From: Haloplasma contractile SSD-17B
GTDB taxonomy: Bacteria > Bacillota_I > Bacilli_A > Haloplasmatales > Haloplasmataceae
Assembly: GCF_000215935.2 (NCBI RefSeq)
Contig: NZ_AFNU02000007.1
Span: 1-64,000 of the forward strand
Reading direction: 5' to 3'
Length of the DNA stretch: 64,000 bases
Part shown: piece by piece, positions 1 to 64,000 of the stretch
Numbering within the stretch: the first letter of the stretch is position 1
How the letters are laid out: each line of letters begins with the position of its first letter
The notes under the pieces: generated by a model
The model's input: the letters and a program-made list of their open reading frames with translations, nothing else
What the model was told of the DNA's origin: nothing
The model's database searches: none
Translations under genes and position numbers: made by a program

Positions 1-51
1 TTAGAACATATAATTATTTGAATTATCAAGTATTAATTGATAGGAACATAT

Positions 52-98
52 AAAAACTGTATTAACAAGCAAATAATGCTTGTTAATACAGTTTTTTC
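52..98 (-). terminator. Rho-independent terminator
   Basis: A near-perfect hairpin with arms of about 19 bases around a short AAT-rich loop, flanked by an A-run on the left and a T-run on the right. It can therefore work in both directions. It lies just past the end of the broken minus-strand gene at 125-675. Confidence 0.8.
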
Positions 99-124
99 TA
101 TTTTAATATACTTTATTTATATGT

Positions 125-675
125 TTAATTTAATTCACCATCACTTTTTGTAATCGAATGAAAGTTCCCAATATTGCCATACTTGTGATTAACATCGTCA
201 TCTGTTATACCTAACTCAGTAAATTTATAATTATTGAAGGTGTAACCTACATCTGAATGATCATCTACTTCTATCGGTATGGTAATAATACGATTAGCGT
301 CGGTCGTTAGAGTCATAGCAGTTAATTGGCCACGATCAACACTAAATACAAAAATATTTTGTTGTTTTGTATCGACGTATAATTAAGTATCATAACCGGT
401 ATGAAGATAAACACTAATGAACTCTAGTTCAATCGTTCCGTACCAGGTTCGGTGAAACTTTCGAACACTAAAATCCATACTATTAGCCTCATTTTCTTTT
501 TTCATACACGTGTAATAAATAATATTATCTATCTGCACTTTTTTACTTCATCATAATGCGCTTCTAGGTATTTATACTCATCTTTAAACTCTATGTATAT
601 AAAGACAAGCATACAAGACCATAATATAACGATCGTTCCTAATTCTAGTATAATTAACCATTTAAATCGATTCAT
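125..675 (-). pseudogene. Broken exported/membrane-anchored protein gene
   Basis: The start at 675 has a GGAGGA ribosome site and opens a reading frame with one N-terminal hydrophobic segment (LGTIVILWSCMLVFIYIEF). That frame stops after 48 codons. Moving by one base at the A-run near 540-547 restores a long frame (KKVQIDNIIYYTCMKKENEA) that runs on until an in-frame TAA at 383-385. After it the same frame continues without a break to the stop at 125. The gene thus carries one frameshift and one nonsense codon. The family is not recognised; the layout suggests a small membrane-anchored extracellular protein. Seen directly: the three frame pieces. Inference: one ancestral gene. Sequencing error in the homopolymer could explain the frameshift but not the stop. 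Confidence 0.7.
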
Positions 676-715
676 AAATTGTCCTCCAAAAAATATCCAG
701 AATAATTCAGAAGAC

Positions 716-1687
716 TTAATTCTCTAAGGATATCACTTCCTTATAGACCTGTTTGACTAACCTTTTTCTATTCTCATACACCCATTTTAATGAATCTAGG
801 TTCTGATGCGTTAAATCACTTTCATCAGTGCTTAGGAAATAAGCACTCATAATGAATTGTATTAAAATCATAATGAGTGGTATACAATCAATTTCTTCTT
901 CTGTAAGTTCATTATGATTGTGATACCCTTTCATTAAATAACTCACATACATCTTCCACTTCTCAATTTTCGTATAGTCTTTATTAAAAACACCTTCTAC
1001 TGCCTCACCTAAAAGAGCTGTACAAGCATAACAAAGATCAAACAAACGTATCCCTTTCACAGATATTTCAAAGTCTAAAAATCCAGATACAACTCCTGCT
1101 TGAAGTAATAAATTGTTTGGATGTAAGTCACGATGAATCAACTGTTTCGGTAAACTCTCATAGATTAATTCATACTGTGTGACATAGTCAATAACTTCTT
1201 GAAGTTTCTCTTCAATGTAATCATGTTCTTCTAATAGTGGAATAGCCCATGCATTCACATCTTTTAGAAAATGCGTTACTTTTGCATCAACAAAATCTGT
1301 AATGATAGCTAATCCCTTATGTAGTTTACTAATCGCCTCTCCATACTTATAAGCCAATCCATTAAGGTCATCAGCTTCATAATGGTTTAATACATGACTT
1401 CCTTCAATGTATTCATATAGACAATATAAATCATTATTAATACTAACAACATCGGTTCCTTGTTTAGTTTTTATAGGACGTGGTACATTTAGTCCTTCAC
1501 CTAGTAAGTACTTAATTAATTTATGCTCTGTTTTTAGACTTTCCATATTAGACTTATGTTCACTATCTTTTTTTAATTTAAGGATATATACATGATCTTC
1601 AGTTTCAATTAACGATACCTTCGTATTTAAAGTTTTACATTCCACTAAGTTACCGATATCCCAATTCTCTAAGACTGTTTTATTCAT
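716..1687 (-). CDS. Aminoglycoside/choline-kinase-type (APH family) phosphotransferase
   Basis: A 323-residue protein of the APH/homoserine kinase II/CotS kinase fold. The catalytic loop LIHRDLHPNNLL (HxDxxxxN) and the metal-binding FLDFEIS (Asp of the DFG equivalent) are both present, so it is probably active. The N-terminal lobe carries an alternating hydrophobic strand pattern. The true substrate cannot be read from the sequence; small alcohols, amino acids or sugars are typical for the family. It is a paralogue of the protein at 47250-48164. The ATG has no convincing ribosome site, and an in-frame TGA directly upstream rules out a longer protein. A 15-codon upstream ORF overlaps its start (see findings). 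Confidence 0.8.
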   Translation of the reverse strand: MNKTVLENWDIGNLVECKTLNTKVSLIETEDHVYILKLKKDSEHKSNMESLKTEHKLIKYLLGEGLNVPRPIKTKQGTDVVSINNDLYCLYEYIEGSHVLNHYEADDLNGLAYKYGEAISKLHKGLAIITDFVDAKVTHFLKDVNAWAIPLLEEHDYIEEKLQEVIDYVTQYELIYESLPKQLIHRDLHPNNLLLQAGVVSGFLDFEISVKGIRLFDLCYACTALLGEAVEGVFNKDYTKIEKWKMYVSYLMKGYHNHNELTEEEIDCIPLIMILIQFIMSAYFLSTDESDLTHQNLDSLKWVYENRKRLVKQVYKEVISLEN

Positions 1688-1933
1688 AAAAAATCAGTAT
1701 GACCTGAGCCAACTGCAACCCTACCTTCCATGATATCTTTTAACTTATTACATAATATTTATGCTATAATTCTAGTATAACATCTTTTTTATAGATGCTA
1801 GTTTAAAATTTTACAAAAAAATTGAATTACTTGATAATATTTTCGTTTTTTTAGAATACAATACTATGTATTGCAAACTTCATCTATACGACTGTCCAAT
1901 AAATCTAGTTATACGAGAAAGGATTTGACCATC

Positions 1934-2551
1934 ATGAATGGACCGGCTTATACCATTAAATCAAAGCGCGTACTTATGAGATGCCTGCAACCAGAAGATG
2001 CAGAACCATTAAAACAAGCAATTGATGAGAGTTTAGACCATTTAAAGAGATGGATGAAGTGGGCTAAATACGAACCTGAACCACTTGATTTTAAGCTTGA
2101 ACGTATTCGTAGATATCGTGCTAAGTTTGATTTAGACCAACAATATACTTACGGAATCTTTCTAAAAGATACAAAAAAGCTTATTGGTATTACACGCTTG
2201 ACAAGTAAGCATTTTAATGGAGATTTTGAAGTTGGTTATTGGATTCATAAGGATTTTTTAAATAATGGATATTGTACCGAGGCAATTCAAGCTATTGTTA
2301 AAGCGGCTTTTACCATCAATGAGGTAGAACGACTTGAAATACATTGTGACCCTATTAACACTTCTAGTAAGCGCATACCCGAGAAACTTGGGTTTATGAA
2401 TGAGGGAATTATTCGAAAGTCTGAACTCTCAAAGGATGGGTTACGCGAACAGAGTATGGTATGGTCTATGTTTATTGAGGAATACCATAACTCGATCATA
2501 AAAGAGTGTTATATTGAAGCATATGATGCACTTAATCGCAAATTATTATAA
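1934..2551 (+). CDS. GNAT family N-acetyltransferase (RimJ/RimL type)
   Basis: A 205-residue single-domain acyltransferase. The opening TIKSKRVLMRCLQPEDAEPL, the central FEVGYWIHKDFLNNGYCTEA and the late RLEIHCDPINTSSKRIPEKL are the strand-helix signature of RimJ/RimL-like acetyltransferases, which acetylate protein N-termini or small amines with acetyl-CoA. The start at 1934 is preferred over an in-frame ATG at 1871 because GAAAGG lies upstream at workable spacing and the family begins at the strand TIKSKRVLMR. The gene is monocistronic, convergent with the next gene, and ends at a strong hairpin terminator. The substrate is unknown. Confidence 0.85.
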   Translation: MNGPAYTIKSKRVLMRCLQPEDAEPLKQAIDESLDHLKRWMKWAKYEPEPLDFKLERIRRYRAKFDLDQQYTYGIFLKDTKKLIGITRLTSKHFNGDFEVGYWIHKDFLNNGYCTEAIQAIVKAAFTINEVERLEIHCDPINTSSKRIPEKLGFMNEGIIRKSELSKDGLREQSMVWSMFIEEYHNSIIKECYIEAYDALNRKLL

Positions 2552-2579
2552 ATATGATAAAAAACTTAACTATATAGTC

Positions 2580-2612
2580 AAAAAAGGATGCATACTCGCA
2601 TCCTTTTTTGAT
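2580..2612. terminator. Bidirectional terminator
   Basis: The hairpin AAAAAAGGATGC-loop-GCATCCTTTTTT lies between the convergent genes ending at 2551 (+) and 2620 (-), with A- and T-runs on both sides. Confidence 0.9.
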
Positions 2613-2619
2613 GTACCTA

Positions 2620-3027
2620 CTAATATAAATAAATTCCCATTAATACAAAGATTGCTGCTAGTATTAACACAACTGTATTCAATATAACCATTCGTTTTGA
2701 ATCATATAGTACATATTTTGCAAACCGTCTGAATGCCTCATAATTTAGAATTAGTGTGAATCCTTTTAGTAATGTAACTGTTAGAATTGTTGCTATAATC
2801 CATCCATACTCTAAAGATGACACATAGACTTTGTACCATGTATAAAAGGCAAGTCCTATTGAAAGTAAAACGACAATATAAATCCATTTCGGTTGTTTCT
2901 CAGTATATGCCTTATTCATTTCCCATCTAATCCATGCATCTTTGCAAAACAGCATTAGAATACGTGTTAGCACTGCAACAATGGCTAAGACATAACATAA
3001 ACCGCTAAAATAATTTAGGTTTTCCAT
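2620..3027 (-). CDS. Four-helix membrane protein, unknown function
   Basis: A 135-residue protein with four predicted transmembrane segments (about residues 8-26, 48-65, 73-93, 112-133) joined by short charged loops. No catalytic motif was recognised. GAAGGAGAG lies about 13 bases before the ATG, slightly long but usable. It is monocistronic, with its terminator shared with the convergent acetyltransferase gene. Only membrane location can be stated. Confidence 0.65.
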   Translation of the reverse strand: MENLNYFSGLCYVLAIVAVLTRILMLFCKDAWIRWEMNKAYTEKQPKWIYIVVLLSIGLAFYTWYKVYVSSLEYGWIIATILTVTLLKGFTLILNYEAFRRFAKYVLYDSKRMVILNTVVLILAAIFVLMGIYLY

Positions 3028-3276
3028 TAATAATTCGATTCTCTCCTTCCACTCATACAGGATCGAAACCGTTAATCAATATATGTCTTATTAAATCATA
3101 TTCTATTAAAACCTAATTATTACTAATAATCCCCACAGCCAGCATTAAAATAGGAAAATTCGACTCTAGTACCAAGTGCTAATTAATTACCATGACTTTG
3201 ACTCAAGTGTACAATTTTAAATTAGATATTGCTGCTTATATGAATCTTAATTGAACGTTTATTTTCTTTAATAACT

Positions 3277-3315
3277 AAAAAAAGCTAATTATATGTTCAC
3301 TTAATTAGCTTTTTT
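3277..3315 (-). terminator. Rho-independent terminator
   Basis: The stem AAAGCTAATTA/TAATTAGCTTT with a T-run on the minus strand immediately follows the gene ending at 3315. Confidence 0.85.
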
Positions 3316-4574
3316 CATTCAATCAAACGCGATATAAACAGTTGTTTTGAGTCATCCTGTATAATAAACATTCCTTCAACGAGATACTCCTTACCAATTA
3401 ATAATTGACTTTTATTGATATCGTCGCTTAATATTGCACTTGCAGTACCAGTATCATCATTAAGAACATAGAGTGAGGTTCCATCTTGGTCTTTAACAAT
3501 GTTCAATACTTTCACTCGTAAGCGAACCACTTTATTTCTATCAACCTGTTTAATCGACGCAAGTGTATCAACAACCGTGGCTTCATCAACATCTTGCGGG
3601 CCGTTATTCAAAGCGATAAAGATTATGAAAACAACGAGTATAGTCAGAGTTCCTTTCATAAAATTCAACTTAAAAAGATGCTCTTTATTTCGTTTAATCC
3701 TTTGCAAGACATTGCTAAAATAGCGATGTTCTCGTACTAAATCATCTAAGTGATTTGATCCCTGTCTTTTTTTACTTTCAAAAGTAATTAGCCGTTCCTG
3801 TCCCGCATCTGTTGATGTACACGTGTTCGCTTCCTCTATTTCTTTTGTTAACAATTGTTGACTAGTACGCTCTTTATAACATCTCTTCTCTAGTTCTACC
3901 AGTTCATCTTCCACAACTTGCTTACTTGTTTTTTGTTGCTTTGGTAAATGTATGAATTTATGACCTAGTTCTAGAGAGTCAAGTAACTTTTTAATATGCT
4001 CGTGCTGTAAAGATGTGATTGAAACATTTTCATCAGTTCTATACAATTTAGATTTTAAAATACTGGGTAATAATAAGTCAGAATCAAATAGATGATGTTC
4101 ATAAAACATGGATTTACTCTTATACGACCAATCATTTAAGTAGTTCGTCTCGATTTGTTCCTTCAAAACGTTAGGAAAAATAACAAGCGTTTCAATTGGA
4201 ATACCACTTAATGAGAAATCTTCTGTTTCTAATAATTTAGATAATTCTTTTTTAACCCCTCGTATATGGTCAGATGGTTTATATATTTTATTATTCTCAA
4301 GTTCAATTAAGCCATTTAGACAAACCCCCAAGACATGTTCAAAATTAATCGAATGAATCTTGATGATACGTATTCCAAAATTAGGACTATAAAGAATAAA
4401 TTCTAATTCCTGCTTATTGATTACAGGATGACAAAGAATCATCAGCTCTTCATCATCAATCATGATTAATTGATTCAATATTTTTTGCTCAGTTGTGATT
4501 TGACGACAACTCGTTTTATGCTTCGCTAATTTAATACTCTCTTCATATATTTGTCTATTTTTAATGGTTTTCAA
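3315..4574 (-). CDS. NERD-like N-terminal domain, TM segment and OB-fold-like C-terminus
   Basis: A 419-residue protein starting with TTG at 4574; AGGAGGTGA six bases upstream decides the start. Residues about 30-190 resemble the nuclease-related (NERD) domain: strands, the block NKIYKPSDHIRGVKKELSKL and the strand ETLVIFPN. The charged region 215-285 may form helices. One transmembrane helix lies at about 308-325 (GTLTILVVFIIFIAL). The last 90 residues (VVRLRVKVLNIV, GTSLYVLNDDTGTASAIL, YLVEGMF) have the strand pattern of an OB fold of the nucleic-acid-binding type. This suggests a membrane-tethered nucleic-acid-related protein, but the NERD catalytic residues were not proven. It stands alone with its own terminator. 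Confidence 0.55.
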   Translation of the reverse strand: MKTIKNRQIYEESIKLAKHKTSCRQITTEQKILNQLIMIDDEELMILCHPVINKQELEFILYSPNFGIRIIKIHSINFEHVLGVCLNGLIELENNKIYKPSDHIRGVKKELSKLLETEDFSLSGIPIETLVIFPNVLKEQIETNYLNDWSYKSKSMFYEHHLFDSDLLLPSILKSKLYRTDENVSITSLQHEHIKKLLDSLELGHKFIHLPKQQKTSKQVVEDELVELEKRCYKERTSQQLLTKEIEEANTCTSTDAGQERLITFESKKRQGSNHLDDLVREHRYFSNVLQRIKRNKEHLFKLNFMKGTLTILVVFIIFIALNNGPQDVDEATVVDTLASIKQVDRNKVVRLRVKVLNIVKDQDGTSLYVLNDDTGTASAILSDDINKSQLLIGKEYLVEGMFIIQDDSKQLFISRLIE

Positions 4575-4727
4575 ACTAGGTCACCTCCTACTTATACGTT
4601 TTGTTATTTGTATTATGGTAAATCCTGTTACATTTTATTTACCTAATTGTATAGGAAGTGACTTTTTCCGTTCAATTGTTGACAAATCTAGTTTTTAATA
4701 CACTTATTGTTAAGGCATTATAACAAT

Positions 4728-4775
4728 AAGAATCCTTTCCTAAGACTCATCATACTCTTAAGAAAGGGTTTTAGA
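4728..4775 (-). terminator. Hairpin, possible second terminator
   Basis: The arms CCTTTCCTAAG and CTTAAGAAAGG form an 11-bp stem with one G-U pair, and a T-rich tail follows on the minus strand. It lies between the terminator at 4806-4851 and the gene starting at 4574, so it may be a back-up terminator or a leader element of that gene. Confidence 0.45.
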
Positions 4776-4805
4776 ATACTTTGATTAAGGTATTTCACAT
4801 TGTAT

Positions 4806-4851
4806 AAAAAAAGCGCATGAAAATATGAAAATTTTCATGCGCATAAAAAAT
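4806..4851 (-). terminator. Rho-independent terminator
   Basis: The stem GCGCATGAAAAT/ATTTTCATGCGC is flanked by A- and T-runs, about 90 bases after the gene ending at 4941. Confidence 0.85.
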
Positions 4852-4940
4852 CCTATAAGATGCTCAATTTTGGGATATAAGTTATTTAATTTCAACTTAC
4901 TTTTATCTAAGAGTGACTTCTTATATAGATATATCGTCAA

Positions 4941-5231
4941 TTATTTTTTCTTTAACACTTGGATTGTTAGCCTTGTTAGTAAAATAAAGACGATATAAAC
5001 ACATAACGCAATCATTGGTAGTTTATACTGTCTCATTATACTACCACTAAATGGTTCAACCACACACGTTACTAAAGATATTATAAACAATAGTAATAAG
5101 GTCACTATTACTACGATGTAATGGCTGATTGAGTTTTTATACCCTTGTACGAATACTCGAGAAATGACCACCGGAATGGTAAGAGCCACAATTACAAGAA
5201 TAGCAAAAATGAATTCATTTAAATAAATAAT
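4941..5231 (-). CDS. Small three-helix membrane protein, possible ATT start
   Basis: The conservative frame from GTG at 5189 codes 82 residues with two clear transmembrane helices, but no ribosome site precedes that GTG and it cuts the first helix short. In the same frame, AGAGGTG lies a few bases before the ATT codons at 5231 and 5228. Starting there completes an N-terminal helix (LNEFIFAILVIVALTIPVV). I therefore give the longer frame and flag the non-AUG start as inference. The function is unknown. The next gene upstream, ending at 5444, has the same start problem. There is a terminator downstream at 4806-4851. Confidence 0.5.
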   Translation of the reverse strand: MIYLNEFIFAILVIVALTIPVVISRVFVQGYKNSISHYIVVIVTLLLLFIISLVTCVVEPFSGSIMRQYKLPMIALCVYIVFILLTRLTIQVLKKK

Positions 5232-5443
5232 AAAATCACCTCTAAAGGACCTGTAATGGATTATTACTGGTCAACAATGATCCACCTTATAATCCCTCAT
5301 TGAGCATCTCTATATAAATACTATCACGAAAAATAATTTCCTCCAAAATATATGCTACTTATCTACGCTATAAATTGGAAGTTTGAGGTGATTTTAACTA
5401 GCTGTTAAACATTAAATTTTTATTTCTTCTAGACTAAACCAAA

Positions 5444-5848
5444 TTAGCTTAAGTAATGTATGAGTAAAGAACCAGTAGCAATTATGATAAACGTCCAGAA
5501 AAATAGATCAATTGTACGCTCTGCCGTATCCATTTTATCATTCTTATGCCGTGATTCATGTTTACTACTACTTTTTTGCTTATAGTAATAGGGAAGGTCT
5601 GCTGTAAACAAGGCAGTCATAAAAATAGCTAAAAAGAAACTAATGACCACGTAAGATAACCAGTAAACACCAAATAGTGGCTCTCCTATAGGAGTGATCC
5701 AGACTCCAATCATCCAAGTTCCAATTGCTAAAAAGATGAAAAACATGAATAGTGAATAATCAAATTTACGTCTATAAAAACCTCTAGCAAAAACTAATGT
5801 AATGATTGTAGTAATTAGAAAAACAAATAATAAATCAAGTACAAAGAT
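5444..5848 (-). CDS. Four-helix membrane protein, possible ATC start
   Basis: The frame is open from TTG at 5896, but that codon has no ribosome site. A perfect AAGGAGG lies inside the frame, eight bases before the ATC at 5846-5848. The protein from there (134 residues) begins directly with a helix, FVLDLLFVFLITTIITLVF. Three more transmembrane segments follow (about 28-47, 58-80 and 112-130), with a charged Lys/Ser/His-rich loop before the last. The motif GVWITPIGEPLFGVYWLSY between helices 2 and 3 looks conserved and recalls short bacterial membrane proteins of unknown role. The non-AUG start is inference; coding itself is likely. Confidence 0.5.
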   Translation of the reverse strand: MFVLDLLFVFLITTIITLVFARGFYRRKFDYSLFMFFIFLAIGTWMIGVWITPIGEPLFGVYWLSYVVISFFLAIFMTALFTADLPYYYKQKSSSKHESRHKNDKMDTAERTIDLFFWTFIIIATGSLLIHYLS

Positions 5849-5947
5849 AAATAAAACCTCCTTAGTATTTTTTAATAAATTATCAAACAAATGCAATTAG
5901 ATAATTGCTTTAAGTATTTTACGTTTTTAAACTTTGTTTTCTTCGGC

Positions 5948-6316
5948 TTAATAGATCTTTTGAAAGTTTCCTTTAGCATCGTGAATCATTGTTTTAATTG
6001 GTTCTTTTTCTGTCATTTCTTTCAAATGATTCATCGCCTCTTCCTTCGTATCAAATGTGAAACTTGCGCGTTTAGCATGTTCCTTTTTAATGACCCATTT
6101 ACCATCATTAAAAACCAAGTGATGTGTGATTTCATGACCAAAAGGGCGATTATGTGTCGCTGCAAAATCCTTTGCTTGCTTGATAGCGATCGGGATTGCC
6201 TGGCTTTCATCATAACCTTCATCAATCATTGCGTTCACAATTTCGATAGCCTTTTTCCGAATCTTTGACGATAGATTTTTCATCGTATTTGGATAATTGT
6301 CCTCTGAATAAGGCAC
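5948..6316 (-). CDS. YdaT-like DUF2188 protein
   Basis: A 122-residue soluble protein starting with GTG at 6316 behind AAGGAGTGAG. Residues 1-55 (MPYSEDNYPNTMKNLSSKIR, then an IANAM-type helix) match the YdaT N-terminal part. Residues 60-120 carry the DUF2188 pattern HLVFNDGKWVIKKEHAKRAS followed by FDTKEEA and a final IHDAKGNFQKIY. B. subtilis YdaT belongs to this group and is poorly characterised; general stress association is only suggested for relatives. Monocistronic. Confidence 0.8.
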   Translation of the reverse strand: MPYSEDNYPNTMKNLSSKIRKKAIEIVNAMIDEGYDESQAIPIAIKQAKDFAATHNRPFGHEITHHLVFNDGKWVIKKEHAKRASFTFDTKEEAMNHLKEMTEKEPIKTMIHDAKGNFQKIY

Positions 6317-6532
6317 CTACTCACTCCTTTCATATAAACTATTCACGACTTGTAATGTTCTAATATAAGCGTAACATGTAAAAAAGCGAGTTGTCAAAGA
6401 ATCTGTTTGTGATTCTAATATTGTTATATTTAGATATCGTTGGTTAGAGCATTAAATCGATACACTATAAATATGTTTTTTTAAATATTTTGTCGTGCAT
6501 ATTTTAAGAATTAAAGATACACCGCTATATAA

Positions 6533-6577
6533 CAAAAAGCGAAGCAATTAGTTAACAAATGCCTCGCTCTTTATTTT
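6533..6577 (-). terminator. Rho-independent terminator
   Basis: The stem AGCGAAGCA/TGCCTCGCT (one G-U pair) is followed on the minus strand by a T-containing tail. It closes the zwf operon after its last gene at 6592. Confidence 0.7.
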
Positions 6578-6591
6578 GTTCTTAATCCTTC

Positions 6592-7212
6592 TTAATCCTC
6601 AATTAAAATCGCTCGCGTTGGAGCTGCTTCTACATGATCTAGTTTAAGTGGCATTGCATATAACGTATACTCACCCGCTTCAACATCTTTTAATCTCAGA
6701 CCTTCAATAATCATAATTCCTTTACCTAGTAAGTTTTTATGCGTTTCGTGACCAGGTTGACTTCGTTCAATACCTAGTGCATCAATTCCAACTCCTAATA
6801 TTCCTAGATCCGCTAGGTATTCTGCTCCCGACTGTTCTAAAAATACAAATTTAAAATTAAATTCCTCTTCATAGGAGTTCTTTGTTTTTAATAATAGGAC
6901 ATCATCCTTGTTAATATCAAATTTAACAAGATCCTCTTTCGAAATTTTATCGTCAATCATTGTCAAATCAATGACCTTACACTTCCTAATAAAGTTTTCG
7001 AGAGGATATGCGTCCATCGTATCGCCATTCTCAATCATATGAAGAGGCGCATCGATATGGGTACCTGTATGCATATCGAGTGTGACAGTTGTCTCGTAAT
7101 GGTTTGCATTTGAGAAATCGGCACGCACATCAAATTTTGGTTTCTTATCTTCTATATTTTTATAGGTAATGATCTGTTCATTTATATTCATTGATATATC
7201 ATAAATTTTCAA
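6592..7212 (-). CDS. Cyclase-family metal-dependent hydrolase
   Basis: A 206-residue protein of the cyclase/kynurenine-formamidase family. The metal-binding signature HTGTHIDAPLH lies at about residues 48-58, and a second conserved segment, GIERSQPGHETHKNLL, follows later. TTG at 7212 is the start because AGGAGGTGATAAT sits directly before it; the longer open frame has no ribosome site. The family hydrolyses cyclic or amide bonds using Zn or Mn. It is the third gene after gnd and zwf with 56 bases between, and no 6-phosphogluconolactonase gene is seen. A lactonase-like role in this operon is therefore possible but unproven. Confidence 0.8.
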   Translation of the reverse strand: MKIYDISMNINEQIITYKNIEDKKPKFDVRADFSNANHYETTVTLDMHTGTHIDAPLHMIENGDTMDAYPLENFIRKCKVIDLTMIDDKISKEDLVKFDINKDDVLLLKTKNSYEEEFNFKFVFLEQSGAEYLADLGILGVGIDALGIERSQPGHETHKNLLGKGIMIIEGLRLKDVEAGEYTLYAMPLKLDHVEAAPTRAILIED

Positions 7213-7267
7213 ATTATCACCTCCTAATAAACAAGTGAAGTTTATATTTCCATTCAATTAAATTTCA

Positions 7268-8740
7268 TTATACTTCTAACCATTTACGATCTTCTTCGTC
7301 TAATAAATCTAGAGCCTCTTTGGGTCCCCATGTTCCCGATTTATAGTTCGGAAATTGAGGGCGATCGTTCTTCCATGCTTCAATAATCCCATCGACATAT
7401 TTCCACGATGCTGATACTTCATCCCATCTTGCGAATAAAGTAGCATCACCTCGCATGACATCATATAGTAATCGTTCATATGCTTCAGGAGAGTTAATTC
7501 CTACTTGACAGTTTTGACAGAAATCCATATGAACAGGAGCTATTTTCTTTCGAGTACCTGGCTCTTTTGCATTAAACTGTAAAAATACACCCTCCATGGG
7601 TTGAACTCGAATAACAAGCGTATTCGGTAGTAACTCGTCCTCATTAAAATACAGACGATCCTCTTCTAGTTTGAATTGTATGATCACTTCTGTTGATTTT
7701 TTCGGCATTTTCTTACCAGTACGAATATAAAATGGTACACCAGCCCAGCGCGCATTTTCAACTTCAGCTTTTAGAGCTACATAGGTTTCCGTTTCGGAAT
7801 CTTTAGCTACGCGTTCTTCTTCTCGATATCCTTTTTCATTGTTATTTGCACCATATTGTCCACGCACAACATTCTCTTTAACCTCTTCTTCGCTTAACTC
7901 TTTTAAGGCGTTAATAACTTTTACTTTTTCATCACGAATGGTATTCGGATCTAAATTAGATGGCTTATCCATTGCAATTAAGCTTAATAATTGAAGCATA
8001 TGGCTTTGAATCATATCGCGCATTGCTCCGCTTTTTTCATAATATCCACCACGTGAACCAACTCCAACAGTTTCACATGAAGTGATTTGCACGTTATCGA
8101 TATATCGATTATTCCATAGCGGTTCAAATAACATATTCGCAAAACGAATCACCATTATGTTTTGAAGCATTTCTTTTCCCAGGTAATGGTCGATACGATA
8201 GGTATTTTCTTCTTTGAACACATTTACAATTTTCGTGTTCAGTTCTTCAGCAGATTCTAGGTTACGACCAAATGGTTTTTCAATGACAACGCGTTGCCAA
8301 GTGTTCTTAATATGATTTATTCCTGCTCGATCTAAATTTTCCACAATATTACCAAAGAATTCAGGCGCTACAGCTAAGTAGTAAATGCGATTCCCACCTG
8401 TATTATGTTTCGTGTCAATCCCTTTTAAATACGGAGCTAGCTCATTGTACGCCTCTGCATTTGTAAAATCTAGCTTTTTATAATAAATTCTGTCCTTAAC
8501 TTTATTCCATATTGCTTCATCTAGTTTAAAGCGCGAAAAGTCCTTAATGCCCTCATATTTTTTGTTACGATAATCCTCATCTGTTAAATCTCGTCTGCCA
8601 ATAGCCACTACTGCGAAGTTCTTAGGCAGTAACCCTTCTACCTCTAGATTGTAAATGGCTGGTATTAACTTACGATGTGTTAAGTCCCCCGTACCTCCAA
8701 ATACAACCATTGTGCAGGATAAATCTTCTATTGGTTTCAA
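7268..8740 (-). CDS. zwf: Glucose-6-phosphate 1-dehydrogenase
   Basis: A full-length 490-residue enzyme that oxidises glucose-6-phosphate to 6-phosphoglucono-lactone, the first step of the oxidative pentose phosphate pathway. The Rossmann fingerprint FGGTGDLTHRKLIPAIYNL is near the N-terminus. EKPFG lies at about residues 154-158 and the substrate-binding/catalytic RIDHYLGKE at about 182-190. The TTG at 8740 is the likely start, since AGAAGGTGAT lies six bases upstream; the GTG at 8749 overlaps that site. It sits 15 codon-lengths or less after gnd in the same direction, so the two are co-transcribed. Confidence 0.96.
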   Translation of the reverse strand: MKPIEDLSCTMVVFGGTGDLTHRKLIPAIYNLEVEGLLPKNFAVVAIGRRDLTDEDYRNKKYEGIKDFSRFKLDEAIWNKVKDRIYYKKLDFTNAEAYNELAPYLKGIDTKHNTGGNRIYYLAVAPEFFGNIVENLDRAGINHIKNTWQRVVIEKPFGRNLESAEELNTKIVNVFKEENTYRIDHYLGKEMLQNIMVIRFANMLFEPLWNNRYIDNVQITSCETVGVGSRGGYYEKSGAMRDMIQSHMLQLLSLIAMDKPSNLDPNTIRDEKVKVINALKELSEEEVKENVVRGQYGANNNEKGYREEERVAKDSETETYVALKAEVENARWAGVPFYIRTGKKMPKKSTEVIIQFKLEEDRLYFNEDELLPNTLVIRVQPMEGVFLQFNAKEPGTRKKIAPVHMDFCQNCQVGINSPEAYERLLYDVMRGDATLFARWDEVSASWKYVDGIIEAWKNDRPQFPNYKSGTWGPKEALDLLDEEDRKWLEV

Positions 8741-8764
8741 ATCAATCACCTTCTTTCACGTTTG

Positions 8765-9670
8765 TTATTTTTTCTCTACCTTATGTCCTCCAAATTCATT
8801 ACGTAAGGCTGCCACTACTTTTCCTGAGAAGGTATCTTGTTGTTGTGATCTAAAACGTGTAAATAATGAACTTGCTATTACTGCTGATGGGACTTGTAAT
8901 TCAAGTGCTTCCTCTACAGTCCATAGTCCTTCACCTGATGAACCAATAACACCTTTTATTTCATCCAAGTTCGGATCTTTCGTAAACGCATTTTGCATCA
9001 GTTCCATTAACCAACTTCTTATAACAGAACCGTGGTTCCATACACGTGCAACTTCTTTATAATCTAAGTCAAACTGACTTTTTTCTAATATCTCAAACCC
9101 TTCTGCGATCGCTTGTAACATTCCATACTCGACACCATTATGAATCATTTTCACATAGTGACCTGAACCATTTCGTCCAGTATGTAGGTATCCTTTTTCA
9201 ACACATGAGTCTTTAATTACTGACTCAATTGTCTTAAAGACTTCATCATGAGCACCAACCATCATACACGCACCGTTACGTGCACCTTCAATACCACCAC
9301 TAGTACCTACATCAACAAAGTTAAGTCCTAGTTTTTTAAGAATCTCGTAACGCCTTAATGTATCCTTATATTTTGAATTTCCACCATCGATTATAATATC
9401 TTCCTGATCTAATAACGGAATTAATGCATCTAACGTATCATCTACAGGTTTGCCTGCAGGAATCATAATCCATATCACTCTTGGCTTTTCTAGTTGGTTG
9501 ACTAATTCCTCAAGGCTATAAGCACCTTTTAATCCTTCTTCTACAGCAAGATCAACTTTATTAGATGATCGATTATAGGCAACTACATCATGATCATGAT
9601 CTCTCATATTAAGCGCTAAGTTGTAGCCCATTCTTCCAAGTCCGATTATTCCAATTTGCATGTCAGTCAC
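8765..9670 (-). CDS. gnd: 6-phosphogluconate dehydrogenase, decarboxylating (short type)
   Basis: A 301-residue short-chain-type 6PGDH, about 170 residues shorter than the classical Gnd and like the YqeC/GndA form. The nucleotide-binding IIGLGRMGYNLALNM is followed by an Asn-Arg-Ser after the second strand (VVAYNRSS), which suggests NADP use. The catalytic segment GHYVKMIHNGVEYGMLQ holds the conserved Lys and Asn, and the C-terminal helical domain is truncated as expected. It produces ribulose-5-phosphate, CO2 and reduced cofactor. First gene of the operon with zwf and the cyclase-like gene; AAGGAGTG precedes the ATG. Confidence 0.93.
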   Translation of the reverse strand: MTDMQIGIIGLGRMGYNLALNMRDHDHDVVAYNRSSNKVDLAVEEGLKGAYSLEELVNQLEKPRVIWIMIPAGKPVDDTLDALIPLLDQEDIIIDGGNSKYKDTLRRYEILKKLGLNFVDVGTSGGIEGARNGACMMVGAHDEVFKTIESVIKDSCVEKGYLHTGRNGSGHYVKMIHNGVEYGMLQAIAEGFEILEKSQFDLDYKEVARVWNHGSVIRSWLMELMQNAFTKDPNLDEIKGVIGSSGEGLWTVEEALELQVPSAVIASSLFTRFRSQQQDTFSGKVVAALRNEFGGHKVEKK

Positions 9671-9811
9671 TCCTTTTATAATATTTATACTCTATTATTA
9701 TTGTGTAAATAAATTGATTACATTTATATAATATTACAAAATCTTTCCTATTTCTATTTTGTTGCTTATGAAGTGGGGGTTTTCATTCAAAATTAATGTA
9801 ACCACCTATAA

Positions 9812-9847
9812 TTAAAGCCAAGATTCGAAATAGAATCTTGGCTTTAA
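9812..9847 (-). terminator. Rho-independent terminator
   Basis: The perfect stem AAAGCCAAGATTC/GAATCTTGGCTTT has a tiny loop and lies just past the gene ending at 9853. Confidence 0.85.
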
Positions 9848-9852
9848 GGACA

Positions 9853-10773
9853 TTAACATTTAATACTTTCTATGTAATTCTTCAACGCTTCTTCAAGTTG
9901 ATCGTATGGTATATTAGTCAGTATATCATTTTCTTCCTCTAGGTCATCTTGAGGAATCCCTAAAGTTAACCATAAGTTAGATTTAAACTTATTATAATTA
10001 AAGTCAATCCCCAAGTATTCTTTTGCTAGTTCAATATATGTTAACAGTAATGCATTCTTTATGTTAAATGCATAATCGGGATCATCTCTTAGTTCATATT
10101 TGTTCTTTATAACGTGTTTTATATAGTTAAGATTCGCCTGTAGCAAATTATTCTTAGCAATGCCAGAATGTGCAGTCAATACTATTTCTTTGTCTAATGA
10201 CTCAAGGAACTCAAGTGTTCTTACATATTGTTCTAAATCATAATGATTAAACAATGGATGCGGTTCTTCTAATAAATCCCCTGCAAAAATTATCGATTCT
10301 TTATGATCAATACAAATAGCTGAATCACAAGTGTGTCCAGGCGTATGGATAAACTCGATGCCTTCCTCTTCATAAATTAGATTGTGCTCAAACGTGGTAT
10401 TAGGTAAAGTTATCGTTATCATACCATCATTATACGTGTTTTTATATTTTTCTAATAAAAAGTCTGACTCCTCTTGCATACGCAATTTACATGAATTATG
10501 TGCAATGATTTTATTAGCTCTAAAATTACCATTTCCCCATACATGATCCCAGTCTGCATGAGTGTTAAATACTATTAGTTCTTTATCACCTAAGTTGTTT
10601 GCATCTATAAACTGATTAATCCATACCATAGAAGCAGGACTAATATGGGTATCACATAAAAATAGTTTGTTTTCTGTGTTAATTAAATATACTGAAGTGG
10701 TTGATTTGAGTGCAGAATCTTCTGGTTCAAATGTAAATAAATATCCTCTATTCCCAATTTGTTCTATAATCAT
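9853..10773 (-). CDS. Metallo-beta-lactamase-fold hydrolase
   Basis: A 306-residue MBL-fold protein. The metal motif reads NTHADWDHVWG, that is H-x-D-x-D-H, with Asp where most family members have the second His. Later ligands are present in TPGHTCDSAIC and the Asp of IIFAGDLLEE. The substrate is not predictable; glyoxalase II-like, lactonase-like and phosphodiesterase relatives all share this scaffold. The C-terminal 100 residues are helical and charged. It has its own ribosome site (GAAAGGAAG) and terminator and appears monocistronic. Confidence 0.85.
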   Translation of the reverse strand: MIIEQIGNRGYLFTFEPEDSALKSTTSVYLINTENKLFLCDTHISPASMVWINQFIDANNLGDKELIVFNTHADWDHVWGNGNFRANKIIAHNSCKLRMQEESDFLLEKYKNTYNDGMITITLPNTTFEHNLIYEEEGIEFIHTPGHTCDSAICIDHKESIIFAGDLLEEPHPLFNHYDLEQYVRTLEFLESLDKEIVLTAHSGIAKNNLLQANLNYIKHVIKNKYELRDDPDYAFNIKNALLLTYIELAKEYLGIDFNYNKFKSNLWLTLGIPQDDLEEENDILTNIPYDQLEEALKNYIESIKC

Positions 10774-10938
10774 TATACGAACTTCCTTTCAAATCTTTTA
10801 TTATAATAATTCTAACATATATAAATTGTGTATGCCAATTGATTTATAAAATCTGAATGTTCTTTCGTATTTAATTATAACTTTGAGTTTAATTATAGAT
10901 AACAAGAGTTTTTAGAATTATAATTATGGATCAACTAT

Positions 10939-12375
10939 TTAGTCATGAAAAAACTCCTGCAACGTTTTTCGTCTGGAGGGATGTCTTAACTTTCTTAACG
11001 CACGTTCCTCTATTTGTCTAATTCGTTCCTTTGTAACACCGAATAGTTGCCCGATTTCCTCAAGTGTTCGCATTTCATTTCCATCCAGTCCAAACCGTAA
11101 GCGTAATACCTGTTCTTCTCGAATCGATAAGGTTTCGAGCACTTGATTGATTGTCGTTTTTAATTCATCATCTATAATCATATTTAGTGAATTACGATCT
11201 TTATTCTGGTCGGCAATTAGATCAATTATACTGGATTTATTATCGCTACCGATTGGAGTATAGATACTAACCGTGTTTAAAACAAACTCTTCATAATATT
11301 TTAACTCATTGTATTTCTTCTTGGTAATCCCCATCTTTTCAACGACTTCATCTACATTGATATCGAGTTGATGCTTCGTATATTCACGCTCATATTTACG
11401 TAATTTCAAAAAACTATTCATGATATTCATAGGAACTCGAATAGTAAATCCATTATTACAGAGTTCTCGATAGATATAGCGTCTAATCCAATACGTCACA
11501 TAGGTTGAAAAGAATACATTACGTGATAAATCAAATCGTTTAACTCCCTCTACTAGCCCCTCACTACCAGCTTGAAAAAGATCTTCAAGTTCAAGTTTAT
11601 GATTAAAGTAATTGTTATAGATATGTGCATATTTAAGTACCAGCCCTTTATTGAGTTCTAACAACTGATTTAGTGCACTTTCCTCCTTCGTTGTGAGGTA
11701 TTTTTTTACTAGTACCATATTTTTATCATTTAATCCAAGGTCGCCAAACTTTTTAATCCCATCCGTATCATCATCGTCCATATAATCCCCTATATCTAAA
11801 TCTTCAATAAATTCATCTTCATCAAAGTCTAAAGAATTAAGCCGGCTTTTTAAATCACTACTTTGATCATCCCCTAAATATATCGTATTATCGGTGTCTA
11901 ATTCAAAGTTCTCTTTTATCTTGACTGTAAATTCTTCTATAAAAGCTGACTCTAATTTACTTATATACGATTCTAAGGATTCTTCAACTTTTTCCTTTAC
12001 TAATAATTTTGAACTTACTGATTCTTCTTTAAAAGATTTCAATTCACGTATAATCTGTTTTTTAATAATTGAGGTTTTCTCATGGCCAAGCTTTAATTTT
12101 ACTTCATAACTTAGCCTTAATAATTTTTCTTTATAGACTTTGTTTAAAAGTGTTGCGATCCGATCTGAAAAACTCTTGATATTTAAGTCTGTTTTGGTTA
12201 ATTGCTTTTTTAATTGTGAATATATATACGTTGAATCAAATAAATGATAGGGTATCTCTACATTAAAAAAAAGATTATTTGTCTCCACTCTCTTTGTGCC
12301 CCCCAAACTAACATTTTTTCTTAATAATTTACAACCAATTGCTGCATCCTGAAGGGGTTTACCATACACGTTCAC
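10939..12375 (-). CDS. Sigma-70 family RNA polymerase sigma factor with unusual N-terminus
   Basis: A 478-residue sigma factor. Region 2 spans about residues 242-312, with LKLELEDLFQAG-type and FFSTYVTYWIRRYIYREL motifs for core binding and -10 recognition. Region 3 spans about 320-395. Region 4 spans about 405-470, with the helix-turn-helix RTLEEIGQLFGVTKERIRQI and RALRKLRHPSR. The first 230 residues match no sigma region I recognise: a Lys-rich helical part, then an acidic patch (FDEDEFIEDLDIGDYMDDDD) like the acidic stretch of region 1.1. It is RpoD-like but diverged, so probably an alternative (group 2-like) sigma. The start is GTG at 12375 or at the GTG two codons downstream. Monocistronic. 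Confidence 0.88.
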   Translation of the reverse strand: MNVYGKPLQDAAIGCKLLRKNVSLGGTKRVETNNLFFNVEIPYHLFDSTYIYSQLKKQLTKTDLNIKSFSDRIATLLNKVYKEKLLRLSYEVKLKLGHEKTSIIKKQIIRELKSFKEESVSSKLLVKEKVEESLESYISKLESAFIEEFTVKIKENFELDTDNTIYLGDDQSSDLKSRLNSLDFDEDEFIEDLDIGDYMDDDDTDGIKKFGDLGLNDKNMVLVKKYLTTKEESALNQLLELNKGLVLKYAHIYNNYFNHKLELEDLFQAGSEGLVEGVKRFDLSRNVFFSTYVTYWIRRYIYRELCNNGFTIRVPMNIMNSFLKLRKYEREYTKHQLDINVDEVVEKMGITKKKYNELKYYEEFVLNTVSIYTPIGSDNKSSIIDLIADQNKDRNSLNMIIDDELKTTINQVLETLSIREEQVLRLRFGLDGNEMRTLEEIGQLFGVTKERIRQIEERALRKLRHPSRRKTLQEFFHD

Positions 12376-12539
12376 CCTTAATAAACTTCCTACTACCCTA
12401 TTATACGGGATTATTTTTTAAGATATGACTAACTACGTTTTAAGACCGTAAATTAACATATCCATATTATATGTCAGACAAAAACAACGTTATATTGTTA
12501 TAATTTTTTTAGAGATACGATTAATGTTTAACAAATTAA

Positions 12540-12566
12540 AAGACCTTCAGTAAATACTGAAGGTTA
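12540..12566 (-). terminator. Rho-independent terminator
   Basis: The palindrome CCTTCAGTAAATACTGAAGG directly abuts the stop codon of the gene ending at 12564, with a T-rich tail on the minus strand. Confidence 0.8.
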
Positions 12567-13007
12567 ATAGCCATTCGTATGATGGTCGGCATATAAAAAT
12601 GACTCTGTTATTCCTACAAAATATTCTGACTCACGACGAATGTGATTAATTACTACGATTGCAATTCTATTATCCTTTACTGCTTCACTTTCCGTGAGTA
12701 ATTGATCCAAGAAAATGATAAAATGCTTACTATGCCTTAACGCAATTTCGATCATTCTTAATATTCGTTGTTCTAGTTCATAACTAATAAATCCCTTGGA
12801 GCGATTTAACAATTCTATATACTGGACGAGTGTTCCTTCTGTTTTATCAAATGTTTGTTTAAATTCGCTTAATTGTCTTGCATAATTTTTTTCTAAGTTT
12901 GGCACAATCTGACGAATAACAGTGGTGTGTTCTGACTCCTGTCTTTTCCAAAACTCAGCTTCATCGAGAATTCGATATAGATTTTTATCTTCGTAATAAA
13001 ATTGCAT
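12564..13007 (-). CDS. DUF2935-like helical protein
   Basis: A 147-residue all-helical protein. The opening EAEFWKRQESEHTTVIRQIV and the later RHSKHFIIFLDQLL and HIRRESEYFVGI give regularly spaced His and Glu residues, as in the ferritin-like DUF2935 family known from spore-forming Bacilli and Clostridia. Metal binding is possible. The assignment rests on pattern only. GAGGGGAAATG precedes the ATG. Monocistronic. Confidence 0.6.
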   Translation of the reverse strand: MQFYYEDKNLYRILDEAEFWKRQESEHTTVIRQIVPNLEKNYARQLSEFKQTFDKTEGTLVQYIELLNRSKGFISYELEQRILRMIEIALRHSKHFIIFLDQLLTESEAVKDNRIAIVVINHIRRESEYFVGITESFLYADHHTNGY

Positions 13008-13370
13008 AATACATTTCCCCTCATATACATTCTAATATATTATATTTATAACCTAGTACAAATGTCACTGTTTATTTCAAATTTCTTAAAATTTATATCA
13101 CCAGAATAATAGATTTGCTATTAAAATGTGATTGTAATAATACAAATAACTGTATTTGCTAGAGAGCTCCATCCGCAATTTTTATTTAGTACTCAATGAG
13201 TAATATATAACCAAGTAACAGCGAAAGTAGCATTCGTGTCTATCAATGTAATGCCTAAATAGCTTACAAGTTTTTAAGAAGAGAATTTAATTTTAATAAT
13301 TCTATAGGCCTTAACTGAAAATAACCGGTACGATTTTTAAAACAATACAGTTTGCTGATTTCTATTTTTG
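13008..13370. other. Gene-free stretch
   Basis: This stretch is AT-rich. The first 60 bases should hold the promoter of the gene starting at 13007. I see no ORF with a ribosome site, no clear hairpin and no repeat in the remainder. Confidence 0.5.
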
Positions 13371-13403
13371 AAAAAAAAAGCACCTTATTTTAATAAGGTA
13401 CCT
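13371..13403 (-). terminator. Rho-independent terminator
   Basis: The stem GCACCTTATT/AATAAGGTACC has a nine-T tail on the minus strand, after the gene ending at 13431. Confidence 0.85.
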
Positions 13404-13430
13404 TCACTGTTTACATTCGATTTGAACTAT

Positions 13431-13874
13431 TTAATTATTAATGTGTTTGTTACCAGATTGAATAATGTATTCCTTAATAAATGTGTACGTTCGTCTTGGG
13501 AAGTAAGTCAAAATTAAAAACTTGTTGTCATTCGTTCGAATTACGAAGTTAAATAAGTTTCTTTTAGCACTAACGATCGACTTAATATCTATTTCCTTTT
13601 GTCTTCTAAAAATATTTTGATGTGCAATAACTGACCCCTTTATATACACACGATTATTTTTATAAAAGATGACGAGTAAACTAGAGATTACTAGTAACAG
13701 TAAATTCTCTGCTAGTGTATCTAATAAGTAATCCATTCCCTCTGTTACATATCCGTATATTAATAGATAAAGAACCGATATTATAATAATTCCAGGAAAT
13801 ACTAACGCTATTTTACTTGGTTTCAACTCTAATATCTTTCCCTCTGGGATCGTGTATGCTTTTTGCTTGTCCAT
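13431..13874 (-). CDS. Two-helix membrane protein with a PH-like cytoplasmic tail
   Basis: A 147-residue protein with two transmembrane segments at about 24-43 and 52-70. The strand-rich tail (NRVYIKGSVIAHQNIFRRQ, IDIKSIVSAKRNLFNFVIRT) resembles bacterial PH-like domains of the YcxB/bPH type. No enzyme motif was seen. The next gene upstream (13982-14479) has the same architecture, so the pair may be related by function. AAAGGAG precedes the ATG. Confidence 0.6.
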   Translation of the reverse strand: MDKQKAYTIPEGKILELKPSKIALVFPGIIIISVLYLLIYGYVTEGMDYLLDTLAENLLLLVISSLLVIFYKNNRVYIKGSVIAHQNIFRRQKEIDIKSIVSAKRNLFNFVIRTNDNKFLILTYFPRRTYTFIKEYIIQSGNKHINN

Positions 13875-13981
13875 AGGATTCTCCTTTAGTCTGTTTGCCT
13901 TATTATATCATATTATACTTTATTTTACATCCATAAATATATACGACCTTTATTTGATGATTACACTAGCTTAAATGGTTA

Positions 13982-14479
13982 TTAATTGAGATGTCGTTTA
14001 ACTGTATTTAAGAATAATGCTTGTTCTCTTTTGTTTTTAAATGCCCGCTTAGGAACTTTTAAAGCATTGATGTGTTTTAGGTAGATAAAATAATAATGGT
14101 CAACTTCTTCAATAGACAGGACCTCGTTCCACTTTATAAAGCCCTCTTCCTCACCTAGACTGAGTCCTTCTTGAAATGTTATTAGTTCGTTCTCACCAAA
14201 TGCATTCATATAATTCGCCTTCTTATATGCTTTTTGTTTTAATAGCTCTGTTTTTTTTAATGATTGTCTAAATGCAAGTGAGATCGAGATCAGTAACACG
14301 ATACTCCCAACTATTGTTGTAATATAAAATTCAATTTTCCATAATAATGACGCTGAGACAACAGCTGTTACTGTAAATAGAACTTGATTGAGAAGCCGCT
14401 GCTTTAAATCGCTATTTTTATGCTTATGAACATAGAAATTTACATAATCTTCTTCAGTATACTCATACGTCAGTTTCAT
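13982..14479 (-). CDS. YcxB-like membrane protein
   Basis: A 165-residue protein: a soluble N-terminus (KLTYEYTEEDYVNFYVHKH), two transmembrane segments at about 32-68 and a C-terminal strand domain. The tail blocks IKWNEVLSIEEVDHYYFIYL and NALKVPKRAFKNKREQALFL are the hallmark of the YcxB-like C-terminal domain. The function of the family is unknown. GAAGGAGAG precedes the ATG. Confidence 0.78.
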   Translation of the reverse strand: MKLTYEYTEEDYVNFYVHKHKNSDLKQRLLNQVLFTVTAVVSASLLWKIEFYITTIVGSIVLLISISLAFRQSLKKTELLKQKAYKKANYMNAFGENELITFQEGLSLGEEEGFIKWNEVLSIEEVDHYYFIYLKHINALKVPKRAFKNKREQALFLNTVKRHLN

Positions 14480-14552
14480 ATAAGCTCTCCTTCTTCTCAG
14501 TTTACATTTATTATTCCTTGTATTTAGTATATTAAACCTAGGACCTAGTTAT

Positions 14553-14592
14553 GAAAAAAAGACTTACATCCTATACCCTGATGTAAGTCTTA
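14553..14592 (-). terminator. Rho-independent terminator
   Basis: The stem GACTTACATC/GATGTAAGTC has a seven-T tail on the minus strand, about 100 bases after ackA. Confidence 0.85.
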
Positions 14593-14688
14593 ACTATATT
14601 TAAGTTGCTATTTGAATTACTTATAATTATATCCTATCTACCGACAGTTGTAAAATAATAGGCATAATCTCTGATTATGAGTTAATTT

Positions 14689-15873
14689 TTATTTGTTTGT
14701 TAAACGAACAACATCTCGTGCAATCATTAATTCTTCATCAGTAGGAATAATGTAGCAGTTAATACTTGATTCCTCAGTAGATATTAATTTTTCCTCACCA
14801 CGTAGCTTATTTGCATCATGGTTAATTGTAACACCGAGTGGTGCTAATCGTTTCATAACTTCCTCACGAACAAGTGCTGAATTTTCACCAATACCTGCTG
14901 TGAAACATATAGCATCTGCACCCTCAAGCTCTAAATTGTACTGAGCAATATATCCGCAGATTCTTCTTACAAACATATCTTGAGCTAATTTAGCACGCTT
15001 ATGTCCCTTTTCTGCATGTTCTTCTATATCCCGTGAATCATTACTAATTCCACTAATTCCTAAGAATCCTGATTTCTTATTTAAGTCATGTGTAATTTCT
15101 TTAATTGTTTTATTTTCCTTCTTCTCGATAAATTCTATAACGGCAGGATCGATATTACCAGATCGTGTCCCCATTACTAGTCCTTCGAGTGGTGTTAATC
15201 CCATTGATGTATCGATTGATTTTCCACCATCAACAGCACATAGAGATGCACCATTTCCTAAATGACAAACGATTACCTTAGCATCTTCTTTTCCTAGAAT
15301 AGAAGCAGCACGTCCTGAAACATATTTGTGACTTGTTCCATGGAATCCATACTTTCTAACACCATAATTCTCATACCATTCGTATGGTGTAGCATACATA
15401 TATGCCTCTTCGTCCATTGTTTGATGGAATGATGTATCAAACACAGCTACAGCTGGTACGTCTGGAAGTAAACGTTTAAACGCATTAATTCCTGTTAAGT
15501 TTGCAGGATTATGAAGCGGTGCTAAATCTGATAAATCATCAATATCTTTTAATACTCGATCATTAATAACAGCTGAGTCGACAAACTTTTCCCCACCATG
15601 AACAACTCGGTGTCCTAATCCTTTGATTTCATTTAGGTCTTCAATAATTCCTAAATCAGTTAAGTTACTAATTAAAAGTTCTACAGCTACATTATGATCT
15701 TTAATCGATAATGTCTTTTTAACTTTTTCACCGTTGAACTTAATGGTCATTCCTGCTTCCTCTGAACCTATACGTTCAATAACACCTTCTGTAATAACTG
15801 TTTCTACTGGCATTTCGAATAATTTAAATTTTAGTGATGAACTTCCTGCATTTACTGATAATATTTTTTTCAC
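14689..15873 (-). CDS. ackA: Acetate kinase
   Basis: A 394-residue enzyme that interconverts acetyl-phosphate and acetate with ADP/ATP. Signatures include KKILSVNAGSSSLKFKLF at the N-terminus, GHRVVHGGEKF, the catalytic-region HLGNGASLCAVDGGKS, TRSGNIDP and GIGENSALVREEV. The GTG start at 15873 lies eight bases after AGAGGG. No phosphotransacetylase gene is adjacent, so it is monocistronic here. It would give ATP and acetate from acetyl-CoA produced by routes such as the thiolase operon just upstream. Confidence 0.97.
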   Translation of the reverse strand: MKKILSVNAGSSSLKFKLFEMPVETVITEGVIERIGSEEAGMTIKFNGEKVKKTLSIKDHNVAVELLISNLTDLGIIEDLNEIKGLGHRVVHGGEKFVDSAVINDRVLKDIDDLSDLAPLHNPANLTGINAFKRLLPDVPAVAVFDTSFHQTMDEEAYMYATPYEWYENYGVRKYGFHGTSHKYVSGRAASILGKEDAKVIVCHLGNGASLCAVDGGKSIDTSMGLTPLEGLVMGTRSGNIDPAVIEFIEKKENKTIKEITHDLNKKSGFLGISGISNDSRDIEEHAEKGHKRAKLAQDMFVRRICGYIAQYNLELEGADAICFTAGIGENSALVREEVMKRLAPLGVTINHDANKLRGEEKLISTEESSINCYIIPTDEELMIARDVVRLTNK

Positions 15874-16193
15874 TTTAATTACCCTCTCTATCTTAATTTT
15901 TATTCAAAAAATAATGAACGATTTACAATATAGCATAATGATTGGATCGTTATTTTGTAATGCGCGTTTCCATACCGTAGGGTAGCTATACTTACACCCA
16001 TATATGTGTATTAATTAACTTAAAAAAGGTAAAATCTCATATTACTTAGTCTATTAGTATAAACATTCCACCTTATATTATTCATAAATCTTTTTTTGTC
16101 AATTCTAGTATAATGGAATAAATTTTAAAATTCAAATGTTTTTTCATTATTTTCCACAATAACATGACATTTTGAATCAAATGCATAATTTAA
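15874..16193. other. ackA upstream region
   Basis: No gene was found. A minus-strand promoter is plausible with TTACAA and TATGCT separated by 17 bases at about 15930-15960. A cre box like those that activate ackA in Bacillus was looked for, but only a poor match (TGGAAACGCGCATTA) is present. Confidence 0.35.
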
Positions 16194-16216
16194 AGGCTAT
16201 AGCATGGCTATAGCCC
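16193..16216 (-). terminator. Terminator of the large operon
   Basis: The stem GGCTATAG/CTATAGCC is followed on the minus strand by TTTAAATT, about 35 bases after the last gene of the 11-gene operon. The tail is weak. Confidence 0.6.
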
Positions 16217-16250
16217 ATCTGTATAGTGAGGAGAGGTATATCAAATAGAT

Positions 16251-17078
16251 TTAAACTATTTTCACTGAAGGACCTGCATTTATAAACCCTTTTACTAAAC
16301 TAATAAACACATCGGGTTGTTCATACATAGATGCATGCCCACATTCAGGTATTTTTACGAAATTAGATTGCTTTATATTTTGATAAAGGTATTCTTGTTC
16401 CCCTAGTGGCGTTAGATAGTCTTGTTCTGCACCAGCAATTAGTGTCGGAACATATATTGTGTTTATTTCACTTGACTGATCATAACCTTCTGCGCTCTTA
16501 ATCAGTCGTACCATTGCATCTAAGAATGATTTATTGAATGCTTCTTTTAGTAGTTCACGTCTGTTATTCATCCAATCAATATTGGCGTTATAAAAATTAG
16601 GAGAATAGATGACAGGTATACAGACATTATAGAATGCTTCAGCATTATAAGTCTTTGCTACATCAATCCATGCTCTGCCAATATCATGTAGCCAAGCATT
16701 CGTACTTGCAGCTGTATTAAATAAAAGTAACTTATTAATATAGTCCTGATGTTTGACAGCAAATTGAATTGCTACCTCTCCACCATAGGAGATTCCTAAT
16801 AGATTTACTTTATCAAGGTCTAATACCTTAATCAAACTAAGTACAACCTCTACTTGAATGTCTTGCTTATAATCTTGGTTTGTCAACTTTGACGAAGCTC
16901 CTTGATCAAGAAAATCAACCAAAATGACTTGATTCTCTAAAGAGAGTGGCTTAATAAATGGAGCCCAACTCTTAGTCGACATCATAATTCCATTTAATAT
17001 AAGAAGCGGAGGATTATCTTTTATTTCTCCATGTACTTCATAATAGATTTCATTTTCCTTAAATTTAAAAGTAGGCAT
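16251..17078 (-). CDS. Alpha/beta-fold hydrolase (3-oxoadipate enol-lactonase-like)
   Basis: A 275-residue alpha/beta hydrolase. The nucleophile elbow is GISYGG (Ser at about residue 96), the oxyanion segment LLILNGIMMS lies near residue 26, the Asp is in AGAEQDYLTP and the His in PECGHASMYEQP. A full catalytic triad is present, so it should be an active esterase, thioesterase or lactonase. It is the last gene of the operon, 15 bases after the CoA-transferase gene. Context suggests hydrolysis of an acyl intermediate or of the imported substrate. Confidence 0.82.
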   Translation of the reverse strand: MPTFKFKENEIYYEVHGEIKDNPPLLILNGIMMSTKSWAPFIKPLSLENQVILVDFLDQGASSKLTNQDYKQDIQVEVVLSLIKVLDLDKVNLLGISYGGEVAIQFAVKHQDYINKLLLFNTAASTNAWLHDIGRAWIDVAKTYNAEAFYNVCIPVIYSPNFYNANIDWMNNRRELLKEAFNKSFLDAMVRLIKSAEGYDQSSEINTIYVPTLIAGAEQDYLTPLGEQEYLYQNIKQSNFVKIPECGHASMYEQPDVFISLVKGFINAGPSVKIV

Positions 17079-17093
17079 TAATGCTCACCAATC

Positions 17094-18407
17094 CTATTCA
17101 TAAATTAAACCAAGTTTAAGTGCCTGTTCTTTTAGTTCTTCTCTAAACTTAGGATGAGCGATCCTAATTAAACGGTCCACTCGTTCACTAACTGATGTAC
17201 CACGTAATGAAGCAACACCATACTCCGTTACAACATAATCTACATCATTTCGTGACAAGCTTACAGCTGCTCCTGGTTTTAGATGTGGTACAATTTTTGA
17301 TATCTCTTCCCGTTCACCTGTCTCACGATTCTTAACATTAGCTGTTGAATATAAAGCAATAAATGAGCGACCATTTTTAGCTCTTTGTGCACCTATTGCT
17401 GTATCTGCTTGGCCACCTGTACCACTAAATTGTACAGATCCTATTGATTCCGAGGCACATTGTCCTGTTAAATCAACTTCAATTGTTGTATTAATTGATA
17501 CCTGATTATCATTTAATCCAATCTCATATGGGTCATTAACGATATTACCATCTTCAATGAGAACTGAGGGGTTGTCATCTAAAAAGTCATATAATTCTCT
17601 AGTTCCTAATGCAAACGTACATACCATTTTTCCTCGATGATGATTTTTACGCTTCCCTGTAACAACGCCTGCTTTTGCTAACTTCATAAGACCAGTTGTT
17701 AACATTTCAGTATGAACCCCTAAATCTTTCTTATCCATTAACGATGCTGCAACCGCATTTGGAATTCCACCAATTCCTAATTGAATACAATCTCCATCAT
17801 TAATAAAATTCGCGATAAATGATCCAATCTCTAAGTCTTTTTCATTTGGTTCATTATCTGGTAGTTCAGGTATGTCATAGTCTACTTTAATCATAAAATC
17901 TATATCATTAACATGTACCTCTAAATCACCAAACGTACGAGGTAACTTCGGATTAATTTCTATAATTACTAAATCAGCAGCTTCTAACATTCTCTTTTCA
18001 TAGACATTACTTAAAGATAACGATACATATCCATGTTGATCTGGCGGTGTCGCATTTCCAATATAAATATTTGGTTTAACATAATCTAATCGCTTCTTAC
18101 CTGCTAAGTGTAAATGATTCGGTATGAATGAGATATTTCCATTCTTATGTGCTTTTCTTAATGGTCCTGTATAGAACCATCCATCCATTTGAAATGTATC
18201 ACTATAGTCTTCGTTCATAAAATAATCTGCATTATTCATAGGTAAACAGGTTGTTGTTTTAACATTATGTACTCGATCTGCTATTGTATGAAGTTTTGAT
18301 AATGTCGCGCGTGCTTCTGCTGCACCTAACCCTGTTACGATAACATCATTTGATTTAATCATCGCTAGTGCTTGTTCTACTGTTATTAATTTATCCTCAT
18401 AGAACAT
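17094..18407 (-). CDS. Acetyl-CoA hydrolase/4-hydroxybutyrate-type CoA-transferase
   Basis: A 437-residue class I CoA-transferase of the AbfT/Cat1/acetyl-CoA hydrolase family. GIGGIPNAVAASL precedes the segment GVHTEMLTTG, whose Glu (about residue 234) corresponds to the catalytic glutamate of AbfT. SGTGGQADTAIGAQRA and the C-terminal VVTEYGVASLRGTS are also typical. ATG at 18407 is chosen because AAGGAG lies eight bases upstream; the earlier GTG overlaps that site. It moves CoA from acetyl-CoA or a similar thioester to a carboxylate and so would activate an imported acid. It follows the Liv substrate-binding gene by about 70 bases. Confidence 0.9.
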   Translation of the reverse strand: MFYEDKLITVEQALAMIKSNDVIVTGLGAAEARATLSKLHTIADRVHNVKTTTCLPMNNADYFMNEDYSDTFQMDGWFYTGPLRKAHKNGNISFIPNHLHLAGKKRLDYVKPNIYIGNATPPDQHGYVSLSLSNVYEKRMLEAADLVIIEINPKLPRTFGDLEVHVNDIDFMIKVDYDIPELPDNEPNEKDLEIGSFIANFINDGDCIQLGIGGIPNAVAASLMDKKDLGVHTEMLTTGLMKLAKAGVVTGKRKNHHRGKMVCTFALGTRELYDFLDDNPSVLIEDGNIVNDPYEIGLNDNQVSINTTIEVDLTGQCASESIGSVQFSGTGGQADTAIGAQRAKNGRSFIALYSTANVKNRETGEREEISKIVPHLKPGAAVSLSRNDVDYVVTEYGVASLRGTSVSERVDRLIRIAHPKFREELKEQALKLGLIYE

Positions 18408-18479
18408 ATAAACCACTCCTTATAAGAATCTTTCATTAATATGGGGGAAGAATGAATCCCTTCCCCCACAAGTCTTTAA

Positions 18480-19706
18480 TTATTCACCTATAATATCTTT
18501 AATTGTTTGAATTGGTTTTTCTGTTTCCCAAACTGCAACGTCATCTACAGAAGCTGCTTTTAAGAATGCCATCGCCTGAGTACCTACACGACGATTTTCT
18601 GAATAGTCAACAACAACACCAAACGGTAATTCTACTAAGTCTTCTTCCATTGCATCAATATAATTTTCCCATGTTAATTCATCTTCGCCAACACGTTCTA
18701 AACCTTCAACAAATGCTGCTGCTGCAATCCATCCAGCAAACGCATATGCATTTCCTGCATAATCAGCATTAATTTTGCTGATTTCTTGAACGAATAAGTC
18801 AACATCATCTTGATTTTCATTAATGTCAATCCATGCATTTGCATAAATATTGAAACTACCACTATCAACAACATCACTAACACCAGTTAACCATGTTGCA
18901 TCAGCATTTACATAACTTGTAACAACAGGAATTGTGCTACCTGCATCTTGAAGTGCACGAACAGCTGTAGCAGCAGGTCCTTGGTTTGCAGCAATAATAA
19001 CAACATCAACATCCGCTGAGATCATAGATTGAGCGGCAATACTCATATCATCTGCATCAGACGCAACTTGACTAATAGCTGCAAGCGTTACATCTAAGTC
19101 ATTAATTCTATTTTGAATTCCGCGTAATATACCTTTTCCATCATCAGCATTACTATAAATAACACCAATACGTTCTGCATCTAACTCAGCTACAGCACGT
19201 GCAACCATAACTTCACCTTCAGCATCATAGATCGGTTGAACTGGGAAACTTGAACGTTCTCCACCCTGTGCATCGTCATTAAATAATGCACTTATTCCTG
19301 TAGCATAATATACACGTGGTATACCAACCGTGTCTAAGTATTCCATTGTAGTTGAAACAGTAGGTGTTCCAAAGTGTCCAACTAACGCAAATACTTGATC
19401 ATCTTCAATTAACTTTTGTGTATATGTTTGCCCTTGAGCTTGATCAAATCCATCATCATAATGAACGTATTCGATTTCACGTCCGGCTACTCCCCCATCT
19501 TCGTTAACCATATTAAAATATGCATCCATACCAGCTTTAAATGGTTCACCAACAAAAGCTACAAATCCAGAAGTTGCTGCAGTATTACCTACTAATACTT
19601 TGTCTTCAGTAACACCTTGAGCTACTTGATCTTCACCATCATTAGTACAACCAACTATTGTAAATATACTAAAAACTAAGATTAAACTTAAAAGTACTTT
19701 TTTCAT
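18480..19706 (-). CDS. Liv-type ABC transporter substrate-binding lipoprotein
   Basis: A 408-residue extracellular binding protein. The signal peptide ends in the lipobox IVGC, with lipidated Cys20. The mature part has the type I periplasmic-binding fold (KVLVGNTAATSGFVAFVGEP, ALVGHFGTPTVSTTMEYL, VVIIAANQGPAATAVRALQD) as in LivJ/amide-binding proteins. It captures an amino acid, amide or organic acid; the ligand is not predictable. It lies after the ATPase genes and before the CoA-transferase in the same operon, which links uptake to acyl-CoA chemistry. Confidence 0.92.
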   Translation of the reverse strand: MKKVLLSLILVFSIFTIVGCTNDGEDQVAQGVTEDKVLVGNTAATSGFVAFVGEPFKAGMDAYFNMVNEDGGVAGREIEYVHYDDGFDQAQGQTYTQKLIEDDQVFALVGHFGTPTVSTTMEYLDTVGIPRVYYATGISALFNDDAQGGERSSFPVQPIYDAEGEVMVARAVAELDAERIGVIYSNADDGKGILRGIQNRINDLDVTLAAISQVASDADDMSIAAQSMISADVDVVIIAANQGPAATAVRALQDAGSTIPVVTSYVNADATWLTGVSDVVDSGSFNIYANAWIDINENQDDVDLFVQEISKINADYAGNAYAFAGWIAAAAFVEGLERVGEDELTWENYIDAMEEDLVELPFGVVVDYSENRRVGTQAMAFLKAASVDDVAVWETEKPIQTIKDIIGE

Positions 19707-19766
19707 TTTAATTTTCCTCCCTATTTTTTATATATATATAATAAAATTTGCAACGCAAATGAGTTG

Positions 19767-20582
19767 CTACTTACCTAAATACGCTTCTAATAATTCAGGA
19801 TCATTGATCATGTCACTAGCTTTACCTTGCTTAATAATATCACCGATACGAATAACATAGGCATAGTCAGCTATTTTTAAAGTTTGAAGCGCATTTTGTT
19901 CTACAATTAAGATTGTGATTCCATCATTTCTTAACTGTTTTAAAATATTGAATATATTCTTGACAATAAGTGGTGCGAGTCCTAATGATGGCTCATCTAA
20001 AATTAATAATTTAGGTGTTCCCATCAAGGCGCGACCGATTGCAAGCATTTGTTGCTCTCCACCTGAGAGTGACATTGCAACTTGATCTTTTCGTTCTTTT
20101 AACACTGGAAAATAGTCATAAACTCTCATCAAGTTATTATGAATAATTTCTTTTCTAGTTAATAAGACCTCTTCTTCGCTAGTTTTATTAGTTTCAATCA
20201 ATTTTTTAATTCTTGGTGTCATAGCATCTTGATGAATATTTTCTAAAGAAACCATGCCTTTCTTTACTGTGAACGCACCAATCATCAAATTTTCATAAAC
20301 TGTTATATCACCAAATATTTGGCGGCCTTCCGGCACATGAATAATTCCCATTTGTGTCACTTTTTCAGGCGACAACTTGGTTATATCTTTATCTTCGAAT
20401 TCAATAGAACCGTTATTTAATGGTAAAAGCCTAGATATTGATTTAAGCAATGTACTTTTTCCACCACCATTAGAGCCTAATATAGTGGTAATACTATTTT
20501 CTTTGACGGTTATATTGACGTTTTTAAGGGCATGTATCGCACCATATGAAACATCGACATCGGTTACCTTTAATATGTCCAT
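19767..20582 (-). CDS. livF: Liv-type ABC transporter ATP-binding protein (LivF-like)
   Basis: A 271-residue ATPase with a complete motif set: Walker A GSNGGGKST, the Q-loop before PEGRQIF, signature LSGGEQQ, Walker B LLILDEPSLGLAP and the switch His region. An insertion of about 40 residues (IHQDAMTPRIKKLIETNKTS) lies between Walker A and the signature and makes it longer than the usual 235. It begins one base after the LivG stop and so is translationally coupled. Confidence 0.92.
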   Translation of the reverse strand: MDILKVTDVDVSYGAIHALKNVNITVKENSITTILGSNGGGKSTLLKSISRLLPLNNGSIEFEDKDITKLSPEKVTQMGIIHVPEGRQIFGDITVYENLMIGAFTVKKGMVSLENIHQDAMTPRIKKLIETNKTSEEEVLLTRKEIIHNNLMRVYDYFPVLKERKDQVAMSLSGGEQQMLAIGRALMGTPKLLILDEPSLGLAPLIVKNIFNILKQLRNDGITILIVEQNALQTLKIADYAYVIRIGDIIKQGKASDMINDPELLEAYLGK

Positions 20583-20583
20583 A

Positions 20584-21372
20584 TTAATCGTCCTTTCCTA
20601 AATAGGCTTCTTGTACTTGAGGGTTGCTTTGTATATTCTGTGGGGAATCCATTGCCAAAAACTTTCCAAAATTAATGGCTACGATCCGATCACAGATGTT
20701 CATCACAAATCCCATATCGTGTTCAATTAATAGTATAGTTGTATTGTATTTATCCTTCATATTATATAAGATTTCTTGAAGTTCGTCTGTTTCTTTGTCA
20801 TTTAACCCAGCTGCAGGCTCATCTAATATAATCATTTTTGGATTACTCATTAGCGTTCTCGCTATTTCTATCTTCTTTAAAACACCATATGGCTGACCTT
20901 TTACGTAGAAATCCTTTAATTCATAAATGTTTAAGAATTTTAATATTTCTTCTGCCTTTTCTTTAAGAATTTTCTCTTCTTTTCGGGCTTTTGGAGTTTT
21001 TAACATGTGACTTATAATACCAGTTTTAAATTGATTATGAGCACCTATTAAAATATTATCTAGAATTGATAGATCAGGGATTAATTCTAAGTTTTGAAAG
21101 GTTCTAACTAACCCTTGGTTAATTACATCGGTTACTTTGTATTCTTTTAAATCCAGCATTTCATCTTCTTTATTAAAGTAAATATTGCCTTGGTACTCTT
21201 TGTAAAATTGAGTAATACAATTAAATATAGTGGTTTTCCCAGCACCGTTTGGACCGATTAACCCTACGATTTCTCCCTCATTTACAGAAAAACTTAACTC
21301 ATCTACTGCCTTAAGACCTCCAAATTGCATACTTAATTTATCTAATTTTAATAATGTTTGATCACTCATCAT
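20584..21372 (-). CDS. livG: Liv-type ABC transporter ATP-binding protein (LivG-like)
   Basis: A 262-residue ATPase. Walker A is GPNGAGKT, Walker [13 protein letters not shown] and the switch His is in LLIEHDM. The signature segment reads [14 protein letters not shown], whereas LivG proteins normally have a PYGxQRRLEIAR form. The Gln/Glu that follows the signature Gly is lost, so this half-site is degenerate and LivF carries the intact one. The start overlaps the end of livM by 11 bases. Confidence 0.9.
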
Positions 21373-22456
21373 CGCTCACCTGCTTTGTTTTCTTATTAAG
21401 ATTAGCTTTTTTATAATCAAAGTTTTTAATTTTATAGAAAGCTTTTCTCATGTCATGTCCAATATATACAAACCCATTTGGATAGAAAATGATGACGATA
21501 ATGATTAATACTCCGGTGAATATATAAGAAACATCACCTAATATATTATTTAACCATAAGTTTGGAACACCATGGATAATAAATGCCCCAAGGAAGGTAC
21601 CGTAGATCGATTTAAATCCTCCCACAACAACCATTCCAATGATGATTAAACTTAACTCAAGTGTCCATTCAGTAGTCGAAACATTTTGGAAATATAGAGC
21701 AAACATTACACCACCAAAAGTTGCATACATTGTCGCCAAGATAAATGCTGTAAGACGGTATTTTAATATACTTACACCCATGGCTTGTGCTGCGTGTTGG
21801 CTTCTACTCATAGCCATTAACGCTCGACCTGTTCTACTTTTAACGATATTGTACATTAATATCATAGTTATCGTCATGAGAACCGTAATGATGATAAATA
21901 AAGTACTTCTATCATCTTGAAGGAAATTAGTTAGTCTGAATCTACCTAAGAGTTCTACTCCAGGTTCTTCACCACTTCTAACTACTTTATTATTGCCACC
22001 AAATATTTTAACTTGAGTATAAATTTGACGTAATATTTCTCCAACGAATAACGTAGCAATTGCTAAATAGATTCCTTCTACTTTAAGCGAGAACAGACCT
22101 ATAACGGCACCAAATAACCCTGCAATTAAAAGGACTAACAGGACAGCAACCTCAAATGGAAGTCCGAGTTCTAGAAATACTGCTGTTCCAAGTGCTCCTG
22201 CACCCACAAATCCTGCTGTTCCGAGTGAAATTAATCCACTAAAACCGAGAAGAATATTCAAACCTAATGCTACAACCGTATAAATGACTATGTATGCAAA
22301 TGTTCCCATTGTTCCAAACTCGATCAAACCAAAGTGAGGTAAAATACCAATACTTGCTATGACCAATCCAAACAACATGAATCCTGAAATTGGATTTGTT
22401 TTAAATCCTCTTGAAATAGAATTTAATATTTTGTTTTGCGATTTTTCTATCTTCAT
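21362..22456 (-). CDS. livM: Liv-type ABC transporter permease (LivM-like)
   Basis: A 364-residue permease with about nine or ten transmembrane segments. The conserved LivM region LNILLGFSGLISLGTAGFVG and a later GRALMAMSRSQHAAQAMGVS cytoplasmic loop (the EAA-like coupling loop to the ATPases) are visible. ATG at 22456 is preferred since GGTG lies six bases before it, rather than the GTG three codons upstream. The gene starts ten bases before the end of livH. Confidence 0.92.
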   Translation of the reverse strand: MKIEKSQNKILNSISRGFKTNPISGFMLFGLVIASIGILPHFGLIEFGTMGTFAYIVIYTVVALGLNILLGFSGLISLGTAGFVGAGALGTAVFLELGLPFEVAVLLVLLIAGLFGAVIGLFSLKVEGIYLAIATLFVGEILRQIYTQVKIFGGNNKVVRSGEEPGVELLGRFRLTNFLQDDRSTLFIIITVLMTITMILMYNIVKSRTGRALMAMSRSQHAAQAMGVSILKYRLTAFILATMYATFGGVMFALYFQNVSTTEWTLELSLIIIGMVVVGGFKSIYGTFLGAFIIHGVPNLWLNNILGDVSYIFTGVLIIIVIIFYPNGFVYIGHDMRKAFYKIKNFDYKKANLNKKTKQVSDDE

Positions 22457-22465
22457 TTTCTTCAC

Positions 22466-23341
22466 CTAAACTTTCGTTGTCGGTTTTTTACCGAATATTC
22501 CATAAGGTTTAAAATACAAGAATACAAGTATTAATGTATACACAATTACATTTCCCCAGATATCTGATATGTAGAATCCAGTAAAGTTTCTAGCAAAGGA
22601 GATGATAAATGCACCTATTACAGGACCAAAGAATGTATTAAACCCTCCTAAAGTTCCTGCAAAGAACGCACTAACTTGTACCGTTAGTAACATATTTGGC
22701 TGTACACTAACTCGGGGAGCTACAAATATTGCTGCAAGTGTTCCTAATATTGCTGCAAAAGCCCATGAAACCATTGTTACTGTTTTAGTAGGGACACCCA
22801 TTAATTTTGATGTCGTCTCGTTTGAAGCAGTCGTTCTTGTAGCTAGACCCCATTTTGTATAACCAATAAACCAGAACATACCACCCATTAAAGCAACAGA
22901 TAATAATATAATAAAGATGGTGTTATAACGTAATGGTGCGCCTAGAATATTAATTCCATATTCTGAATCTATAAAACGTGGTATGTATAAGGATTCAACA
23001 CTTATATAAGGTAGCAGCCCAACAATCACCATAATGATTCCAAATGTAATGATTTGTTTAGATATTGGATTTACCTTAGATGCTGGCCGGATGATTATAG
23101 TATCAATAAGAATACCTGTTAAGAAAGCCGTGACCATTGCAATTAACGCTACAAACCAAATATTAATACCAAAATCTATTAACAGTGTAGCTGCTATATA
23201 TGCATTAATCGTACCAATCATACCTTGGGCAAAGTTTGTCATTTTACTTGTCCTAAATATAAGAACAATCCCTAATGCTGCAAGTGCGTAAACACTTCCT
23301 GTTTCTAAACTACTGAATAATAATCTTAAAAAATCACTCAT
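22466..23341 (-). CDS. livH: Liv-type ABC transporter permease (LivH-like)
   Basis: A 291-residue permease with about eight transmembrane segments. The opening GSVYALAALGIVLIFRTSKM and NFAQGMIGTINAYIA are strongly LivH-like, and GLATRTTASNETTSKLMGVP is the cytoplasmic coupling loop. The ATG immediately follows the stop codon of the KAS III-like gene (TAGATG), with GGGGAGAG as ribosome site, so the two are coupled. Confidence 0.93.
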   Translation of the reverse strand: MSDFLRLLFSSLETGSVYALAALGIVLIFRTSKMTNFAQGMIGTINAYIAATLLIDFGINIWFVALIAMVTAFLTGILIDTIIIRPASKVNPISKQIITFGIIMVIVGLLPYISVESLYIPRFIDSEYGINILGAPLRYNTIFIILLSVALMGGMFWFIGYTKWGLATRTTASNETTSKLMGVPTKTVTMVSWAFAAILGTLAAIFVAPRVSVQPNMLLTVQVSAFFAGTLGGFNTFFGPVIGAFIISFARNFTGFYISDIWGNVIVYTLILVFLYFKPYGIFGKKPTTKV

Positions 23342-24367
23342 CTAAATCTCTCCCCACTTGATGACATTTGCAGCCCATACATACCCGATTCCTGCAGCAA
23401 TCATGCTGACTACAGATCCATCTTTTACTTTACCTTCTTGTAATGCCAGGTGTAGAGATAAAATCTGGTCAACTTGCCCCATATGTCCATAATTTTCAAG
23501 ATAGATAGCTTGCTCTTCATTTAGCCCTAACTTGTCTAACATAAATAAATGCATTGATCGTTTAAAGTGTAGGATTGCTAAGTAATCTAATTCTGACTTT
23601 TCAATATTAGATTTTTCGAAAGCCTTGTCGATACATTTAAACCAATTAGGCAATGATACTTCATTTAAGCGTTCTTTCATATGCTGTGGATTCATTAGTT
23701 GTAATGATTTGTAAGCAACATCTACATTCTCTTTCGTAATCGGATTCTTAATTCCACCAATTTTTACTCCAGCATCACGCGCTAACGATCCATCACCAAT
23801 TATGTGAGAACCTAATAACAGGTTCTTGTTGTAGTTTTTCTTAAGGATAATCGCACCTGCACCCGCTGATAGGTTATACATCATTGACATATTTTTATCA
23901 GAAAAGTCTACGAAGTCACCATTACGATAACCACCAACGACCATAACAGTCTTTACATCATCGTCAGCAATTAGCATATCTTTTGCCATCTTCATTGCAG
24001 TTACGGTCGTACAGCAACGATTTTGAACATCAATTCCCCATGCATTTGTAGCACCGATTTTATGTTGGATATAAAGAGCAGATGTTGTTAGCGGATACTC
24101 TTTCCATTCTTCACCCATACAGATGATGACATCAATCTCTTTAGGATCTACGTTTGTATTTTTTAAAGAATCGAGAGCAGCTTTTACTGCCATTTCTTGT
24201 GTACCATCGTTTTCTCCTGGTATTGGTTTCTCAACAATCCCAAGTTTTTCTATAACAGCTTCTTCTGCCCACACACCATTTGTGTTTTCAGCAACTTCTT
24301 TCGCTGTCATTCGATTTTCAGGAATATAAATCCCAGTACCAACTATTCCTACGTTCACACTTGACAT
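23342..24367 (-). CDS. KAS III-like thiolase-fold enzyme (FabH-type)
   Basis: A 341-residue thiolase-fold enzyme of the FabH/HMG-CoA-synthase branch. The N-terminal GIVGTGIYIPENRMT is FabH-like. The nucleophile is in DVQNRCCTTV (Cys118 or Cys119) and the active-site His267 in AILHFKRS. The third catalytic segment reads NYGHMGQVD, with His where FabH has Asn in GNTS, so the chemistry may differ from fatty-acid initiation. It condenses or transfers acyl groups from CoA thioesters. It sits between a hydrolase gene and livH in the operon. An accessory acyl-CoA synthase or transferase is the best guess. Confidence 0.82.
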   Translation of the reverse strand: MSSVNVGIVGTGIYIPENRMTAKEVAENTNGVWAEEAVIEKLGIVEKPIPGENDGTQEMAVKAALDSLKNTNVDPKEIDVIICMGEEWKEYPLTTSALYIQHKIGATNAWGIDVQNRCCTTVTAMKMAKDMLIADDDVKTVMVVGGYRNGDFVDFSDKNMSMMYNLSAGAGAIILKKNYNKNLLLGSHIIGDGSLARDAGVKIGGIKNPITKENVDVAYKSLQLMNPQHMKERLNEVSLPNWFKCIDKAFEKSNIEKSELDYLAILHFKRSMHLFMLDKLGLNEEQAIYLENYGHMGQVDQILSLHLALQEGKVKDGSVVSMIAAGIGYVWAANVIKWGEI

Positions 24368-24462
24368 ACTTTCACTCCTAACACTTGTATTAACTTCAAG
24401 TTGAATTTATAAAATTAGTTATTCTTAACCCTCAAAAGAAGGTCTTGAGAGTCATTTTATTT

Positions 24463-25362
24463 TTATTTAGTCATAAATTCTCTTACTGCATCGATAAATG
24501 CTTCAAATTGATCTGTTATAGGTGAATGTCCACTATCTTTTAGGATTTTAAGTTCTGATCGTTGTCCTAAATGTTTCTTCGTCTCTTGTGCAAAATTAAC
24601 GGGCACAACTAAATCCTTTTCACCCTGAATGATCAGAACCGGTGCTTTGATATGGTTAACACGTCCACTTCCATCTGCAACACCATTTGATTCATCTGTC
24701 ATATTGAAATGAACAAGACTATAATCAACATCCACTAAGTTACGTTGTTTAATGATTTCTTTGAGATAACGCTCATAACGTTCCTCTGATGGTTTATTAT
24801 TTGTATATATGGTCATGTTCCAAATCTGTCTTATAAAGTCCGTGTTTTCCATTTCGTATGCTTTTAATATTGGAAGAACTTGAACAGGATCCTCTGCAAT
24901 TTCTTCTTTAGTACTTATTCGTTCTGTTAAGATTGGTTTACCCGTTTCATCCTTCTTAAACATTGGATATCCTTTAATTCCTACTGATTCAACTAGAATT
25001 ATTTTCATTACTTGTTGAGGTAAGTCAGCTGCAAGTTCTAACGCAACCCCTCCTCCTGTCGACCATCCTATTACGGAAAAGTGGTCAATGTTTAATTCTT
25101 TAATAAAAAGTTCAATATCCTTAGCAAAATCATGTAACGAATTAACTGGTTTATTATACGAACTTTCTCCGAAACCTCGTAAATCAACCGCATAGATCGT
25201 ATAGTCATCTTCTAGTTCTTCCATCACTATATCATAATGAATAGATGAACTCATATTACCGTGAATAAGTAACAACGTTTCTTCTTTCGTTCCTGTCTTT
25301 CGGTAAGCCAATGTCTCACCATTCTCTAGTGATTGATAGTTTAATGGTATTTCTTTTAACAT
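24463..25362 (-). CDS. Alpha/beta-fold hydrolase
   Basis: A 299-residue alpha/beta hydrolase. The elbow is GWSTGG (Ser at about 103), HGNMSSS forms the oxyanion hole, Asp lies in QGEKDLVVP and His in SGHSPITDQF. A cap domain of helices lies at about residues 135-225. Family members cleave esters, lactones, C-C bonds or PHA oligomers, and none of these is decided by the sequence. It lies between the SDR and KAS III-like genes with 39 and 95 base gaps and is probably co-transcribed with them. Confidence 0.82.
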   Translation of the reverse strand: MLKEIPLNYQSLENGETLAYRKTGTKEETLLLIHGNMSSSIHYDIVMEELEDDYTIYAVDLRGFGESSYNKPVNSLHDFAKDIELFIKELNIDHFSVIGWSTGGGVALELAADLPQQVMKIILVESVGIKGYPMFKKDETGKPILTERISTKEEIAEDPVQVLPILKAYEMENTDFIRQIWNMTIYTNNKPSEERYERYLKEIIKQRNLVDVDYSLVHFNMTDESNGVADGSGRVNHIKAPVLIIQGEKDLVVPVNFAQETKKHLGQRSELKILKDSGHSPITDQFEAFIDAVREFMTK

Positions 25363-25401
25363 ATATATGGCCCCCTGTTTTATATTAATATAAATTAGTA
25401 A

Positions 25402-26121
25402 TTATAAACGCATTCCACCGTTAACACTTAATGTATGTCCTGTTACATAAGAAGCATCTTCACTAGCTAGGAATAAAGCAGCTTTTGCAATTTCTTCTGG
25501 TTGCCCGAGACGTCCTAACATTGTTTGTTTAGCAAACTTATCTAATAAGTCTTGTGGAACTGTCTTTAAAATGTCAGTCATTGTATATCCAGGTGTAATC
25601 GCGTTTACTCGTACTGCTGCTCCTTTTCTTGAAAATTCTTTAGCCCAAGTTTTAGTTAACCCAATAACTCCCGCTTTTGTAGCTGCATAATTTGCTTGCC
25701 CAATATTTCCATACTCACCTACGATTGATGAAATATTGATAATAGAACCGCTTCCTTGTTGCATCATTTGTGGTCCTACGTGTTTTGTTAAATTAAACAC
25801 ACCTTTTAGATTTACATCGATTACTAAGTCCCACATTTCGTCTGTCATTTTACGTGTTAATCCATCACGTGTAATACCGGCATTATTGACTAAAATATCA
25901 ATTTTACCGTGTTTCTCTAATACGTAATTGAATAGTTCCTTGCAGTTTTCTGTATCTGTTACATTTAATTTGTAACCTTCTACATTTTCTTGTTCGTATG
26001 TTAAGTCGCTCATATCAGCGGCAATAACTGTTGCTCCTTCACTTGCAAATAATTTAGCCATTTCTTCTCCTAAACCTCGAGCTCCACCTGTTACGATTGC
26101 AATTTTTCCTTCTAATCTCAT
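25402..26121 (-). CDS. SDR oxidoreductase (3-oxoacyl-ACP/acetoacetyl-CoA reductase-like)
   Basis: A 239-residue classical SDR, FabG/PhaB-like. TGGARGLGEEM is the cofactor site, NNAGITRDGL follows, and Ser in NISSIVGEYG with Tyr and Lys in YAATKAG form the triad. The end, SYVTGHTLSVNGGMRL, is typical. ATG at 26121 fits the GAGGTG ribosome site; a GTG four codons earlier overlaps it. Located right after the thiolase, it likely interconverts 3-hydroxyacyl- and 3-oxoacyl-CoA. The direction in vivo is not known. Confidence 0.9.
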   Translation of the reverse strand: MRLEGKIAIVTGGARGLGEEMAKLFASEGATVIAADMSDLTYEQENVEGYKLNVTDTENCKELFNYVLEKHGKIDILVNNAGITRDGLTRKMTDEMWDLVIDVNLKGVFNLTKHVGPQMMQQGSGSIINISSIVGEYGNIGQANYAATKAGVIGLTKTWAKEFSRKGAAVRVNAITPGYTMTDILKTVPQDLLDKFAKQTMLGRLGQPEEIAKAALFLASEDASYVTGHTLSVNGGMRL

Positions 26122-26195
26122 TGTTCCTTTCACCTCATAAGTTTAATTTTAGTTTGTAAATATATATTTTTAGACATTAATATCTATTTTAGTGA

Positions 26196-27398
26196 TTAAA
26201 CATTCTTTAGTATAACGGCAGTACCCATTCCTCCACCGATACATAATGACGCTAAACCATATTTAACGTTACGCTTTTTCATCTCGTGTAATAATGTTAC
26301 AACTATACGGTTTCCACTTGCTCCTACTGGGTGTCCTAATGCAATTGCACCGCCATTTACATTTGTGCGCTCTTTCAACCACTCTTGTGTCACGCCATAC
26401 TCTTCAGATAATTCATGAAGCACACCTAAACTCTGAACGGCAAATGCTTCATTTAACTCGATCAGTTCAATATCCTTTAAGTCCATATTAATTTGAGATA
26501 ATGCCTGTTTTATTGCAGGTGTTGGCCCGAGTCCCATCACACTAGGATCGACTCCACCTTGTCCTACTGCTACTAATTCAGCAATTGGTGTTAAGTTATA
26601 TTTTTTAACAGCATCTTCACTTGCAAGCAGTGTCATACTCGCCCCATCATTAATTCCTGAAGCATTCCCTGCTGTAACTGTACCGTCTTTCTTAAAAGCA
26701 GCTCGTAACTTACCAAGTTTCAAAGCGTCTGTTTGTTTTGGATACTCGTCTGTATCAAAGACGATTGACTCACGACGTTTCTTCACTTCAAAAGGTACAA
26801 TTTCATCTTTAAATTTACCTTCTTCTATTGCTTGATTAGCTCGACGTTGAGATTCTGCTGCAAACAGGTCTTGACTTTCTCTAGTTATCCCATATTTCTC
26901 ACCAATGTTTTCAGCAGTAATTCCCATATGGTAACCATTAAATGCATCTGTTAATGCATCATAAATCATGTGGTCTTTTGCAACCATGTCACCCATTTTA
27001 TATCCTGAACGTGCTTTATTAGGAATCAAGAATGGTGTTCCACTCATCGACTCTGCTCCGCCGGCAAACACTAAATCATGGTATCCCATACCTATATTTG
27101 CATAAGCATTCATCATGGCCTTCATACCACTACCACAGGCGATATTTAAACTATATCCAGGTACAGTTTCTTTTAATCCACCTTTGATTGCTACTTGTCG
27201 TCCGAACCCTTGTCCGAGACCAGCTGGCAAAATATTACCAACGATTACTTCATCGATATTCTTTGGATCTACCTTTGTATCCTCTAAAATGTTCTTTACT
27301 AAAGCAGCGCCTAAATCAGCAGGATGTACATCTTTTAATGTTCCTAGGTATGATCCGACCGCTGTACGCTTTGCACCTACGACGTAAACTTTCTTCAT
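26196..27398 (-). CDS. thlA: Acetyl-CoA acetyltransferase (thiolase)
   Basis: A 400-residue thiolase. Nucleophile Cys88 lies in NIACGSGMKAM, His356 in ALGHPVGASG and acid/base Cys386 in SLCIGGGMG, so it is fully active by motif. It splits or forms acetoacetyl-CoA or short 3-oxoacyl-CoA. It is the first gene of the operon, with a strong AGAGGAGG ribosome site and a long leader (27399-27706) that carries a terminator hairpin and two cre-like sites. Confidence 0.95.
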   Translation of the reverse strand: MKKVYVVGAKRTAVGSYLGTLKDVHPADLGAALVKNILEDTKVDPKNIDEVIVGNILPAGLGQGFGRQVAIKGGLKETVPGYSLNIACGSGMKAMMNAYANIGMGYHDLVFAGGAESMSGTPFLIPNKARSGYKMGDMVAKDHMIYDALTDAFNGYHMGITAENIGEKYGITRESQDLFAAESQRRANQAIEEGKFKDEIVPFEVKKRRESIVFDTDEYPKQTDALKLGKLRAAFKKDGTVTAGNASGINDGASMTLLASEDAVKKYNLTPIAELVAVGQGGVDPSVMGLGPTPAIKQALSQINMDLKDIELIELNEAFAVQSLGVLHELSEEYGVTQEWLKERTNVNGGAIALGHPVGASGNRIVVTLLHEMKKRNVKYGLASLCIGGGMGTAVILKNV

Positions 27399-27451
27399 TT
27401 TTAAATTCCTCCTCTGTTTGTTCTTACACTTTTTTAAAAAGGCACCATCTT

Positions 27452-27465
27452 TAATAGCGCTTTCA
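27452..27465 (-). promoter_or_regulatory. cre-like (CcpA) box in the thiolase leader
   Basis: TGAAAGCGCTATTA matches the Bacillus cre consensus TGWAANCGNTNWCA at 13 of 14 positions. It lies about 55 bases upstream of the thiolase start, downstream of the promoter, where CcpA would act as a roadblock. Confidence 0.55.
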
Positions 27466-27476
27466 GACTATTTGAA

Positions 27477-27511
27477 TAAAAAAACCTCTTATTACTTGAT
27501 GAGGTTAACAT
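27477..27511 (-). terminator. Intrinsic terminator inside the thiolase leader
   Basis: The hairpin AACCTC/GAGGTT is followed by seven T on the minus strand. It is placed between the consensus promoter at 27713-27741 and the thiolase start at 27398. No gene lies upstream on the same strand that it could close, so it may attenuate the operon. Confidence 0.65.
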
Positions 27512-27585
27512 TCGAGATTACCTATAATTTAGCGATTTAGCATTTTAATATACAATTAGTGTATCACAACTGTCATGACCTTGAA

Positions 27586-27599
27586 TAGTAACGCTTACA
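27586..27599 (-). promoter_or_regulatory. Second cre-like box
   Basis: TGTAAGCGTTACTA matches the cre consensus at 12 of 14 positions, about 120 bases downstream of the predicted transcription start. Confidence 0.4.
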
Positions 27600-27682
27600 T
27601 CATTACTCAAAAAAAATGAACAGTAATCAGTTTTTGTGAAATAATGAGTAAATAACGTTTGCTTTTTTTAAACAAATGACTT

Positions 27683-27717
27683 ATACTAAAACATGAATCA
27701 CCTTTCACATTTAGTAT
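27683..27717. promoter_or_regulatory. Inverted repeat overlapping the operon promoter, probable TetR operator
   Basis: ATACTAAA, then 19 bases, then TTTAGTAT. The inner part holds TGAATCACCTTTCA, a smaller palindrome of the FadR-like type. The right arm covers the -10 element. Its left part recurs at 27829-27851 (20 of 23 bases identical) on the side of the tetR gene. Confidence 0.6.
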
Positions 27718-27741
27718 AATTTAATTAGCAACAATTGTCAA
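27713..27741 (-). promoter_or_regulatory. Sigma-A-type promoter of the 11-gene operon
   Basis: On the minus strand, TTGACA (27741-27736) and TATACT (27718-27713) are separated by exactly 17 bases. A start near 27706 gives a leader of about 308 nt. Confidence 0.8.
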
Positions 27742-27828
27742 TAGATTTGATTGAAGTTAGAACTTTTTTTAGATTAAACACCATTCGACAACTTAATATA
27801 GAGAGAGAATTTTAACCAAAACACACAC

Positions 27829-27851
27829 ATACTAAGACATGAATTACTTTT
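27829..27851. repeat. Second copy of operator-like sequence
   Basis: ATACTAAGACATGAATTAC here repeats ATACTAAAACATGAATCAC at 27683, in the same orientation 146 bases away. Both lie in the divergent region between the thiolase operon and tetR. Confidence 0.55.
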
Positions 27852-27921
27852 TTTTATCTTTATATTTATTGAAAATTTTTAGTGATTTTTCATATTTTAG
27901 AATGAGTTCTTAATGTTTTCA

Positions 27922-27950
27922 TTGAATTAAGCATAATAACTCTATATAAT
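27922..27950 (+). promoter_or_regulatory. Promoter of the tetR gene
   Basis: TTGAAT and a perfect TATAAT are separated by 17 bases, about 85 bases before the start codon. Confidence 0.75.
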
Positions 27951-28034
27951 AAATGAATGGTAACAGTATGAATTCAGGAAAATATAATAATAATGATTGT
28001 ATGATTGTCATTATACACTTAGGAGATGAACAGG

Positions 28035-28640
28035 ATGGTAGATCATTTAGTAAAAGAACCAAAGACTAAACGTGGAAAAGACACATTACAAAGAATATGT
28101 GATAGTGCTGAACACATTTTTTATGAAAAAGGGTATTACAATACATCCATCAATGAAATAGCCGATCGAGCTTCAGTTGCACCTGGAACATTTTATATTT
28201 ATTTTAACGATAAGCTAAGTGTATACCGATATATTCTTTTACAATTTAGTACTGCTATTCGTAAGCAAATTAAAGTCGCAACACAGGATCTTACAACCCG
28301 TTTTGAAATTGAGTTTATAGGACTTAAAACTTATCTTGAGTTCTTTAAGAATCATAAATCCCTAGACCGTTTAATCTGGGAATGTCAGTATGTTGATTAT
28401 GATTTATTTAGGAATTATTACGAAAGTTTTGCTGACGGATATATAAAGGGAATTAAAGAGGCTCAAAAAAATAAAGAGATAAAAGATATAGACCCGACTA
28501 CTGTTTCTTATATGTTAATGGGAATTTCAAGTTTTATAGGTCTAAAGTATATTAACTTTGATGATGTCGACAATCTTGATCAAATCATAGAAGATGTCAT
28601 GAGCATTTTAAAAGATGGTCTATTTATAAACAAAAAATAA
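28035..28640 (+). CDS. TetR/AcrR family transcriptional regulator
   Basis: A 201-residue TetR-type repressor. The N-terminal helix-turn-helix is clear: RICDSAEHIFYEKGYYNTSI, then NEIADRASVAPGTFYIYFND. The helical C-terminal half (about 60-200) is the ligand-binding and dimer part. ATG at 28035 is preferred over ATG at 28026, because the GGAG site touches the earlier codon but lies nine bases from this one. Divergent from the thiolase operon, it most likely controls it through the inverted repeat at 27683-27717, with an acyl-CoA or acid as possible effector (inference). Confidence 0.9.
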   Translation: MVDHLVKEPKTKRGKDTLQRICDSAEHIFYEKGYYNTSINEIADRASVAPGTFYIYFNDKLSVYRYILLQFSTAIRKQIKVATQDLTTRFEIEFIGLKTYLEFFKNHKSLDRLIWECQYVDYDLFRNYYESFADGYIKGIKEAQKNKEIKDIDPTTVSYMLMGISSFIGLKYINFDDVDNLDQIIEDVMSILKDGLFINKK

Positions 28641-28672
28641 TGTAAGTCGACTTCTGAAAGAAGGTTTTAAAG

Positions 28673-29158
28673 ATGGAAAGAATCGGGGTATACCCTGGTA
28701 GTTTTGACCCTGTTACAAATGGACACTTAGATATCATCAAGCGTGCTTCGAAGCTTTTTGATAAGGTCTATGTTGTTGTATCGTTAAACTTAAAAAAGGA
28801 TGCGTTGTTTACACACCATGAACGTGTTGATTTGTTAAAACAAGTGACAAGTGAATTCGAGAACGTTGAGATTGAATTTCATAGTGGTTTAATCATTGAC
28901 TATGTTAAAAGCAAACATGCAAATGCTATCGTCCGTGGAATTCGTGCCATCTCTGATTTTGAACATGAATTTAAATTATTTTCATTTAATAATGATTTAG
29001 CTTCGGAAATTGAAACAGTTATTTTACTAGCAAAGCCAACTCATCTATTTCTGTCGAGTTCGGACATAAAGGAACTTGCAAAATTTAGTGGTGATATTTC
29101 TAAATACGTTCCTGAATATGTTTACGCACAAATTAATAAAAAGTATAAGATAGTCTAA
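28673..29158 (+). CDS. coaD: Phosphopantetheine adenylyltransferase
   Basis: A 161-residue enzyme of CoA biosynthesis that makes dephospho-CoA from 4'-phosphopantetheine and ATP. The nucleotidyltransferase motif GSFDPVTNGHLDII (T/HxGH) is at the N-terminus. VRGIRAISDFEHEFKLFSFN and the C-terminal FLSSSDIKELAKFSGDIS are diagnostic. It follows tetR by 32 bases and probably shares its transcript, linking CoA supply with the CoA-dependent operon opposite. rsmD, its usual neighbour, is absent. Confidence 0.96.
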   Translation: MERIGVYPGSFDPVTNGHLDIIKRASKLFDKVYVVVSLNLKKDALFTHHERVDLLKQVTSEFENVEIEFHSGLIIDYVKSKHANAIVRGIRAISDFEHEFKLFSFNNDLASEIETVILLAKPTHLFLSSSDIKELAKFSGDISKYVPEYVYAQINKKYKIV

Positions 29159-29185
29159 TCCCTATTCCTTAATTCTATAGAGTAT

Positions 29186-29226
29186 AAAAAAAGATTGTGT
29201 AGCCACTTGCTACACAATCTTTTTTG
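29186..29226. terminator. Bidirectional terminator
   Basis: AAAAAAAGATTGTGTAGC pairs with GCTACACAATCTTTTTT, between coaD and the convergent zinc-ribbon gene. Confidence 0.92.
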
Positions 29227-29251
29227 TTTGTTCATATATATTCCAATTATT

Positions 29252-29560
29252 TTAAGCATTCCGTTTGCTCATGTGCTCCTTTATTATATCGTTTGCACGG
29301 TCACGAAACACTTTATAGGGTAATTCGGTGTCATCTAGTAGTAACTTAGAATCGAATTCTTCACTTTGATCATCCGTTCTGCTAGTAACCGAAGCCGCAA
29401 TAATTAAAAAAGGCTGTAACACTTTACAATGAGGACAATAAATCTGGTGTAGTTTATTGTTTAGTGTCAACTCTTCTAAGCTTGTTGTTTTTGTTACATT
29501 ATACTGATTCTGACACTCATCACAAGTTTCTTTAAATTGATCTACTTGATTCATATTCAT
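29252..29560 (-). CDS. Zinc-ribbon protein, unknown function
   Basis: A 102-residue protein with two Cys pairs (CDECQ at residues 13-17 and CPHCK at about 42-46), which form a treble-clef or ribbon zinc site. The acidic middle (TDDQSEEFDSKLLLDDTE) and basic helical end (RDRANDIIKEHMSKRN) show no catalytic motif. AAGGAGG precedes the ATG. Small regulatory or adaptor proteins often look like this; the family is not recognised. Confidence 0.65.
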   Translation of the reverse strand: MNMNQVDQFKETCDECQNQYNVTKTTSLEELTLNNKLHQIYCPHCKVLQPFLIIAASVTSRTDDQSEEFDSKLLLDDTELPYKVFRDRANDIIKEHMSKRNA

Positions 29561-29831
29561 GGTTTAACCTCCTTGATTAGGGTTAGTTTAAAAATAGGCA
29601 TTTCAAACTTCAATATTAATTGCATACACTACTAATATAAGTTGAGTAATAATATAATCTAAAATTATGTAATAAAAAACTTTACTACCATTTACAGTCA
29701 TTATTATATGAATTATTGATTCAAAATTCTCTCTTATGTTAGTATGGGCTACATTTATTATATCAACTAAAAAAAAGACAGACAAATACTTTACTTAAAT
29801 AGGATTAAAATTAGTTTATCTTGATCTATAC

Positions 29832-29872
29832 ATAAAAAAAAGTTCTAACATTACGTTAAAACTTCTTTTTAA
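29832..29872 (-). terminator. Rho-independent terminator
   Basis: The stem AAGTTCTAAC/GTTAAAACTT has one G-U pair and an eight-T tail on the minus strand, after the gene ending at 29880. Confidence 0.75.
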
Positions 29873-29879
29873 TCACTAC

Positions 29880-30671
29880 TTAGTTTGCATAAAATAGTAC
29901 ATCGATTGTTAATTCGCGATTATTATATAATAACGTCATCTCATCATTAATCCACTCATCAGGATCATATGAATGTTCTGAAACTAGTTTTATTTCCTGA
30001 TTATATGGGATTATAAAGTCATATTGATTCGTGCCATTCGAAAATTTAATTTCCTTAAATGGTACACTTTGATAGATTAGAGAATCATTTTGTGTAGTCG
30101 ATGTGCTATTTAAAATAAAAAGTTCTCCAACCGAATCACCAGTATCATTAAATCCGGGTATAATGTACACACCTTGCTTGTTTTGTTTATTTTCCTGCTC
30201 ACTTGAATGGATTATAACATCATAGTCCTCGTTACTGATTTCCTTAAGTTTAAATAGGTTTTTATTCATTTTATCTTTAAGTGTAACCGTACGCTCTAAA
30301 CTATAATGCTCTCTATATAAAGCATCTATACCATCACTATCACTTGACTTGTTTTCACCAAGGTTCGTATATAACATAAATCCAACTTTCTCATCCGATT
30401 CAATCTTTAACAAGTAATTATCCAGGTATGACGTTGTTTCTCCAAAGTGAGACATAGGGATCGTAATGGTTTCTTCCCTACTCCAGTATTCGCCTAAATC
30501 ATACTGCTCATTTGTCATCAAATTAAGTGCATTTACTTGATAAACATCATCATTTCCAACTGAAAGTGTAAGGCTTGGCTCAGTTCGTTTAAATAGAATA
30601 TAAGCCTCACAGATAAAAAATACGATAAAAATAAACAGAGTAAAGAATAGTAACTTTCTATTATTGTACAT
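29880..30671 (-). CDS. Membrane-anchored extracellular protein, unknown
   Basis: A 263-residue protein with an N-terminal transmembrane anchor (LLFFTLFIFIVFFICEAYIL), no lipobox and a long polar, strand-rich outer domain. No family motif was recognised. GGGAGGTGG precedes the ATG. It appears monocistronic with its own terminator. Confidence 0.65.
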   Translation of the reverse strand: MYNNRKLLFFTLFIFIVFFICEAYILFKRTEPSLTLSVGNDDVYQVNALNLMTNEQYDLGEYWSREETITIPMSHFGETTSYLDNYLLKIESDEKVGFMLYTNLGENKSSDSDGIDALYREHYSLERTVTLKDKMNKNLFKLKEISNEDYDVIIHSSEQENKQNKQGVYIIPGFNDTGDSVGELFILNSTSTTQNDSLIYQSVPFKEIKFSNGTNQYDFIIPYNQEIKLVSEHSYDPDEWINDEMTLLYNNRELTIDVLFYAN

Positions 30672-31157
30672 GTATCCCCACCTCCCTTTAATAGATATAA
30701 TTATATGTATATGAATTTGACTTGTAACATATTCGAGTTTTTAACGTATATATTACCATAATTTACTAATAAGGTCAATTTTAACTAAGAAACTCTTTTT
30801 TTATTATATGATGCACTCCCTTGTCTGTTCCTCTAAAAGATAGGAGGGTGCTTCTTTAGAATTGTATTTTTTTGCGGTTTGTTATTAACTTTTAATAAAG
30901 GATCATTCTGGTAGTTTCATCATTTACATTCCTGTAACAAACAACCTATGCATCATTGAATTTACTTGAAATTAAAAATAAATGTCTAATATCCTTATAT
31001 TGTCTTACTATAGTTAAACTTTAGGTTTACCTTGTTGATTCATAAATCTCTCTGTATTTCTCACAAATTCTGCAAGTTGTATATCAAGTCTCCCATAATT
31101 TTATTCTATTCAATTATTCTGAAATTACAGATTTGCAACATTAATAGAAAAGTAGAC
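30672..31157. other. Gene-free stretch of about 490 bases
   Basis: It should contain the promoter for the gene starting at 30671. One imperfect hairpin lies at about 30810-30853 (GCACTCCC pairing with GGAGGGTGC), followed by T-rich sequence. No ORF with a ribosome site was found on either strand. Confidence 0.45.
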
Positions 31158-31197
31158 TTAAAAAGCCATAGATTTTTTTAATCCATGGCTTTTTAAA
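31158..31197 (-). terminator. Rho-independent terminator
   Basis: AAAAAGCCAT pairs with ATGGCTTTTT around an AT-rich loop, just past the gene ending at 31212. Confidence 0.85.
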
Positions 31198-31211
31198 AAA
31201 TTGTATAATCA

Positions 31212-31877
31212 TTATGAGCCCATCAATAGTGGCATAACATTTATCTCATATTGCTTAATTGATTTAAACAGATTGTTTACTTGTTTTAATTTACCTTTAG
31301 TCATAATTAGCAATTCATCACCAATCTCAAAACCAAATCGTATAATATTTGTTGAAATTAGGATTGTTTTTCCTTTTTCTTTTAGATTATTAATGATTTT
31401 AATAATATTCTTTTGTGATTCACGATCAACTCCATAGAACGGTTCATCAATCAAAATGATATCATTATCAAGTATTAGAGAGGCCAACAAGATTAAACAG
31501 TGATTTGTATAAAGAGATACTTTCTTTATGCTAACGTTTAATTCATAGTCAATTCCAAGACTCTTTACCAAATCCCAAACAGATTCTGTATGAATACTTG
31601 TATTCATGGCCAATAACATCTCAAGGTATTCAAATCCTGTTAAATCATTACAGACCATTGGTAATTTTTTATAATAGCTGACACGATCATTTTCGTTACC
31701 TTTATTGACATCTCCTATATAGGATTGATTCTCATTAATACAATTTAATAAAGTTTGTTTTCCTTGTTCATCTAAAGTAAGGAGCACTCCAACTTTTCCA
31801 CTTGGAATTTCGAACTGAATATTCTTTAAAATCGTCTGGTCACCTTCACCTACAGTTAACTTATTACATTTAATCAT
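31212..31877 (-). CDS. Degenerate ABC-type ATPase
   Basis: A 221-residue protein with the fold pattern of an ABC transporter ATPase (TILKNIQFEIPSGKVGVLLT and a good Walker B, DIILIDEPFYGVD). The Walker A reads TLDEQGKQT instead of GxxGxGKST: both leading glycines are lost and only Gly39, Lys40 and Thr42 remain. The LSGGQ signature is replaced (VSLYTN) and the switch His by STNII. ATP hydrolysis is therefore doubtful. No permease gene is adjacent. Two TGTAA/TTACA-type palindromes lie upstream, and a HTH regulator gene precedes it. It could be a regulatory or orphan subunit. Confidence 0.75.
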   Translation of the reverse strand: MIKCNKLTVGEGDQTILKNIQFEIPSGKVGVLLTLDEQGKQTLLNCINENQSYIGDVNKGNENDRVSYYKKLPMVCNDLTGFEYLEMLLAMNTSIHTESVWDLVKSLGIDYELNVSIKKVSLYTNHCLILLASLILDNDIILIDEPFYGVDRESQKNIIKIINNLKEKGKTILISTNIIRFGFEIGDELLIMTKGKLKQVNNLFKSIKQYEINVMPLLMGS

Positions 31878-31914
31878 ACGTTACCTCCATTATCTATATT
31901 TATTTATATTTAAA

Positions 31915-31936
31915 TGTAAATGTAAAATACATTACA
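31915..31936. promoter_or_regulatory. TGTAA-n12-TTACA inverted repeat
   Basis: It lies about 40 bases before the ABC-like gene start and shares its half-sites with the perfect palindrome at 32020-32035. Probable operator. Confidence 0.45.
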
Positions 31937-32019
31937 GTTTTTTAATAAAATAATTAATCTATTATAATAATATGCATTTTTTTAAAAAATATACATACAC
32001 GGATAGAATGTTGCTTTGA

Positions 32020-32035
32020 TGTAAACTAGTTTACA
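32020..32035. promoter_or_regulatory. Perfect 16-bp palindrome
   Basis: TGTAAACTAGTTTACA lies in the gap between the HTH regulator gene and the ABC-like gene. This looks like a GntR- or HTH-type operator; the cognate regulator is not known. Confidence 0.55.
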
Positions 32036-32151
32036 TATATAGTATTTCATATATTACACTTAATGTCAACAAAAAAAGTTAGTTATTATAAAAATAGATA
32101 TAAAAAAAGACCGTAGATATAAATTGTCTTAGGTCCTCTTCTTGTACTATT

Positions 32152-32865
32152 CTATTGCTTTCTTTTCAGTGTTTCATACTTATTGATTAATTCTAATAAT
32201 TCGACATCATCTAGGTTATTAAACCCTAATTCTCTTAATGATTGTTTTAGAGCGTTTATATCAATATCTGTCTGATTCTTTACAGTTTGCTTAAATTGTT
32301 GATGGAGAGCACGATAATCATTAAAATCTAGCGACTCAGACTCTAGTGCTTTAAAGAGTAAAGCCTCTCTACTTAATAGTTCTTCTTCATTAAAATGGTT
32401 GTCGTCAAATTCAATAAGCATATGTTTTTTACCTAAAAATGTTAACAATGATTTATAGTTGTCATTTTTCGAAAGGTTCTGGATTAGTAGTCCAAATGCC
32501 TCAATTAGTTTAGCATCCATTTTCATTATACTGTTTAAATAGTCAATGATTTTAAATAATTCTAACTTTTTGTCATTGTCGATGTTGAAAATCATGTCAA
32601 CTTTAGACTTCGTATCTTTTATTGTATTTAAACGCTTTTTAATGGCTTTAGAATTTCGTTCGTACGCTTCCTTATAAAATTCTTCCCTCGTTTTACAGTT
32701 AAAGAGAAAGATTAAGCTGAGCATAAACTTCTCAGGCATTCTAGGATCTTCATACGTTTCATCGAGATAACTATTTAGATATTGTCTTGAAATACCTAGA
32801 TATTCAGCTATATCTTTTTGTGTGATCCCCACATTTTTTAAAATATCGCGTAACGTATACTCCAT
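32152..32865 (-). CDS. HTH (XRE-like) transcriptional regulator
   Basis: A 237-residue protein. The N-terminal helix-turn-helix is LRDILKNVGITQKDIAEYLG followed by ISRQYLNSYL, in the Cro/CI style. The rest is helical with no enzyme motif (possible helical sensor or oligomerisation part, with repeated Leu/Lys/Glu). TGGAGGTAAGG precedes the ATG. It lies 275 bases upstream of the degenerate ABC gene in the same direction and is the likely regulator of it. Confidence 0.75.
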   Translation of the reverse strand: MEYTLRDILKNVGITQKDIAEYLGISRQYLNSYLDETYEDPRMPEKFMLSLIFLFNCKTREEFYKEAYERNSKAIKKRLNTIKDTKSKVDMIFNIDNDKKLELFKIIDYLNSIMKMDAKLIEAFGLLIQNLSKNDNYKSLLTFLGKKHMLIEFDDNHFNEEELLSREALLFKALESESLDFNDYRALHQQFKQTVKNQTDIDINALKQSLRELGFNNLDDVELLELINKYETLKRKQ

Positions 32866-33246
32866 ACCTTACCTCCACAGTCTACTTTCTTTATTACTAT
32901 TTTTACATATTTTTGCGTGATTATCAACTATTTTATTATTAATGTCATTTAATTTACATGTATTCACTATTCATTTACATAATTTGTCGTGTTTATTCTT
33001 CAATATGTCTAAGGTAGTAGGTGCGTATACATAGGTGTATAATAAAATACTTTTATCTAGATCTATAAGGTGTTTTTAATTCATGTCTAACTTAATCAAT
33101 TAGTCAAACCGTTATAAACTTTAATAAACTCCCTGAGCCGAAATATGTCCTTTAGTATTTTCGGTGATTGTGTATACAATATAATAATTTAACGATTTAT
33201 CATTCTTATACTAATGATTAAGTTCAATTCATAATGTTTCATCTAT
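32866..33246. other. Gene-free stretch with one hairpin
   Basis: The promoter of the HTH gene should lie here. A hairpin, CCGAAATATG pairing with GTATTTTCGG, occurs at about 33138-33163 without a T-run, near the end of fabV. Nothing else was recognised. Confidence 0.45.
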
Positions 33247-34467
33247 TTAAGGTAACAGATCCTTTAACTCTTCTAGGTTAACTAGTTGTTCATAATCCAA
33301 TCCCTGTATATTAAAGCCGCTAAGTTGCATAAATTCATCTTTAAATCGGTTAAAAGCGGTTATTTCTTTAAAGTTTAAAGGTGTTATCTGTTTCAATAGT
33401 GCCTTCGTTTCTTCTTGTACATCTTCTCGTAATTCCCATGAATCAGGACGTAACCTTCCCTGTTCATCGTACTCTCGTTTATTCCCGTATAACATATCTT
33501 TAAAGAACCGATACTTATGCATAATAGGTGTCTCATGTAAGTCTTTTTCGGCCATTACTCTATACAAAGCACTTGCATACAATGGAAAAATCGGGATCAC
33601 AGCACTTGCCTTTGTCGTTACCGCCTTACTGCAGCAAATGATCGACTCGCCAAAAACTCGATTTTTTAATCGTTCATTTAATCGGTCCGAGGTCTGTTCT
33701 GCATCTCTTTTTGCTCTACCTAGTGTTCCATTTCCATAAAACGCCTTTGTTATATCTGGACCTACATAAGAATATAAGGTTGTTTTAAAACCTTCACTCA
33801 AAACATTTGCCTCTTCTAAGGCATCAATCCATAATTCCCAATCCTCTCCACCCATTACCTTAATTGTAGATTTAATTTCTTCATCGGTTGCTGGTTCAAT
33901 AATCTGTTTGAAGAGTTTTCCGTTTTCTAAATTAATGCTATGCCCTATTACTACTTCATCAATTGGTTTAAGAGCCGATGTATAAACAATATCGGTTTTA
34001 GGATCTTTTCGTTTAGGCGCGGCTAGACTGTAAATTAACAAATCAATTTGTCCGCCAAATTCTGTTTTAATATAGTCAATAACTTGGTCCTTCATCTCAT
34101 TACTAAAAGCATCTCCTATAAAATTCTTTGCAACTAATCCTTCTTGTTCCGCTTTCTGTTTAAAAAAGATGTTGTTCCACCATCCTGCAGTAGCAAGACG
34201 CTTTTCATTTGTAATTCCGCGCTCATATGATACGCCAATTGTGTCAGCATCACAACCAAATGCAAGTGTAATTCGAGAAGCTAATCCATAACTAGATGAA
34301 GCACCTAGTATTAATATTTTCTTTGGACCTTTGAATTTACCTGCTTCTTTTACATAATCAATTTGCTCCTCTACCCTCTTTTTACACCCATAAGGATGAG
34401 AAGTTCGGGATATATTTCCTTTTAATCTTGGTTTAATTACAACCCGATCTAAACAATCTTCAGTCAT
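33247..34467 (-). CDS. fabV: trans-2-enoyl-CoA/ACP reductase (FabV/TER)
   Basis: A 406-residue NADH-dependent enoyl reductase. It carries the Rossmann segment ILILGASSSYGLASRITLAF, GWWNN, and the characteristic Tyr-x8-Lys site YGNGTLGRAK (about residues 244-253), with Tyr234 ten residues earlier. Members either complete fatty-acid elongation (FabV) or reduce crotonyl-CoA in butyrate formation (TER). It is monocistronic here; ATTAGGAGG precedes the ATG. Because no other fatty-acid gene is close, the role is undecided. Confidence 0.95.
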   Translation of the reverse strand: MTEDCLDRVVIKPRLKGNISRTSHPYGCKKRVEEQIDYVKEAGKFKGPKKILILGASSSYGLASRITLAFGCDADTIGVSYERGITNEKRLATAGWWNNIFFKQKAEQEGLVAKNFIGDAFSNEMKDQVIDYIKTEFGGQIDLLIYSLAAPKRKDPKTDIVYTSALKPIDEVVIGHSINLENGKLFKQIIEPATDEEIKSTIKVMGGEDWELWIDALEEANVLSEGFKTTLYSYVGPDITKAFYGNGTLGRAKRDAEQTSDRLNERLKNRVFGESIICCSKAVTTKASAVIPIFPLYASALYRVMAEKDLHETPIMHKYRFFKDMLYGNKREYDEQGRLRPDSWELREDVQEETKALLKQITPLNFKEITAFNRFKDEFMQLSGFNIQGLDYEQLVNLEELKDLLP

Positions 34468-34770
34468 TCGTATTGCCTCCTAATTGTATGCATAAATATG
34501 CTTATTTTTTATATGATTAAATGATACTCCCATTGATTGTTGTGCTTAAGAATGTGCTTCTTTTTTATATACATCATCTATTTATTAGCATACTCATCAA
34601 TTCATAACGTATACAAGGACTAAAAAGCTCATTAGATCGTTTGTATATTTCATATAAGTTACGGATATTTAGAAGATATTATAAATCAACACTGTTACAA
34701 ATTACTAAAATTTGGTAAACTATAGATGTGCTAAAAGTTTATTAAATATGAGTTTTTTTGGAGGGACAAT
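34468..34770. other. Divergent promoter region
   Basis: It lies between fabV (-) and the DUF2785 gene (+) and must hold both promoters. TTGGTAAACTATAGA-type sequence precedes the plus gene, but I found no certain -35/-10 pair. Confidence 0.4.
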
Positions 34771-35607
34771 ATGAAAATAGATCGTATTCAATTAAAACAA
34801 TTATTATTTAGAATTAAAGAGGACAAATTTATGATACCAAACGGGTATAAAGCAGCATCACTTGGTCATGCAATGATTACCCATATTGGTGATACTGACC
34901 CCATTCTAAGGGATGAACTTATTTATGAAGTGTTAGAAAATTGGACTTTAAACGATGTGTTTACAATTGAGGAAGTAAAAGACTTTCTAGAAATTGCCTT
35001 TGATGATCAACACTTGTTCTTTAGAATAGGAGACAAACATGATAATTCCGTATTTACACGGACATTTTCACTTTTATTTATTGCCGCTGCACTTTACAAA
35101 CATAATATAAACCCCTACCTATCTAAAGATGACATCATATCATATTTAGATAAAATAATTAGCTATCTAGAAAGAGAAGTCGATGTACGTGGTTTTGTTA
35201 AGGAGAAAGGATGGGCTCATAGTGTCGCTCACTGCTCAGACGTTTTAGGGCAGTTTGCTAAGTGTGATGAATTAGAGACATCAGACCATAAAAAGATTCT
35301 AAATGCTATAGCTAACAAAATTGCACACCGGAAATATACCTACATTGATGAAGAAGACGAGCGTGCTGTAACTGCCGTTATGAATGTAATTAGAAAAGAG
35401 CATGTATCACAAGATGAATTTTGCACTTGGATAAATGACTTGGTTCAAATAGGTACACTTAAGATATTCCCAGATGACTCAGTCATTCATGTGAATGTAA
35501 AACACTTCTTACGTAGTTTATATTTTAGATTAATAAATGAAGAACAATTCAATCAAGTTTTAAATGTATTAAAAGATGCCCTTTGTCGCATGAACCGATT
35601 TAATTAA
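34771..35607 (+). CDS. DUF2785 family protein
   Basis: A 278-residue helical protein. The central RGFVKEKGWAHSVAHCSDVL matches the DUF2785 hallmark with its HSVAH motif, and the repeated helices on either side look like a HEAT-type solenoid. The function is unknown in the family; the two His residues could bind metal. TTGGAGGGAC precedes the ATG. Monocistronic. Confidence 0.85.
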   Translation: MKIDRIQLKQLLFRIKEDKFMIPNGYKAASLGHAMITHIGDTDPILRDELIYEVLENWTLNDVFTIEEVKDFLEIAFDDQHLFFRIGDKHDNSVFTRTFSLLFIAAALYKHNINPYLSKDDIISYLDKIISYLEREVDVRGFVKEKGWAHSVAHCSDVLGQFAKCDELETSDHKKILNAIANKIAHRKYTYIDEEDERAVTAVMNVIRKEHVSQDEFCTWINDLVQIGTLKIFPDDSVIHVNVKHFLRSLYFRLINEEQFNQVLNVLKDALCRMNRFN

Positions 35608-35610
35608 CCA

Positions 35611-35653
35611 CAAAAAGATCCGCTAACGATCGTTCGTTAACGGATTTTTTTTA
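35611..35653. terminator. Bidirectional terminator
   Basis: The stem ATCCGCTAACGA/TTCGTTAACGGAT is flanked by A- and T-runs, between convergent genes ending at 35607 (+) and 35655 (-). Confidence 0.9.
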
Positions 35654-35654
35654 G

Positions 35655-36305
35655 TTACTCAGTTTCATTTATTATAGATAATAAATGTTGTTTAGCATCC
35701 TGATCATCAAGATTATATCCTTTTACATGTACGGTATTCCCGTTTGTTTTAATGTCCAATTTTGAGAATGTTTTGCCTTCTGGATAATAGATTCGAATCG
35801 TTTGAGTAAAATCATAGTGTTGATTGACATTGGGAATGATGATATTCTTTTTCATTAGTTCATGGTTGTAATTCTTAACAAAGTATTTAAACTTTACAAT
35901 ATTATTTTTTGTAAATTCTAATGAGTCATTCGGAAAGTAATAATCTTTATTATAAAGTTTCCTGTGGTGGGGAGAGTTAATTGTAAGTTTACTATTATTC
36001 ATATTTACATGGACAGGTTCAACATAGTTTTGCATATAGTTAGTTGATATAACTTCAACATTTATTTGGTTTGAGTCGGATGACGGAAGAAACTCTACAT
36101 TATAGTTATAGACATCTAATTCTATTTCATCTACCAAATTATATTGATTCTTAATTACTTTATTCTCTACACCAATCGGATATGGTTTGGACTCAATAGT
36201 TATTATTTCTATATGTTCAAAAACTTCATACCCGATTCCACCCATTCCAATCAGTGTAATTAAAATCCCAACAAGAATTGTTTTAGTCTTTATCTTTAAT
36301 TTCAT
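35655..36305 (-). CDS. DUF4097-like membrane-anchored protein
   Basis: A 216-residue protein with one N-terminal transmembrane helix (KTILVGILITLIGMGGIGYE) and an outer strand-rich domain of short repeating beta turns (VDEIELDVYNYNVEFLPSSD, KLDIKTNGNTVHVKGYNL) as in DUF4097/putative-adhesin proteins. It overlaps the stop of the HAAS gene by one base, so it is coupled. This is the usual third member of PadR-HAAS-DUF4097 operons, which are thought to act in envelope stress. Confidence 0.72.
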   Translation of the reverse strand: MKLKIKTKTILVGILITLIGMGGIGYEVFEHIEIITIESKPYPIGVENKVIKNQYNLVDEIELDVYNYNVEFLPSSDSNQINVEVISTNYMQNYVEPVHVNMNNSKLTINSPHHRKLYNKDYYFPNDSLEFTKNNIVKFKYFVKNYNHELMKKNIIIPNVNQHYDFTQTIRIYYPEGKTFSKLDIKTNGNTVHVKGYNLDDQDAKQHLLSIINETE

Positions 36306-38077
36306 TAGTCTCTCACCTCTAATATGACACGTTTAAATAATCGATGGCTCATATAATATATCTTTGCAAATAAGGTCGAAACACAACGATTAATGAATTT
36401 GAAGATAGAATCAATACTAGCTGTTGAACCAATTGTTATTACAAATATTCCTAAACACACAAGACCAGGATATAAATAAACATAATGAAACTTAAACGCT
36501 GCAACTAAAAACCCGGTCATAAATCCTAGAAGTAACAATGAACCGATTGCACTTAAAAGTGCGACGATCAAATAGAGCGAAAAATAGATTGTTTTACTTG
36601 CTACATAACAGAATGATAAAAATAAATAGAATCCAATATAGATCATTGTAAATAAGAACTTGCAGAAAAGCATGATTGGTATTAGAAAGAGTGTGAACAT
36701 TAAATGGTGTTGCCCGTAATTCGTTTGTTTACTTAATTTACGTTCAAATTTTCGAGTCTGCTTCACGCTTCTTAATTCTGATTTTTGTAATTTCTTTTCA
36801 GCCTTTCGAATTGCTTTTAGTTCTATTTTTTGAGAATTCAATAGTGCTCTACTTTTCCTCCTACTTAGAGTATTATTACCCTTCATGCTATTTGCATGTT
36901 GATTAATCGCCATTGTATAGTCATATCGTGCATCTGCATTTGGTTCATGTTCATCCGCATCAAATCTTTTTGGTATCTGTTTTTCTTTGGTTAAACATTT
37001 GTATTCAGCAGAAATTTGTTTTCTCAGAAGTCTTGCGTCTTTAAATTTAGATATTGTTTTTGCAGAGTCATTGGATTTAACTTTAGATTTATTCATAGGT
37101 TGTTTGTTCGCTTGTTTCTCTGAAACATTCAATATGAGGTTTTCTTTAGTTCGTGTATAGTCACGTTCTGCCTTTACTGCGTTTAGTTCTAATCGCTTAA
37201 GAGCATTATGTTCATCTAAAATCTGATTCATTTTACGTTTACCATGCTGCACGCCTTTTTTTCCTTTAAAATAAGCTGCCATTGCTAAAGACTTAATAGC
37301 ATTATAGGCTACAATTATAGATTTTCTAATGACCGCAAGCACATTCATAGTCCCTTTTTTCATACGTGCTAGAAAGGGGTCAGCCTCTAATTTGTCATTA
37401 ACTGTACCTTTAGTACTGTAATCATGTTGATCCTGGATTAGTTTGTTTTTTACTTCTAGTTGATTTACATTGTTTACTTCCCGATTGTGACCGTGCTTCT
37501 GTCCGCCTTCTACCTCAGGCTGATTGTCATACTGATTTTCATTGTTATAGTCTGCTTCAGAATCACCATTAAGTAGAGCTTTTTCTTTTGTTTGTTTCCC
37601 TTTTTTTATCTCTATATCAGTCTGTATAGTGTTTGAATCATAATCATGAGCTACTTCAGAATCTTTGACGTCAGTCAATACATCTTGACTGAGTTCATTA
37701 TCAGATAAGTCAGGTGTATAGGTTTCATCAATTCCATCATATCTATCTTTATTTTTTCCTACATTCTTTTCAAGTTGTTCCTTCGTTTCCCGTAATAAAT
37801 AAGTCTGTTCTTCTTTGTGCTGTTTCACTTTTACTATTTCATGTTCACGGCTAGTTACTAACTCATCACAGTCTTTGCTAATTCGATATGCATCATAAAT
37901 TTCGCGAACTAACTCTTTAATATTTCCAAAATCTTTAACCGCTTCGACCTGAGACTTTCCCTCTTTTACTTTTTGATCAATTACATCTGAATATTCAGTT
38001 AATATGTCTTCGCGTTCGTTTTCATTCAAAATAATCAACTTATTTTCTAATGTTTTTAAAAATGTTTGCTTATCCAT
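36305..38077 (-). CDS. HAAS-domain (DUF1700-like) membrane protein with long charged insertion
   Basis: A 590-residue protein. Residues 1-70 are the HAAS signaling domain (FLKTLENKLIILNENEREDI, then VEAVKDFGNIKELVREIYDA). Residues about 70-430 are highly charged (Lys, Glu, Asn, Asp, Gln), without recognised domain and probably helical or disordered. Residues about 455-560 hold four transmembrane segments. HAAS proteins are usually near 200 residues, so the insertion of about 360 residues is unusual. It starts four bases after padR ends. In this family the HAAS domain is thought to contact the PadR partner. Confidence 0.8.
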   Translation of the reverse strand: MDKQTFLKTLENKLIILNENEREDILTEYSDVIDQKVKEGKSQVEAVKDFGNIKELVREIYDAYRISKDCDELVTSREHEIVKVKQHKEEQTYLLRETKEQLEKNVGKNKDRYDGIDETYTPDLSDNELSQDVLTDVKDSEVAHDYDSNTIQTDIEIKKGKQTKEKALLNGDSEADYNNENQYDNQPEVEGGQKHGHNREVNNVNQLEVKNKLIQDQHDYSTKGTVNDKLEADPFLARMKKGTMNVLAVIRKSIIVAYNAIKSLAMAAYFKGKKGVQHGKRKMNQILDEHNALKRLELNAVKAERDYTRTKENLILNVSEKQANKQPMNKSKVKSNDSAKTISKFKDARLLRKQISAEYKCLTKEKQIPKRFDADEHEPNADARYDYTMAINQHANSMKGNNTLSRRKSRALLNSQKIELKAIRKAEKKLQKSELRSVKQTRKFERKLSKQTNYGQHHLMFTLFLIPIMLFCKFLFTMIYIGFYLFLSFCYVASKTIYFSLYLIVALLSAIGSLLLLGFMTGFLVAAFKFHYVYLYPGLVCLGIFVITIGSTASIDSIFKFINRCVSTLFAKIYYMSHRLFKRVILEVRD

Positions 38078-38081
38078 ATTC

Positions 38082-38390
38082 CTACCCTCCTATATAACGG
38101 TCAATGTTTTTAGAGAACACCTTCCATTCATTTAATAATGCACGATAATGTTCTTTTCCTAGGGAAGTTAAACGATAGTATTTTCTCCTAGGCCCCTCAC
38201 TTGATTTTTCATAATAGGTATCAAAATAATTTTCATTCGTCAGTCGTTTTAGTAAAGGATAAATTGTTCCTTCTTTAACCTCAATCACTTCATTTACTTT
38301 TTGTACTAATTCATAACCATATATATCTTTTTTAGCTACTACATGTAGGACAATCATCTCGAGAACCCCTTTTTTAAACTGGGTATTCAA
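38082..38390 (-). CDS. PadR family transcriptional regulator
   Basis: A 102-residue PadR. It begins NTQFKKGVLEMIVLHVVAKK, the standard PadR opening, which together with GGTGATAGG just upstream fixes the TTG start at 38390. The winged helix includes DIYGYELVQKVNEVIEVKEG, TIYPLLKRL and GPRRKYYRLTSLGKEHY. It is the first gene of the operon with the HAAS and DUF4097 genes. Four copies of an imperfect palindrome upstream are its probable operators, implying autoregulation. Confidence 0.93.
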   Translation of the reverse strand: MNTQFKKGVLEMIVLHVVAKKDIYGYELVQKVNEVIEVKEGTIYPLLKRLTNENYFDTYYEKSSEGPRRKYYRLTSLGKEHYRALLNEWKVFSKNIDRYIGG

Positions 38391-38432
38391 ACCTATCACC
38401 GCCAATTCTACTATTATCAGTCTACATACTCA

Positions 38433-38568
38433 GTACTGTGCAATACCTAATAATGTGTAAAAAATATATTACTAGGTATCACCTAGTAGTAGGTTTTTAA
38501 AAAACTACTTGGTATTAGATAGTAGTCACACATTCATTTTATGACAACTACTATGTATTGTCAAGTAG
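38433..38568. repeat. Array of four PadR-operator-like palindromes
   Basis: Four 21-bp sites share the form YTAYT-n11-AGTA with GTAT at the same inner position. They lie at 38433-38453 (read on the minus strand), 38469-38489, 38505-38525 and 38548-38568 (plus strand). Centre spacings are about 36, 36 and 43 bases. The nearest lies about 45-65 bases before the padR start and would overlap a minus-strand -35 (TTGCAC). This is the only such array in the window. Confidence 0.7.
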
Positions 38569-38715
38569 TGTATCCTATTTTTTCCATAAATATCACAAAC
38601 ATTGACGTTTCGAGTTTAAATGAGTGATTATATTCTTCTTTAGATGAGACATCGTATTGAGTTTGTCTGAATCAGACGTTATTGTTTACTATTTTGGGTT
38701 ATATCTAATAAAGTT

Positions 38716-38741
38716 TAAAAAGCCCACCCTTAGATGGACTC
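38716..38741 (-). terminator. Rho-independent terminator
   Basis: The stem AGTCCA/TGGGCT has a five-T tail on the minus strand, right after the gene ending at 38747. Confidence 0.7.
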
Positions 38742-38746
38742 ATATT

Positions 38747-39259
38747 TTAACTATTGTTAGATTTCGAAACTTCTACCAGGTTTCTGATTCCAGATACAAC
38801 GTTTATAGCTTCTACTGAATCAAAATTCTCCTCTAAAATTGTGACTGCATAATTGTGTGGTCTCATGGTAAAGAAGTTCGATGTACTTGAAACGTCGATC
38901 ACCTTTTGTTCTCCATCATAAATGTTAAAGTTACGACCACGTATGTTTCCATCTATTCGGTACTCTTTGCCTTGTTGGTTCGTATAGACGTACTTTCGTG
39001 AAAAAAAAGTAAACAACTGTTTAATTTCACCAATTTGGTTATCCATATGATCATACATTAACCACGTTGGTCTAAAAGAAAATGCACGAATTCTCCCTTT
39101 TGAAATTAGTTCATCATGAGGACTTGTAATCGTCAACTTTCTTCTAAAGCTAAAATATTGATAGTTTATAGTTGCAATTACCTGTTCGTGCTCATCATAA
39201 ACAGGTGCTGTTCCACTTCTTATAATTTTATCAGGCATCATTAAGACTCTAGCGCACAT
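38747..39259 (-). CDS. LURP-one-related (YxjI/tubby-like) protein
   Basis: A 170-residue beta-rich protein. The alternating strands KRKLTITSPHDE-type start, GRIRAFSFRPTWLMYD, GEIKQLFTFFSRKYVYT and YRIDGNIRGRNFNIYD reproduce the YxjI/LOR barrel repeat, followed by a final hydrophobic helix region (NYAVTILEENFDSVEAINVV). The role of bacterial LOR proteins is unknown; phospholipid binding is proposed for the fold. GAAGGGAG precedes the ATG by about nine bases. Monocistronic. Confidence 0.78.
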   Translation of the reverse strand: MCARVLMMPDKIIRSGTAPVYDEHEQVIATINYQYFSFRRKLTITSPHDELISKGRIRAFSFRPTWLMYDHMDNQIGEIKQLFTFFSRKYVYTNQQGKEYRIDGNIRGRNFNIYDGEQKVIDVSSTSNFFTMRPHNYAVTILEENFDSVEAINVVSGIRNLVEVSKSNNS

Positions 39260-39350
39260 ACCATCATACTCCCTTCATTATTCTGACACTATTATACAAT
39301 ATATGGAAGGAATTGTGTACTAGTTTTTGCTTATTTAAAATGAAGGTATA

Positions 39351-39394
39351 AAAAAAGCTTAAACTCTTATCAGTTGAGGAGTTTAAACTTTTAT
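39351..39394 (-). terminator. Rho-independent terminator
   Basis: GCTTAAACTC pairs with GAGTTTAAACT around a short loop, with a T-run on the minus strand, after the gene ending at 39411. Confidence 0.8.
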
Positions 39395-39410
39395 GTCTTT
39401 TACTGCCCTG

Positions 39411-39626
39411 TTATTCGTTATCTTTGTTTTTCAAACGTTCTACGATCTTTTGTTGAATTTCCATATTTGAGTCAGCATAAATTATCTCTTGATCAACAGC
39501 AGCATACACCTTATCTTTATACGACTTGCAAACACCTACACAGGTAGATTTTATTGTTTCATTTGGTAATTTCTTTTTTAATCCCTCAGTATCTACACCC
39601 GAACAATGTGGACAAACTCTAATCAT
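39411..39626 (-). CDS. DUF1450-like (YuzB-type) small Cys protein
   Basis: A 71-residue protein with CPHCSG near the N-terminus and CVGVCKSY in the middle. The arrangement resembles DUF1450/YuzB (Cys pair, glycine-rich GVC, then a strand YAAVDQEIIYADS and a helix). The two Cys pairs may bind metal or form disulfides. TGGAGG precedes the ATG. Function unknown. Confidence 0.65.
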   Translation of the reverse strand: MIRVCPHCSGVDTEGLKKKLPNETIKSTCVGVCKSYKDKVYAAVDQEIIYADSNMEIQQKIVERLKNKDNE

Positions 39627-39757
39627 ATCAGTACCTCCATTTTTTATAATGTATTTATTATATCATAGACAGAACAAATGTTGAATTTAAACGTTTATTA
39701 TTTATAAGAATTTCTGATTAGCTGCAATCCTTAATCAAACTATTTAATTATACAATT

Positions 39758-39801
39758 GAAAAATCGCTGATCATTCATAATGAACGACCAGCGATTTTTG
39801 C
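39758..39801 (-). terminator. Rho-independent terminator
   Basis: AAAAATCGCTG pairs with CAGCGATTTTT just past the tiny gene ending at 39825. Confidence 0.85.
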
Positions 39802-39824
39802 TTTAGACCCCTTATTTTTGTGAA

Positions 39825-39986
39825 CTATCCAAGTGTATAACAAGCACAACCAATGATAACTAATAGGATAAATAGAACAAGAATCAATGCATAAGAGTTA
39901 CTATATCCACCATAGCCATATGATTGGCATCCACATCCATAGCCACTTCCGTAACCATATCCGCTACCATAACCATATCCATACAT
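39825..39986 (-). CDS. YjcZ-type tiny transmembrane protein with Gly/Tyr-rich head
   Basis: A 53-residue protein starting [17 protein letters not shown] with a Cys pair (CGC). It ends in one hydrophobic helix, [16 protein letters not shown], followed by ACYTLG. The helix is the signature of the YjcZ/tiny-TM family of Bacillus spore-associated proteins. AAGGGGGG precedes the ATG. The related gene at 40120-40218 lies just upstream. Membrane or surface (possibly spore) location is inferred. Confidence 0.8.
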
Positions 39987-40119
39987 AAGTAATCCCCCTT
40001 CCTAATATTTATTGAACTTATACCAAAGGTCTTATTAAATAATAGGAGTAGACTACTCCGTAAATTGAATACGAAGTAGTTACTGATATGAAACGCATAA
40101 ACTTAAGAAAAATTAATTT

Positions 40120-40218
40120 CTAGTAACCATATCCTGTCATACATGAACAACCAACAATTACTAATAAGATAAATAATACTAAGATAAATGAATAAGTGTT
40201 AGTATAACCACCAGCCAT
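40120..40218 (-). CDS. YjcZ-type tiny transmembrane protein
   Basis: A 32-residue protein, [19 protein letters not shown] then VIVGCSCMTGYGY. It is a paralogue of the protein at 39825-39986, with the same helix and the GC-x-C after it but without the Gly/Tyr head. GAAAGGGGG precedes the ATG. A hairpin without T-run lies between the two genes. Confidence 0.8.
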   Translation of the reverse strand: MAGGYTNTYSFILVLFILLVIVGCSCMTGYGY

Positions 40219-40576
40219 TTAAATTCCCCCTTTCGTAAGGTCTCAATATATACTATGACCATTTGCAGAACTTACATAGTGCTATCGTGTATTTTTTCAA
40301 TATTTGGTCAAATATCTTGAAACATGTATAAATTAAAGACCTATATAGCACAACGGCTATATAGGTATACTATGCTTGTATCCGTTATTCTGTAACTACT
40401 CTTTTAACTCGTTTTTTAAAAATTAATTAATTAATTATAATCAATATCATTCTAACGAAAAAGTTTTTAAATTTTTAATGTTACAAATATATGTTATTTA
40501 ATCGGTTACTCTGTACAGTCTGAAAGGAATCCCCTCTATACACTAATAGTAAGAACGTTAAAAGGAGGGATTATTG

Positions 40577-40771
40577 ATGTATTCACATGCATGTAGTTGT
40601 ATTGGTAGACCAACAGTTTTAAGAACTAGAGCAGGTAGAACTTATAGAGGATATGTTGAGCGAGTTACACCTAGAGGAGTCTATTATAGAGCTAAAGGTT
40701 TAAGCGTTGGCTTTTTCCCATTCTTTAGCATCGCTTCTATTGTATTACTATCCGCTTTATTCTGGTATTAG
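40577..40771 (+). CDS. Small basic protein with C-terminal hydrophobic tail
   Basis: A 64-residue protein. The N-terminal part (CSCIGRPTVLRTRAGRTYRG, then VERVTPRGVYYRA) looks like a short SH3/LSm-type barrel as in small Bacilli proteins of unknown role. The C-terminus (FFPFFSIASIVLLSALFWY) is one membrane helix. ATG at 40577 is preferred over TTG at 40574 because AAAGGAGGG lies eight bases before it. Divergent from the YjcZ pair, and perhaps produced under similar conditions. Confidence 0.7.
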   Translation: MYSHACSCIGRPTVLRTRAGRTYRGYVERVTPRGVYYRAKGLSVGFFPFFSIASIVLLSALFWY

Positions 40772-40780
40772 TTACTAGTA

Positions 40781-40808
40781 AGGTGCCGCGTAATCCGGCA
40801 CCTTTTTG
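40781..40808 (+). terminator. Rho-independent terminator
   Basis: AGGTGCCG pairs with CGGCACCT, followed by five T, directly after the small plus-strand gene. Confidence 0.9.
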
Positions 40809-40894
40809 ATTCCTGTTCATACAAATAATTTAGTAAAAAAGAAGCTAACATTAGCACTGTTAACTTCAGAATATCCCTTTATTTATCTTCTGAC

Positions 40895-41167
40895 TTAATT
40901 TTTTTCCTTCTGTTCAACATCTATGTCATATTTCTCTTTATAAACAGTCAGTTGTAAAAGACGAATTGCTTCTAAAACTCCTAAAATTAAAAAAACAGTT
41001 ATTACGGTAAATTATGACTCCTAATAATTCTGATCCTGCACCACTGCTAATGATTAGTAACAGCCCGATCGATATCCCAACAAAAATAAAAAGTTGTCCT
41101 ATACCACATACCAATAGACCAATTATATTTTGTTCATTTCTTGATTTTTTATTTTGTTTTTCCCCAT
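40895..41167 (-). pseudogene. Frameshifted two-helix membrane protein gene
   Basis: Reading on the minus strand from ATG at 41167 gives MGKNKIKNQEMNKI and then a stop. One base over, the frame continues IIGLLVCGIGQLFIFVGISI through a first membrane helix. Near 41000 the original frame resumes with VITVFLILGVLEAIRLLQLT (second helix) and ends KYDIDVEQKEKN at the stop at 40895. The two shifts compensate in length (91 codons exactly). This is either a decayed gene or an assembly with two indels. The family is unknown. Confidence 0.55.
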
Positions 41168-41288
41168 TAAAATTCCCACGGTTAATTCCTTGTTAATACC
41201 ATCATACTTCCATATTAAGTCACTCACATCACTTTATTTTCCACTTTTATTTGGTAGCATTTACAAACCATTATTTTGCTACCCACTG

Positions 41289-41317
41289 TTGACTTTTATT
41301 ACGTCATCTTGTAAAAT
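41289..41317 (+). promoter_or_regulatory. Sigma-A-type promoter of the 4Fe-4S gene
   Basis: TTGACT (41289-41294) and TAAAAT (41312-41317) are separated by exactly 17 bases, about 65 bases before the start codon. Confidence 0.75.
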
Positions 41318-41332
41318 ACCCCCTAGTGGTAT
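41316..41332. promoter_or_regulatory. CsoR/CstR-like operator
   Basis: ATACCCCCTAGTGGTAT is an ATACC-n7-GGTAT palindrome placed immediately after, and slightly overlapping, the -10 box. CsoR-family repressors (copper or persulfide sensing) bind ATACCC..GGGTAT-type sites in Bacillota. Confidence 0.6.
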
Positions 41333-41381
41333 GCATTTCTTCGCAGATAATAGCATACTATACATCAAGGAGGGTCATAAC

Positions 41382-41900
41382 ATGAAAAATTATAAATCAC
41401 ATATGAAATGGTCTTGGGTTATTATTGTTTCATTTTTTGTTTTATCAATCTACAATATTTGGTTTGGATTATTTGGATTTGTCTGTATGCTAACGCCAAT
41501 GGTTCATGCACTTCGTGGTAAAGGTAAGTTACATTGTGCAAAACATTGTCCTAGAGGTTCTTTCTTAGGAAAGTGGCTACCCTATATGTCACTAAATAAG
41601 CGATTACCTAAATTTATGACTAAGAAACCATTTAAACACGGTGTTTTGATTTTTATGATTCTGATGTTGAGTTTTTCACTCTATCATTCTGGATTCGAAC
41701 CTAAAAAAGTGGCAATGTCACTATTCCGCTTCATGGGAGCCTCATTTATAGTAGGTATTCTATTGGGCGTTATTTATAAACCAAGAAGTTGGTGTGCAAT
41801 CTGTCCTATGGGACACGCTACAGGACTGATTGATAAAGGATTAAAGAATCAAAAGAAAAAGAAGAATGCAAACAACACTAAAAAACAACTAAATTACTAA
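41382..41900 (+). CDS. 4Fe-4S-binding membrane protein (NapH/MauN-like)
   Basis: A 172-residue protein with about three or four membrane helices. The Cys motifs are LHCAKHCPRGSFLGKWL at about residues 48-64 and SWCAICPMGHATGLI near residue 145, spaced as in short NapH/ferredoxin-like electron-transfer proteins. The tail is Lys/Asn-rich. ATG at 41382 follows AAGGAGGG; the longer open frame upstream spans the promoter and is not coding. Because of the CsoR-like operator, control by copper or reactive sulfur is suggested. Membrane electron transfer is the likely role. Confidence 0.8.
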   Translation: MKNYKSHMKWSWVIIVSFFVLSIYNIWFGLFGFVCMLTPMVHALRGKGKLHCAKHCPRGSFLGKWLPYMSLNKRLPKFMTKKPFKHGVLIFMILMLSFSLYHSGFEPKKVAMSLFRFMGASFIVGILLGVIYKPRSWCAICPMGHATGLIDKGLKNQKKKKNANNTKKQLNY

Positions 41901-41905
41901 TATGC

Positions 41906-41947
41906 AAATGAACCTCCACATCTAATATGATAAAGAGGTTCATTTTT
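41906..41947. terminator. Bidirectional terminator
   Basis: AAATGAACCTC pairs with GAGGTTCATTTTT between the 4Fe-4S gene and the convergent GNAT gene. Confidence 0.85.
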
Positions 41948-41973
41948 AATTTAGATACCACTATTTATTGTCG

Positions 41974-42402
41974 TTATTCTAAGTCATACACATACATGAT
42001 ATCATCATCATTTTCCATGTATCCACCTGTATATTCATACAATCCTTTTGCTGCTAGATTTGAATCGTTTGTTAATACAAACAATTCATTCGCCTGATAC
42101 ACCTTACCTATTTCTTTCAATTTTTTAATTAGTTTCGTTCCTATACCTTCTCGTCTTTTCCCATTAAACACATCAATTGAGTAGAGGAATAGTTTTGTCT
42201 TATCTGAGTTTGGCATATTAAGTAGATAAGCATATAAGAATCCACATGCCTCTACCTCGTTTTTATATGCTACAAGCAATATGTTATGGTGATTTCTAAA
42301 AAAAGAAGGATTAGCACGTTGAATATGTAATTCTGCTTTTTTAAATAATACGTCTAATAATGCCTTGTCATACTGATCAACTCGTTTGATACTTATACTC
42401 AT
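41974..42402 (-). CDS. GNAT family N-acetyltransferase
   Basis: A 142-residue acetyltransferase. Strands EACGFLYAYLLNMP and KLFLYSIDVFNGKRREGIGT contain the acetyl-CoA pyrophosphate loop (RREGIG-x-x-L). NDSNLAAKGLYEYTGGYMEN is the C-terminal motif found in AAC(3)-I-like and related members. The substrate is unknown. GAAGGGAG precedes the ATG. Monocistronic. Confidence 0.85.
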   Translation of the reverse strand: MSISIKRVDQYDKALLDVLFKKAELHIQRANPSFFRNHHNILLVAYKNEVEACGFLYAYLLNMPNSDKTKLFLYSIDVFNGKRREGIGTKLIKKLKEIGKVYQANELFVLTNDSNLAAKGLYEYTGGYMENDDDIMYVYDLE

Positions 42403-42470
42403 CTTTTCCTAACTCCCTTCAGTTCTTTATCCAAATAATACAATATAAATGATCTTTTCTGAAGCGGCTT

Positions 42471-42565
42471 AAAAAAAGACCTATTACAGCTCGTACATAT
42501 TGTTCAGTTTTATGTGTTTTAACCACACTTAATGAACAATATGTAACTCGTAACATAGGTCCTTT
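42471..42565 (-). terminator. Unusually long hairpin with T-run
   Basis: The arms are about 29 bases (42478-42506 and 42533-42561). ACATATTGTTCA pairs perfectly with TGAACAATATGT and GACCTAT with ATAGGTC, with a bulge between, and a smaller inner GTG/CAC hairpin forms the loop. Seven T follow on the minus strand, so it can terminate the gene ending at 42564. The length (about 90 nt) is well above the other terminators here. Confidence 0.7.
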
Positions 42566-42806
42566 AATTCATACAATCCGATTCCTCACAGATTTCAAAT
42601 GATTTTACACTCTTACAGTAAATCGTCATGCTCTTTCCATCATGGTCAAGTCCTGTCAGGTAGCCGGTTTCTACATCTATAGATACAAAACAAATGACAA
42701 TCCAAGTTGATTCTGACAAGAAACATTTAATGATTGTTCCTTGTTTCACATTTAACTCTTGCATCTTATTACAAATACATCCTACGTCTTTCTGATTATA
42801 TCGCAT
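42564..42806 (-). CDS. Small Cys-rich protein, unknown
   Basis: An 80-residue protein with CICNKMQEL near the start and scattered Cys (CFLS, CFVS, YCKS, CEESDC). The middle VKQGTIIKCFLSESTWIVIC and TGYLTGLDHDGKSMTIYCKS read like short beta strands. Family not recognised. GGGTGG precedes the ATG. Probably monocistronic. Confidence 0.55.
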   Translation of the reverse strand: MRYNQKDVGCICNKMQELNVKQGTIIKCFLSESTWIVICFVSIDVETGYLTGLDHDGKSMTIYCKSVKSFEICEESDCMN

Positions 42807-42996
42807 AATACCACCCTATATGGAGGATTTTACTTTATTATATTCATACAAGGCTAAAAGTGTCTGTGTTATCTTAACTATAATTGAATTTTTCGGTGTT
42901 ATGTAGTTATGTAACCAAATTAAACAACGATTCTAACTTCTTATTGGTAGTCTTTTTTGTAGAACATTAAAAAAGAGAAACCACCATAGGTCTCTC

Positions 42997-43320
42997 CTAG
43001 TCTTCAATCACTTCCTCTAATATGATTTTCTTTTTAAAACTTCCTCGAACTATATTTTTTTGTTCTTTAACTTGTTCAATCTTTTTTCTATTAAGATTAA
43101 ACTGGTTACTTATATGATCGAGAACCTCAAGTATGTCAGCCATTTCTTCTTCAGATGGATTTTCTATGAACTCCTCTAATTCTTCTCGTACTTTCTTATA
43201 AAGATGACTAGTGTATTCAGAATCTTTCGCTATATGTGTTACATATGTTTTTCCACTTTTCTCAATTATATCAGGAATTAAATCTCTTACTAGTTTATTA
43301 TACTTGATTGTTTTAGCCAT
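42997..43320 (-). CDS. MazG-like nucleotide pyrophosphohydrolase-type protein
   Basis: A 107-residue protein. The opening IKYNKLVRDLIPDIIEKSGK and the helical EELEEFIENPSEEEMADILE with EExxD-like spacing match the phosphoribosyl-ATP pyrophosphohydrolase-like (MazG superfamily) domain, which binds Mg through acidic residues. The substrate is unknown; house-cleaning of nucleotides is usual. ATG at 43320 fits the AAGGAG site better than the TTG before it. It follows the membrane gene at 43343 by 22 bases and is likely co-transcribed. Confidence 0.8.
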   Translation of the reverse strand: MAKTIKYNKLVRDLIPDIIEKSGKTYVTHIAKDSEYTSHLYKKVREELEEFIENPSEEEMADILEVLDHISNQFNLNRKKIEQVKEQKNIVRGSFKKKIILEEVIED

Positions 43321-43342
43321 CAAATTACTCCTTAAATTCTAC

Positions 43343-43762
43343 TTATTGTAGTTCTTTATGAAATGGAAATAGGTGTGTTTTTATCGATAAAATAAGTGCT
43401 AAAATAGAAAGAATGAGACCTAGTATAAAATAAATTACATGGAGGATCATTATGTCATATAGCACATAACACTGAATCACAATCCACATCATCATAATAA
43501 CGCCCATCACCCCACTGAAATAGCCTTGATACTGATACCGGATGTAAGCGAACCTAGCAGCAACTATGTTTAAAAGACCATTTACTAAAAATAAAAATAA
43601 ACCAGGTATTAAGAACGTATCAAATGGTCCATTTTTTAGAACTTCCGTAGATATTCCCATAACTTCACCGGTTGGATCTAGTATAACACCAATACCAGGA
43701 AATACAGCACCAATCCCTATAAATGCATGTAATATAACTAACGACCTGTAAAGTTTTTTCAT
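43343..43762 (-). CDS. Four-helix membrane protein, unknown
   Basis: A 139-residue protein with four predicted transmembrane segments and short loops. The first loop holds a DPTGEVMGISTEVLKNGPF stretch. ATG at 43762 is preferred, with GAGGGGG about ten bases upstream; the TTG six codons earlier overlaps this site. No family motif. Co-directional with the MazG-like gene. Confidence 0.65.
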   Translation of the reverse strand: MKKLYRSLVILHAFIGIGAVFPGIGVILDPTGEVMGISTEVLKNGPFDTFLIPGLFLFLVNGLLNIVAARFAYIRYQYQGYFSGVMGVIMMMWIVIQCYVLYDIMILHVIYFILGLILSILALILSIKTHLFPFHKELQ

Positions 43763-43836
43763 TGGTCCAAACCCCCTCAATAATTTTTATCTAGTTTTAT
43801 TATAGATAATTTACCATAATATGTAAACAGATAAAC

Positions 43837-43870
43837 GAAAAAACTACTGAACAACTCAGTTCAGTAGTCA
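43837..43870 (-). terminator. Rho-independent terminator
   Basis: ACTACTGAAC pairs with GTTCAGTAGT, with a six-T tail on the minus strand, after the sucrose phosphorylase gene. Confidence 0.85.
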
Positions 43871-43891
43871 AATCATACTATAATTTTAATA

Positions 43892-45337
43892 TTATGTTAA
43901 ATCGAGTTCAACCTCTTGAATCGCTTCGTTTACATACATGACTTTAAACTCATGTGTTTTTAGATCTGCAATTAAAGTTGTTTTAAGCTCACCTTTTTCC
44001 CATACAATGACTAGTTCATTTTCTAGGATTGGTTTAACGATTGTTACATCACCATTAAAGGCATCATATGTATTTCTAAATTCCATTAGCTTATACATAT
44101 TTTGAAGCATTGGATCCGTAACACGTTCATTGATCTCATCGACTGTATAGTAGTGACGATTAATATTACGGCCTACTTTCGTTTTTTCTAATAGTTCTAG
44201 ATCATTCTCACCAGCAAGTAACCCTACGTAATAGACCTGCGGAATACCGGGTGCAAAAAACTGGATCGCTCGTGCTAATAAGTAAGCGGCGTCATTATTC
44301 CCGAGTGCTGAGTAGTAGGTACAATTAATTTGATAGATATCTAAATTCTTGTATTCAGCTGAACTATACTTTTTCTTTACATTTGCACCCTTTTTATATA
44401 AAACCTCTTTTGTATAATCAATTTCTTTATCGGTCATCAAATCGACTACATCAACAACACCGATCCCATCATGGGTATCAAGCGTTGTAAACTGTTTACG
44501 AGGACAAATGTTTAACCAATTAATTAAGCGATTGTTCTTACCTGAAAACAGTGAGTATAGGACAAGCATTGGCAAGGCAAAATCATAAACCCAGCATCCT
44601 TTTTTTGCCATATTTAACTGAATAGTATAATGTTCATGTATCTCAGGTAACATTTCTACACCCATCGGTTTTAAAATAGCCTGACATTCATCTAATAATT
44701 CCCATACTCCAGGTTCAATAAAGAAACATGATGTATCTGGTTTCTTTATTGCGTAAGCAAAGGCATCCAGACGTATAAAATTTGCACCATGTTTTGCTAA
44801 AAAAGATAGATTATCGATCACAAATTGTTTAGTCGTATCAGTCGTTACATCTAAATCGATTTGTTCCTCATCAAACGTACACCAAACTTTTTCCTTCGAT
44901 CCATCTTCAAAGGTTGCTATAACATAGGGTGCTCGTGGTTTCCGTTTGTAAATTTTATCAACTTGTTCTTCAGTTGGCTCTCCATTTTTCCAAAAATCCT
45001 TGTAACGGATAAATAAATCGCTATAGCTTGACTCATCTTTATTTTTTAAAAAGTCTTGAAAATACTTTGAACTTCTAGAGATGTGATTAATCATAAAATC
45101 ATACATTAACTCATAATTTTCAGAAATCTTTAAAATATCTTTCCAGTCACCAAATACCTCATCTACTTCAGTATATGTCATTGGTGCAAACCCTCTATCT
45201 GCACTTGATGGATAAAACGGTAAGATGTGTACACTACCAATTGTATCTTTAAAATGGTTATTTAATACATTGTTTAAGTCCTTTAAATCTTTTCCCATGC
45301 TATCGGCATAAGTAATTAACATGATTTTGTTTTCCAT
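43892..45337 (-). CDS. gtfA: Sucrose phosphorylase (GH13)
   Basis: A 481-residue GH13 phosphorylase that turns sucrose and phosphate into alpha-glucose-1-phosphate and fructose. With the start at ATG 45337 (AAAGGAG upstream), the nucleophile Asp191 (FIRLDAFAYA), acid/base Glu232 (LPEIHEHY) and Asp290 (LDTHDGIG) fall at nearly the same numbers as in the Bifidobacterium enzyme (192, 232, 290). The N-terminus MENKIMLITYADSMGKDLKD is also characteristic. Related glucosylglycerol or sucrose-6-phosphate specificities cannot be excluded. No sugar transporter is adjacent. Monocistronic. Confidence 0.9.
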   Translation of the reverse strand: MENKIMLITYADSMGKDLKDLNNVLNNHFKDTIGSVHILPFYPSSADRGFAPMTYTEVDEVFGDWKDILKISENYELMYDFMINHISRSSKYFQDFLKNKDESSYSDLFIRYKDFWKNGEPTEEQVDKIYKRKPRAPYVIATFEDGSKEKVWCTFDEEQIDLDVTTDTTKQFVIDNLSFLAKHGANFIRLDAFAYAIKKPDTSCFFIEPGVWELLDECQAILKPMGVEMLPEIHEHYTIQLNMAKKGCWVYDFALPMLVLYSLFSGKNNRLINWLNICPRKQFTTLDTHDGIGVVDVVDLMTDKEIDYTKEVLYKKGANVKKKYSSAEYKNLDIYQINCTYYSALGNNDAAYLLARAIQFFAPGIPQVYYVGLLAGENDLELLEKTKVGRNINRHYYTVDEINERVTDPMLQNMYKLMEFRNTYDAFNGDVTIVKPILENELVIVWEKGELKTTLIADLKTHEFKVMYVNEAIQEVELDLT

Positions 45338-45413
45338 CGTAACGGTTGCTCCTTTACAAAAAATAATCACCTTTAGTTTACCATCTCTCGTTTTAAGTAT
45401 CCTTATCTAACTA

Positions 45414-45450
45414 TAAAAAAGATGGCTTCAGAACGAAACCATCTACAATT
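45414..45450 (-). terminator. Rho-independent terminator
   Basis: AGATGGCTTC pairs with GAAACCATCT (G-U allowed), with a six-T tail on the minus strand, after the gene ending at 45463. Confidence 0.75.
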
Positions 45451-45462
45451 ATCACTATTTAA

Positions 45463-46182
45463 TTATAATACACCATCATAATATAACTCGTTAACATGAG
45501 CATGCGCTAACTCCAAATCATCTTTTAATTCTTGTTTAATTTCAGTCATTTTATTGATCCATACACTTATGTAATTCGTATTCACAAGTTCCACTATCAA
45601 GATGAGTTTTCCTTCATCATAATCAATTAGGTTTCCACCACTTTTAACCTTAATTTCAACAACTGATTCGTAATCTCGTAGATCTCTTCTACTCTTTAAT
45701 CGATCGAGCGATTTATTACGCCTGATTGTCATTTGTAGTTGACAGTTTAAGGTCTTAAAGCGATCTTCATAGTTTTTGTATAATTTAGATATAAGTTTCT
45801 TAGTTTTATAATCTATACTTTTAATTTTCAGAATCGTTTGTGTATTTTTTTTATGAAACCACTCGCCATCAATTTCACTCAAAAAATGCGGTATGAGTGC
45901 TGTAAACAATGACATCCACATCATTAGAATACCTAATAACAATAGATGGTGAGTCATTAAATAGATCCCAGTCCCTACACCGATTGCTACAACGAATACC
46001 GCAATATGGTTTAACAATTGCTCCTTGGTCCTGTACAATTCCCTTAGTCCGTTCCATCTAAATATGTGCTCTTTTGACTTTTTAGGTAGTCCATTTTTTT
46101 TGAAACATTTAGGACAATATGAATTCCCCTTTAGGTTAATAATACGACTTACATAGATTTTACAGTTGTGACACTGTTTCAC
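45463..46182 (-). CDS. Zinc-ribbon membrane protein
   Basis: A 239-residue protein starting with GTG behind AAGGAGCG. The N-terminal CHNCKIYVSRIINLKGNSYC then PKC is a two-pair zinc ribbon. Transmembrane helices lie at about 60-78 and 80-98, and residues 110-239 form a charged mixed domain with strands (VVEIKVKSGGNLIDYDEGKL). Function unknown. Monocistronic. Confidence 0.65.
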   Translation of the reverse strand: MKQCHNCKIYVSRIINLKGNSYCPKCFKKNGLPKKSKEHIFRWNGLRELYRTKEQLLNHIAVFVVAIGVGTGIYLMTHHLLLLGILMMWMSLFTALIPHFLSEIDGEWFHKKNTQTILKIKSIDYKTKKLISKLYKNYEDRFKTLNCQLQMTIRRNKSLDRLKSRRDLRDYESVVEIKVKSGGNLIDYDEGKLILIVELVNTNYISVWINKMTEIKQELKDDLELAHAHVNELYYDGVL

Positions 46183-46327
46183 GATTACACGCTCCTTAAA
46201 TAGCTCTTACTTTATAATCCTATCAATCAGTTAACATCACGACTGTTTAAAGCCTGTAAAATACATCATAATTGATGAACCTTTCATTTTATTATTTAAA
46301 ATTTAATAATAAATCATGAGCGAAAAT

Positions 46328-46366
46328 AAAAGGACACTTACTATAGTATATAATAAGCGTCTTTAA
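46328..46366 (-). terminator. Rho-independent terminator
   Basis: AAAGGACACTTAC pairs imperfectly with TAAGCGTCTTT around an AT loop, with a T-rich tail on the minus strand, after the kinase gene. Confidence 0.7.
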
Positions 46367-46398
46367 TAAATGTATGATATTAACTTTTTAAATTGTGG

Positions 46399-47010
46399 TT
46401 ATTCACGAACTTGTGCTTTTATTTTGCTCCATATTTCATCTACTTTACCTTCACTAAAGATATCGTCGGGTAAATCTAAGAACATAATTCTTTCTTTTGG
46501 CACATTATAATGCTTTAGTAATCGTTCTGTCACTTCATAGTAATTGTCGTAGTGGAAGTGCAGGTATTCTTCTTGGTCTGCTTCAATTTCTCTACCTCGA
46601 GATCTTACGTTTTCGAACAGTTGATCCTTAGAACGTCTTAATACGATATAGATGTCTACGTCAGGAATTCGCTTTAAATGCTCATCGGCGATTGCGTATG
46701 TTAGCGCGACCTCCATTGGATTCATAATTCCTTCTAACCGAAGCAGCTCAGTAAAAACTAAATTGCTGAAAATGGTACTATCATAGATAATATGTTCTTC
46801 TTCTTTTGTCTCCCACATATCTAGGAAAAGTGATGAATAAAAAGCATTTTGACTTAGTAGTGCAAATGTCTTTTTGTCTTCGTAAAAATATTTTAAGTAT
46901 GGATTGTCTTGCACTTTTTCCTCTACCAGTTTGTACTTGTATTTCTTTGATAAGGTTAATGATAGGGTGCTTTTCCCACTACCAATTGGTCCCATAATTC
47001 CTATTCTCAT
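46399..47010 (-). CDS. Deoxynucleoside kinase
   Basis: A 203-residue dNK-type kinase that phosphorylates deoxynucleosides in salvage. The P-loop is GPIGSGKST at the N-terminus. EEKVQDNPYLKYFYED is the substrate segment and YDSTIFSNLVF occupies the place of the usual ERS motif. RIPDVDIYIVLRRSKDQLFE then RSRGREIE is the lid. ATG at 47010 has AGGAGG nine bases upstream; the frame before it is not needed. Deoxyguanosine/deoxyadenosine preference is common in Bacilli but not decided here. Monocistronic. Confidence 0.92.
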   Translation of the reverse strand: MRIGIMGPIGSGKSTLSLTLSKKYKYKLVEEKVQDNPYLKYFYEDKKTFALLSQNAFYSSLFLDMWETKEEEHIIYDSTIFSNLVFTELLRLEGIMNPMEVALTYAIADEHLKRIPDVDIYIVLRRSKDQLFENVRSRGREIEADQEEYLHFHYDNYYEVTERLLKHYNVPKERIMFLDLPDDIFSEGKVDEIWSKIKAQVRE

Positions 47011-47185
47011 GTTGTATATCCTCCTACACACTTTTATCCGTCATTCACAAACCTTTTTAATCATATTTTGATAAAATTCTATATTTTTATGAATCACTAT
47101 CAACTATTATACTAAATTCATCGGTGTCTTTTAAGGTAATTTAACAATTACCTAAAATTGCTAATACAGTGTTGTGAACCTAAAA

Positions 47186-47215
47186 TGCTACCTTAAACGT
47201 AAAAGATAGCTTTCA
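47186..47215 (-). terminator. Weak terminator-like hairpin
   Basis: GCTACC pairs with GATAGC around an AT-rich loop, and ATTTTAGG follows on the minus strand. It lies 35 bases after the gene ending at 47250. Confidence 0.4.
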
Positions 47216-47249
47216 GCGTGTGAGTTATTTTGTTCAATGCTTCGTTTAA

Positions 47250-48164
47250 TTAGAGGCATGCTTCGATCTGATTTTTATGCTCAGTGAGCCACTTCATAAC
47301 AAACTGATTATAGCACGCCATATCAATGCGATTTCCTTCTAAACTAAACTTCATGAATATTAATTCAATTGCATAGAGGATGTATATAATGATTTTACGT
47401 TCAACATCAGTGAATTCATACTGGCTCATGACTGTTTTAAATAACTCAAACCAGTTTTCACGCTTCTTTTCATCGGAAAATCCAGATATGAGCATGCTAG
47501 TCACAAGGTAACAAGGGTCAAATAATCTAGGTCCTATCATCGCCAGATCAAAGTCTATATAAGCAGTAATCTTTTCTCCATCATACAACATGTTACCAGG
47601 ATGAAGGTCCCTATGAATGAGGTGATTCGGTATCTCTTTTTCATATTGTTGTATATGTGTCATAATCTCATCCTGAACTTTAGTGATAAATGGTACATCA
47701 AACTGATCCTTATTAAGAGTATTGATATCCAAGATGGCGGCCGTTAAGTCAAGAAAGTCATAATCATCTGTTGTCGGAAATACTTTTAATGCTTCATGTA
47801 ACTTATAAATTGCTGCCCCGTACTGTCTTGCACGTTCTAATCGGTTTCCTCCATAGTGCTCACCATTCGATGATCCTGGTAATTCCTTATAGATGCAATA
47901 TGGTTTATTATTGAATATGAAATAGTAGCTTCCATCAGTCATCTGAACCTGGCATGGTACGTTTACTTCTTGTTGTAAAAGATAATTCATGAGTGTAAAT
48001 TCTTGTTTAATCTGTTGTTCCGAATTCTTTTCCTTAAGATAATAAGTGATGCCAAATTCATCTGTGATTCGTTTCATCTTTCCAGTAAATGAATCTACAT
48101 CCTCTATATTAACTACTTTAAAGTTATAGTCTAATGTATTAATATGGTGAATTAAGTGTTGCAA
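47250..48164 (-). CDS. APH-family phosphotransferase (paralogue of 716-1687)
   Basis: A 304-residue kinase-like protein. It has the catalytic loop LIHRDLHPGNML and metal site AYIDFDLAMIGPRLFDP. Identity in these blocks and overall layout to the protein at 716-1687 shows a common origin. The start is TTG at 48164 behind AAGGGGG. Substrate unknown (homoserine-, choline- or thiamine-kinase-like enzymes share the fold). Monocistronic, on the same strand as its paralogue. Confidence 0.82.
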   Translation of the reverse strand: MQHLIHHINTLDYNFKVVNIEDVDSFTGKMKRITDEFGITYYLKEKNSEQQIKQEFTLMNYLLQQEVNVPCQVQMTDGSYYFIFNNKPYCIYKELPGSSNGEHYGGNRLERARQYGAAIYKLHEALKVFPTTDDYDFLDLTAAILDINTLNKDQFDVPFITKVQDEIMTHIQQYEKEIPNHLIHRDLHPGNMLYDGEKITAYIDFDLAMIGPRLFDPCYLVTSMLISGFSDEKKRENWFELFKTVMSQYEFTDVERKIIIYILYAIELIFMKFSLEGNRIDMACYNQFVMKWLTEHKNQIEACL

Positions 48165-48291
48165 TTTTATTCCCCCTTAAATATGTATTATATTCTAAAG
48201 AATCATACGAACATCCCTCAAATTTTTACCAACATCCACATTATACCATTACTAAATTTGTTTTAAACATACTTAGTAGTTTGAAACACTA

Positions 48292-48318
48292 AAAAAAAGC
48301 GACAATAAGCCGCTTCCT
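48292..48318 (-). terminator. Rho-independent terminator
   Basis: AAGCG pairs with CGCTT, followed by eight T on the minus strand. It overlaps the end of the gene at 48318. Confidence 0.6.
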
Positions 48319-48653
48319 TATAGTTCGTAATTTTTGTTGATTACAGGTATAACATTAAACAGCGGTTTCTCATAAGGATGAAGCTTACGAATAACAGAAA
48401 TAGCCTCCAAGACTTTCTTCTCGCTACATCTAAATTCAACCTTAAGTTCTTCTGCCTTGCTAATTTCCCCAATTTTTCCGTCATACGGATCCGCACCTTC
48501 TAGTGGGCGCCAATACCCTGTTACTTTAGTTGTAGATAGGCAGTGATCATAATCACCTATTGTTAAGGCTCCAATTTCATTTAGTGCATTATGGAGTTTT
48601 AAAAAATAATCTTCTGGTATATAGACTTCAAACTTTGCTTGTTTAATTTCCAT
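48318..48653 (-). CDS. NIF3-associated PII-like domain protein (YqfO C-domain type)
   Basis: A 111-residue stand-alone version of the PII/CutA-like domain that is inserted in YqfO/NIF3 proteins. Visible features are QAKFEVYIPEDYFLKLHNAL, GDYDHCLSTTKVTGYWRPLE, the GADPYDGKIGEISKAEELKV block and a final HPYEKPLFNVIPV. It probably forms a trimeric barrel and may bind metal or a small ligand. AAGGAGG precedes the ATG. Monocistronic. Confidence 0.82.
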   Translation of the reverse strand: MEIKQAKFEVYIPEDYFLKLHNALNEIGALTIGDYDHCLSTTKVTGYWRPLEGADPYDGKIGEISKAEELKVEFRCSEKKVLEAISVIRKLHPYEKPLFNVIPVINKNYEL

Positions 48654-49398
48654 AGTGGATATTCCTCCTTATAATATAGTAAAAATTTTCGTGTGGGTGA
48701 ACAACCTTTAACCATTAGTATAACTTTTTATCATAATGTTTACTAGTTGTTTCAGTGGGTAATTATCTGTTAATATTAGAATTAATTCCAATATGAAATT
48801 GCATGATTTAAACCACCACTGTCTTCTACATTACATTTTTTTTTCATATTAGGGTTCGTCTATTCGTTTGGTATGTAAATTAATGATTTCTGTTAGTAAA
48901 ACGAGTTGTTATTTAAAGTCTTGTTAACAGAGCGTCCATACTTAATAGAAACAAGTGTATGTTGTTAGTTAAAGGTTAAATATATTCGGCAGTTTTTTCG
49001 TAATGATTTATTATTTATATTGTATTATATACGAAAAACGTCAGAATATATTAGCTCCTATAACAATAGAGTTCGCTAACAGAGCCAAAATAAAAACATA
49101 AAGCTAGACAAACCCAGTGCTACTACCCCTCTACTACCTTTCGTAATCATTCATGTATTCTTTATAATGATACCACATTAAAGAGTAGAAACATAATACC
49201 TGCTGTCATTTGCGTGTATTTAGTCAATATTAAATATTTCTTTGATATGATTTACGAATTTAGTGTTGTTATCAGAAATGACCTTAGAGTTCCCATTAAA
49301 GCTAGACACGCTAAACCTTAGAGAGCTTAACAAATTAAGATTCTTGACTATAAAGGTGCTATGCTTAAGCTTATTTAACTAAGAAGACGAAAAGCTAA
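48654..49398. other. Largest gene-free stretch of the window (about 745 bases)
   Basis: I see no ORF with a ribosome site. It holds the motif TAACAGAGCCAAAATA at 49077-49092 (repeated at 60007-60022) and a shorter TAACAGAGC near 48924. A frame of 33 codons at about 49287-49380 (MTLEFPLKLDTLNLREL...) lacks a ribosome site. It may be decayed mobile-element or gene sequence. Confidence 0.45.
49077..49092. repeat. 16-bp repeat, copy 1
   Basis: TAACAGAGCCAAAATA, identical to 60007-60022. Its complement GGCTCTGTTA resembles the ends of several Bacillota insertion sequences. Confidence 0.4.
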
Positions 49399-49423
49399 AT
49401 AAAAAGGCTTCTTAAGAAGCCCT
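49399..49423 (-). terminator. Rho-independent terminator
   Basis: The palindrome GGCTTCTTAAGAAGCC is followed by five T on the minus strand, after the gene ending at 49461. Confidence 0.8.
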
Positions 49424-49460
49424 GTAATGTTTTAACTCTCTGAATTTATATAGTTGTTTA

Positions 49461-49943
49461 TTACAGCTTTTTGTATACATCAATCCTCTTTATACCCTTG
49501 CTGTGATTAGTTATATAGTTAATACCAATGGTTTGATTATGGTATAGAAAGTGGATTTCTGAATCATTTACAGTAAGATCTGATACTCCTTCTAAGTCAT
49601 TATAAAAAGCTTCTACCTCTTGAATTGATAAGTCGGTTAAGTAGTAAGAACCAGTTAATGAGTATCTCTGTTCTAAAACCATCTCATCGGGAAGTGGAAG
49701 TTCATTCTCTTCCATAGAAAACCCATAATAATCTATTCGATGTATTTTTACAGGATTTAAATTTTTTCTGAGCCTGTAGTATAGTATTTCACTACTTAAC
49801 CATCCAAATACAGTGTTACTAACTAGTAGAATACCCATACCTAAAAGGATTCCAATTCTAACTGATTGATTATTTGTCATCACTACAACTACTGTTAAGA
49901 ACATAATGATTATGATCAGTAGAAAGCAATAGAGTACTAACAA
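49461..49943 (-). CDS. Two-helix membrane protein, unknown
   Basis: A 160-residue protein. The TTG at 49943 is the best start: GTGGAGGG lies six bases upstream and translation begins straight into helix 1 (LVLYCFLLIIIIMFLTVVVV). Helix 2 lies at about residues 32-53. A soluble tail of about 100 residues with strands (HRIDYYGFSMEENELPLPDE, VNDSEIHFLYHNQTIGINY) is probably outside or in the cytoplasm. Family not recognised. Confidence 0.6.
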   Translation of the reverse strand: MLVLYCFLLIIIIMFLTVVVVMTNNQSVRIGILLGMGILLVSNTVFGWLSSEILYYRLRKNLNPVKIHRIDYYGFSMEENELPLPDEMVLEQRYSLTGSYYLTDLSIQEVEAFYNDLEGVSDLTVNDSEIHFLYHNQTIGINYITNHSKGIKRIDVYKKL

Positions 49944-50042
49944 AGTAAACCCTCCACATAAACCTCTCAATCCTATACTACAGTATATTCTCCTCGTTCA
50001 TTTTTGTATCCGTTTATTAGGAAATTTATTTATCAGCACACA

Positions 50043-50091
50043 AAAAGGCTGCAAACTTTTAAATATAAGTTTACAGCCTATTTTTTTTATT
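50043..50091 (-). terminator. Rho-independent terminator
   Basis: AGGCTGCAAACTT pairs with AAGTTTACAGCCT, with flanking A- and T-runs, right after the SGNH hydrolase gene. Confidence 0.85.
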
Positions 50092-50740
50092 AGTGTATAA
50101 ATTTAAAGTCTATTACGTTAAGAAATGCCCTAGCAAGAAGCATATGTCCTGTAGTATCCGGGTGTACACGGTCCCAAGCAAGTGCTGATGAATGAACATG
50201 CTGTAGATGATCATTAATTACCTTTTGCGTGTCAACTAGTAGAAGATCATATTCTTTAGCTAACTGTTTTACAACTAACCCGTACTCATCCATTTTTGCT
50301 CTCATTGGGTCATCTACTCTATGTTCTATAAAAAATGGTGTCATTAATACAATGCGCTTCACCTGTTTAGATGATTTTACAATGAGACGCTCTAGCGTAT
50401 CTCGATATTCATTAAGATGCACGTGTTCTTCGGTTTGAATAGGACTATCAAATTGACGCCATACATCATTAATTCCAATCATAATGATAAGCCAGTCAGG
50501 ATTTAAATCGAGTGCATCACTTTGCCATCTGTTATCTAAATCCCTAACTGTATTCCCGCTAATTCCCATATTAAACACACGAATATAATAATCTGGATAG
50601 GACGTATTTAAGAAGGCGTTTACTAAGTTAACAAATCCATCTCCTAAATTACCCTTACCACAAGCTACAGGTTTCACACGGTTACAATCCGTGATTGAAT
50701 CTCCAATAAATACTAAACGGCTTCCTTTTTCTATCCTCAT
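50090..50740 (-). CDS. SGNH/GDSL-type esterase
   Basis: A 216-residue lipase/acylhydrolase of the SGNH clan. Block I is FIGDSITDCNR (nucleophile Ser15), block II Gly is in MGISGNTVRDL, block III Asn in IMIGINDVWRQ, and the catalytic Asp/His pair in WDRVHPDTTGH. No signal peptide, so it is cytoplasmic; deacetylation of sugars or small esters is likely. GAGGAATG precedes the ATG. Monocistronic. Confidence 0.9.
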   Translation of the reverse strand: MRIEKGSRLVFIGDSITDCNRVKPVACGKGNLGDGFVNLVNAFLNTSYPDYYIRVFNMGISGNTVRDLDNRWQSDALDLNPDWLIIMIGINDVWRQFDSPIQTEEHVHLNEYRDTLERLIVKSSKQVKRIVLMTPFFIEHRVDDPMRAKMDEYGLVVKQLAKEYDLLLVDTQKVINDHLQHVHSSALAWDRVHPDTTGHMLLARAFLNVIDFKFIH

Positions 50741-51094
50741 CGTACATTCCTCGCTTTATCTTGTTTTTTGCTAGTACTAAATCATTATATATTATTATAT
50801 AAATTAGTAAAAGGCTTCGATTAGAAACCTTTTAAACTTAAGTTATTGTTTACATAAGATAAAAAAGTTGATCATTTTTCATGCCACACAATACTTTAAT
50901 AAATAAATTCCTAAGAGAATATTAATACGATCCTACCTAAGAGATCATTAATGAAAGTACACCTCTCATACACAGTATCCCGATTATTTATCCGTGTACT
51001 ATAATAGTGTTCAGGTGCAGGTCCTGATCAAACCTGTTTGATTATTCTTCCTTTTAAACTTTGTTTTTTACCTTTCATCTGAACAAGTAATTAC
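50741..51094. other. Gene-free stretch with one hairpin
   Basis: It contains the promoter of the SGNH gene and, at about 50809-50838, AAAAGGCTTC pairing with GAAACCTTTT with flanking A/T runs, a possible terminator for the membrane gene that ends at 51095. No coding signal. Confidence 0.45.
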
Positions 51095-51913
51095 TTATTC
51101 TCCTTGTTTAATTAACTCAATCATAAACTTAATAATATTTACAATGAGCTCAATAATCACAATTATTATAACAATAAAGAATATGGTCTGTAAGATATGA
51201 GGTGCATATTCAAATACTGGATACTCATCGACTATATCCTGATTAAATCTATAAGGGTGTGCTGCTATAATGATGATTATAACCACATCAACCACACTCT
51301 TCATTACATCAATTAACACCGTTTTAATGAAGAATTTTAACATATAGAATCCTGTAGCGATTGCTACACTGATAATGATTACATTCGATAGCCACTCTAA
51401 ATCATCAGATGATATTAAGAGGAACAATCGTTCATCTGTATAGTGTTCAAAGATAAAAAGTGTACCATAATGTAGTCTAATACCAATTAAACTAATTAAT
51501 AAGATGATTAAAGCAATTAACCCGAATCTATTTGGTTTTTTTTTCTTCGTTTGTCTATTCTTCTTACTGTTCACGATCGTTTCATCTATACTTTTTACCT
51601 GATTCTGTTTCTTAGACTCCAATTTATCTTTTAGTTCATTAATACCCTTTATAAAGCGCTCATTTAAATCAATCCCACCACACTTCAGTATTAAATACAC
51701 GAGGCTAACAATTCCAAAGTTAAATATAAAACGCGTTGGTAAATCAAAACCAAATTTCCATAAATTTAAGTAATCTAAGTTCATAAACGGAAATAAAGTA
51801 ACACCTTGATTGACTACAGAACCTATAAAAGAAAAAATGATGTCTACAAGCAATAAGATGCTCGCATAAAACAATAGATATTTTAACACTTGTTTTTCAT
51901 CCCCTGTGTTCAT
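51095..51913 (-). CDS. Six-helix membrane protein with basic loop, unknown
   Basis: A 272-residue protein with six predicted transmembrane segments (near residues 12-34, 62-78, 130-147, 174-195, 205-222 and 240-262). A strongly basic cytoplasmic loop (KKNRQTKKKKPNRFG) lies between helices 2 and 3. No transport or enzyme motif seen. AAGGAAGTG precedes the ATG at moderate spacing. Confidence 0.65.
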   Translation of the reverse strand: MNTGDEKQVLKYLLFYASILLLVDIIFSFIGSVVNQGVTLFPFMNLDYLNLWKFGFDLPTRFIFNFGIVSLVYLILKCGGIDLNERFIKGINELKDKLESKKQNQVKSIDETIVNSKKNRQTKKKKPNRFGLIALIILLISLIGIRLHYGTLFIFEHYTDERLFLLISSDDLEWLSNVIIISVAIATGFYMLKFFIKTVLIDVMKSVVDVVIIIIIAAHPYRFNQDIVDEYPVFEYAPHILQTIFFIVIIIVIIELIVNIIKFMIELIKQGE

Positions 51914-52091
51914 AACTCACACACTTCCTTTTGTATAATTTTATCTAATTACATTGTCATTTATTTAGTAGTCAAAGTCAAGGTCTTTGGAAAATAATGT
52001 TAATAGTTGATTCTTAGATAGATTACGTATTAATTGTTACTCTTTTGAATACAGATTTAATACAAGTAAAATTCGTTAGGAGTTGAATCAT

Positions 52092-52985
52092 ATGAGAGTA
52101 CTCAGTTCAATTCTAATAATAGCTACCTGTATCTTTAGTTCATTCATAACTTTAACCTACGCTATCATGTTTCATACCGGATATTTTTCAGGAAATATAG
52201 CGATTGTCTTATTCGAGATTCTTAGAATTGGATCAGTTGTATCCTACACAGTCCTATTATTTAGTAATATGAAACGGCATCAAAATCTCCCCTTCATAAT
52301 AGCATTATCTTATACCATCCTAGCTGTATTTTGTGTGGTATATTTTAGAACTCCTTATATATTCCCTAATTCTATGAAGCAAGCAATAATCGAGTCAATC
52401 GTCTCAGGATTATTACTATTGTCATTTATATACAATCAGTCGTATACTCATTTTAAGCGCACTTTATTGAATGCTCTTTCTATTAAACTCATGCTATCTT
52501 TCATAACGATCCTATATCGATTTTTATCTAGGGACGTATACATGATTCTATTACCGATTTTAACGGTGTCAGCAAATACACTTCTAGTTCTTTTCTTTAT
52601 ACAATTGATTATTGATTTACAGGTCACTAGAGAGCATCCTATTTGTTCAACACCCAATACACTTAACCAGGTGACAAAGACAGGTTTGTATATCAATGTA
52701 ATTTCCGGTATCATTACTTTTTTCAGTTTAATAGCCATCTCAATTATCAAACTATCAATTATAAACTTTAGTACTGAACCAGTGATTACGTTATTTTTAT
52801 TTTTCCTAGTCCTCTTCCTAATGCTATGCCTGATGTCTATCTATCACAGTCACAAGGTATTGAATGGTGAAAAAGATCAATTAACTCACGCTATTTTATA
52901 TGGAATATTATCAGTTTCAAACGTTGGTACCCTTTTACTTTTCATAGGGAGTAATGAACAACTAAACGCAAAGAACACTCAATAA
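52092..52985 (+). CDS. Eight-helix membrane protein, unknown
   Basis: A 297-residue protein with eight predicted transmembrane helices spread evenly from residue 5 to 290 and short loops, without recognisable motif. The layout resembles histidine-kinase-type 7/8TM sensor modules or small transporters, but no signaling domain is attached. ATG at 52092 has TAGGAG nine bases upstream; TTG three codons earlier is less likely. Divergent from the gene at 51095-51913. Confidence 0.65.
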   Translation: MRVLSSILIIATCIFSSFITLTYAIMFHTGYFSGNIAIVLFEILRIGSVVSYTVLLFSNMKRHQNLPFIIALSYTILAVFCVVYFRTPYIFPNSMKQAIIESIVSGLLLLSFIYNQSYTHFKRTLLNALSIKLMLSFITILYRFLSRDVYMILLPILTVSANTLLVLFFIQLIIDLQVTREHPICSTPNTLNQVTKTGLYINVISGIITFFSLIAISIIKLSIINFSTEPVITLFLFFLVLFLMLCLMSIYHSHKVLNGEKDQLTHAILYGILSVSNVGTLLLFIGSNEQLNAKNTQ

Positions 52986-52986
52986 A

Positions 52987-53028
52987 TAAAAAGAACGTAA
53001 TCTGAGTTAATAAGAATACGTTCTTTTA
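52987..53028. terminator. Bidirectional terminator
   Basis: AAAAGAACGTA pairs with TACGTTCTTTT between convergent genes. Confidence 0.85.
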
Positions 53029-53089
53029 TTATTTATTAAATCAATATCGTCAGTTAAACGTTTAATTCACTAACGCAGATATAAGAGAA

Positions 53090-54169
53090 TTAAAAAGCCA
53101 TCACCTTTTTGGTAGATTGGTTGTAAAAGTTGACGTGACGTTTCTTTAACTCTCGTAATTTGTACTTCTCTGCAAAGTTTAATTTAACTGTTAACCGTTC
53201 TTTTTTATTGGTCAACAAATACCTAAGTGGTGATTGTTTTCTTGCATCGAGCAGCGCTTTAATAAAATGCTTGCTCACTACAAATTGCTGCTTAAGTTCA
53301 TCTGTTGTCTGTTTTAGTCGAATGTAATCGGTGTTTAAGCTCATTAAGCTATGTTTATATTCATTCATTGTTTCACGTGTTTGTTTAAACTTATCCCGTG
53401 CTGTCATGTATTTATTTTTAAACGTTGATGATTGTTTGTATTCTTTTTTTAACGTCCTATGAGTTGCAGTCAATACAGATAACCTTGATTCTAGTTTTTC
53501 TAACTCTTCTTTATTACTTAAATACTCATCTCTCAATTCATCTAAATCACACTTAAGTTGTTTTCGTTCTGCTTCAAGTATACTAACGTCTCGCTTCAAT
53601 GAGCGATTCTCTTTAAAAACCTGCTTGTTTTTCTTTTCTTGTTCATCATAAAGAATTTCAAGTTCACGATTCTCCTCTTCAAGTGCCATGATATAATCAT
53701 TTTTTCGATTAGATGAACAAACGATGTGTTCATAGTAGCGAATATCAAAATCATTGATCATCTGTTCATTATCAGGGTAATAAAATAAATAAATACATTT
53801 TGAAACGAAGTACAATTCCTTAATAGAGTTCATAAATTTATTTGGATCTAGTTCTTCAAACTTTATATGTTTCACTCCGTTTGCATAACTGTTAATCATG
53901 GATAACTCATCAAGCTCATTATACTCTAAATCGATCAGAAAATAGTTTTGAACAACAGTAGACTTTAAATAATGTCCTAAAGAACCCTGAGTGACATCTA
54001 AGTTCTCGACCTCTACTACAAACCGAATTAAACTTTCCAAGTAAATCTGCATGGCCACATACACTAAACCACTTTTACATCCCAGTGTCTGATCGATATC
54101 TAGATACCGATCATAGAGTTCAGAGTCTAACCCCTTTACAAATTTAAACATTTCATTATTCATTTTCAT
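53090..54169 (-). CDS. DUF4145-like domain plus long coiled coil
   Basis: A 359-residue soluble protein. Residues about 15-130 are helical (LVYVAMQIYLESLIRFVVEV, GSLGHYLKSTVVQNYFLI, then SMINSYANGVKHIKFEEL) and resemble the DUF4145/HsdR N-terminal accessory domain. Residues about 160-320 form a continuous heptad coiled coil rich in Glu/Lys (LEEENRELEILYDEQEKKNK). The C-terminus is basic. This could be a structural, DNA-associated or defence-related protein; no nuclease motif is seen. GGGGATGG precedes the ATG. Monocistronic. Confidence 0.5.
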   Translation of the reverse strand: MKMNNEMFKFVKGLDSELYDRYLDIDQTLGCKSGLVYVAMQIYLESLIRFVVEVENLDVTQGSLGHYLKSTVVQNYFLIDLEYNELDELSMINSYANGVKHIKFEELDPNKFMNSIKELYFVSKCIYLFYYPDNEQMINDFDIRYYEHIVCSSNRKNDYIMALEEENRELEILYDEQEKKNKQVFKENRSLKRDVSILEAERKQLKCDLDELRDEYLSNKEELEKLESRLSVLTATHRTLKKEYKQSSTFKNKYMTARDKFKQTRETMNEYKHSLMSLNTDYIRLKQTTDELKQQFVVSKHFIKALLDARKQSPLRYLLTNKKERLTVKLNFAEKYKLRELKKRHVNFYNQSTKKVMAF

Positions 54170-54312
54170 ATAACCATCCCCTTTTTCATAATTAGAGTCC
54201 CTAACTCTTTATACACTAATTATAGCATACTTTCTTACCATATATTGTAATAAACTGAATGAATGAGTGATTAGATGTCAGATTTTGTTACTCTAAGCAA
54301 CTTAATACAACA

Positions 54313-54350
54313 TAAAAAAACGGCCACTCTAAAAAGAATGTCCGTTTTGA
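54313..54350 (-). terminator. Rho-independent terminator
   Basis: AAAACGGCCA pairs with TGTCCGTTTT (mismatches in the middle), with a T-run on the minus strand, after the gene ending at 54361. Confidence 0.8.
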
Positions 54351-54360
54351 GCGTAAGCTA

Positions 54361-55977
54361 CTAGTCGTCTTCTAGCTCAGAAAACTCAATATATTCATAA
54401 TCAAATAGTAATGGGTTACGCTGATAAATATAGTGTATATCTTGCTCATGTTTTTGTTCATATAATGCATCTATATAATCATTTAGATCGAACGGGTCTC
54501 CTTTAAATGTTCCATAGGTCGTATCTGCTATGTCTTTATACATCCCCTTGTCATTACGTTCAAGATTATAATGCTTCAATAGTAATCCATACTCTTTTTC
54601 TTCAGATACTGCCAAGAAATTGTAATAAGGAAGATCTGAGGTCAGTAACAAGTAGTCCTCTGTTTTTGTCACTTCATGGGCAATCTCAAAACCATCTACT
54701 TTTAATTGAACAGAGTCAAGGTAACCTGTTTTTAAATCATAATACATCTTCTTCCACTCGTGTTCTACATATCCACTAAGAAATTGGTGCTTTGCAAGAT
54801 AAGTCTTTTCTATATATTCATCATTATTGTCTCTAATATCATTATAAATGTCCTTACCCGAAATTACAACAACCTGACCTGATGACTGGTCGTATGCCTG
54901 CGAGCGTTCGACTATCCTCTCAACAGATTGATCTTCAAGGTGTTTAATTTTACTCTCGTATATAATTTCATCATCATCACTTGCATCACAGGTTGTTAAA
55001 CCACATTCAGTAACAACAATGTACTCATTTGGATATCGCTCGATTATTTCGCTTTTATAAGCGGATACCCTAAGTGAATCATAGTGATTGTCAAACTCAG
55101 TTCGTATCTTCGTAATTACTTGACCATCTAAATAAGTATTATGAATCTCTTTTTTTATGATTCTAACTTCCTCATCATAAGGATCACTAAATGGTTTATG
55201 TATTAAATAATGAGTGACGCGATTTTGATGATCGTACTGATACTCCACATAGGTTCCTGATTCAACCAACTCGTGTTTATGCGTTTCCGTGCTATAAACA
55301 CGGTATTCATCATCAAAAACTTTAAACGTCAGTTTAGAACCCGAATCCAACTCAGTGATTTTCACATCCTCTAACTCTTTGCACACTTGTTTCCGATTGT
55401 TTGTCACCGGTTCTGTTTGATAAATCAAATTATTATACTGGTCATAATACGTACACCCTACAAGTGGTGGAACATGGTTGCGCTTCACATAATGAAATTG
55501 TGCCACTAGTACAATTACCAAAAGTACAGCAACTGAAATCACAATTCCTAGTCTTGATAACGTTCGATGCTCATCAATATGTTCTTGTCTTTTCATATAC
55601 TTATAGCGTAAGGCTACAAGGTAAATTACGACTACTGAGATTAGCGCATATAATCCAATATGCTTGATATAAAACCAATACGTAGTATATATAGGTTCAA
55701 ATTTAAATAAAACGATGAAACCAGCTAATATATAGATTCCATGTTTCAAATGAAATAAGTTGCCTTCATGTGGACTTCGGTTAAATATGCGTTTAATCAC
55801 TAGATTATAGAACGTGCTAACCGTTACTAAAACAAGTCCTATAATGAGCAGTAACGACACCACATCAGACAATGAACCCCGTATGTAGTTGGCATTTATA
55901 AAATAGACCATAACCGCCAGTATAAACGGTAAAATTCCACATCTAAAAATCTTAACCCTCTTAATATCATCATCCAT
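54361..55977 (-). CDS. Tandem paralogue B: 4-5 helix membrane protein with large outer domain
   Basis: A 538-residue protein with five hydrophobic segments in residues 1-170 (the last, IVISVAVLLVIVLVAQFHYV, precedes the outside). A large strand-rich domain follows that starts at VPPLVGCTYYDQYNNLIYQT. Two YD-repeat-like blocks occur: YYDQYNNLIY and VEYQYDHQNRVTHYLI. About half of the residues align by eye with the protein at 56245-57864, including GSKLTFKV and the C-terminal YIYQRNPLLFDYEY. A probable cell-surface protein of unknown role. GGGAGGG precedes the ATG. Confidence 0.75.
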   Translation of the reverse strand: MDDDIKRVKIFRCGILPFILAVMVYFINANYIRGSLSDVVSLLLIIGLVLVTVSTFYNLVIKRIFNRSPHEGNLFHLKHGIYILAGFIVLFKFEPIYTTYWFYIKHIGLYALISVVVIYLVALRYKYMKRQEHIDEHRTLSRLGIVISVAVLLVIVLVAQFHYVKRNHVPPLVGCTYYDQYNNLIYQTEPVTNNRKQVCKELEDVKITELDSGSKLTFKVFDDEYRVYSTETHKHELVESGTYVEYQYDHQNRVTHYLIHKPFSDPYDEEVRIIKKEIHNTYLDGQVITKIRTEFDNHYDSLRVSAYKSEIIERYPNEYIVVTECGLTTCDASDDDEIIYESKIKHLEDQSVERIVERSQAYDQSSGQVVVISGKDIYNDIRDNNDEYIEKTYLAKHQFLSGYVEHEWKKMYYDLKTGYLDSVQLKVDGFEIAHEVTKTEDYLLLTSDLPYYNFLAVSEEKEYGLLLKHYNLERNDKGMYKDIADTTYGTFKGDPFDLNDYIDALYEQKHEQDIHYIYQRNPLLFDYEYIEFSELEDD

Positions 55978-56107
55978 TTATATACCCTCCCATTATAATG
56001 TTAAAAAAACTATCTTTATAAGGTTTTATAAGTCCTTCTTTAAAAAAGATAACCCTCCTCAACTATATATACGTAATTTTAACGCATAAATCTTAATACA
56101 TGAAAAT

Positions 56108-56159
56108 AAAAAGAAAGAATTAAGAATTTCCTTATATGGAAACTCTTAATCCTTTTTTG
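56108..56159 (-). terminator. Rho-independent terminator
   Basis: ATTAAGAGTTTCC pairs with GGAAATTCTTAAT, with a T-rich tail on the minus strand. Very similar sequence forms the terminator of the thi operon at 60041-60088. Confidence 0.8.
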
Positions 56160-56244
56160 TATTGAAAATTTTACAGTGTAATATTATTTTTAACGTAATA
56201 TTTTCAATAATACCATCGTTCTCAACATAAGTTAATATACTCTA

Positions 56245-57864
56245 CTATTCTGTTAGACGCTGCTTAAAGTCTTCTTCGTAATCAAATAACAATGGATTTT
56301 TTTGATAAATGAACTGAACTTTTTTGTAGTTCGGACTAAGCATATACCCTGTGTAGTCATTAAACTGTTTAATATTTACCCCTATCAGATTTTGATCACC
56401 ATCTGCATGTGTTTTAGGATACATTCCATTTTCTTGTCGTCTCAGGTTATGGTGTTTCAACTTAGTCCCGTATTCTTGTTCTTCTATAATTGTCAGTAAG
56501 TTATAATCTTGATGATCTGAACTCAAGATTATTCGTTTGTCGTGGATTTCTACCTCATGGTTTACTTGGAATTCATCCATATTGATTGATATATTTTTTA
56601 AGAAATCAGTGTCTTTAGAGTAAAACACTTCTTTAACCAAACGGGACAGTTGAGATGTATCCTGTTCTTCAATAAATTGATCTAAATAAAATCGGTTTGC
56701 AAATGATGAATCATAAATAGCATATTCGGTAAGTTCTAAGAATTCATCACTCTGACTTAAGAATCGACTGACCTGATTATCCTCATAATTAATTAGGATA
56801 TTATACATCTGCTCTGTACCTTGCCCTTCAGATGCTTCATTACTACACGACAGGTCATCACACCTATTCACAACTATTTCTCCATCCGAAATACCATCAC
56901 TTGCTGGAATAACCAGTTTACTGTGGTATATAATCTTAGCGTTATTGGTTGTATGAACCGACTTTACAGTGTCAATTCCGTAGGTATTTTGGATTGTTTT
57001 TGTAAAGATATAATCGATTTCATCTCCCCTACCTTCACCAATATGATAATCATCCTCTATATAAGTAATTGAGTAGTCAGTTACTCGTCCTAGTGAATCA
57101 TACTGGTATTCGATTTCAGAGGTGATGACTTTTTTCTCGACTTCTTTTCTCAAATCATGCTCATACATTAAACCTTCTTTAAATACATATTCTTCCTCAA
57201 CGGTAAACGATAACTTACTACCAGTTTCTGTTTTCTCAATCTCAACATTTTCTAACTCAGGACATACTCCCTTAAACTGAGATTCATATATTAAATGATT
57301 ATAGTCATCATAATAAGAGCATCCATATATTGGTGGTATGTGATAACGATTGATATACCATATTTGTAGATTTGAAACCACAATTAAAAAGATGGTTACT
57401 GCTATCAAGAGATAGAATTTAGCGAAATTTCTATTGCTTTGCCTAAATTTATCTGGGTCCACTAAAAATGGATCTGTTCCTGCTATGTATAAATAGCGTT
57501 TAACCGCTAAAAACACTGCAACAAAAGCCAAAATTCCAAAGAATGAAATATGCTTAATATGAAACCAGTAAGTAGCATAAGGTGGTTCATAAGTAAATAA
57601 TAGGACTAGTACTCCTACTATAATTAATAGTCGTTTAAGATGCTTAAAGACTCCTTCTTTTGGATTTCCATGAAATACAACTTTAATAATACTCGTATAA
57701 ATCATAGTCCCTGGAATCAGAATTGCTAAAGCGCGAATAAGTAAAGCGACCGCATCAAAGACGGGTCCGCTTAAATAATATTTATTAACATAATGAGTGA
57801 CTACTAAAATCAATATAGATACTAAAACAACCGCAATGAGATTAAATTTTTGTTTACGTGTCAT
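56245..57864 (-). CDS. Tandem paralogue A: membrane protein with YD-like outer domain
   Basis: A 539-residue protein with the same plan as 54361-55977: five hydrophobic segments in the first 170 residues, then a large outer part beginning IPPIYGCSYYDDYNHLIYES. The YD-like block is EYQYDSLGRVTDYSITYI. The end, FIYQKNPLLFDYEEDF, matches the paralogue. GGGAGG precedes the ATG. It follows the small gene 57925-58272 by 60 bases and may share its transcript. Function unknown. Confidence 0.75.
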   Translation of the reverse strand: MTRKQKFNLIAVVLVSILILVVTHYVNKYYLSGPVFDAVALLIRALAILIPGTMIYTSIIKVVFHGNPKEGVFKHLKRLLIIVGVLVLLFTYEPPYATYWFHIKHISFFGILAFVAVFLAVKRYLYIAGTDPFLVDPDKFRQSNRNFAKFYLLIAVTIFLIVVSNLQIWYINRYHIPPIYGCSYYDDYNHLIYESQFKGVCPELENVEIEKTETGSKLSFTVEEEYVFKEGLMYEHDLRKEVEKKVITSEIEYQYDSLGRVTDYSITYIEDDYHIGEGRGDEIDYIFTKTIQNTYGIDTVKSVHTTNNAKIIYHSKLVIPASDGISDGEIVVNRCDDLSCSNEASEGQGTEQMYNILINYEDNQVSRFLSQSDEFLELTEYAIYDSSFANRFYLDQFIEEQDTSQLSRLVKEVFYSKDTDFLKNISINMDEFQVNHEVEIHDKRIILSSDHQDYNLLTIIEEQEYGTKLKHHNLRRQENGMYPKTHADGDQNLIGVNIKQFNDYTGYMLSPNYKKVQFIYQKNPLLFDYEEDFKQRLTE

Positions 57865-57924
57865 TTCTATTTTCCTCCCTAATTATAATATTATAATTAT
57901 GTTTTTTTTAGTGAGAGGAAATGA

Positions 57925-58272
57925 TCAACACCTATACACCATCAACTTACTTGGTTGAACTGTTTTATAATCAAAATTCTTATCCTTATAAGAAACAAAA
58001 ACCTTTCTGTGTAACTTAGGAAGCGGGGTATAATTGCTAATTCTGACACGAATAATAACCTCTGTAGGGTAATAGATCACAAATAAATAATAGATTGGAA
58101 TGAGGAGTAAAATCAATACATAAAAAACATTAACATTCGCTTGTGGATTCAGCTGAACGTTATATAGTATAGAAGATGGTATTTGTAAAATACGATACGC
58201 TTGTATAACAAAGATCATTAAACCTACAATACCAAATAACAAGTATGTTTTAATTTTATGTGACTTTGACAA
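57925..58272 (-). CDS. Small two-helix membrane protein
   Basis: A 115-residue protein starting with TTG at 58272 behind GGGGGTGG. Helices lie at about 9-27 (YLLFGIVGLMIFVIQAYRIL) and 48-68. A basic strand-rich tail (IIRVRISNYTPLPKLHRKVF) follows. No family recognised. It is placed directly upstream of the paralogous membrane genes, so it may belong to the same system. Confidence 0.6.
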   Translation of the reverse strand: MSKSHKIKTYLLFGIVGLMIFVIQAYRILQIPSSILYNVQLNPQANVNVFYVLILLLIPIYYLFVIYYPTEVIIRVRISNYTPLPKLHRKVFVSYKDKNFDYKTVQPSKLMVYRC

Positions 58273-58501
58273 ACTACCACCCCCTAATTTTTAAAAAAGA
58301 CATAAAAGATAAAGTATATAATTTAAATATATGCCATTTTTTTATAATAAGTACTGAATTTAGAATCAAAATCTAAATGCCATTGTTCATAGATCAGTAT
58401 GGTTAAATTCAGAAATTTAGCTACACTGATTTAATTATATTGAATCTATTTTATATTCATTATATGGTATATACTGGTAAAAGTAAAGTGAGGCCTTATA
58501 A

Positions 58502-58547
58502 AAAAAGATTATAAATCCCCTCGGATGAAGATTTATAATCTCATTTC
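58502..58547 (-). terminator. Orphan terminator at the edge of an IS relic
   Basis: AGATTATAAATC pairs with GATTTATAATCT, followed by a T-run on the minus strand. The sequence upstream on that strand is the opposite-strand transposase relic, so the gene it once closed is missing. Confidence 0.7.
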
Positions 58548-59230
58548 GATTGATGGTTTCTCTATTCGTAAATGTGCAAAATCAGCATTCCACTGCGTTC
58601 TACTGGAGACAAAAGATTCTGGATGCAATAAAGCAATTTGTAAGAAGAGGAGATGTTGATGGACTCGTAGAAGCGGGTGAGACTTTTTTCTTAGAAAGTT
58701 TTAAAAGGCAACATAAGAAAAATAAACAATTTAAAATGCCTAGAAAGGTTCATAAACGTGGGGGACAAGCGAGAACTAGAGGCATTAGTAAGGAATACGT
58801 ATGTGTATCGACTGCAATTGATAGAAAAGGAAATATAATAGTAGAAATGACTAATAAAGGCAGGGTATCAAGTGATAATTTAAAACGGTTATATAAACAT
58901 CATAGTGAAGAAGAATCGATTGTATGCACCGATAGTCATCGAAGTTATGATAGATTAACTAAAGACCTAAAACTAACTCATGTAAAGTTGAAGGGCAGCA
59001 AAATAAAAGAAGGAATCTACCACATTCAAAGGGTAAATTCATTCTATTCAAAATTAAAGAAATGGATAGGTCGATTTAACGGTGTATCAACCAAACATGT
59101 ATCTAACTATCTAGGTTGGTTTAAATGGCTTGAGATTTTTAAAGAAGAAAAAGAAAAGGTTAAGATGCGTTATCTATTCCTACCTAGTAATCAACATTAC
59201 ACCAATACAATACAAAGATTGAAAATATAA
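58548..59230 (+). pseudogene. IS1595 (ISXO2-like) transposase relic
   Basis: About 225 codons of an ISXO2-type transposase remain: RRGDVDGLVEAGETFFLESF, CTDSHRSYDRLTKDLKLTHV and the terminal HIQRVNSFYSKLKKWIGRFN. DDE residues are partly visible (Glu in ETFF, Asp in TDSH). The usual N-terminal zinc ribbon of about 90 residues is absent, since sequence before 58548 is unrelated. At the left end, DGFSIRKCAK is read in one frame and STAFYWRQKILDAI in another, so a small deletion and frameshift also occurred. The element is inactive. Terminal repeats were not found. Confidence 0.8.
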
Positions 59231-59286
59231 GTAGTAGAATACCTAATTTTATATAAATAACCTATAGCATCTTTATCACTACTTAA

Positions 59287-59330
59287 ATAAAAAAGAGCAT
59301 TCCGATATATATTGAAATACTCTTTCGTTT
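59287..59330 (-). terminator. Rho-independent terminator
   Basis: AAAGAGCATTCC pairs with GAAATACTCTTT (G-U and mismatch), with a T-run on the minus strand, just past the gene ending at 59338. Confidence 0.7.
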
Positions 59331-59337
59331 ATAGAAG

Positions 59338-59913
59338 TTATTCAAAATTAATATTAACGTCTTCTGAAAAGTCATTTTCTTTATACGAAAAAATGAAATA
59401 GACTTTATTTGAAATATCAAAAACTTTCTTTTTCGAACCATCTTTTGCAGATTCTAAAGATAACTCATCATAACCTTTTTCATTATAACCTACTATAAGT
59501 ATGTATTGGACATCGCCCACCATTTGTCGGTATGTTTTGATATTACTTATACATCGACTATGGTAACGAAAATTAGGTTCTACTATTATAATGTTTTCAG
59601 ATTTATCTAACAATGTGACAGCCCAATCAGAACATACATTATTTTCCTCTGGCTCATAGGAATAAATAACAAAAAGTGAACTGTCTATTTTTTCTGTATC
59701 ATGAATCTTGATATCATATGGTTTAGATGATTTACCTTCAAAACTAACTCTTGTCCCACTTGATGCAAGAAAACTTGTTTCAATTTTCTTTTTTAGCATA
59801 GGGTTTAAGTTTGGAAACCAATTACCTACAAAGTAGTTATAAGAACTCACACCGATAATAGTCATTAAAACTAGTAGTATTAAATACTTGATAATCCTCT
59901 TTTTCTTATTCAT
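59338..59913 (-). CDS. Membrane-anchored extracellular protein, unknown
   Basis: A 191-residue protein with a basic start, one N-terminal helix (YLILLVLMTIIGVSSYNYFV) and an outer mixed domain holding two Cys (NNVCSDWAV and SRCISN) that may form a disulfide. No lipobox and no family motif. GGGTGATG precedes the ATG. Monocistronic. Confidence 0.62.
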   Translation of the reverse strand: MNKKKRIIKYLILLVLMTIIGVSSYNYFVGNWFPNLNPMLKKKIETSFLASSGTRVSFEGKSSKPYDIKIHDTEKIDSSLFVIYSYEPEENNVCSDWAVTLLDKSENIIIVEPNFRYHSRCISNIKTYRQMVGDVQYILIVGYNEKGYDELSLESAKDGSKKKVFDISNKVYFIFSYKENDFSEDVNINFE

Positions 59914-60006
59914 AACATCACCCGTTTATATATTTTTTATTTACAGATACAATATTAACATATTTCTGATTAATTATAAATATGAATAAAAATCAACAAT
60001 CTTCTT

Positions 60007-60022
60007 TAACAGAGCCAAAATA
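60007..60022. repeat. 16-bp repeat, copy 2
   Basis: TAACAGAGCCAAAATA, identical to the copy at 49077-49092. It lies between the gene at 59338-59913 and the thi terminator, about 780 bases from the transposase relic. Confidence 0.4.
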
Positions 60023-60040
60023 TTTAAGTACCTACCTATA

Positions 60041-60088
60041 AAAAAAGATTAAGAAGCTCCTTATACCGGAAACTCTTAATCTTTTTTT
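60041..60088 (-). terminator. Terminator of the thi operon
   Basis: AAAAGATTAAGAG pairs with CTTCTTAATCTTTT, with a seven-T tail on the minus strand, directly after thiE. Confidence 0.85.
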
Positions 60089-60089
60089 G

Positions 60090-60728
60090 TTAGTTAATGT
60101 CTTGAAATTTAGCGTGTAACGACTTTGCAGCCTGCTTAATATCTTCTTTTCCCAAAATCGCCGACACAACGGCAATACCATCGACACTGGTACCATCTAG
60201 CTCCTCTACATTCGAATGATTAATGCCTCCGATTGCGACAACAGGAATCTCTACAGAACCCTTAATTTCCTTAAGTAGCTCAGGCGTTACCTGCCGAGTA
60301 TTAGACTTTGTACCCGTTTTAAATAAAGCGCCGACCCCAATGTAGTCAGCACCATCACTCTCTGCCTGTACTGCCTCTTCTACTGTTGCTGTAGAAACTC
60401 CTACTAGTTGATTCTTACCCAAAATCTCTCTTGCGACTTGAGCTGGCAAGTCACTTTGACCAAGATGAACACCATCTGCACCGATTGCCTGTGCGATATC
60501 TAAGCGATCATTTATAATGAGTGGTATGTCGTATCTAGCGGTTAACTCTCTAACTGCTAAAGCAATGTCATAGAAATCGCGTGATGCCGTGTGCTTTTCC
60601 CTAAGTTGAACAACCGATACGCCCCCTTTTATCGCATCAGCAAGACTGCTAATAAGGTCTCTACCGTTTAAAACATCACGATCCGTTACCAAGTAAAGTC
60701 CAAAGTTTATATTCTTATTTGATTTCAT
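60090..60728 (-). CDS. thiE: Thiamine-phosphate synthase
   Basis: A 212-residue TIM-barrel enzyme that joins HMP-diphosphate and HET-phosphate to make thiamine phosphate. Features are NFGLYLVTDRDVLNGRDL, the diphosphate-binding VVQLREKHTASRDF, INDRLDIAQAIGADGVHLGQ, GVSTATVEEA and VVAIGGINHSNV. ATG at 60728 has GGGAGG eight bases upstream and is better than TTG one codon earlier. It overlaps thiM by 14 bases, which implies coupled translation. Last gene of the thi operon. Confidence 0.95.
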   Translation of the reverse strand: MKSNKNINFGLYLVTDRDVLNGRDLISSLADAIKGGVSVVQLREKHTASRDFYDIALAVRELTARYDIPLIINDRLDIAQAIGADGVHLGQSDLPAQVAREILGKNQLVGVSTATVEEAVQAESDGADYIGVGALFKTGTKSNTRQVTPELLKEIKGSVEIPVVAIGGINHSNVEELDGTSVDGIAVVSAILGKEDIKQAAKSLHAKFQDIN

Positions 60729-61539
60729 CAACTCTACCTCCCGCTAAATACTGAGCCGTTATGTTACTGATTGCATCCATGAGTCTAACTCTATAGCTAC
60801 CGAGTCCTTCATCAGGCTTTAACTGTTTATATGCGTGTTCTCCCGATATGCTCATTGTTAAAATTCCAGTTAAGACACATTGAAGTGGTTTATAGCCTGT
60901 GCCCAAACAAACGCCGATTAGTGACGACGTCATACACCCCGTGCCAGTAACCGATTCTAGTAATACATGTCCATTATGAATACAGAACACGCTCTTCCCG
61001 TCTGAAATAACATCAACAGAACCCGTTATAGCAACCACACATTCCAGTCTCAAAGCAAGTTTCCTAGCAATAAGAACTCCGCCATCAATCGTGTGATTAG
61101 TTGAATCAACACCCCGCGTTTTAGCGTCTAGTCCATAGATGGATTTTATCTCAGACATGTTCCCTTTTAACACAGTTAACTTTACTTCCTCTATGATCCG
61201 TTTTACAGCCTCTTTTCTAAACGACGTAGCGCCTACACCAACAGGGTCAAGACAAACAGGAATGTTTAGCTCATTTGCCTTTCTTCCTGCTTTAATCATA
61301 GCTTCTAAGCGTCTTTCACTTAATGTCCCTATATTTAAGACTAAACTATTTGCATACGATACCATTTCCTCTACTTCATTCGGGTCATCCGCCATTACAG
61401 GGCTCCCACCAAAAGCTAGCACTGTATTCGCACTGTCCGTTGCTGTTACATAGGTCGTAATATGATGAACTAAGGGTTTTTCTTCTTGTATGGTATTAAA
61501 GAGTTTAGTTATGTCATCATACTTTAACAACTGATTCAC
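60715..61539 (-). CDS. thiM: Hydroxyethylthiazole kinase
   Basis: A 274-residue ribokinase-like enzyme that phosphorylates the thiazole moiety for salvage. Features are PLVHHITTYVTATDSANTVL, GGSPVMADDPNEVEEM, VCLDPVGVGATSFRK and the catalytic GTGCMTSSLIG. The start is GTG at 61539, immediately after the thiD stop. It works with thiD and thiE. Confidence 0.95.
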   Translation of the reverse strand: MNQLLKYDDITKLFNTIQEEKPLVHHITTYVTATDSANTVLAFGGSPVMADDPNEVEEMVSYANSLVLNIGTLSERRLEAMIKAGRKANELNIPVCLDPVGVGATSFRKEAVKRIIEEVKLTVLKGNMSEIKSIYGLDAKTRGVDSTNHTIDGGVLIARKLALRLECVVAITGSVDVISDGKSVFCIHNGHVLLESVTGTGCMTSSLIGVCLGTGYKPLQCVLTGILTMSISGEHAYKQLKPDEGLGSYRVRLMDAISNITAQYLAGGRVDEIK

Positions 61540-62331
61540 CTACGCCTTATACCAGTTATGAAAATGGTGCACAGGACCTACACCTTTACCTATAGAGAAT
61601 GAATGTTCTATTGCCATCTGGATATAGTCCTTAGCATTCTTGATTGCATCACGAATCTCCTGACCTTTTCCTAAATTCGCCGCAATTGCTGATGATAATG
61701 TACATCCTGTACCATGGGTATTTTTAGTCGGCACTCGTTTTGAGGTATAAAAGTAAAAATCAGTTCCATCATATAGTAAATCCGTTGAATCTTCTTCTTC
61801 TAAATGTCCACCTTTTACTAACACATAGCTAGGACCCATCTCAAAAATCATCTTAGCTGCCTCTTTCATCTCAACAACTGTTTTAATAGAACGTCCTGTA
61901 ATGACCTCTGCCTCTGGTATATTCGGTGTAATCACTCGAGCTAGTGGTATTAGGTGTTCAATTAACGCTTCTTTCGCGTCAGGCTGTAGTAAATCATACC
62001 CACTCTTCGAAATCATAACAGGGTCAAGTACAATGTTTTGTTCGTTATAGTGTTTTAGGGTGTCTGCAATCGTTTTAATCGTCTCAACCTGAGAAACCAT
62101 TCCGATTTTAACAGCACTCACCAAAATATCATCATAGATTGCTTCAATTTGCTTCTTTATGATCCCAGGGTCGATATCTTGTACTGCAAATACACCTTGT
62201 GTATTCTGAGCTGTTACAGCAGTAATCACACTCATTCCAAACACTTCATGAGCTGAAAATGTTTTTAAGTCTGCCTGAATACCGGCACCTCCTGAACTAT
62301 CAGACCCTGCAATTGTTAAAAGTCTCTCCAT
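61540..62331 (-). CDS. thiD: Hydroxymethylpyrimidine (phosphate) kinase
   Basis: A 263-residue ribokinase-fold enzyme that phosphorylates HMP and HMP-P. Features are LTIAGSDSSGGAGIQADLKT, SAVKIGMVSQVETI, NIVLDPVMISKSG and the catalytic THGTGCTLSSAIAANL. TTAGAGGTGATG precedes the ATG. It starts 12 bases after thiW. Confidence 0.95.
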   Translation of the reverse strand: MERLLTIAGSDSSGGAGIQADLKTFSAHEVFGMSVITAVTAQNTQGVFAVQDIDPGIIKKQIEAIYDDILVSAVKIGMVSQVETIKTIADTLKHYNEQNIVLDPVMISKSGYDLLQPDAKEALIEHLIPLARVITPNIPEAEVITGRSIKTVVEMKEAAKMIFEMGPSYVLVKGGHLEEEDSTDLLYDGTDFYFYTSKRVPTKNTHGTGCTLSSAIAANLGKGQEIRDAIKNAKDYIQMAIEHSFSIGKGVGPVHHFHNWYKA

Positions 62332-62343
62332 ACTTCATCACCT

Positions 62344-62865
62344 CTAATCAAATTTTAACGATTCATTTAAATACTCGATTACATTCGCTTCTCTTAACAC
62401 ATTTACGATTACATAACCAATAACGACTCCAACTAGAGAACTTAACGTAAATGGCACGACAAATAAAAATAACGCTGCTTCTTCACTTCCTAAAAATAAC
62501 TTAGCTATTGGGTATGAAACAATTGCTCCAAGAAGACCCGTTCCAATTAGCTCTCCAAGTAATGCAATAAATGCTTTTTTAGTCTTTAAGAATAAATAAC
62601 CCGATAAGAAAGCTCCAATCATACTACCAGGAAATGCAAGTGGCGTTCCTGTTCCTAACATGTTACGTATTAATGATGTCACAAATGCCGATGCAACTGC
62701 ATACCAAGGCCCGAGTATAATTCCACTAATGATATTCAGCGCATGCTGTACAGGAAATACCTTTGACACTCCCACATGAAGTGATAACGGTGAACTAACC
62801 ACCCCTATAGTTGCAAATAAAGCGGCTAAAACAAGTTTCTTGATGTCGATACTATTCTTATTCAT
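62344..62865 (-). CDS. thiW: ECF transporter S component ThiW
   Basis: A 173-residue integral membrane protein with about five or six helices. The ThiW signature is SSPLSLHVGVSKVFPVQHAL followed by NIISGIILGPWYAVASAFV. It is thought to bind a thiamine precursor such as the thiazole. ATG at 62865 has GAAGGAGAG upstream; an earlier in-frame ATG overlaps the riboswitch terminator. The shared energising module (EcfAAT) is not in this window. First gene under the TPP riboswitch. Confidence 0.93.
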   Translation of the reverse strand: MNKNSIDIKKLVLAALFATIGVVSSPLSLHVGVSKVFPVQHALNIISGIILGPWYAVASAFVTSLIRNMLGTGTPLAFPGSMIGAFLSGYLFLKTKKAFIALLGELIGTGLLGAIVSYPIAKLFLGSEEAALFLFVVPFTLSSLVGVVIGYVIVNVLREANVIEYLNESLKFD

Positions 62866-62889
62866 CTGTCTCTCTCCTTCAGTTATAAA

Positions 62890-62926
62890 ACAAAAAAGCA
62901 CAAACCCGATTGGAGGTCTGTGCTAT
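62890..62926 (-). terminator. Riboswitch expression-platform terminator
   Basis: AGCACAGACC pairs with GGGTTTGTGCT, then TTTTTTGTTTT on the minus strand. It lies between the TPP aptamer and thiW, so binding of TPP would stop transcription here. Confidence 0.85.
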
Positions 62927-62964
62927 ATTATACATTATTTAAAATAACCCTATGCTAAATATAA

Positions 62965-63064
62965 AACACTTTCCTACGCTAGTATGAACTAGATCAGGTG
63001 ATTAGGGATCAAAGACATATTCGGGTCTTAATCTCAGTTGGCCTTTCCAACACTCCCAGTGCTT
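62965..63064 (-). ncRNA. TPP (thiamine pyrophosphate) riboswitch
   Basis: On the minus strand the aptamer shows the THI-box landmarks in order: CACTGGGAGTG at the P1/P2 entry, a small hairpin TTGG/CCAA, CTGAGA, ACCCG, then CACCTGATCTAG, ACTAGCG and TAGGAAAGTG closing P1. About 100 nt long, it stands 100 bases upstream of thiW and is followed by a terminator, giving transcriptional control of thiW-thiD-thiM-thiE. Confidence 0.96.
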
Positions 63065-63090
63065 ATTGCTTATTAAATTTTCTGACACTT

Positions 63091-63450
63091 TTATAATAGC
63101 ATAGCCGTTAATTTATGGCAAGAAAAGTGTATAAAGGTCATTAACTCAACTGCATTTAGATGTGTACCGGATTCATCCAACACAGTTTCATCCATGACTA
63201 CATAGTCACTATTTGTTATGGTTAGATTGTGACTATTCGTAAATGGATTTAACTGTGAAAAACGTGAGATCGTTAGTTGATCAACATATTTCGCTACTTG
63301 TTCCGTTAGTAAACCAGAAGAAGAAACACCTATTTGATTTTTGTATGGTTTAATTTGTGTATTAAAAAGAGTTGGTACTTCACTTACAATAGGTGAATCT
63401 AGATACACAGGTTCACCTTCTATTACTAACTTATAGTCATTTGTAGGCAT
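63091..63450 (-). pseudogene. Truncated LRR-like ORF, fragment of a paralogue
   Basis: Its start, MPTNDYKLVIEGEPVYLDSP, lines up with TGEPGTSYNLVIEGEQMDYR in the neighbour at 63473-63991. The shared block LTEQVAKYVDQLTISRF versus LTKQMANYVDQLKIKEP confirms the homology. The homologous sequence continues upstream of the ATG (SFITG, as in ISVTG), and no ribosome site fits the ATG, so the N-terminus is missing. The C-terminus is also short (HLNAVELMTFIHFSCHKLTA). Probably a decayed duplicate. Confidence 0.5.
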
Positions 63451-63472
63451 TCCTGTAATGAATGATTGCTTA

Positions 63473-63991
63473 TTAATCTAAATCGTGCCTCACTTCAATC
63501 CCCTGTGTTTCCAATACATCAATCATATTACGTGCAGCTGAATCACTATAATATTCATTCCCTTCTAGTTCAACAACTTTTAACGAATCTAGCTCATCAC
63601 TTAATAAAAATTTACCTAAAGAAGAGTCAATTAATGTTACATGTTTAATCTTTATATATTCGACATGATTTAAGTACTCTAGATAGTCTAGAATTGAATC
63701 AGTCAAATTACAGTCTTCGAATGTTAAATACTTAACCTGTGTATATGTTTCTAATCGAGATACATCTGCATGAGGCTCTTTTATCTTTAACTGATCAACA
63801 TAGTTTGCCATTTGCTTAGTTAAAAATCCATTAAGAACATTAAAATGACTCATATTTATACCTGACACTGGAAAATTAGAAAAACCTCCATCAATGAACG
63901 CTGAGCGATAATCCATCTGTTCTCCTTCAATTACAAGATTGTATGATGTACCAGGCTCTCCCGTAACCGAGATATAGATTTGATTATGCAT
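63473..63991 (-). CDS. Partial leucine-rich-repeat-like protein running off the window
   Basis: At least 172 residues. No stop occurs between 63991 and the window end, so the real start is probably upstream. LRR-like turns recur at intervals of about 22-25 residues (VKYLTFEDCNLTDSILDYLE, VEYIKIKHVTLIDSSLGKFL, LKVVELEGNEYYSDSA). The N-terminal GEPGTSYNLVIEGE segment is shared with the downstream fragment. Possibly a surface protein built of such units. Frame ends at 63473. Confidence 0.55.
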   Translation of the reverse strand: MHNQIYISVTGEPGTSYNLVIEGEQMDYRSAFIDGGFSNFPVSGINMSHFNVLNGFLTKQMANYVDQLKIKEPHADVSRLETYTQVKYLTFEDCNLTDSILDYLEYLNHVEYIKIKHVTLIDSSLGKFLLSDELDSLKVVELEGNEYYSDSAARNMIDVLETQGIEVRHDLD

Positions 63992-64000
63992 AGGAAGAAT

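What the first reader, a model, noticed from the sequence alone, without database searches (positions are those of the whole stretch)
38391..38580. Four evenly arranged palindromes upstream of padR
Four 21-bp sites of the form YTAYT-n11-AGTA, each with GTAT at the same inner offset, lie within 136 bases with spacings near 36, 36 and 43 bases. The first overlaps a possible -35 (TTGCAC) of the padR operon. The spacing allows cooperative or wrapped binding. Four sites is more than the usual one or two of PadR operons, and the GTAT core differs from the ATGT/ACAT operators known for PadR.
Basis: seen in the sequence. Interest (0 to 1): 0.65.

Follow-up and report, generated by a model that had tools for sequence, protein, structure and literature searches.

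The report
Four-site operator of a padR-HAAS operon
The four repeats are very probably binding sites for the PadR repressor encoded just downstream: one is the repressor's standard site on its own promoter, found in dozens of relatives, and three are extra copies in an unusually long leader seen only in this genome, a real but modest variation on a known autoregulatory switch.

Summary
The four sites are real and sit where stated. A weight matrix built only from padR promoters of other species (40 operators) ranks them 1st to 4th of 63,978 positions in the window (28.3, 20.6, 15.0, 14.8 bits; next best 4.8). They are very probably operators of the adjacent PadR. Orthologs have this single operator a median of 48 nt upstream of padR. 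Here it lies at about -174, and the leader between promoter and start holds three additional, progressively weaker sites. Of 41 orthologous upstream regions, 39 have one site, one has two, this one four; the triple array occurs at no other padR among 296 genomes of the class. TACT-n11-AGTA is not a new core: C. difficile cdPadR1 binds exactly this motif, and a padR-DUF1700 operon is known to be autorepressed (Listeria LltR). Most likely it is an autorepressor whose main operator blocks RNA polymerase, with downstream sites adding occupancy or a roadblock. Helical phasing of the 36-bp steps does not favour wrapping.

The parts
38547..38569 (-). Site 4: main, conserved operator (ACTACTTGACAATACATAGTAGT on the minus strand), contains the -35 TTGACA
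   Evidence: 28.3 bits with a matrix from other species; same sequence and promoter overlap in orthologs
38536..38564 (-). Sigma-A-type promoter of the padR operon, TTGACA-17-TAAAAT
   Evidence: 11 of 12 consensus matches; 38 of 40 orthologous operators have TTGACA, 39 of 40 a -10 at 16-18 bp
38504..38526 (-). Site 3: extra operator just downstream of the predicted transcription start (inferred about 38529)
   Evidence: 20.6 bits, rank 2 in the window
38468..38490 (-). Site 2: extra operator in the leader; TACTAGGT-n3-ACCTAGTA is perfectly symmetric
   Evidence: 15.0 bits, rank 3; 8-bp arms
38432..38454 (+). Site 1: extra, weakest operator in the leader, inverted; one good half-site (TACTGTGCA)
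   Evidence: 14.8 bits, rank 4
38391..38529 (-). Predicted long leader (about 139 nt) holding sites 1-3; most orthologs have a leader of only about 10-15 nt (inferred from operator position)
   Evidence: Operator start at -174 here, median -48 in orthologs; RNA folding not remarkable, z = -1.05
38082..38390 (-). padR gene, TTG start with GGCGGTG ribosome-binding site
   Evidence: Pfam PadR 7e-20; relatives with solved structures include cdPadR1, 5dym
36305..38077 (-). Membrane protein with N-terminal HAAS domain, same operon
   Evidence: Pfam HAAS 2.2e-08; similar protein follows padR in the 14 orthologs inspected
35655..36305 (-). 216-aa protein, third gene, overlaps the stop of the HAAS gene; no Pfam match

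Best explanation
The array is the operator region of an autorepressed padR-HAAS envelope operon. A PadR dimer binds each TACT-n11-AGTA site. Site 4 is the ancestral, strongest operator; it covers the -35 and spacer of the only well-supported promoter, so bound PadR excludes RNA polymerase. Binding and repression are inferred from conservation and from the behaviour of cdPadR1 and LltR, not shown. Sites 3, 2 and 1 are lineage-specific additions in a leader lengthened by about 125 bp. Site 3 lies just past the predicted start point and, with site 4 (43 bp, nearly in phase), brackets the -10. Sites 2 and 1 are weaker downstream sites that would add local occupancy or a roadblock, giving tighter or more graded repression (inference, about even odds). 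A membrane signal passed through HAAS would release PadR (proposed in the literature, not tested here).
For: The matrix from other species ranks all four sites 1-4 of 63,978 positions, at a null rate of about 0.2 per Mb. The promoter-operator is conserved in orthologs at a median of 48 nt upstream, with TTGACA in 38 of 40 and a -10 in 39 of 40. HAAS-like proteins follow padR in the 14 orthologs inspected. Genome-wide the motif TACTn4AATACn2AGTA with at most 1 mismatch has 14 hits including all four here; the 10 others do not exceed the reversed-pattern control of 25, so this PadR looks like a local autorepressor. cdPadR1, a relative at E 9e-20, binds TACT(N11-12)AGTA in its own promoter (PMC5050560). 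The Listeria padR-DUF1700-DUF4097 operon is 100-150-fold derepressed in the lltR mutant (PMC6624303).
Against: No binding or expression data for this protein. No same-genus genome was returned and none of the seven family genomes has an ortholog at E <= 1e-32, so conservation of the three extra sites cannot be tested. Sites 1 and 2 score about half of site 4 and may be weak. A second PadR in the genome (contig 14, 48% identical) with TACC-type sites could cross-bind.
Confidence: 0.85

Rival explanations
1. Only site 4 (perhaps also site 3) works; sites 1 and 2 are weak decoys or remnants with no regulatory effect, tolerated in a lengthened leader. This differs from the best explanation only in the role of the extra sites.
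For: Score falls from 28.3 to 14.8 bits away from the promoter; a single site suffices in 39 of 41 orthologous regions; 36-bp steps are out of helical phase.
Against: Four sites, each at a chance rate of 0.2 per Mb or less, within 138 bp and with an exactly repeated 36-bp spacing, suggest selection and not drift.
Confidence: 0.35
2. Two promoters, each with its own operators: the conserved one at site 4 and a second at TTGCAC/GATAAT under site 1.
For: A weak 9-of-12 hexamer pair exists at 38442-38413.
Against: 3.1 such matches are expected by chance in this region; not conserved in orthologs, while the site 4 promoter is.
Confidence: 0.1
3. The repeats act in RNA: stem-loops in the leader give attenuation or a terminator, not PadR binding.
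For: Site 2 forms an 8-pair hairpin followed by a T-rich stretch.
Against: Folding of the leader is ordinary (z = -1.05); no Rfam match there; site 4 lies upstream of the start point; the sites match the DNA operator of 40 orthologs.
Confidence: 0.04
4. The sites bind another regulator (for example the second PadR of the genome or an unrelated factor).
For: A paralogous padR-HAAS system on contig 14 has related sites of AGTACC-n11-GGTACT type.
Against: Paralog sites have TACC arms, these have TACT; TACT arms go with orthologs of this PadR in about 40 cases.
Confidence: 0.06

Closest known systems
cdPadR1 (CDR20291_0991) of Clostridioides difficile, PDB 5DYM, PMC5050560
   Same: PadR-s2 autoregulator; [quoted passage not shown]
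   Different: Two sites reported there, four here; here the conserved site embeds the -35 and three sites lie in a long leader
LltR operon lmo0599-lmo0601 of Listeria monocytogenes, PMC6624303
   Same: padR-DUF1700-DUF4097 operon repressed by its own PadR
   Different: No multi-site operator described in the passages read; third gene here has no Pfam DUF4097 match
HAAS-PadR signalling dyad, PMC11237479
   Same: PadR wHTH next to a membrane protein with an N-terminal HAAS domain
   Different: That work describes gene neighbourhoods, not operators, in the passages read
LmrR of Lactococcus lactis, PMC5428041
   Same: PadR-family repressor with more than one binding region and autorepression
   Different: ATGT/ACAT half-sites 8-10 bp apart; controls a multidrug transporter

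Membership tests
PadR family repressor | PadR winged-helix domain | tested here: met
   PF03551 at 7.1e-20, 71 bits against cut-off 27
PadR family repressor | Short PadR-s2 form with conserved Trp in the C-terminal helix | tested here: met
   About 103 aa; W in NEWKVF aligns with a Trp in 7wjp, 3l7w and 5dym
cdPadR1-type operator TACT(N11-12)AGTA | Inverted TACT/AGTA arms at 11-12 bp | tested here: met
   Sites 2, 3, 4 exact, site 1 with one arm TATT; motif from PMC5050560
cdPadR1-type operator TACT(N11-12)AGTA | Bound by the cognate PadR | not testable with these tools
   Needs a gel shift or footprint
HAAS-PadR dyad | HAAS-domain membrane protein encoded beside padR | tested here: met
   PF22564 2.2e-08, 34.7 bits over cut-off 27, adjacent gene
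padR-DUF1700-DUF4097 operon (LltR type) | DUF4097 exoprotein as third gene | tested here: inconclusive
   Third gene overlaps and is co-directional but has no Pfam match even at E 5
PadR operator of ATGT-n8-ACAT type | ATGT/ACAT half-sites 8-10 bp apart | tested here: not met
   Arms are TACT/AGTA 11 bp apart

The most novel reading that the evidence does not exclude
The leader array is a lineage-specific multi-dimer operator that changes the output of a standard PadR-HAAS switch: one strong promoter site plus three graded downstream sites give cooperative or roadblock repression with a steeper or multi-step dose response, an architecture not seen at the other PadR operons examined.
Probability: 0.35. 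Interest if true: 0.45.

Novelty: new variant of a known kind. Interest (0 to 1): 0.3.

Why it matters
It gives a predicted operator, with its promoter, for a whole clade of PadR-HAAS envelope operons across Bacilli and Lachnospiraceae (TACTTGACAATRCANRGTA with the -35 inside), for which little experimental operator data was found here. The four-site version is a natural test of what extra downstream sites do for a small autorepressor. It does not change the understanding of PadR proteins in principle.

Tried and rejected
A literature search for the conserved operator string found only unrelated papers among those listed; two searches for multi-site PadR operators found nothing. Mobile-element or duplicated-repeat origin: the region has no second copy in the genome (best other match 23 bp) and no match in phages. 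Tandem duplication of site 4: the flanks of the sites do not look alike, so separate gain is more likely (by eye only). A large dyad about site 2 (44-nt arms, 73% complementary) is explained by the equal 36-bp spacing of pseudo-palindromes. RNA structure: z = -1.05. A regulon elsewhere: no excess over the reversed-pattern control.

Full report
Observation. The four sites are present. Written as 23-mers they are 38432-38454, 38468-38490, 38504-38526 and 38547-38569, centres 36, 36 and 43 bp apart. In 20,000 dinucleotide shuffles of the 341-bp intergenic region, three exact TACT-n11-AGTA were seen once; the mean number was 0.04. When any 4-nt half-site and any spacing of 6-15 is allowed, three copies arise in about 0.8% of shuffles, so the local count alone is only moderately strong. 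Genome-wide, ACTACT-n11-AGTAGT occurs exactly twice in 3.4 Mb, both here.

Context. padR is on the minus strand with its start at about 38390 (TTG, behind GGCGGTG). It is followed by a 590-aa protein with a HAAS domain and an overlapping 216-aa gene. The PadR belongs with short PadR-s2 proteins; relatives of known structure include cdPadR1.

Orthologs. Loci encoding PadR at 55-68% identity were fetched from other Bacilli and Lachnospiraceae. Their upstream regions carry one conserved element, TACTTGACAATRCANRGTA, usually 45-53 nt upstream of the start, median 48. TTGACA within it is the -35: 38 of 40 have it exactly and 39 of 40 have a -10-like hexamer at 16-18 bp. The window's site 4 with its promoter is almost the same sequence (TTGACAATACATAGTAGTTGTCATAAAATG here, TTGACAATACATAGTAGTTGGTATAAAATG in L022 and L010). 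In the 14 orthologs inspected, a HAAS-like protein follows padR (judged by sequence, not by a family scan of each).

Independent test of the other sites. A symmetric matrix was made from 40 orthologous operators without the window. Over the window it ranks the four sites 1 to 4 of 63,978, with 28.3, 20.6, 15.0 and 14.8 bits; the next best position has 4.8. In 5 Mb of order-3 Markov sequence, 14.8 bits is reached about 0.2 times per Mb.

How unusual. With a 12-bit threshold, 39 of 41 regions (the window and relatives at 55% identity or more) have one site, one has two, and the window four. Members of one other genus (L073 at 55%, L076 at 50% identity) have two and three. Many orthologs also have a TAYT half-site exactly 17 nt upstream that shares the AGTACT of the main site (22 of 39); the window lacks it. 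A search for three TACT-n11-AGTA in a row over 296 genomes of the class found only this locus and, in one other genome, a tandem repeat of a different kind. What is peculiar here is that the canonical operator starts at about -174, and three extra sites of falling strength fill the added ~125 bp between promoter and gene. Other orthologs with long leaders (L024, L025, L030) have no extra sites.

Mechanism. Shown: sequence, conservation, promoter overlap, number of sites. Inferred: PadR binding and autorepression, from cdPadR1, which binds TACT(N11-12)AGTA in its own promoter (PMC5050560), and from LltR, whose loss raises its own padR-DUF1700-DUF4097 operon 100-150-fold (PMC6624303). Site 4 would block the -35; site 3 would lie at about +4 to +26 and is nearly in phase with site 4 (4.1 turns); sites 2 and 1 would act as added occupancy or roadblock. 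The 36-bp steps are 3.43 turns each, which places neighbours on nearly opposite faces, so wrapping or simple same-face cooperativity is not specifically supported. HAAS-to-PadR signalling is a published proposal (PMC11237479).

Limits. No genome of the same genus was returned; the seven family genomes lack a close ortholog, so selection on the extra sites is untested. Nothing here measures binding.

Verdict. Real, well explained, mostly ordinary in kind; the four-site leader is a new variant. Interest 0.3.

Noticed in passing
G000 contig C14:30779-31281 (L101): A second padR-HAAS-like operon, here with a DUF4097-like third gene (by sequence look); its two candidate operators have TACC/GGTA arms (AGTACCTTGCTATAAAAGGTACT, AGTACCTTGTATTAACAGATACT), 133 bp apart, suggesting separate specificity from the window PadR.
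   Followed up: partly
G000 contig C4:248289-248311 (L107, L148): An isolated site, AGTACTTTATATGACAAAGTATT, scoring 15.0 bits, about 240 bp upstream of a small gene before an arginyl-tRNA synthetase-like gene; possible second target or chance.
   Followed up: partly
orthologous upstream regions, e.g. L009, L012, L136: A conserved TAYT half-site 17 nt upstream of the main operator makes two overlapping palindromes sharing AGTACT in many orthologs (TAYT in 22 of 39); L136 has three overlapping sites at 17-bp steps. Possibly two PadR dimers on overlapping sites, or an upstream promoter element.
   Followed up: partly
L073 and L076 (50-55% identity): padR genes of one other genus carry two and three operators, the outer ones 47 bp apart, the nearest parallel to the window's array.
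   Followed up: no
window 36305-38077: The HAAS protein is long (590 aa) with a large charged middle part before its membrane segments; orthologs inspected are 180-494 aa.
   Followed up: no
window 38747-39259: LURP-one-related (PF04525) protein upstream of padR on the same strand.
   Followed up: no
window 62954-63067: TPP riboswitch on the minus strand (Rfam RF00059, 67.6 bits).
   Followed up: no
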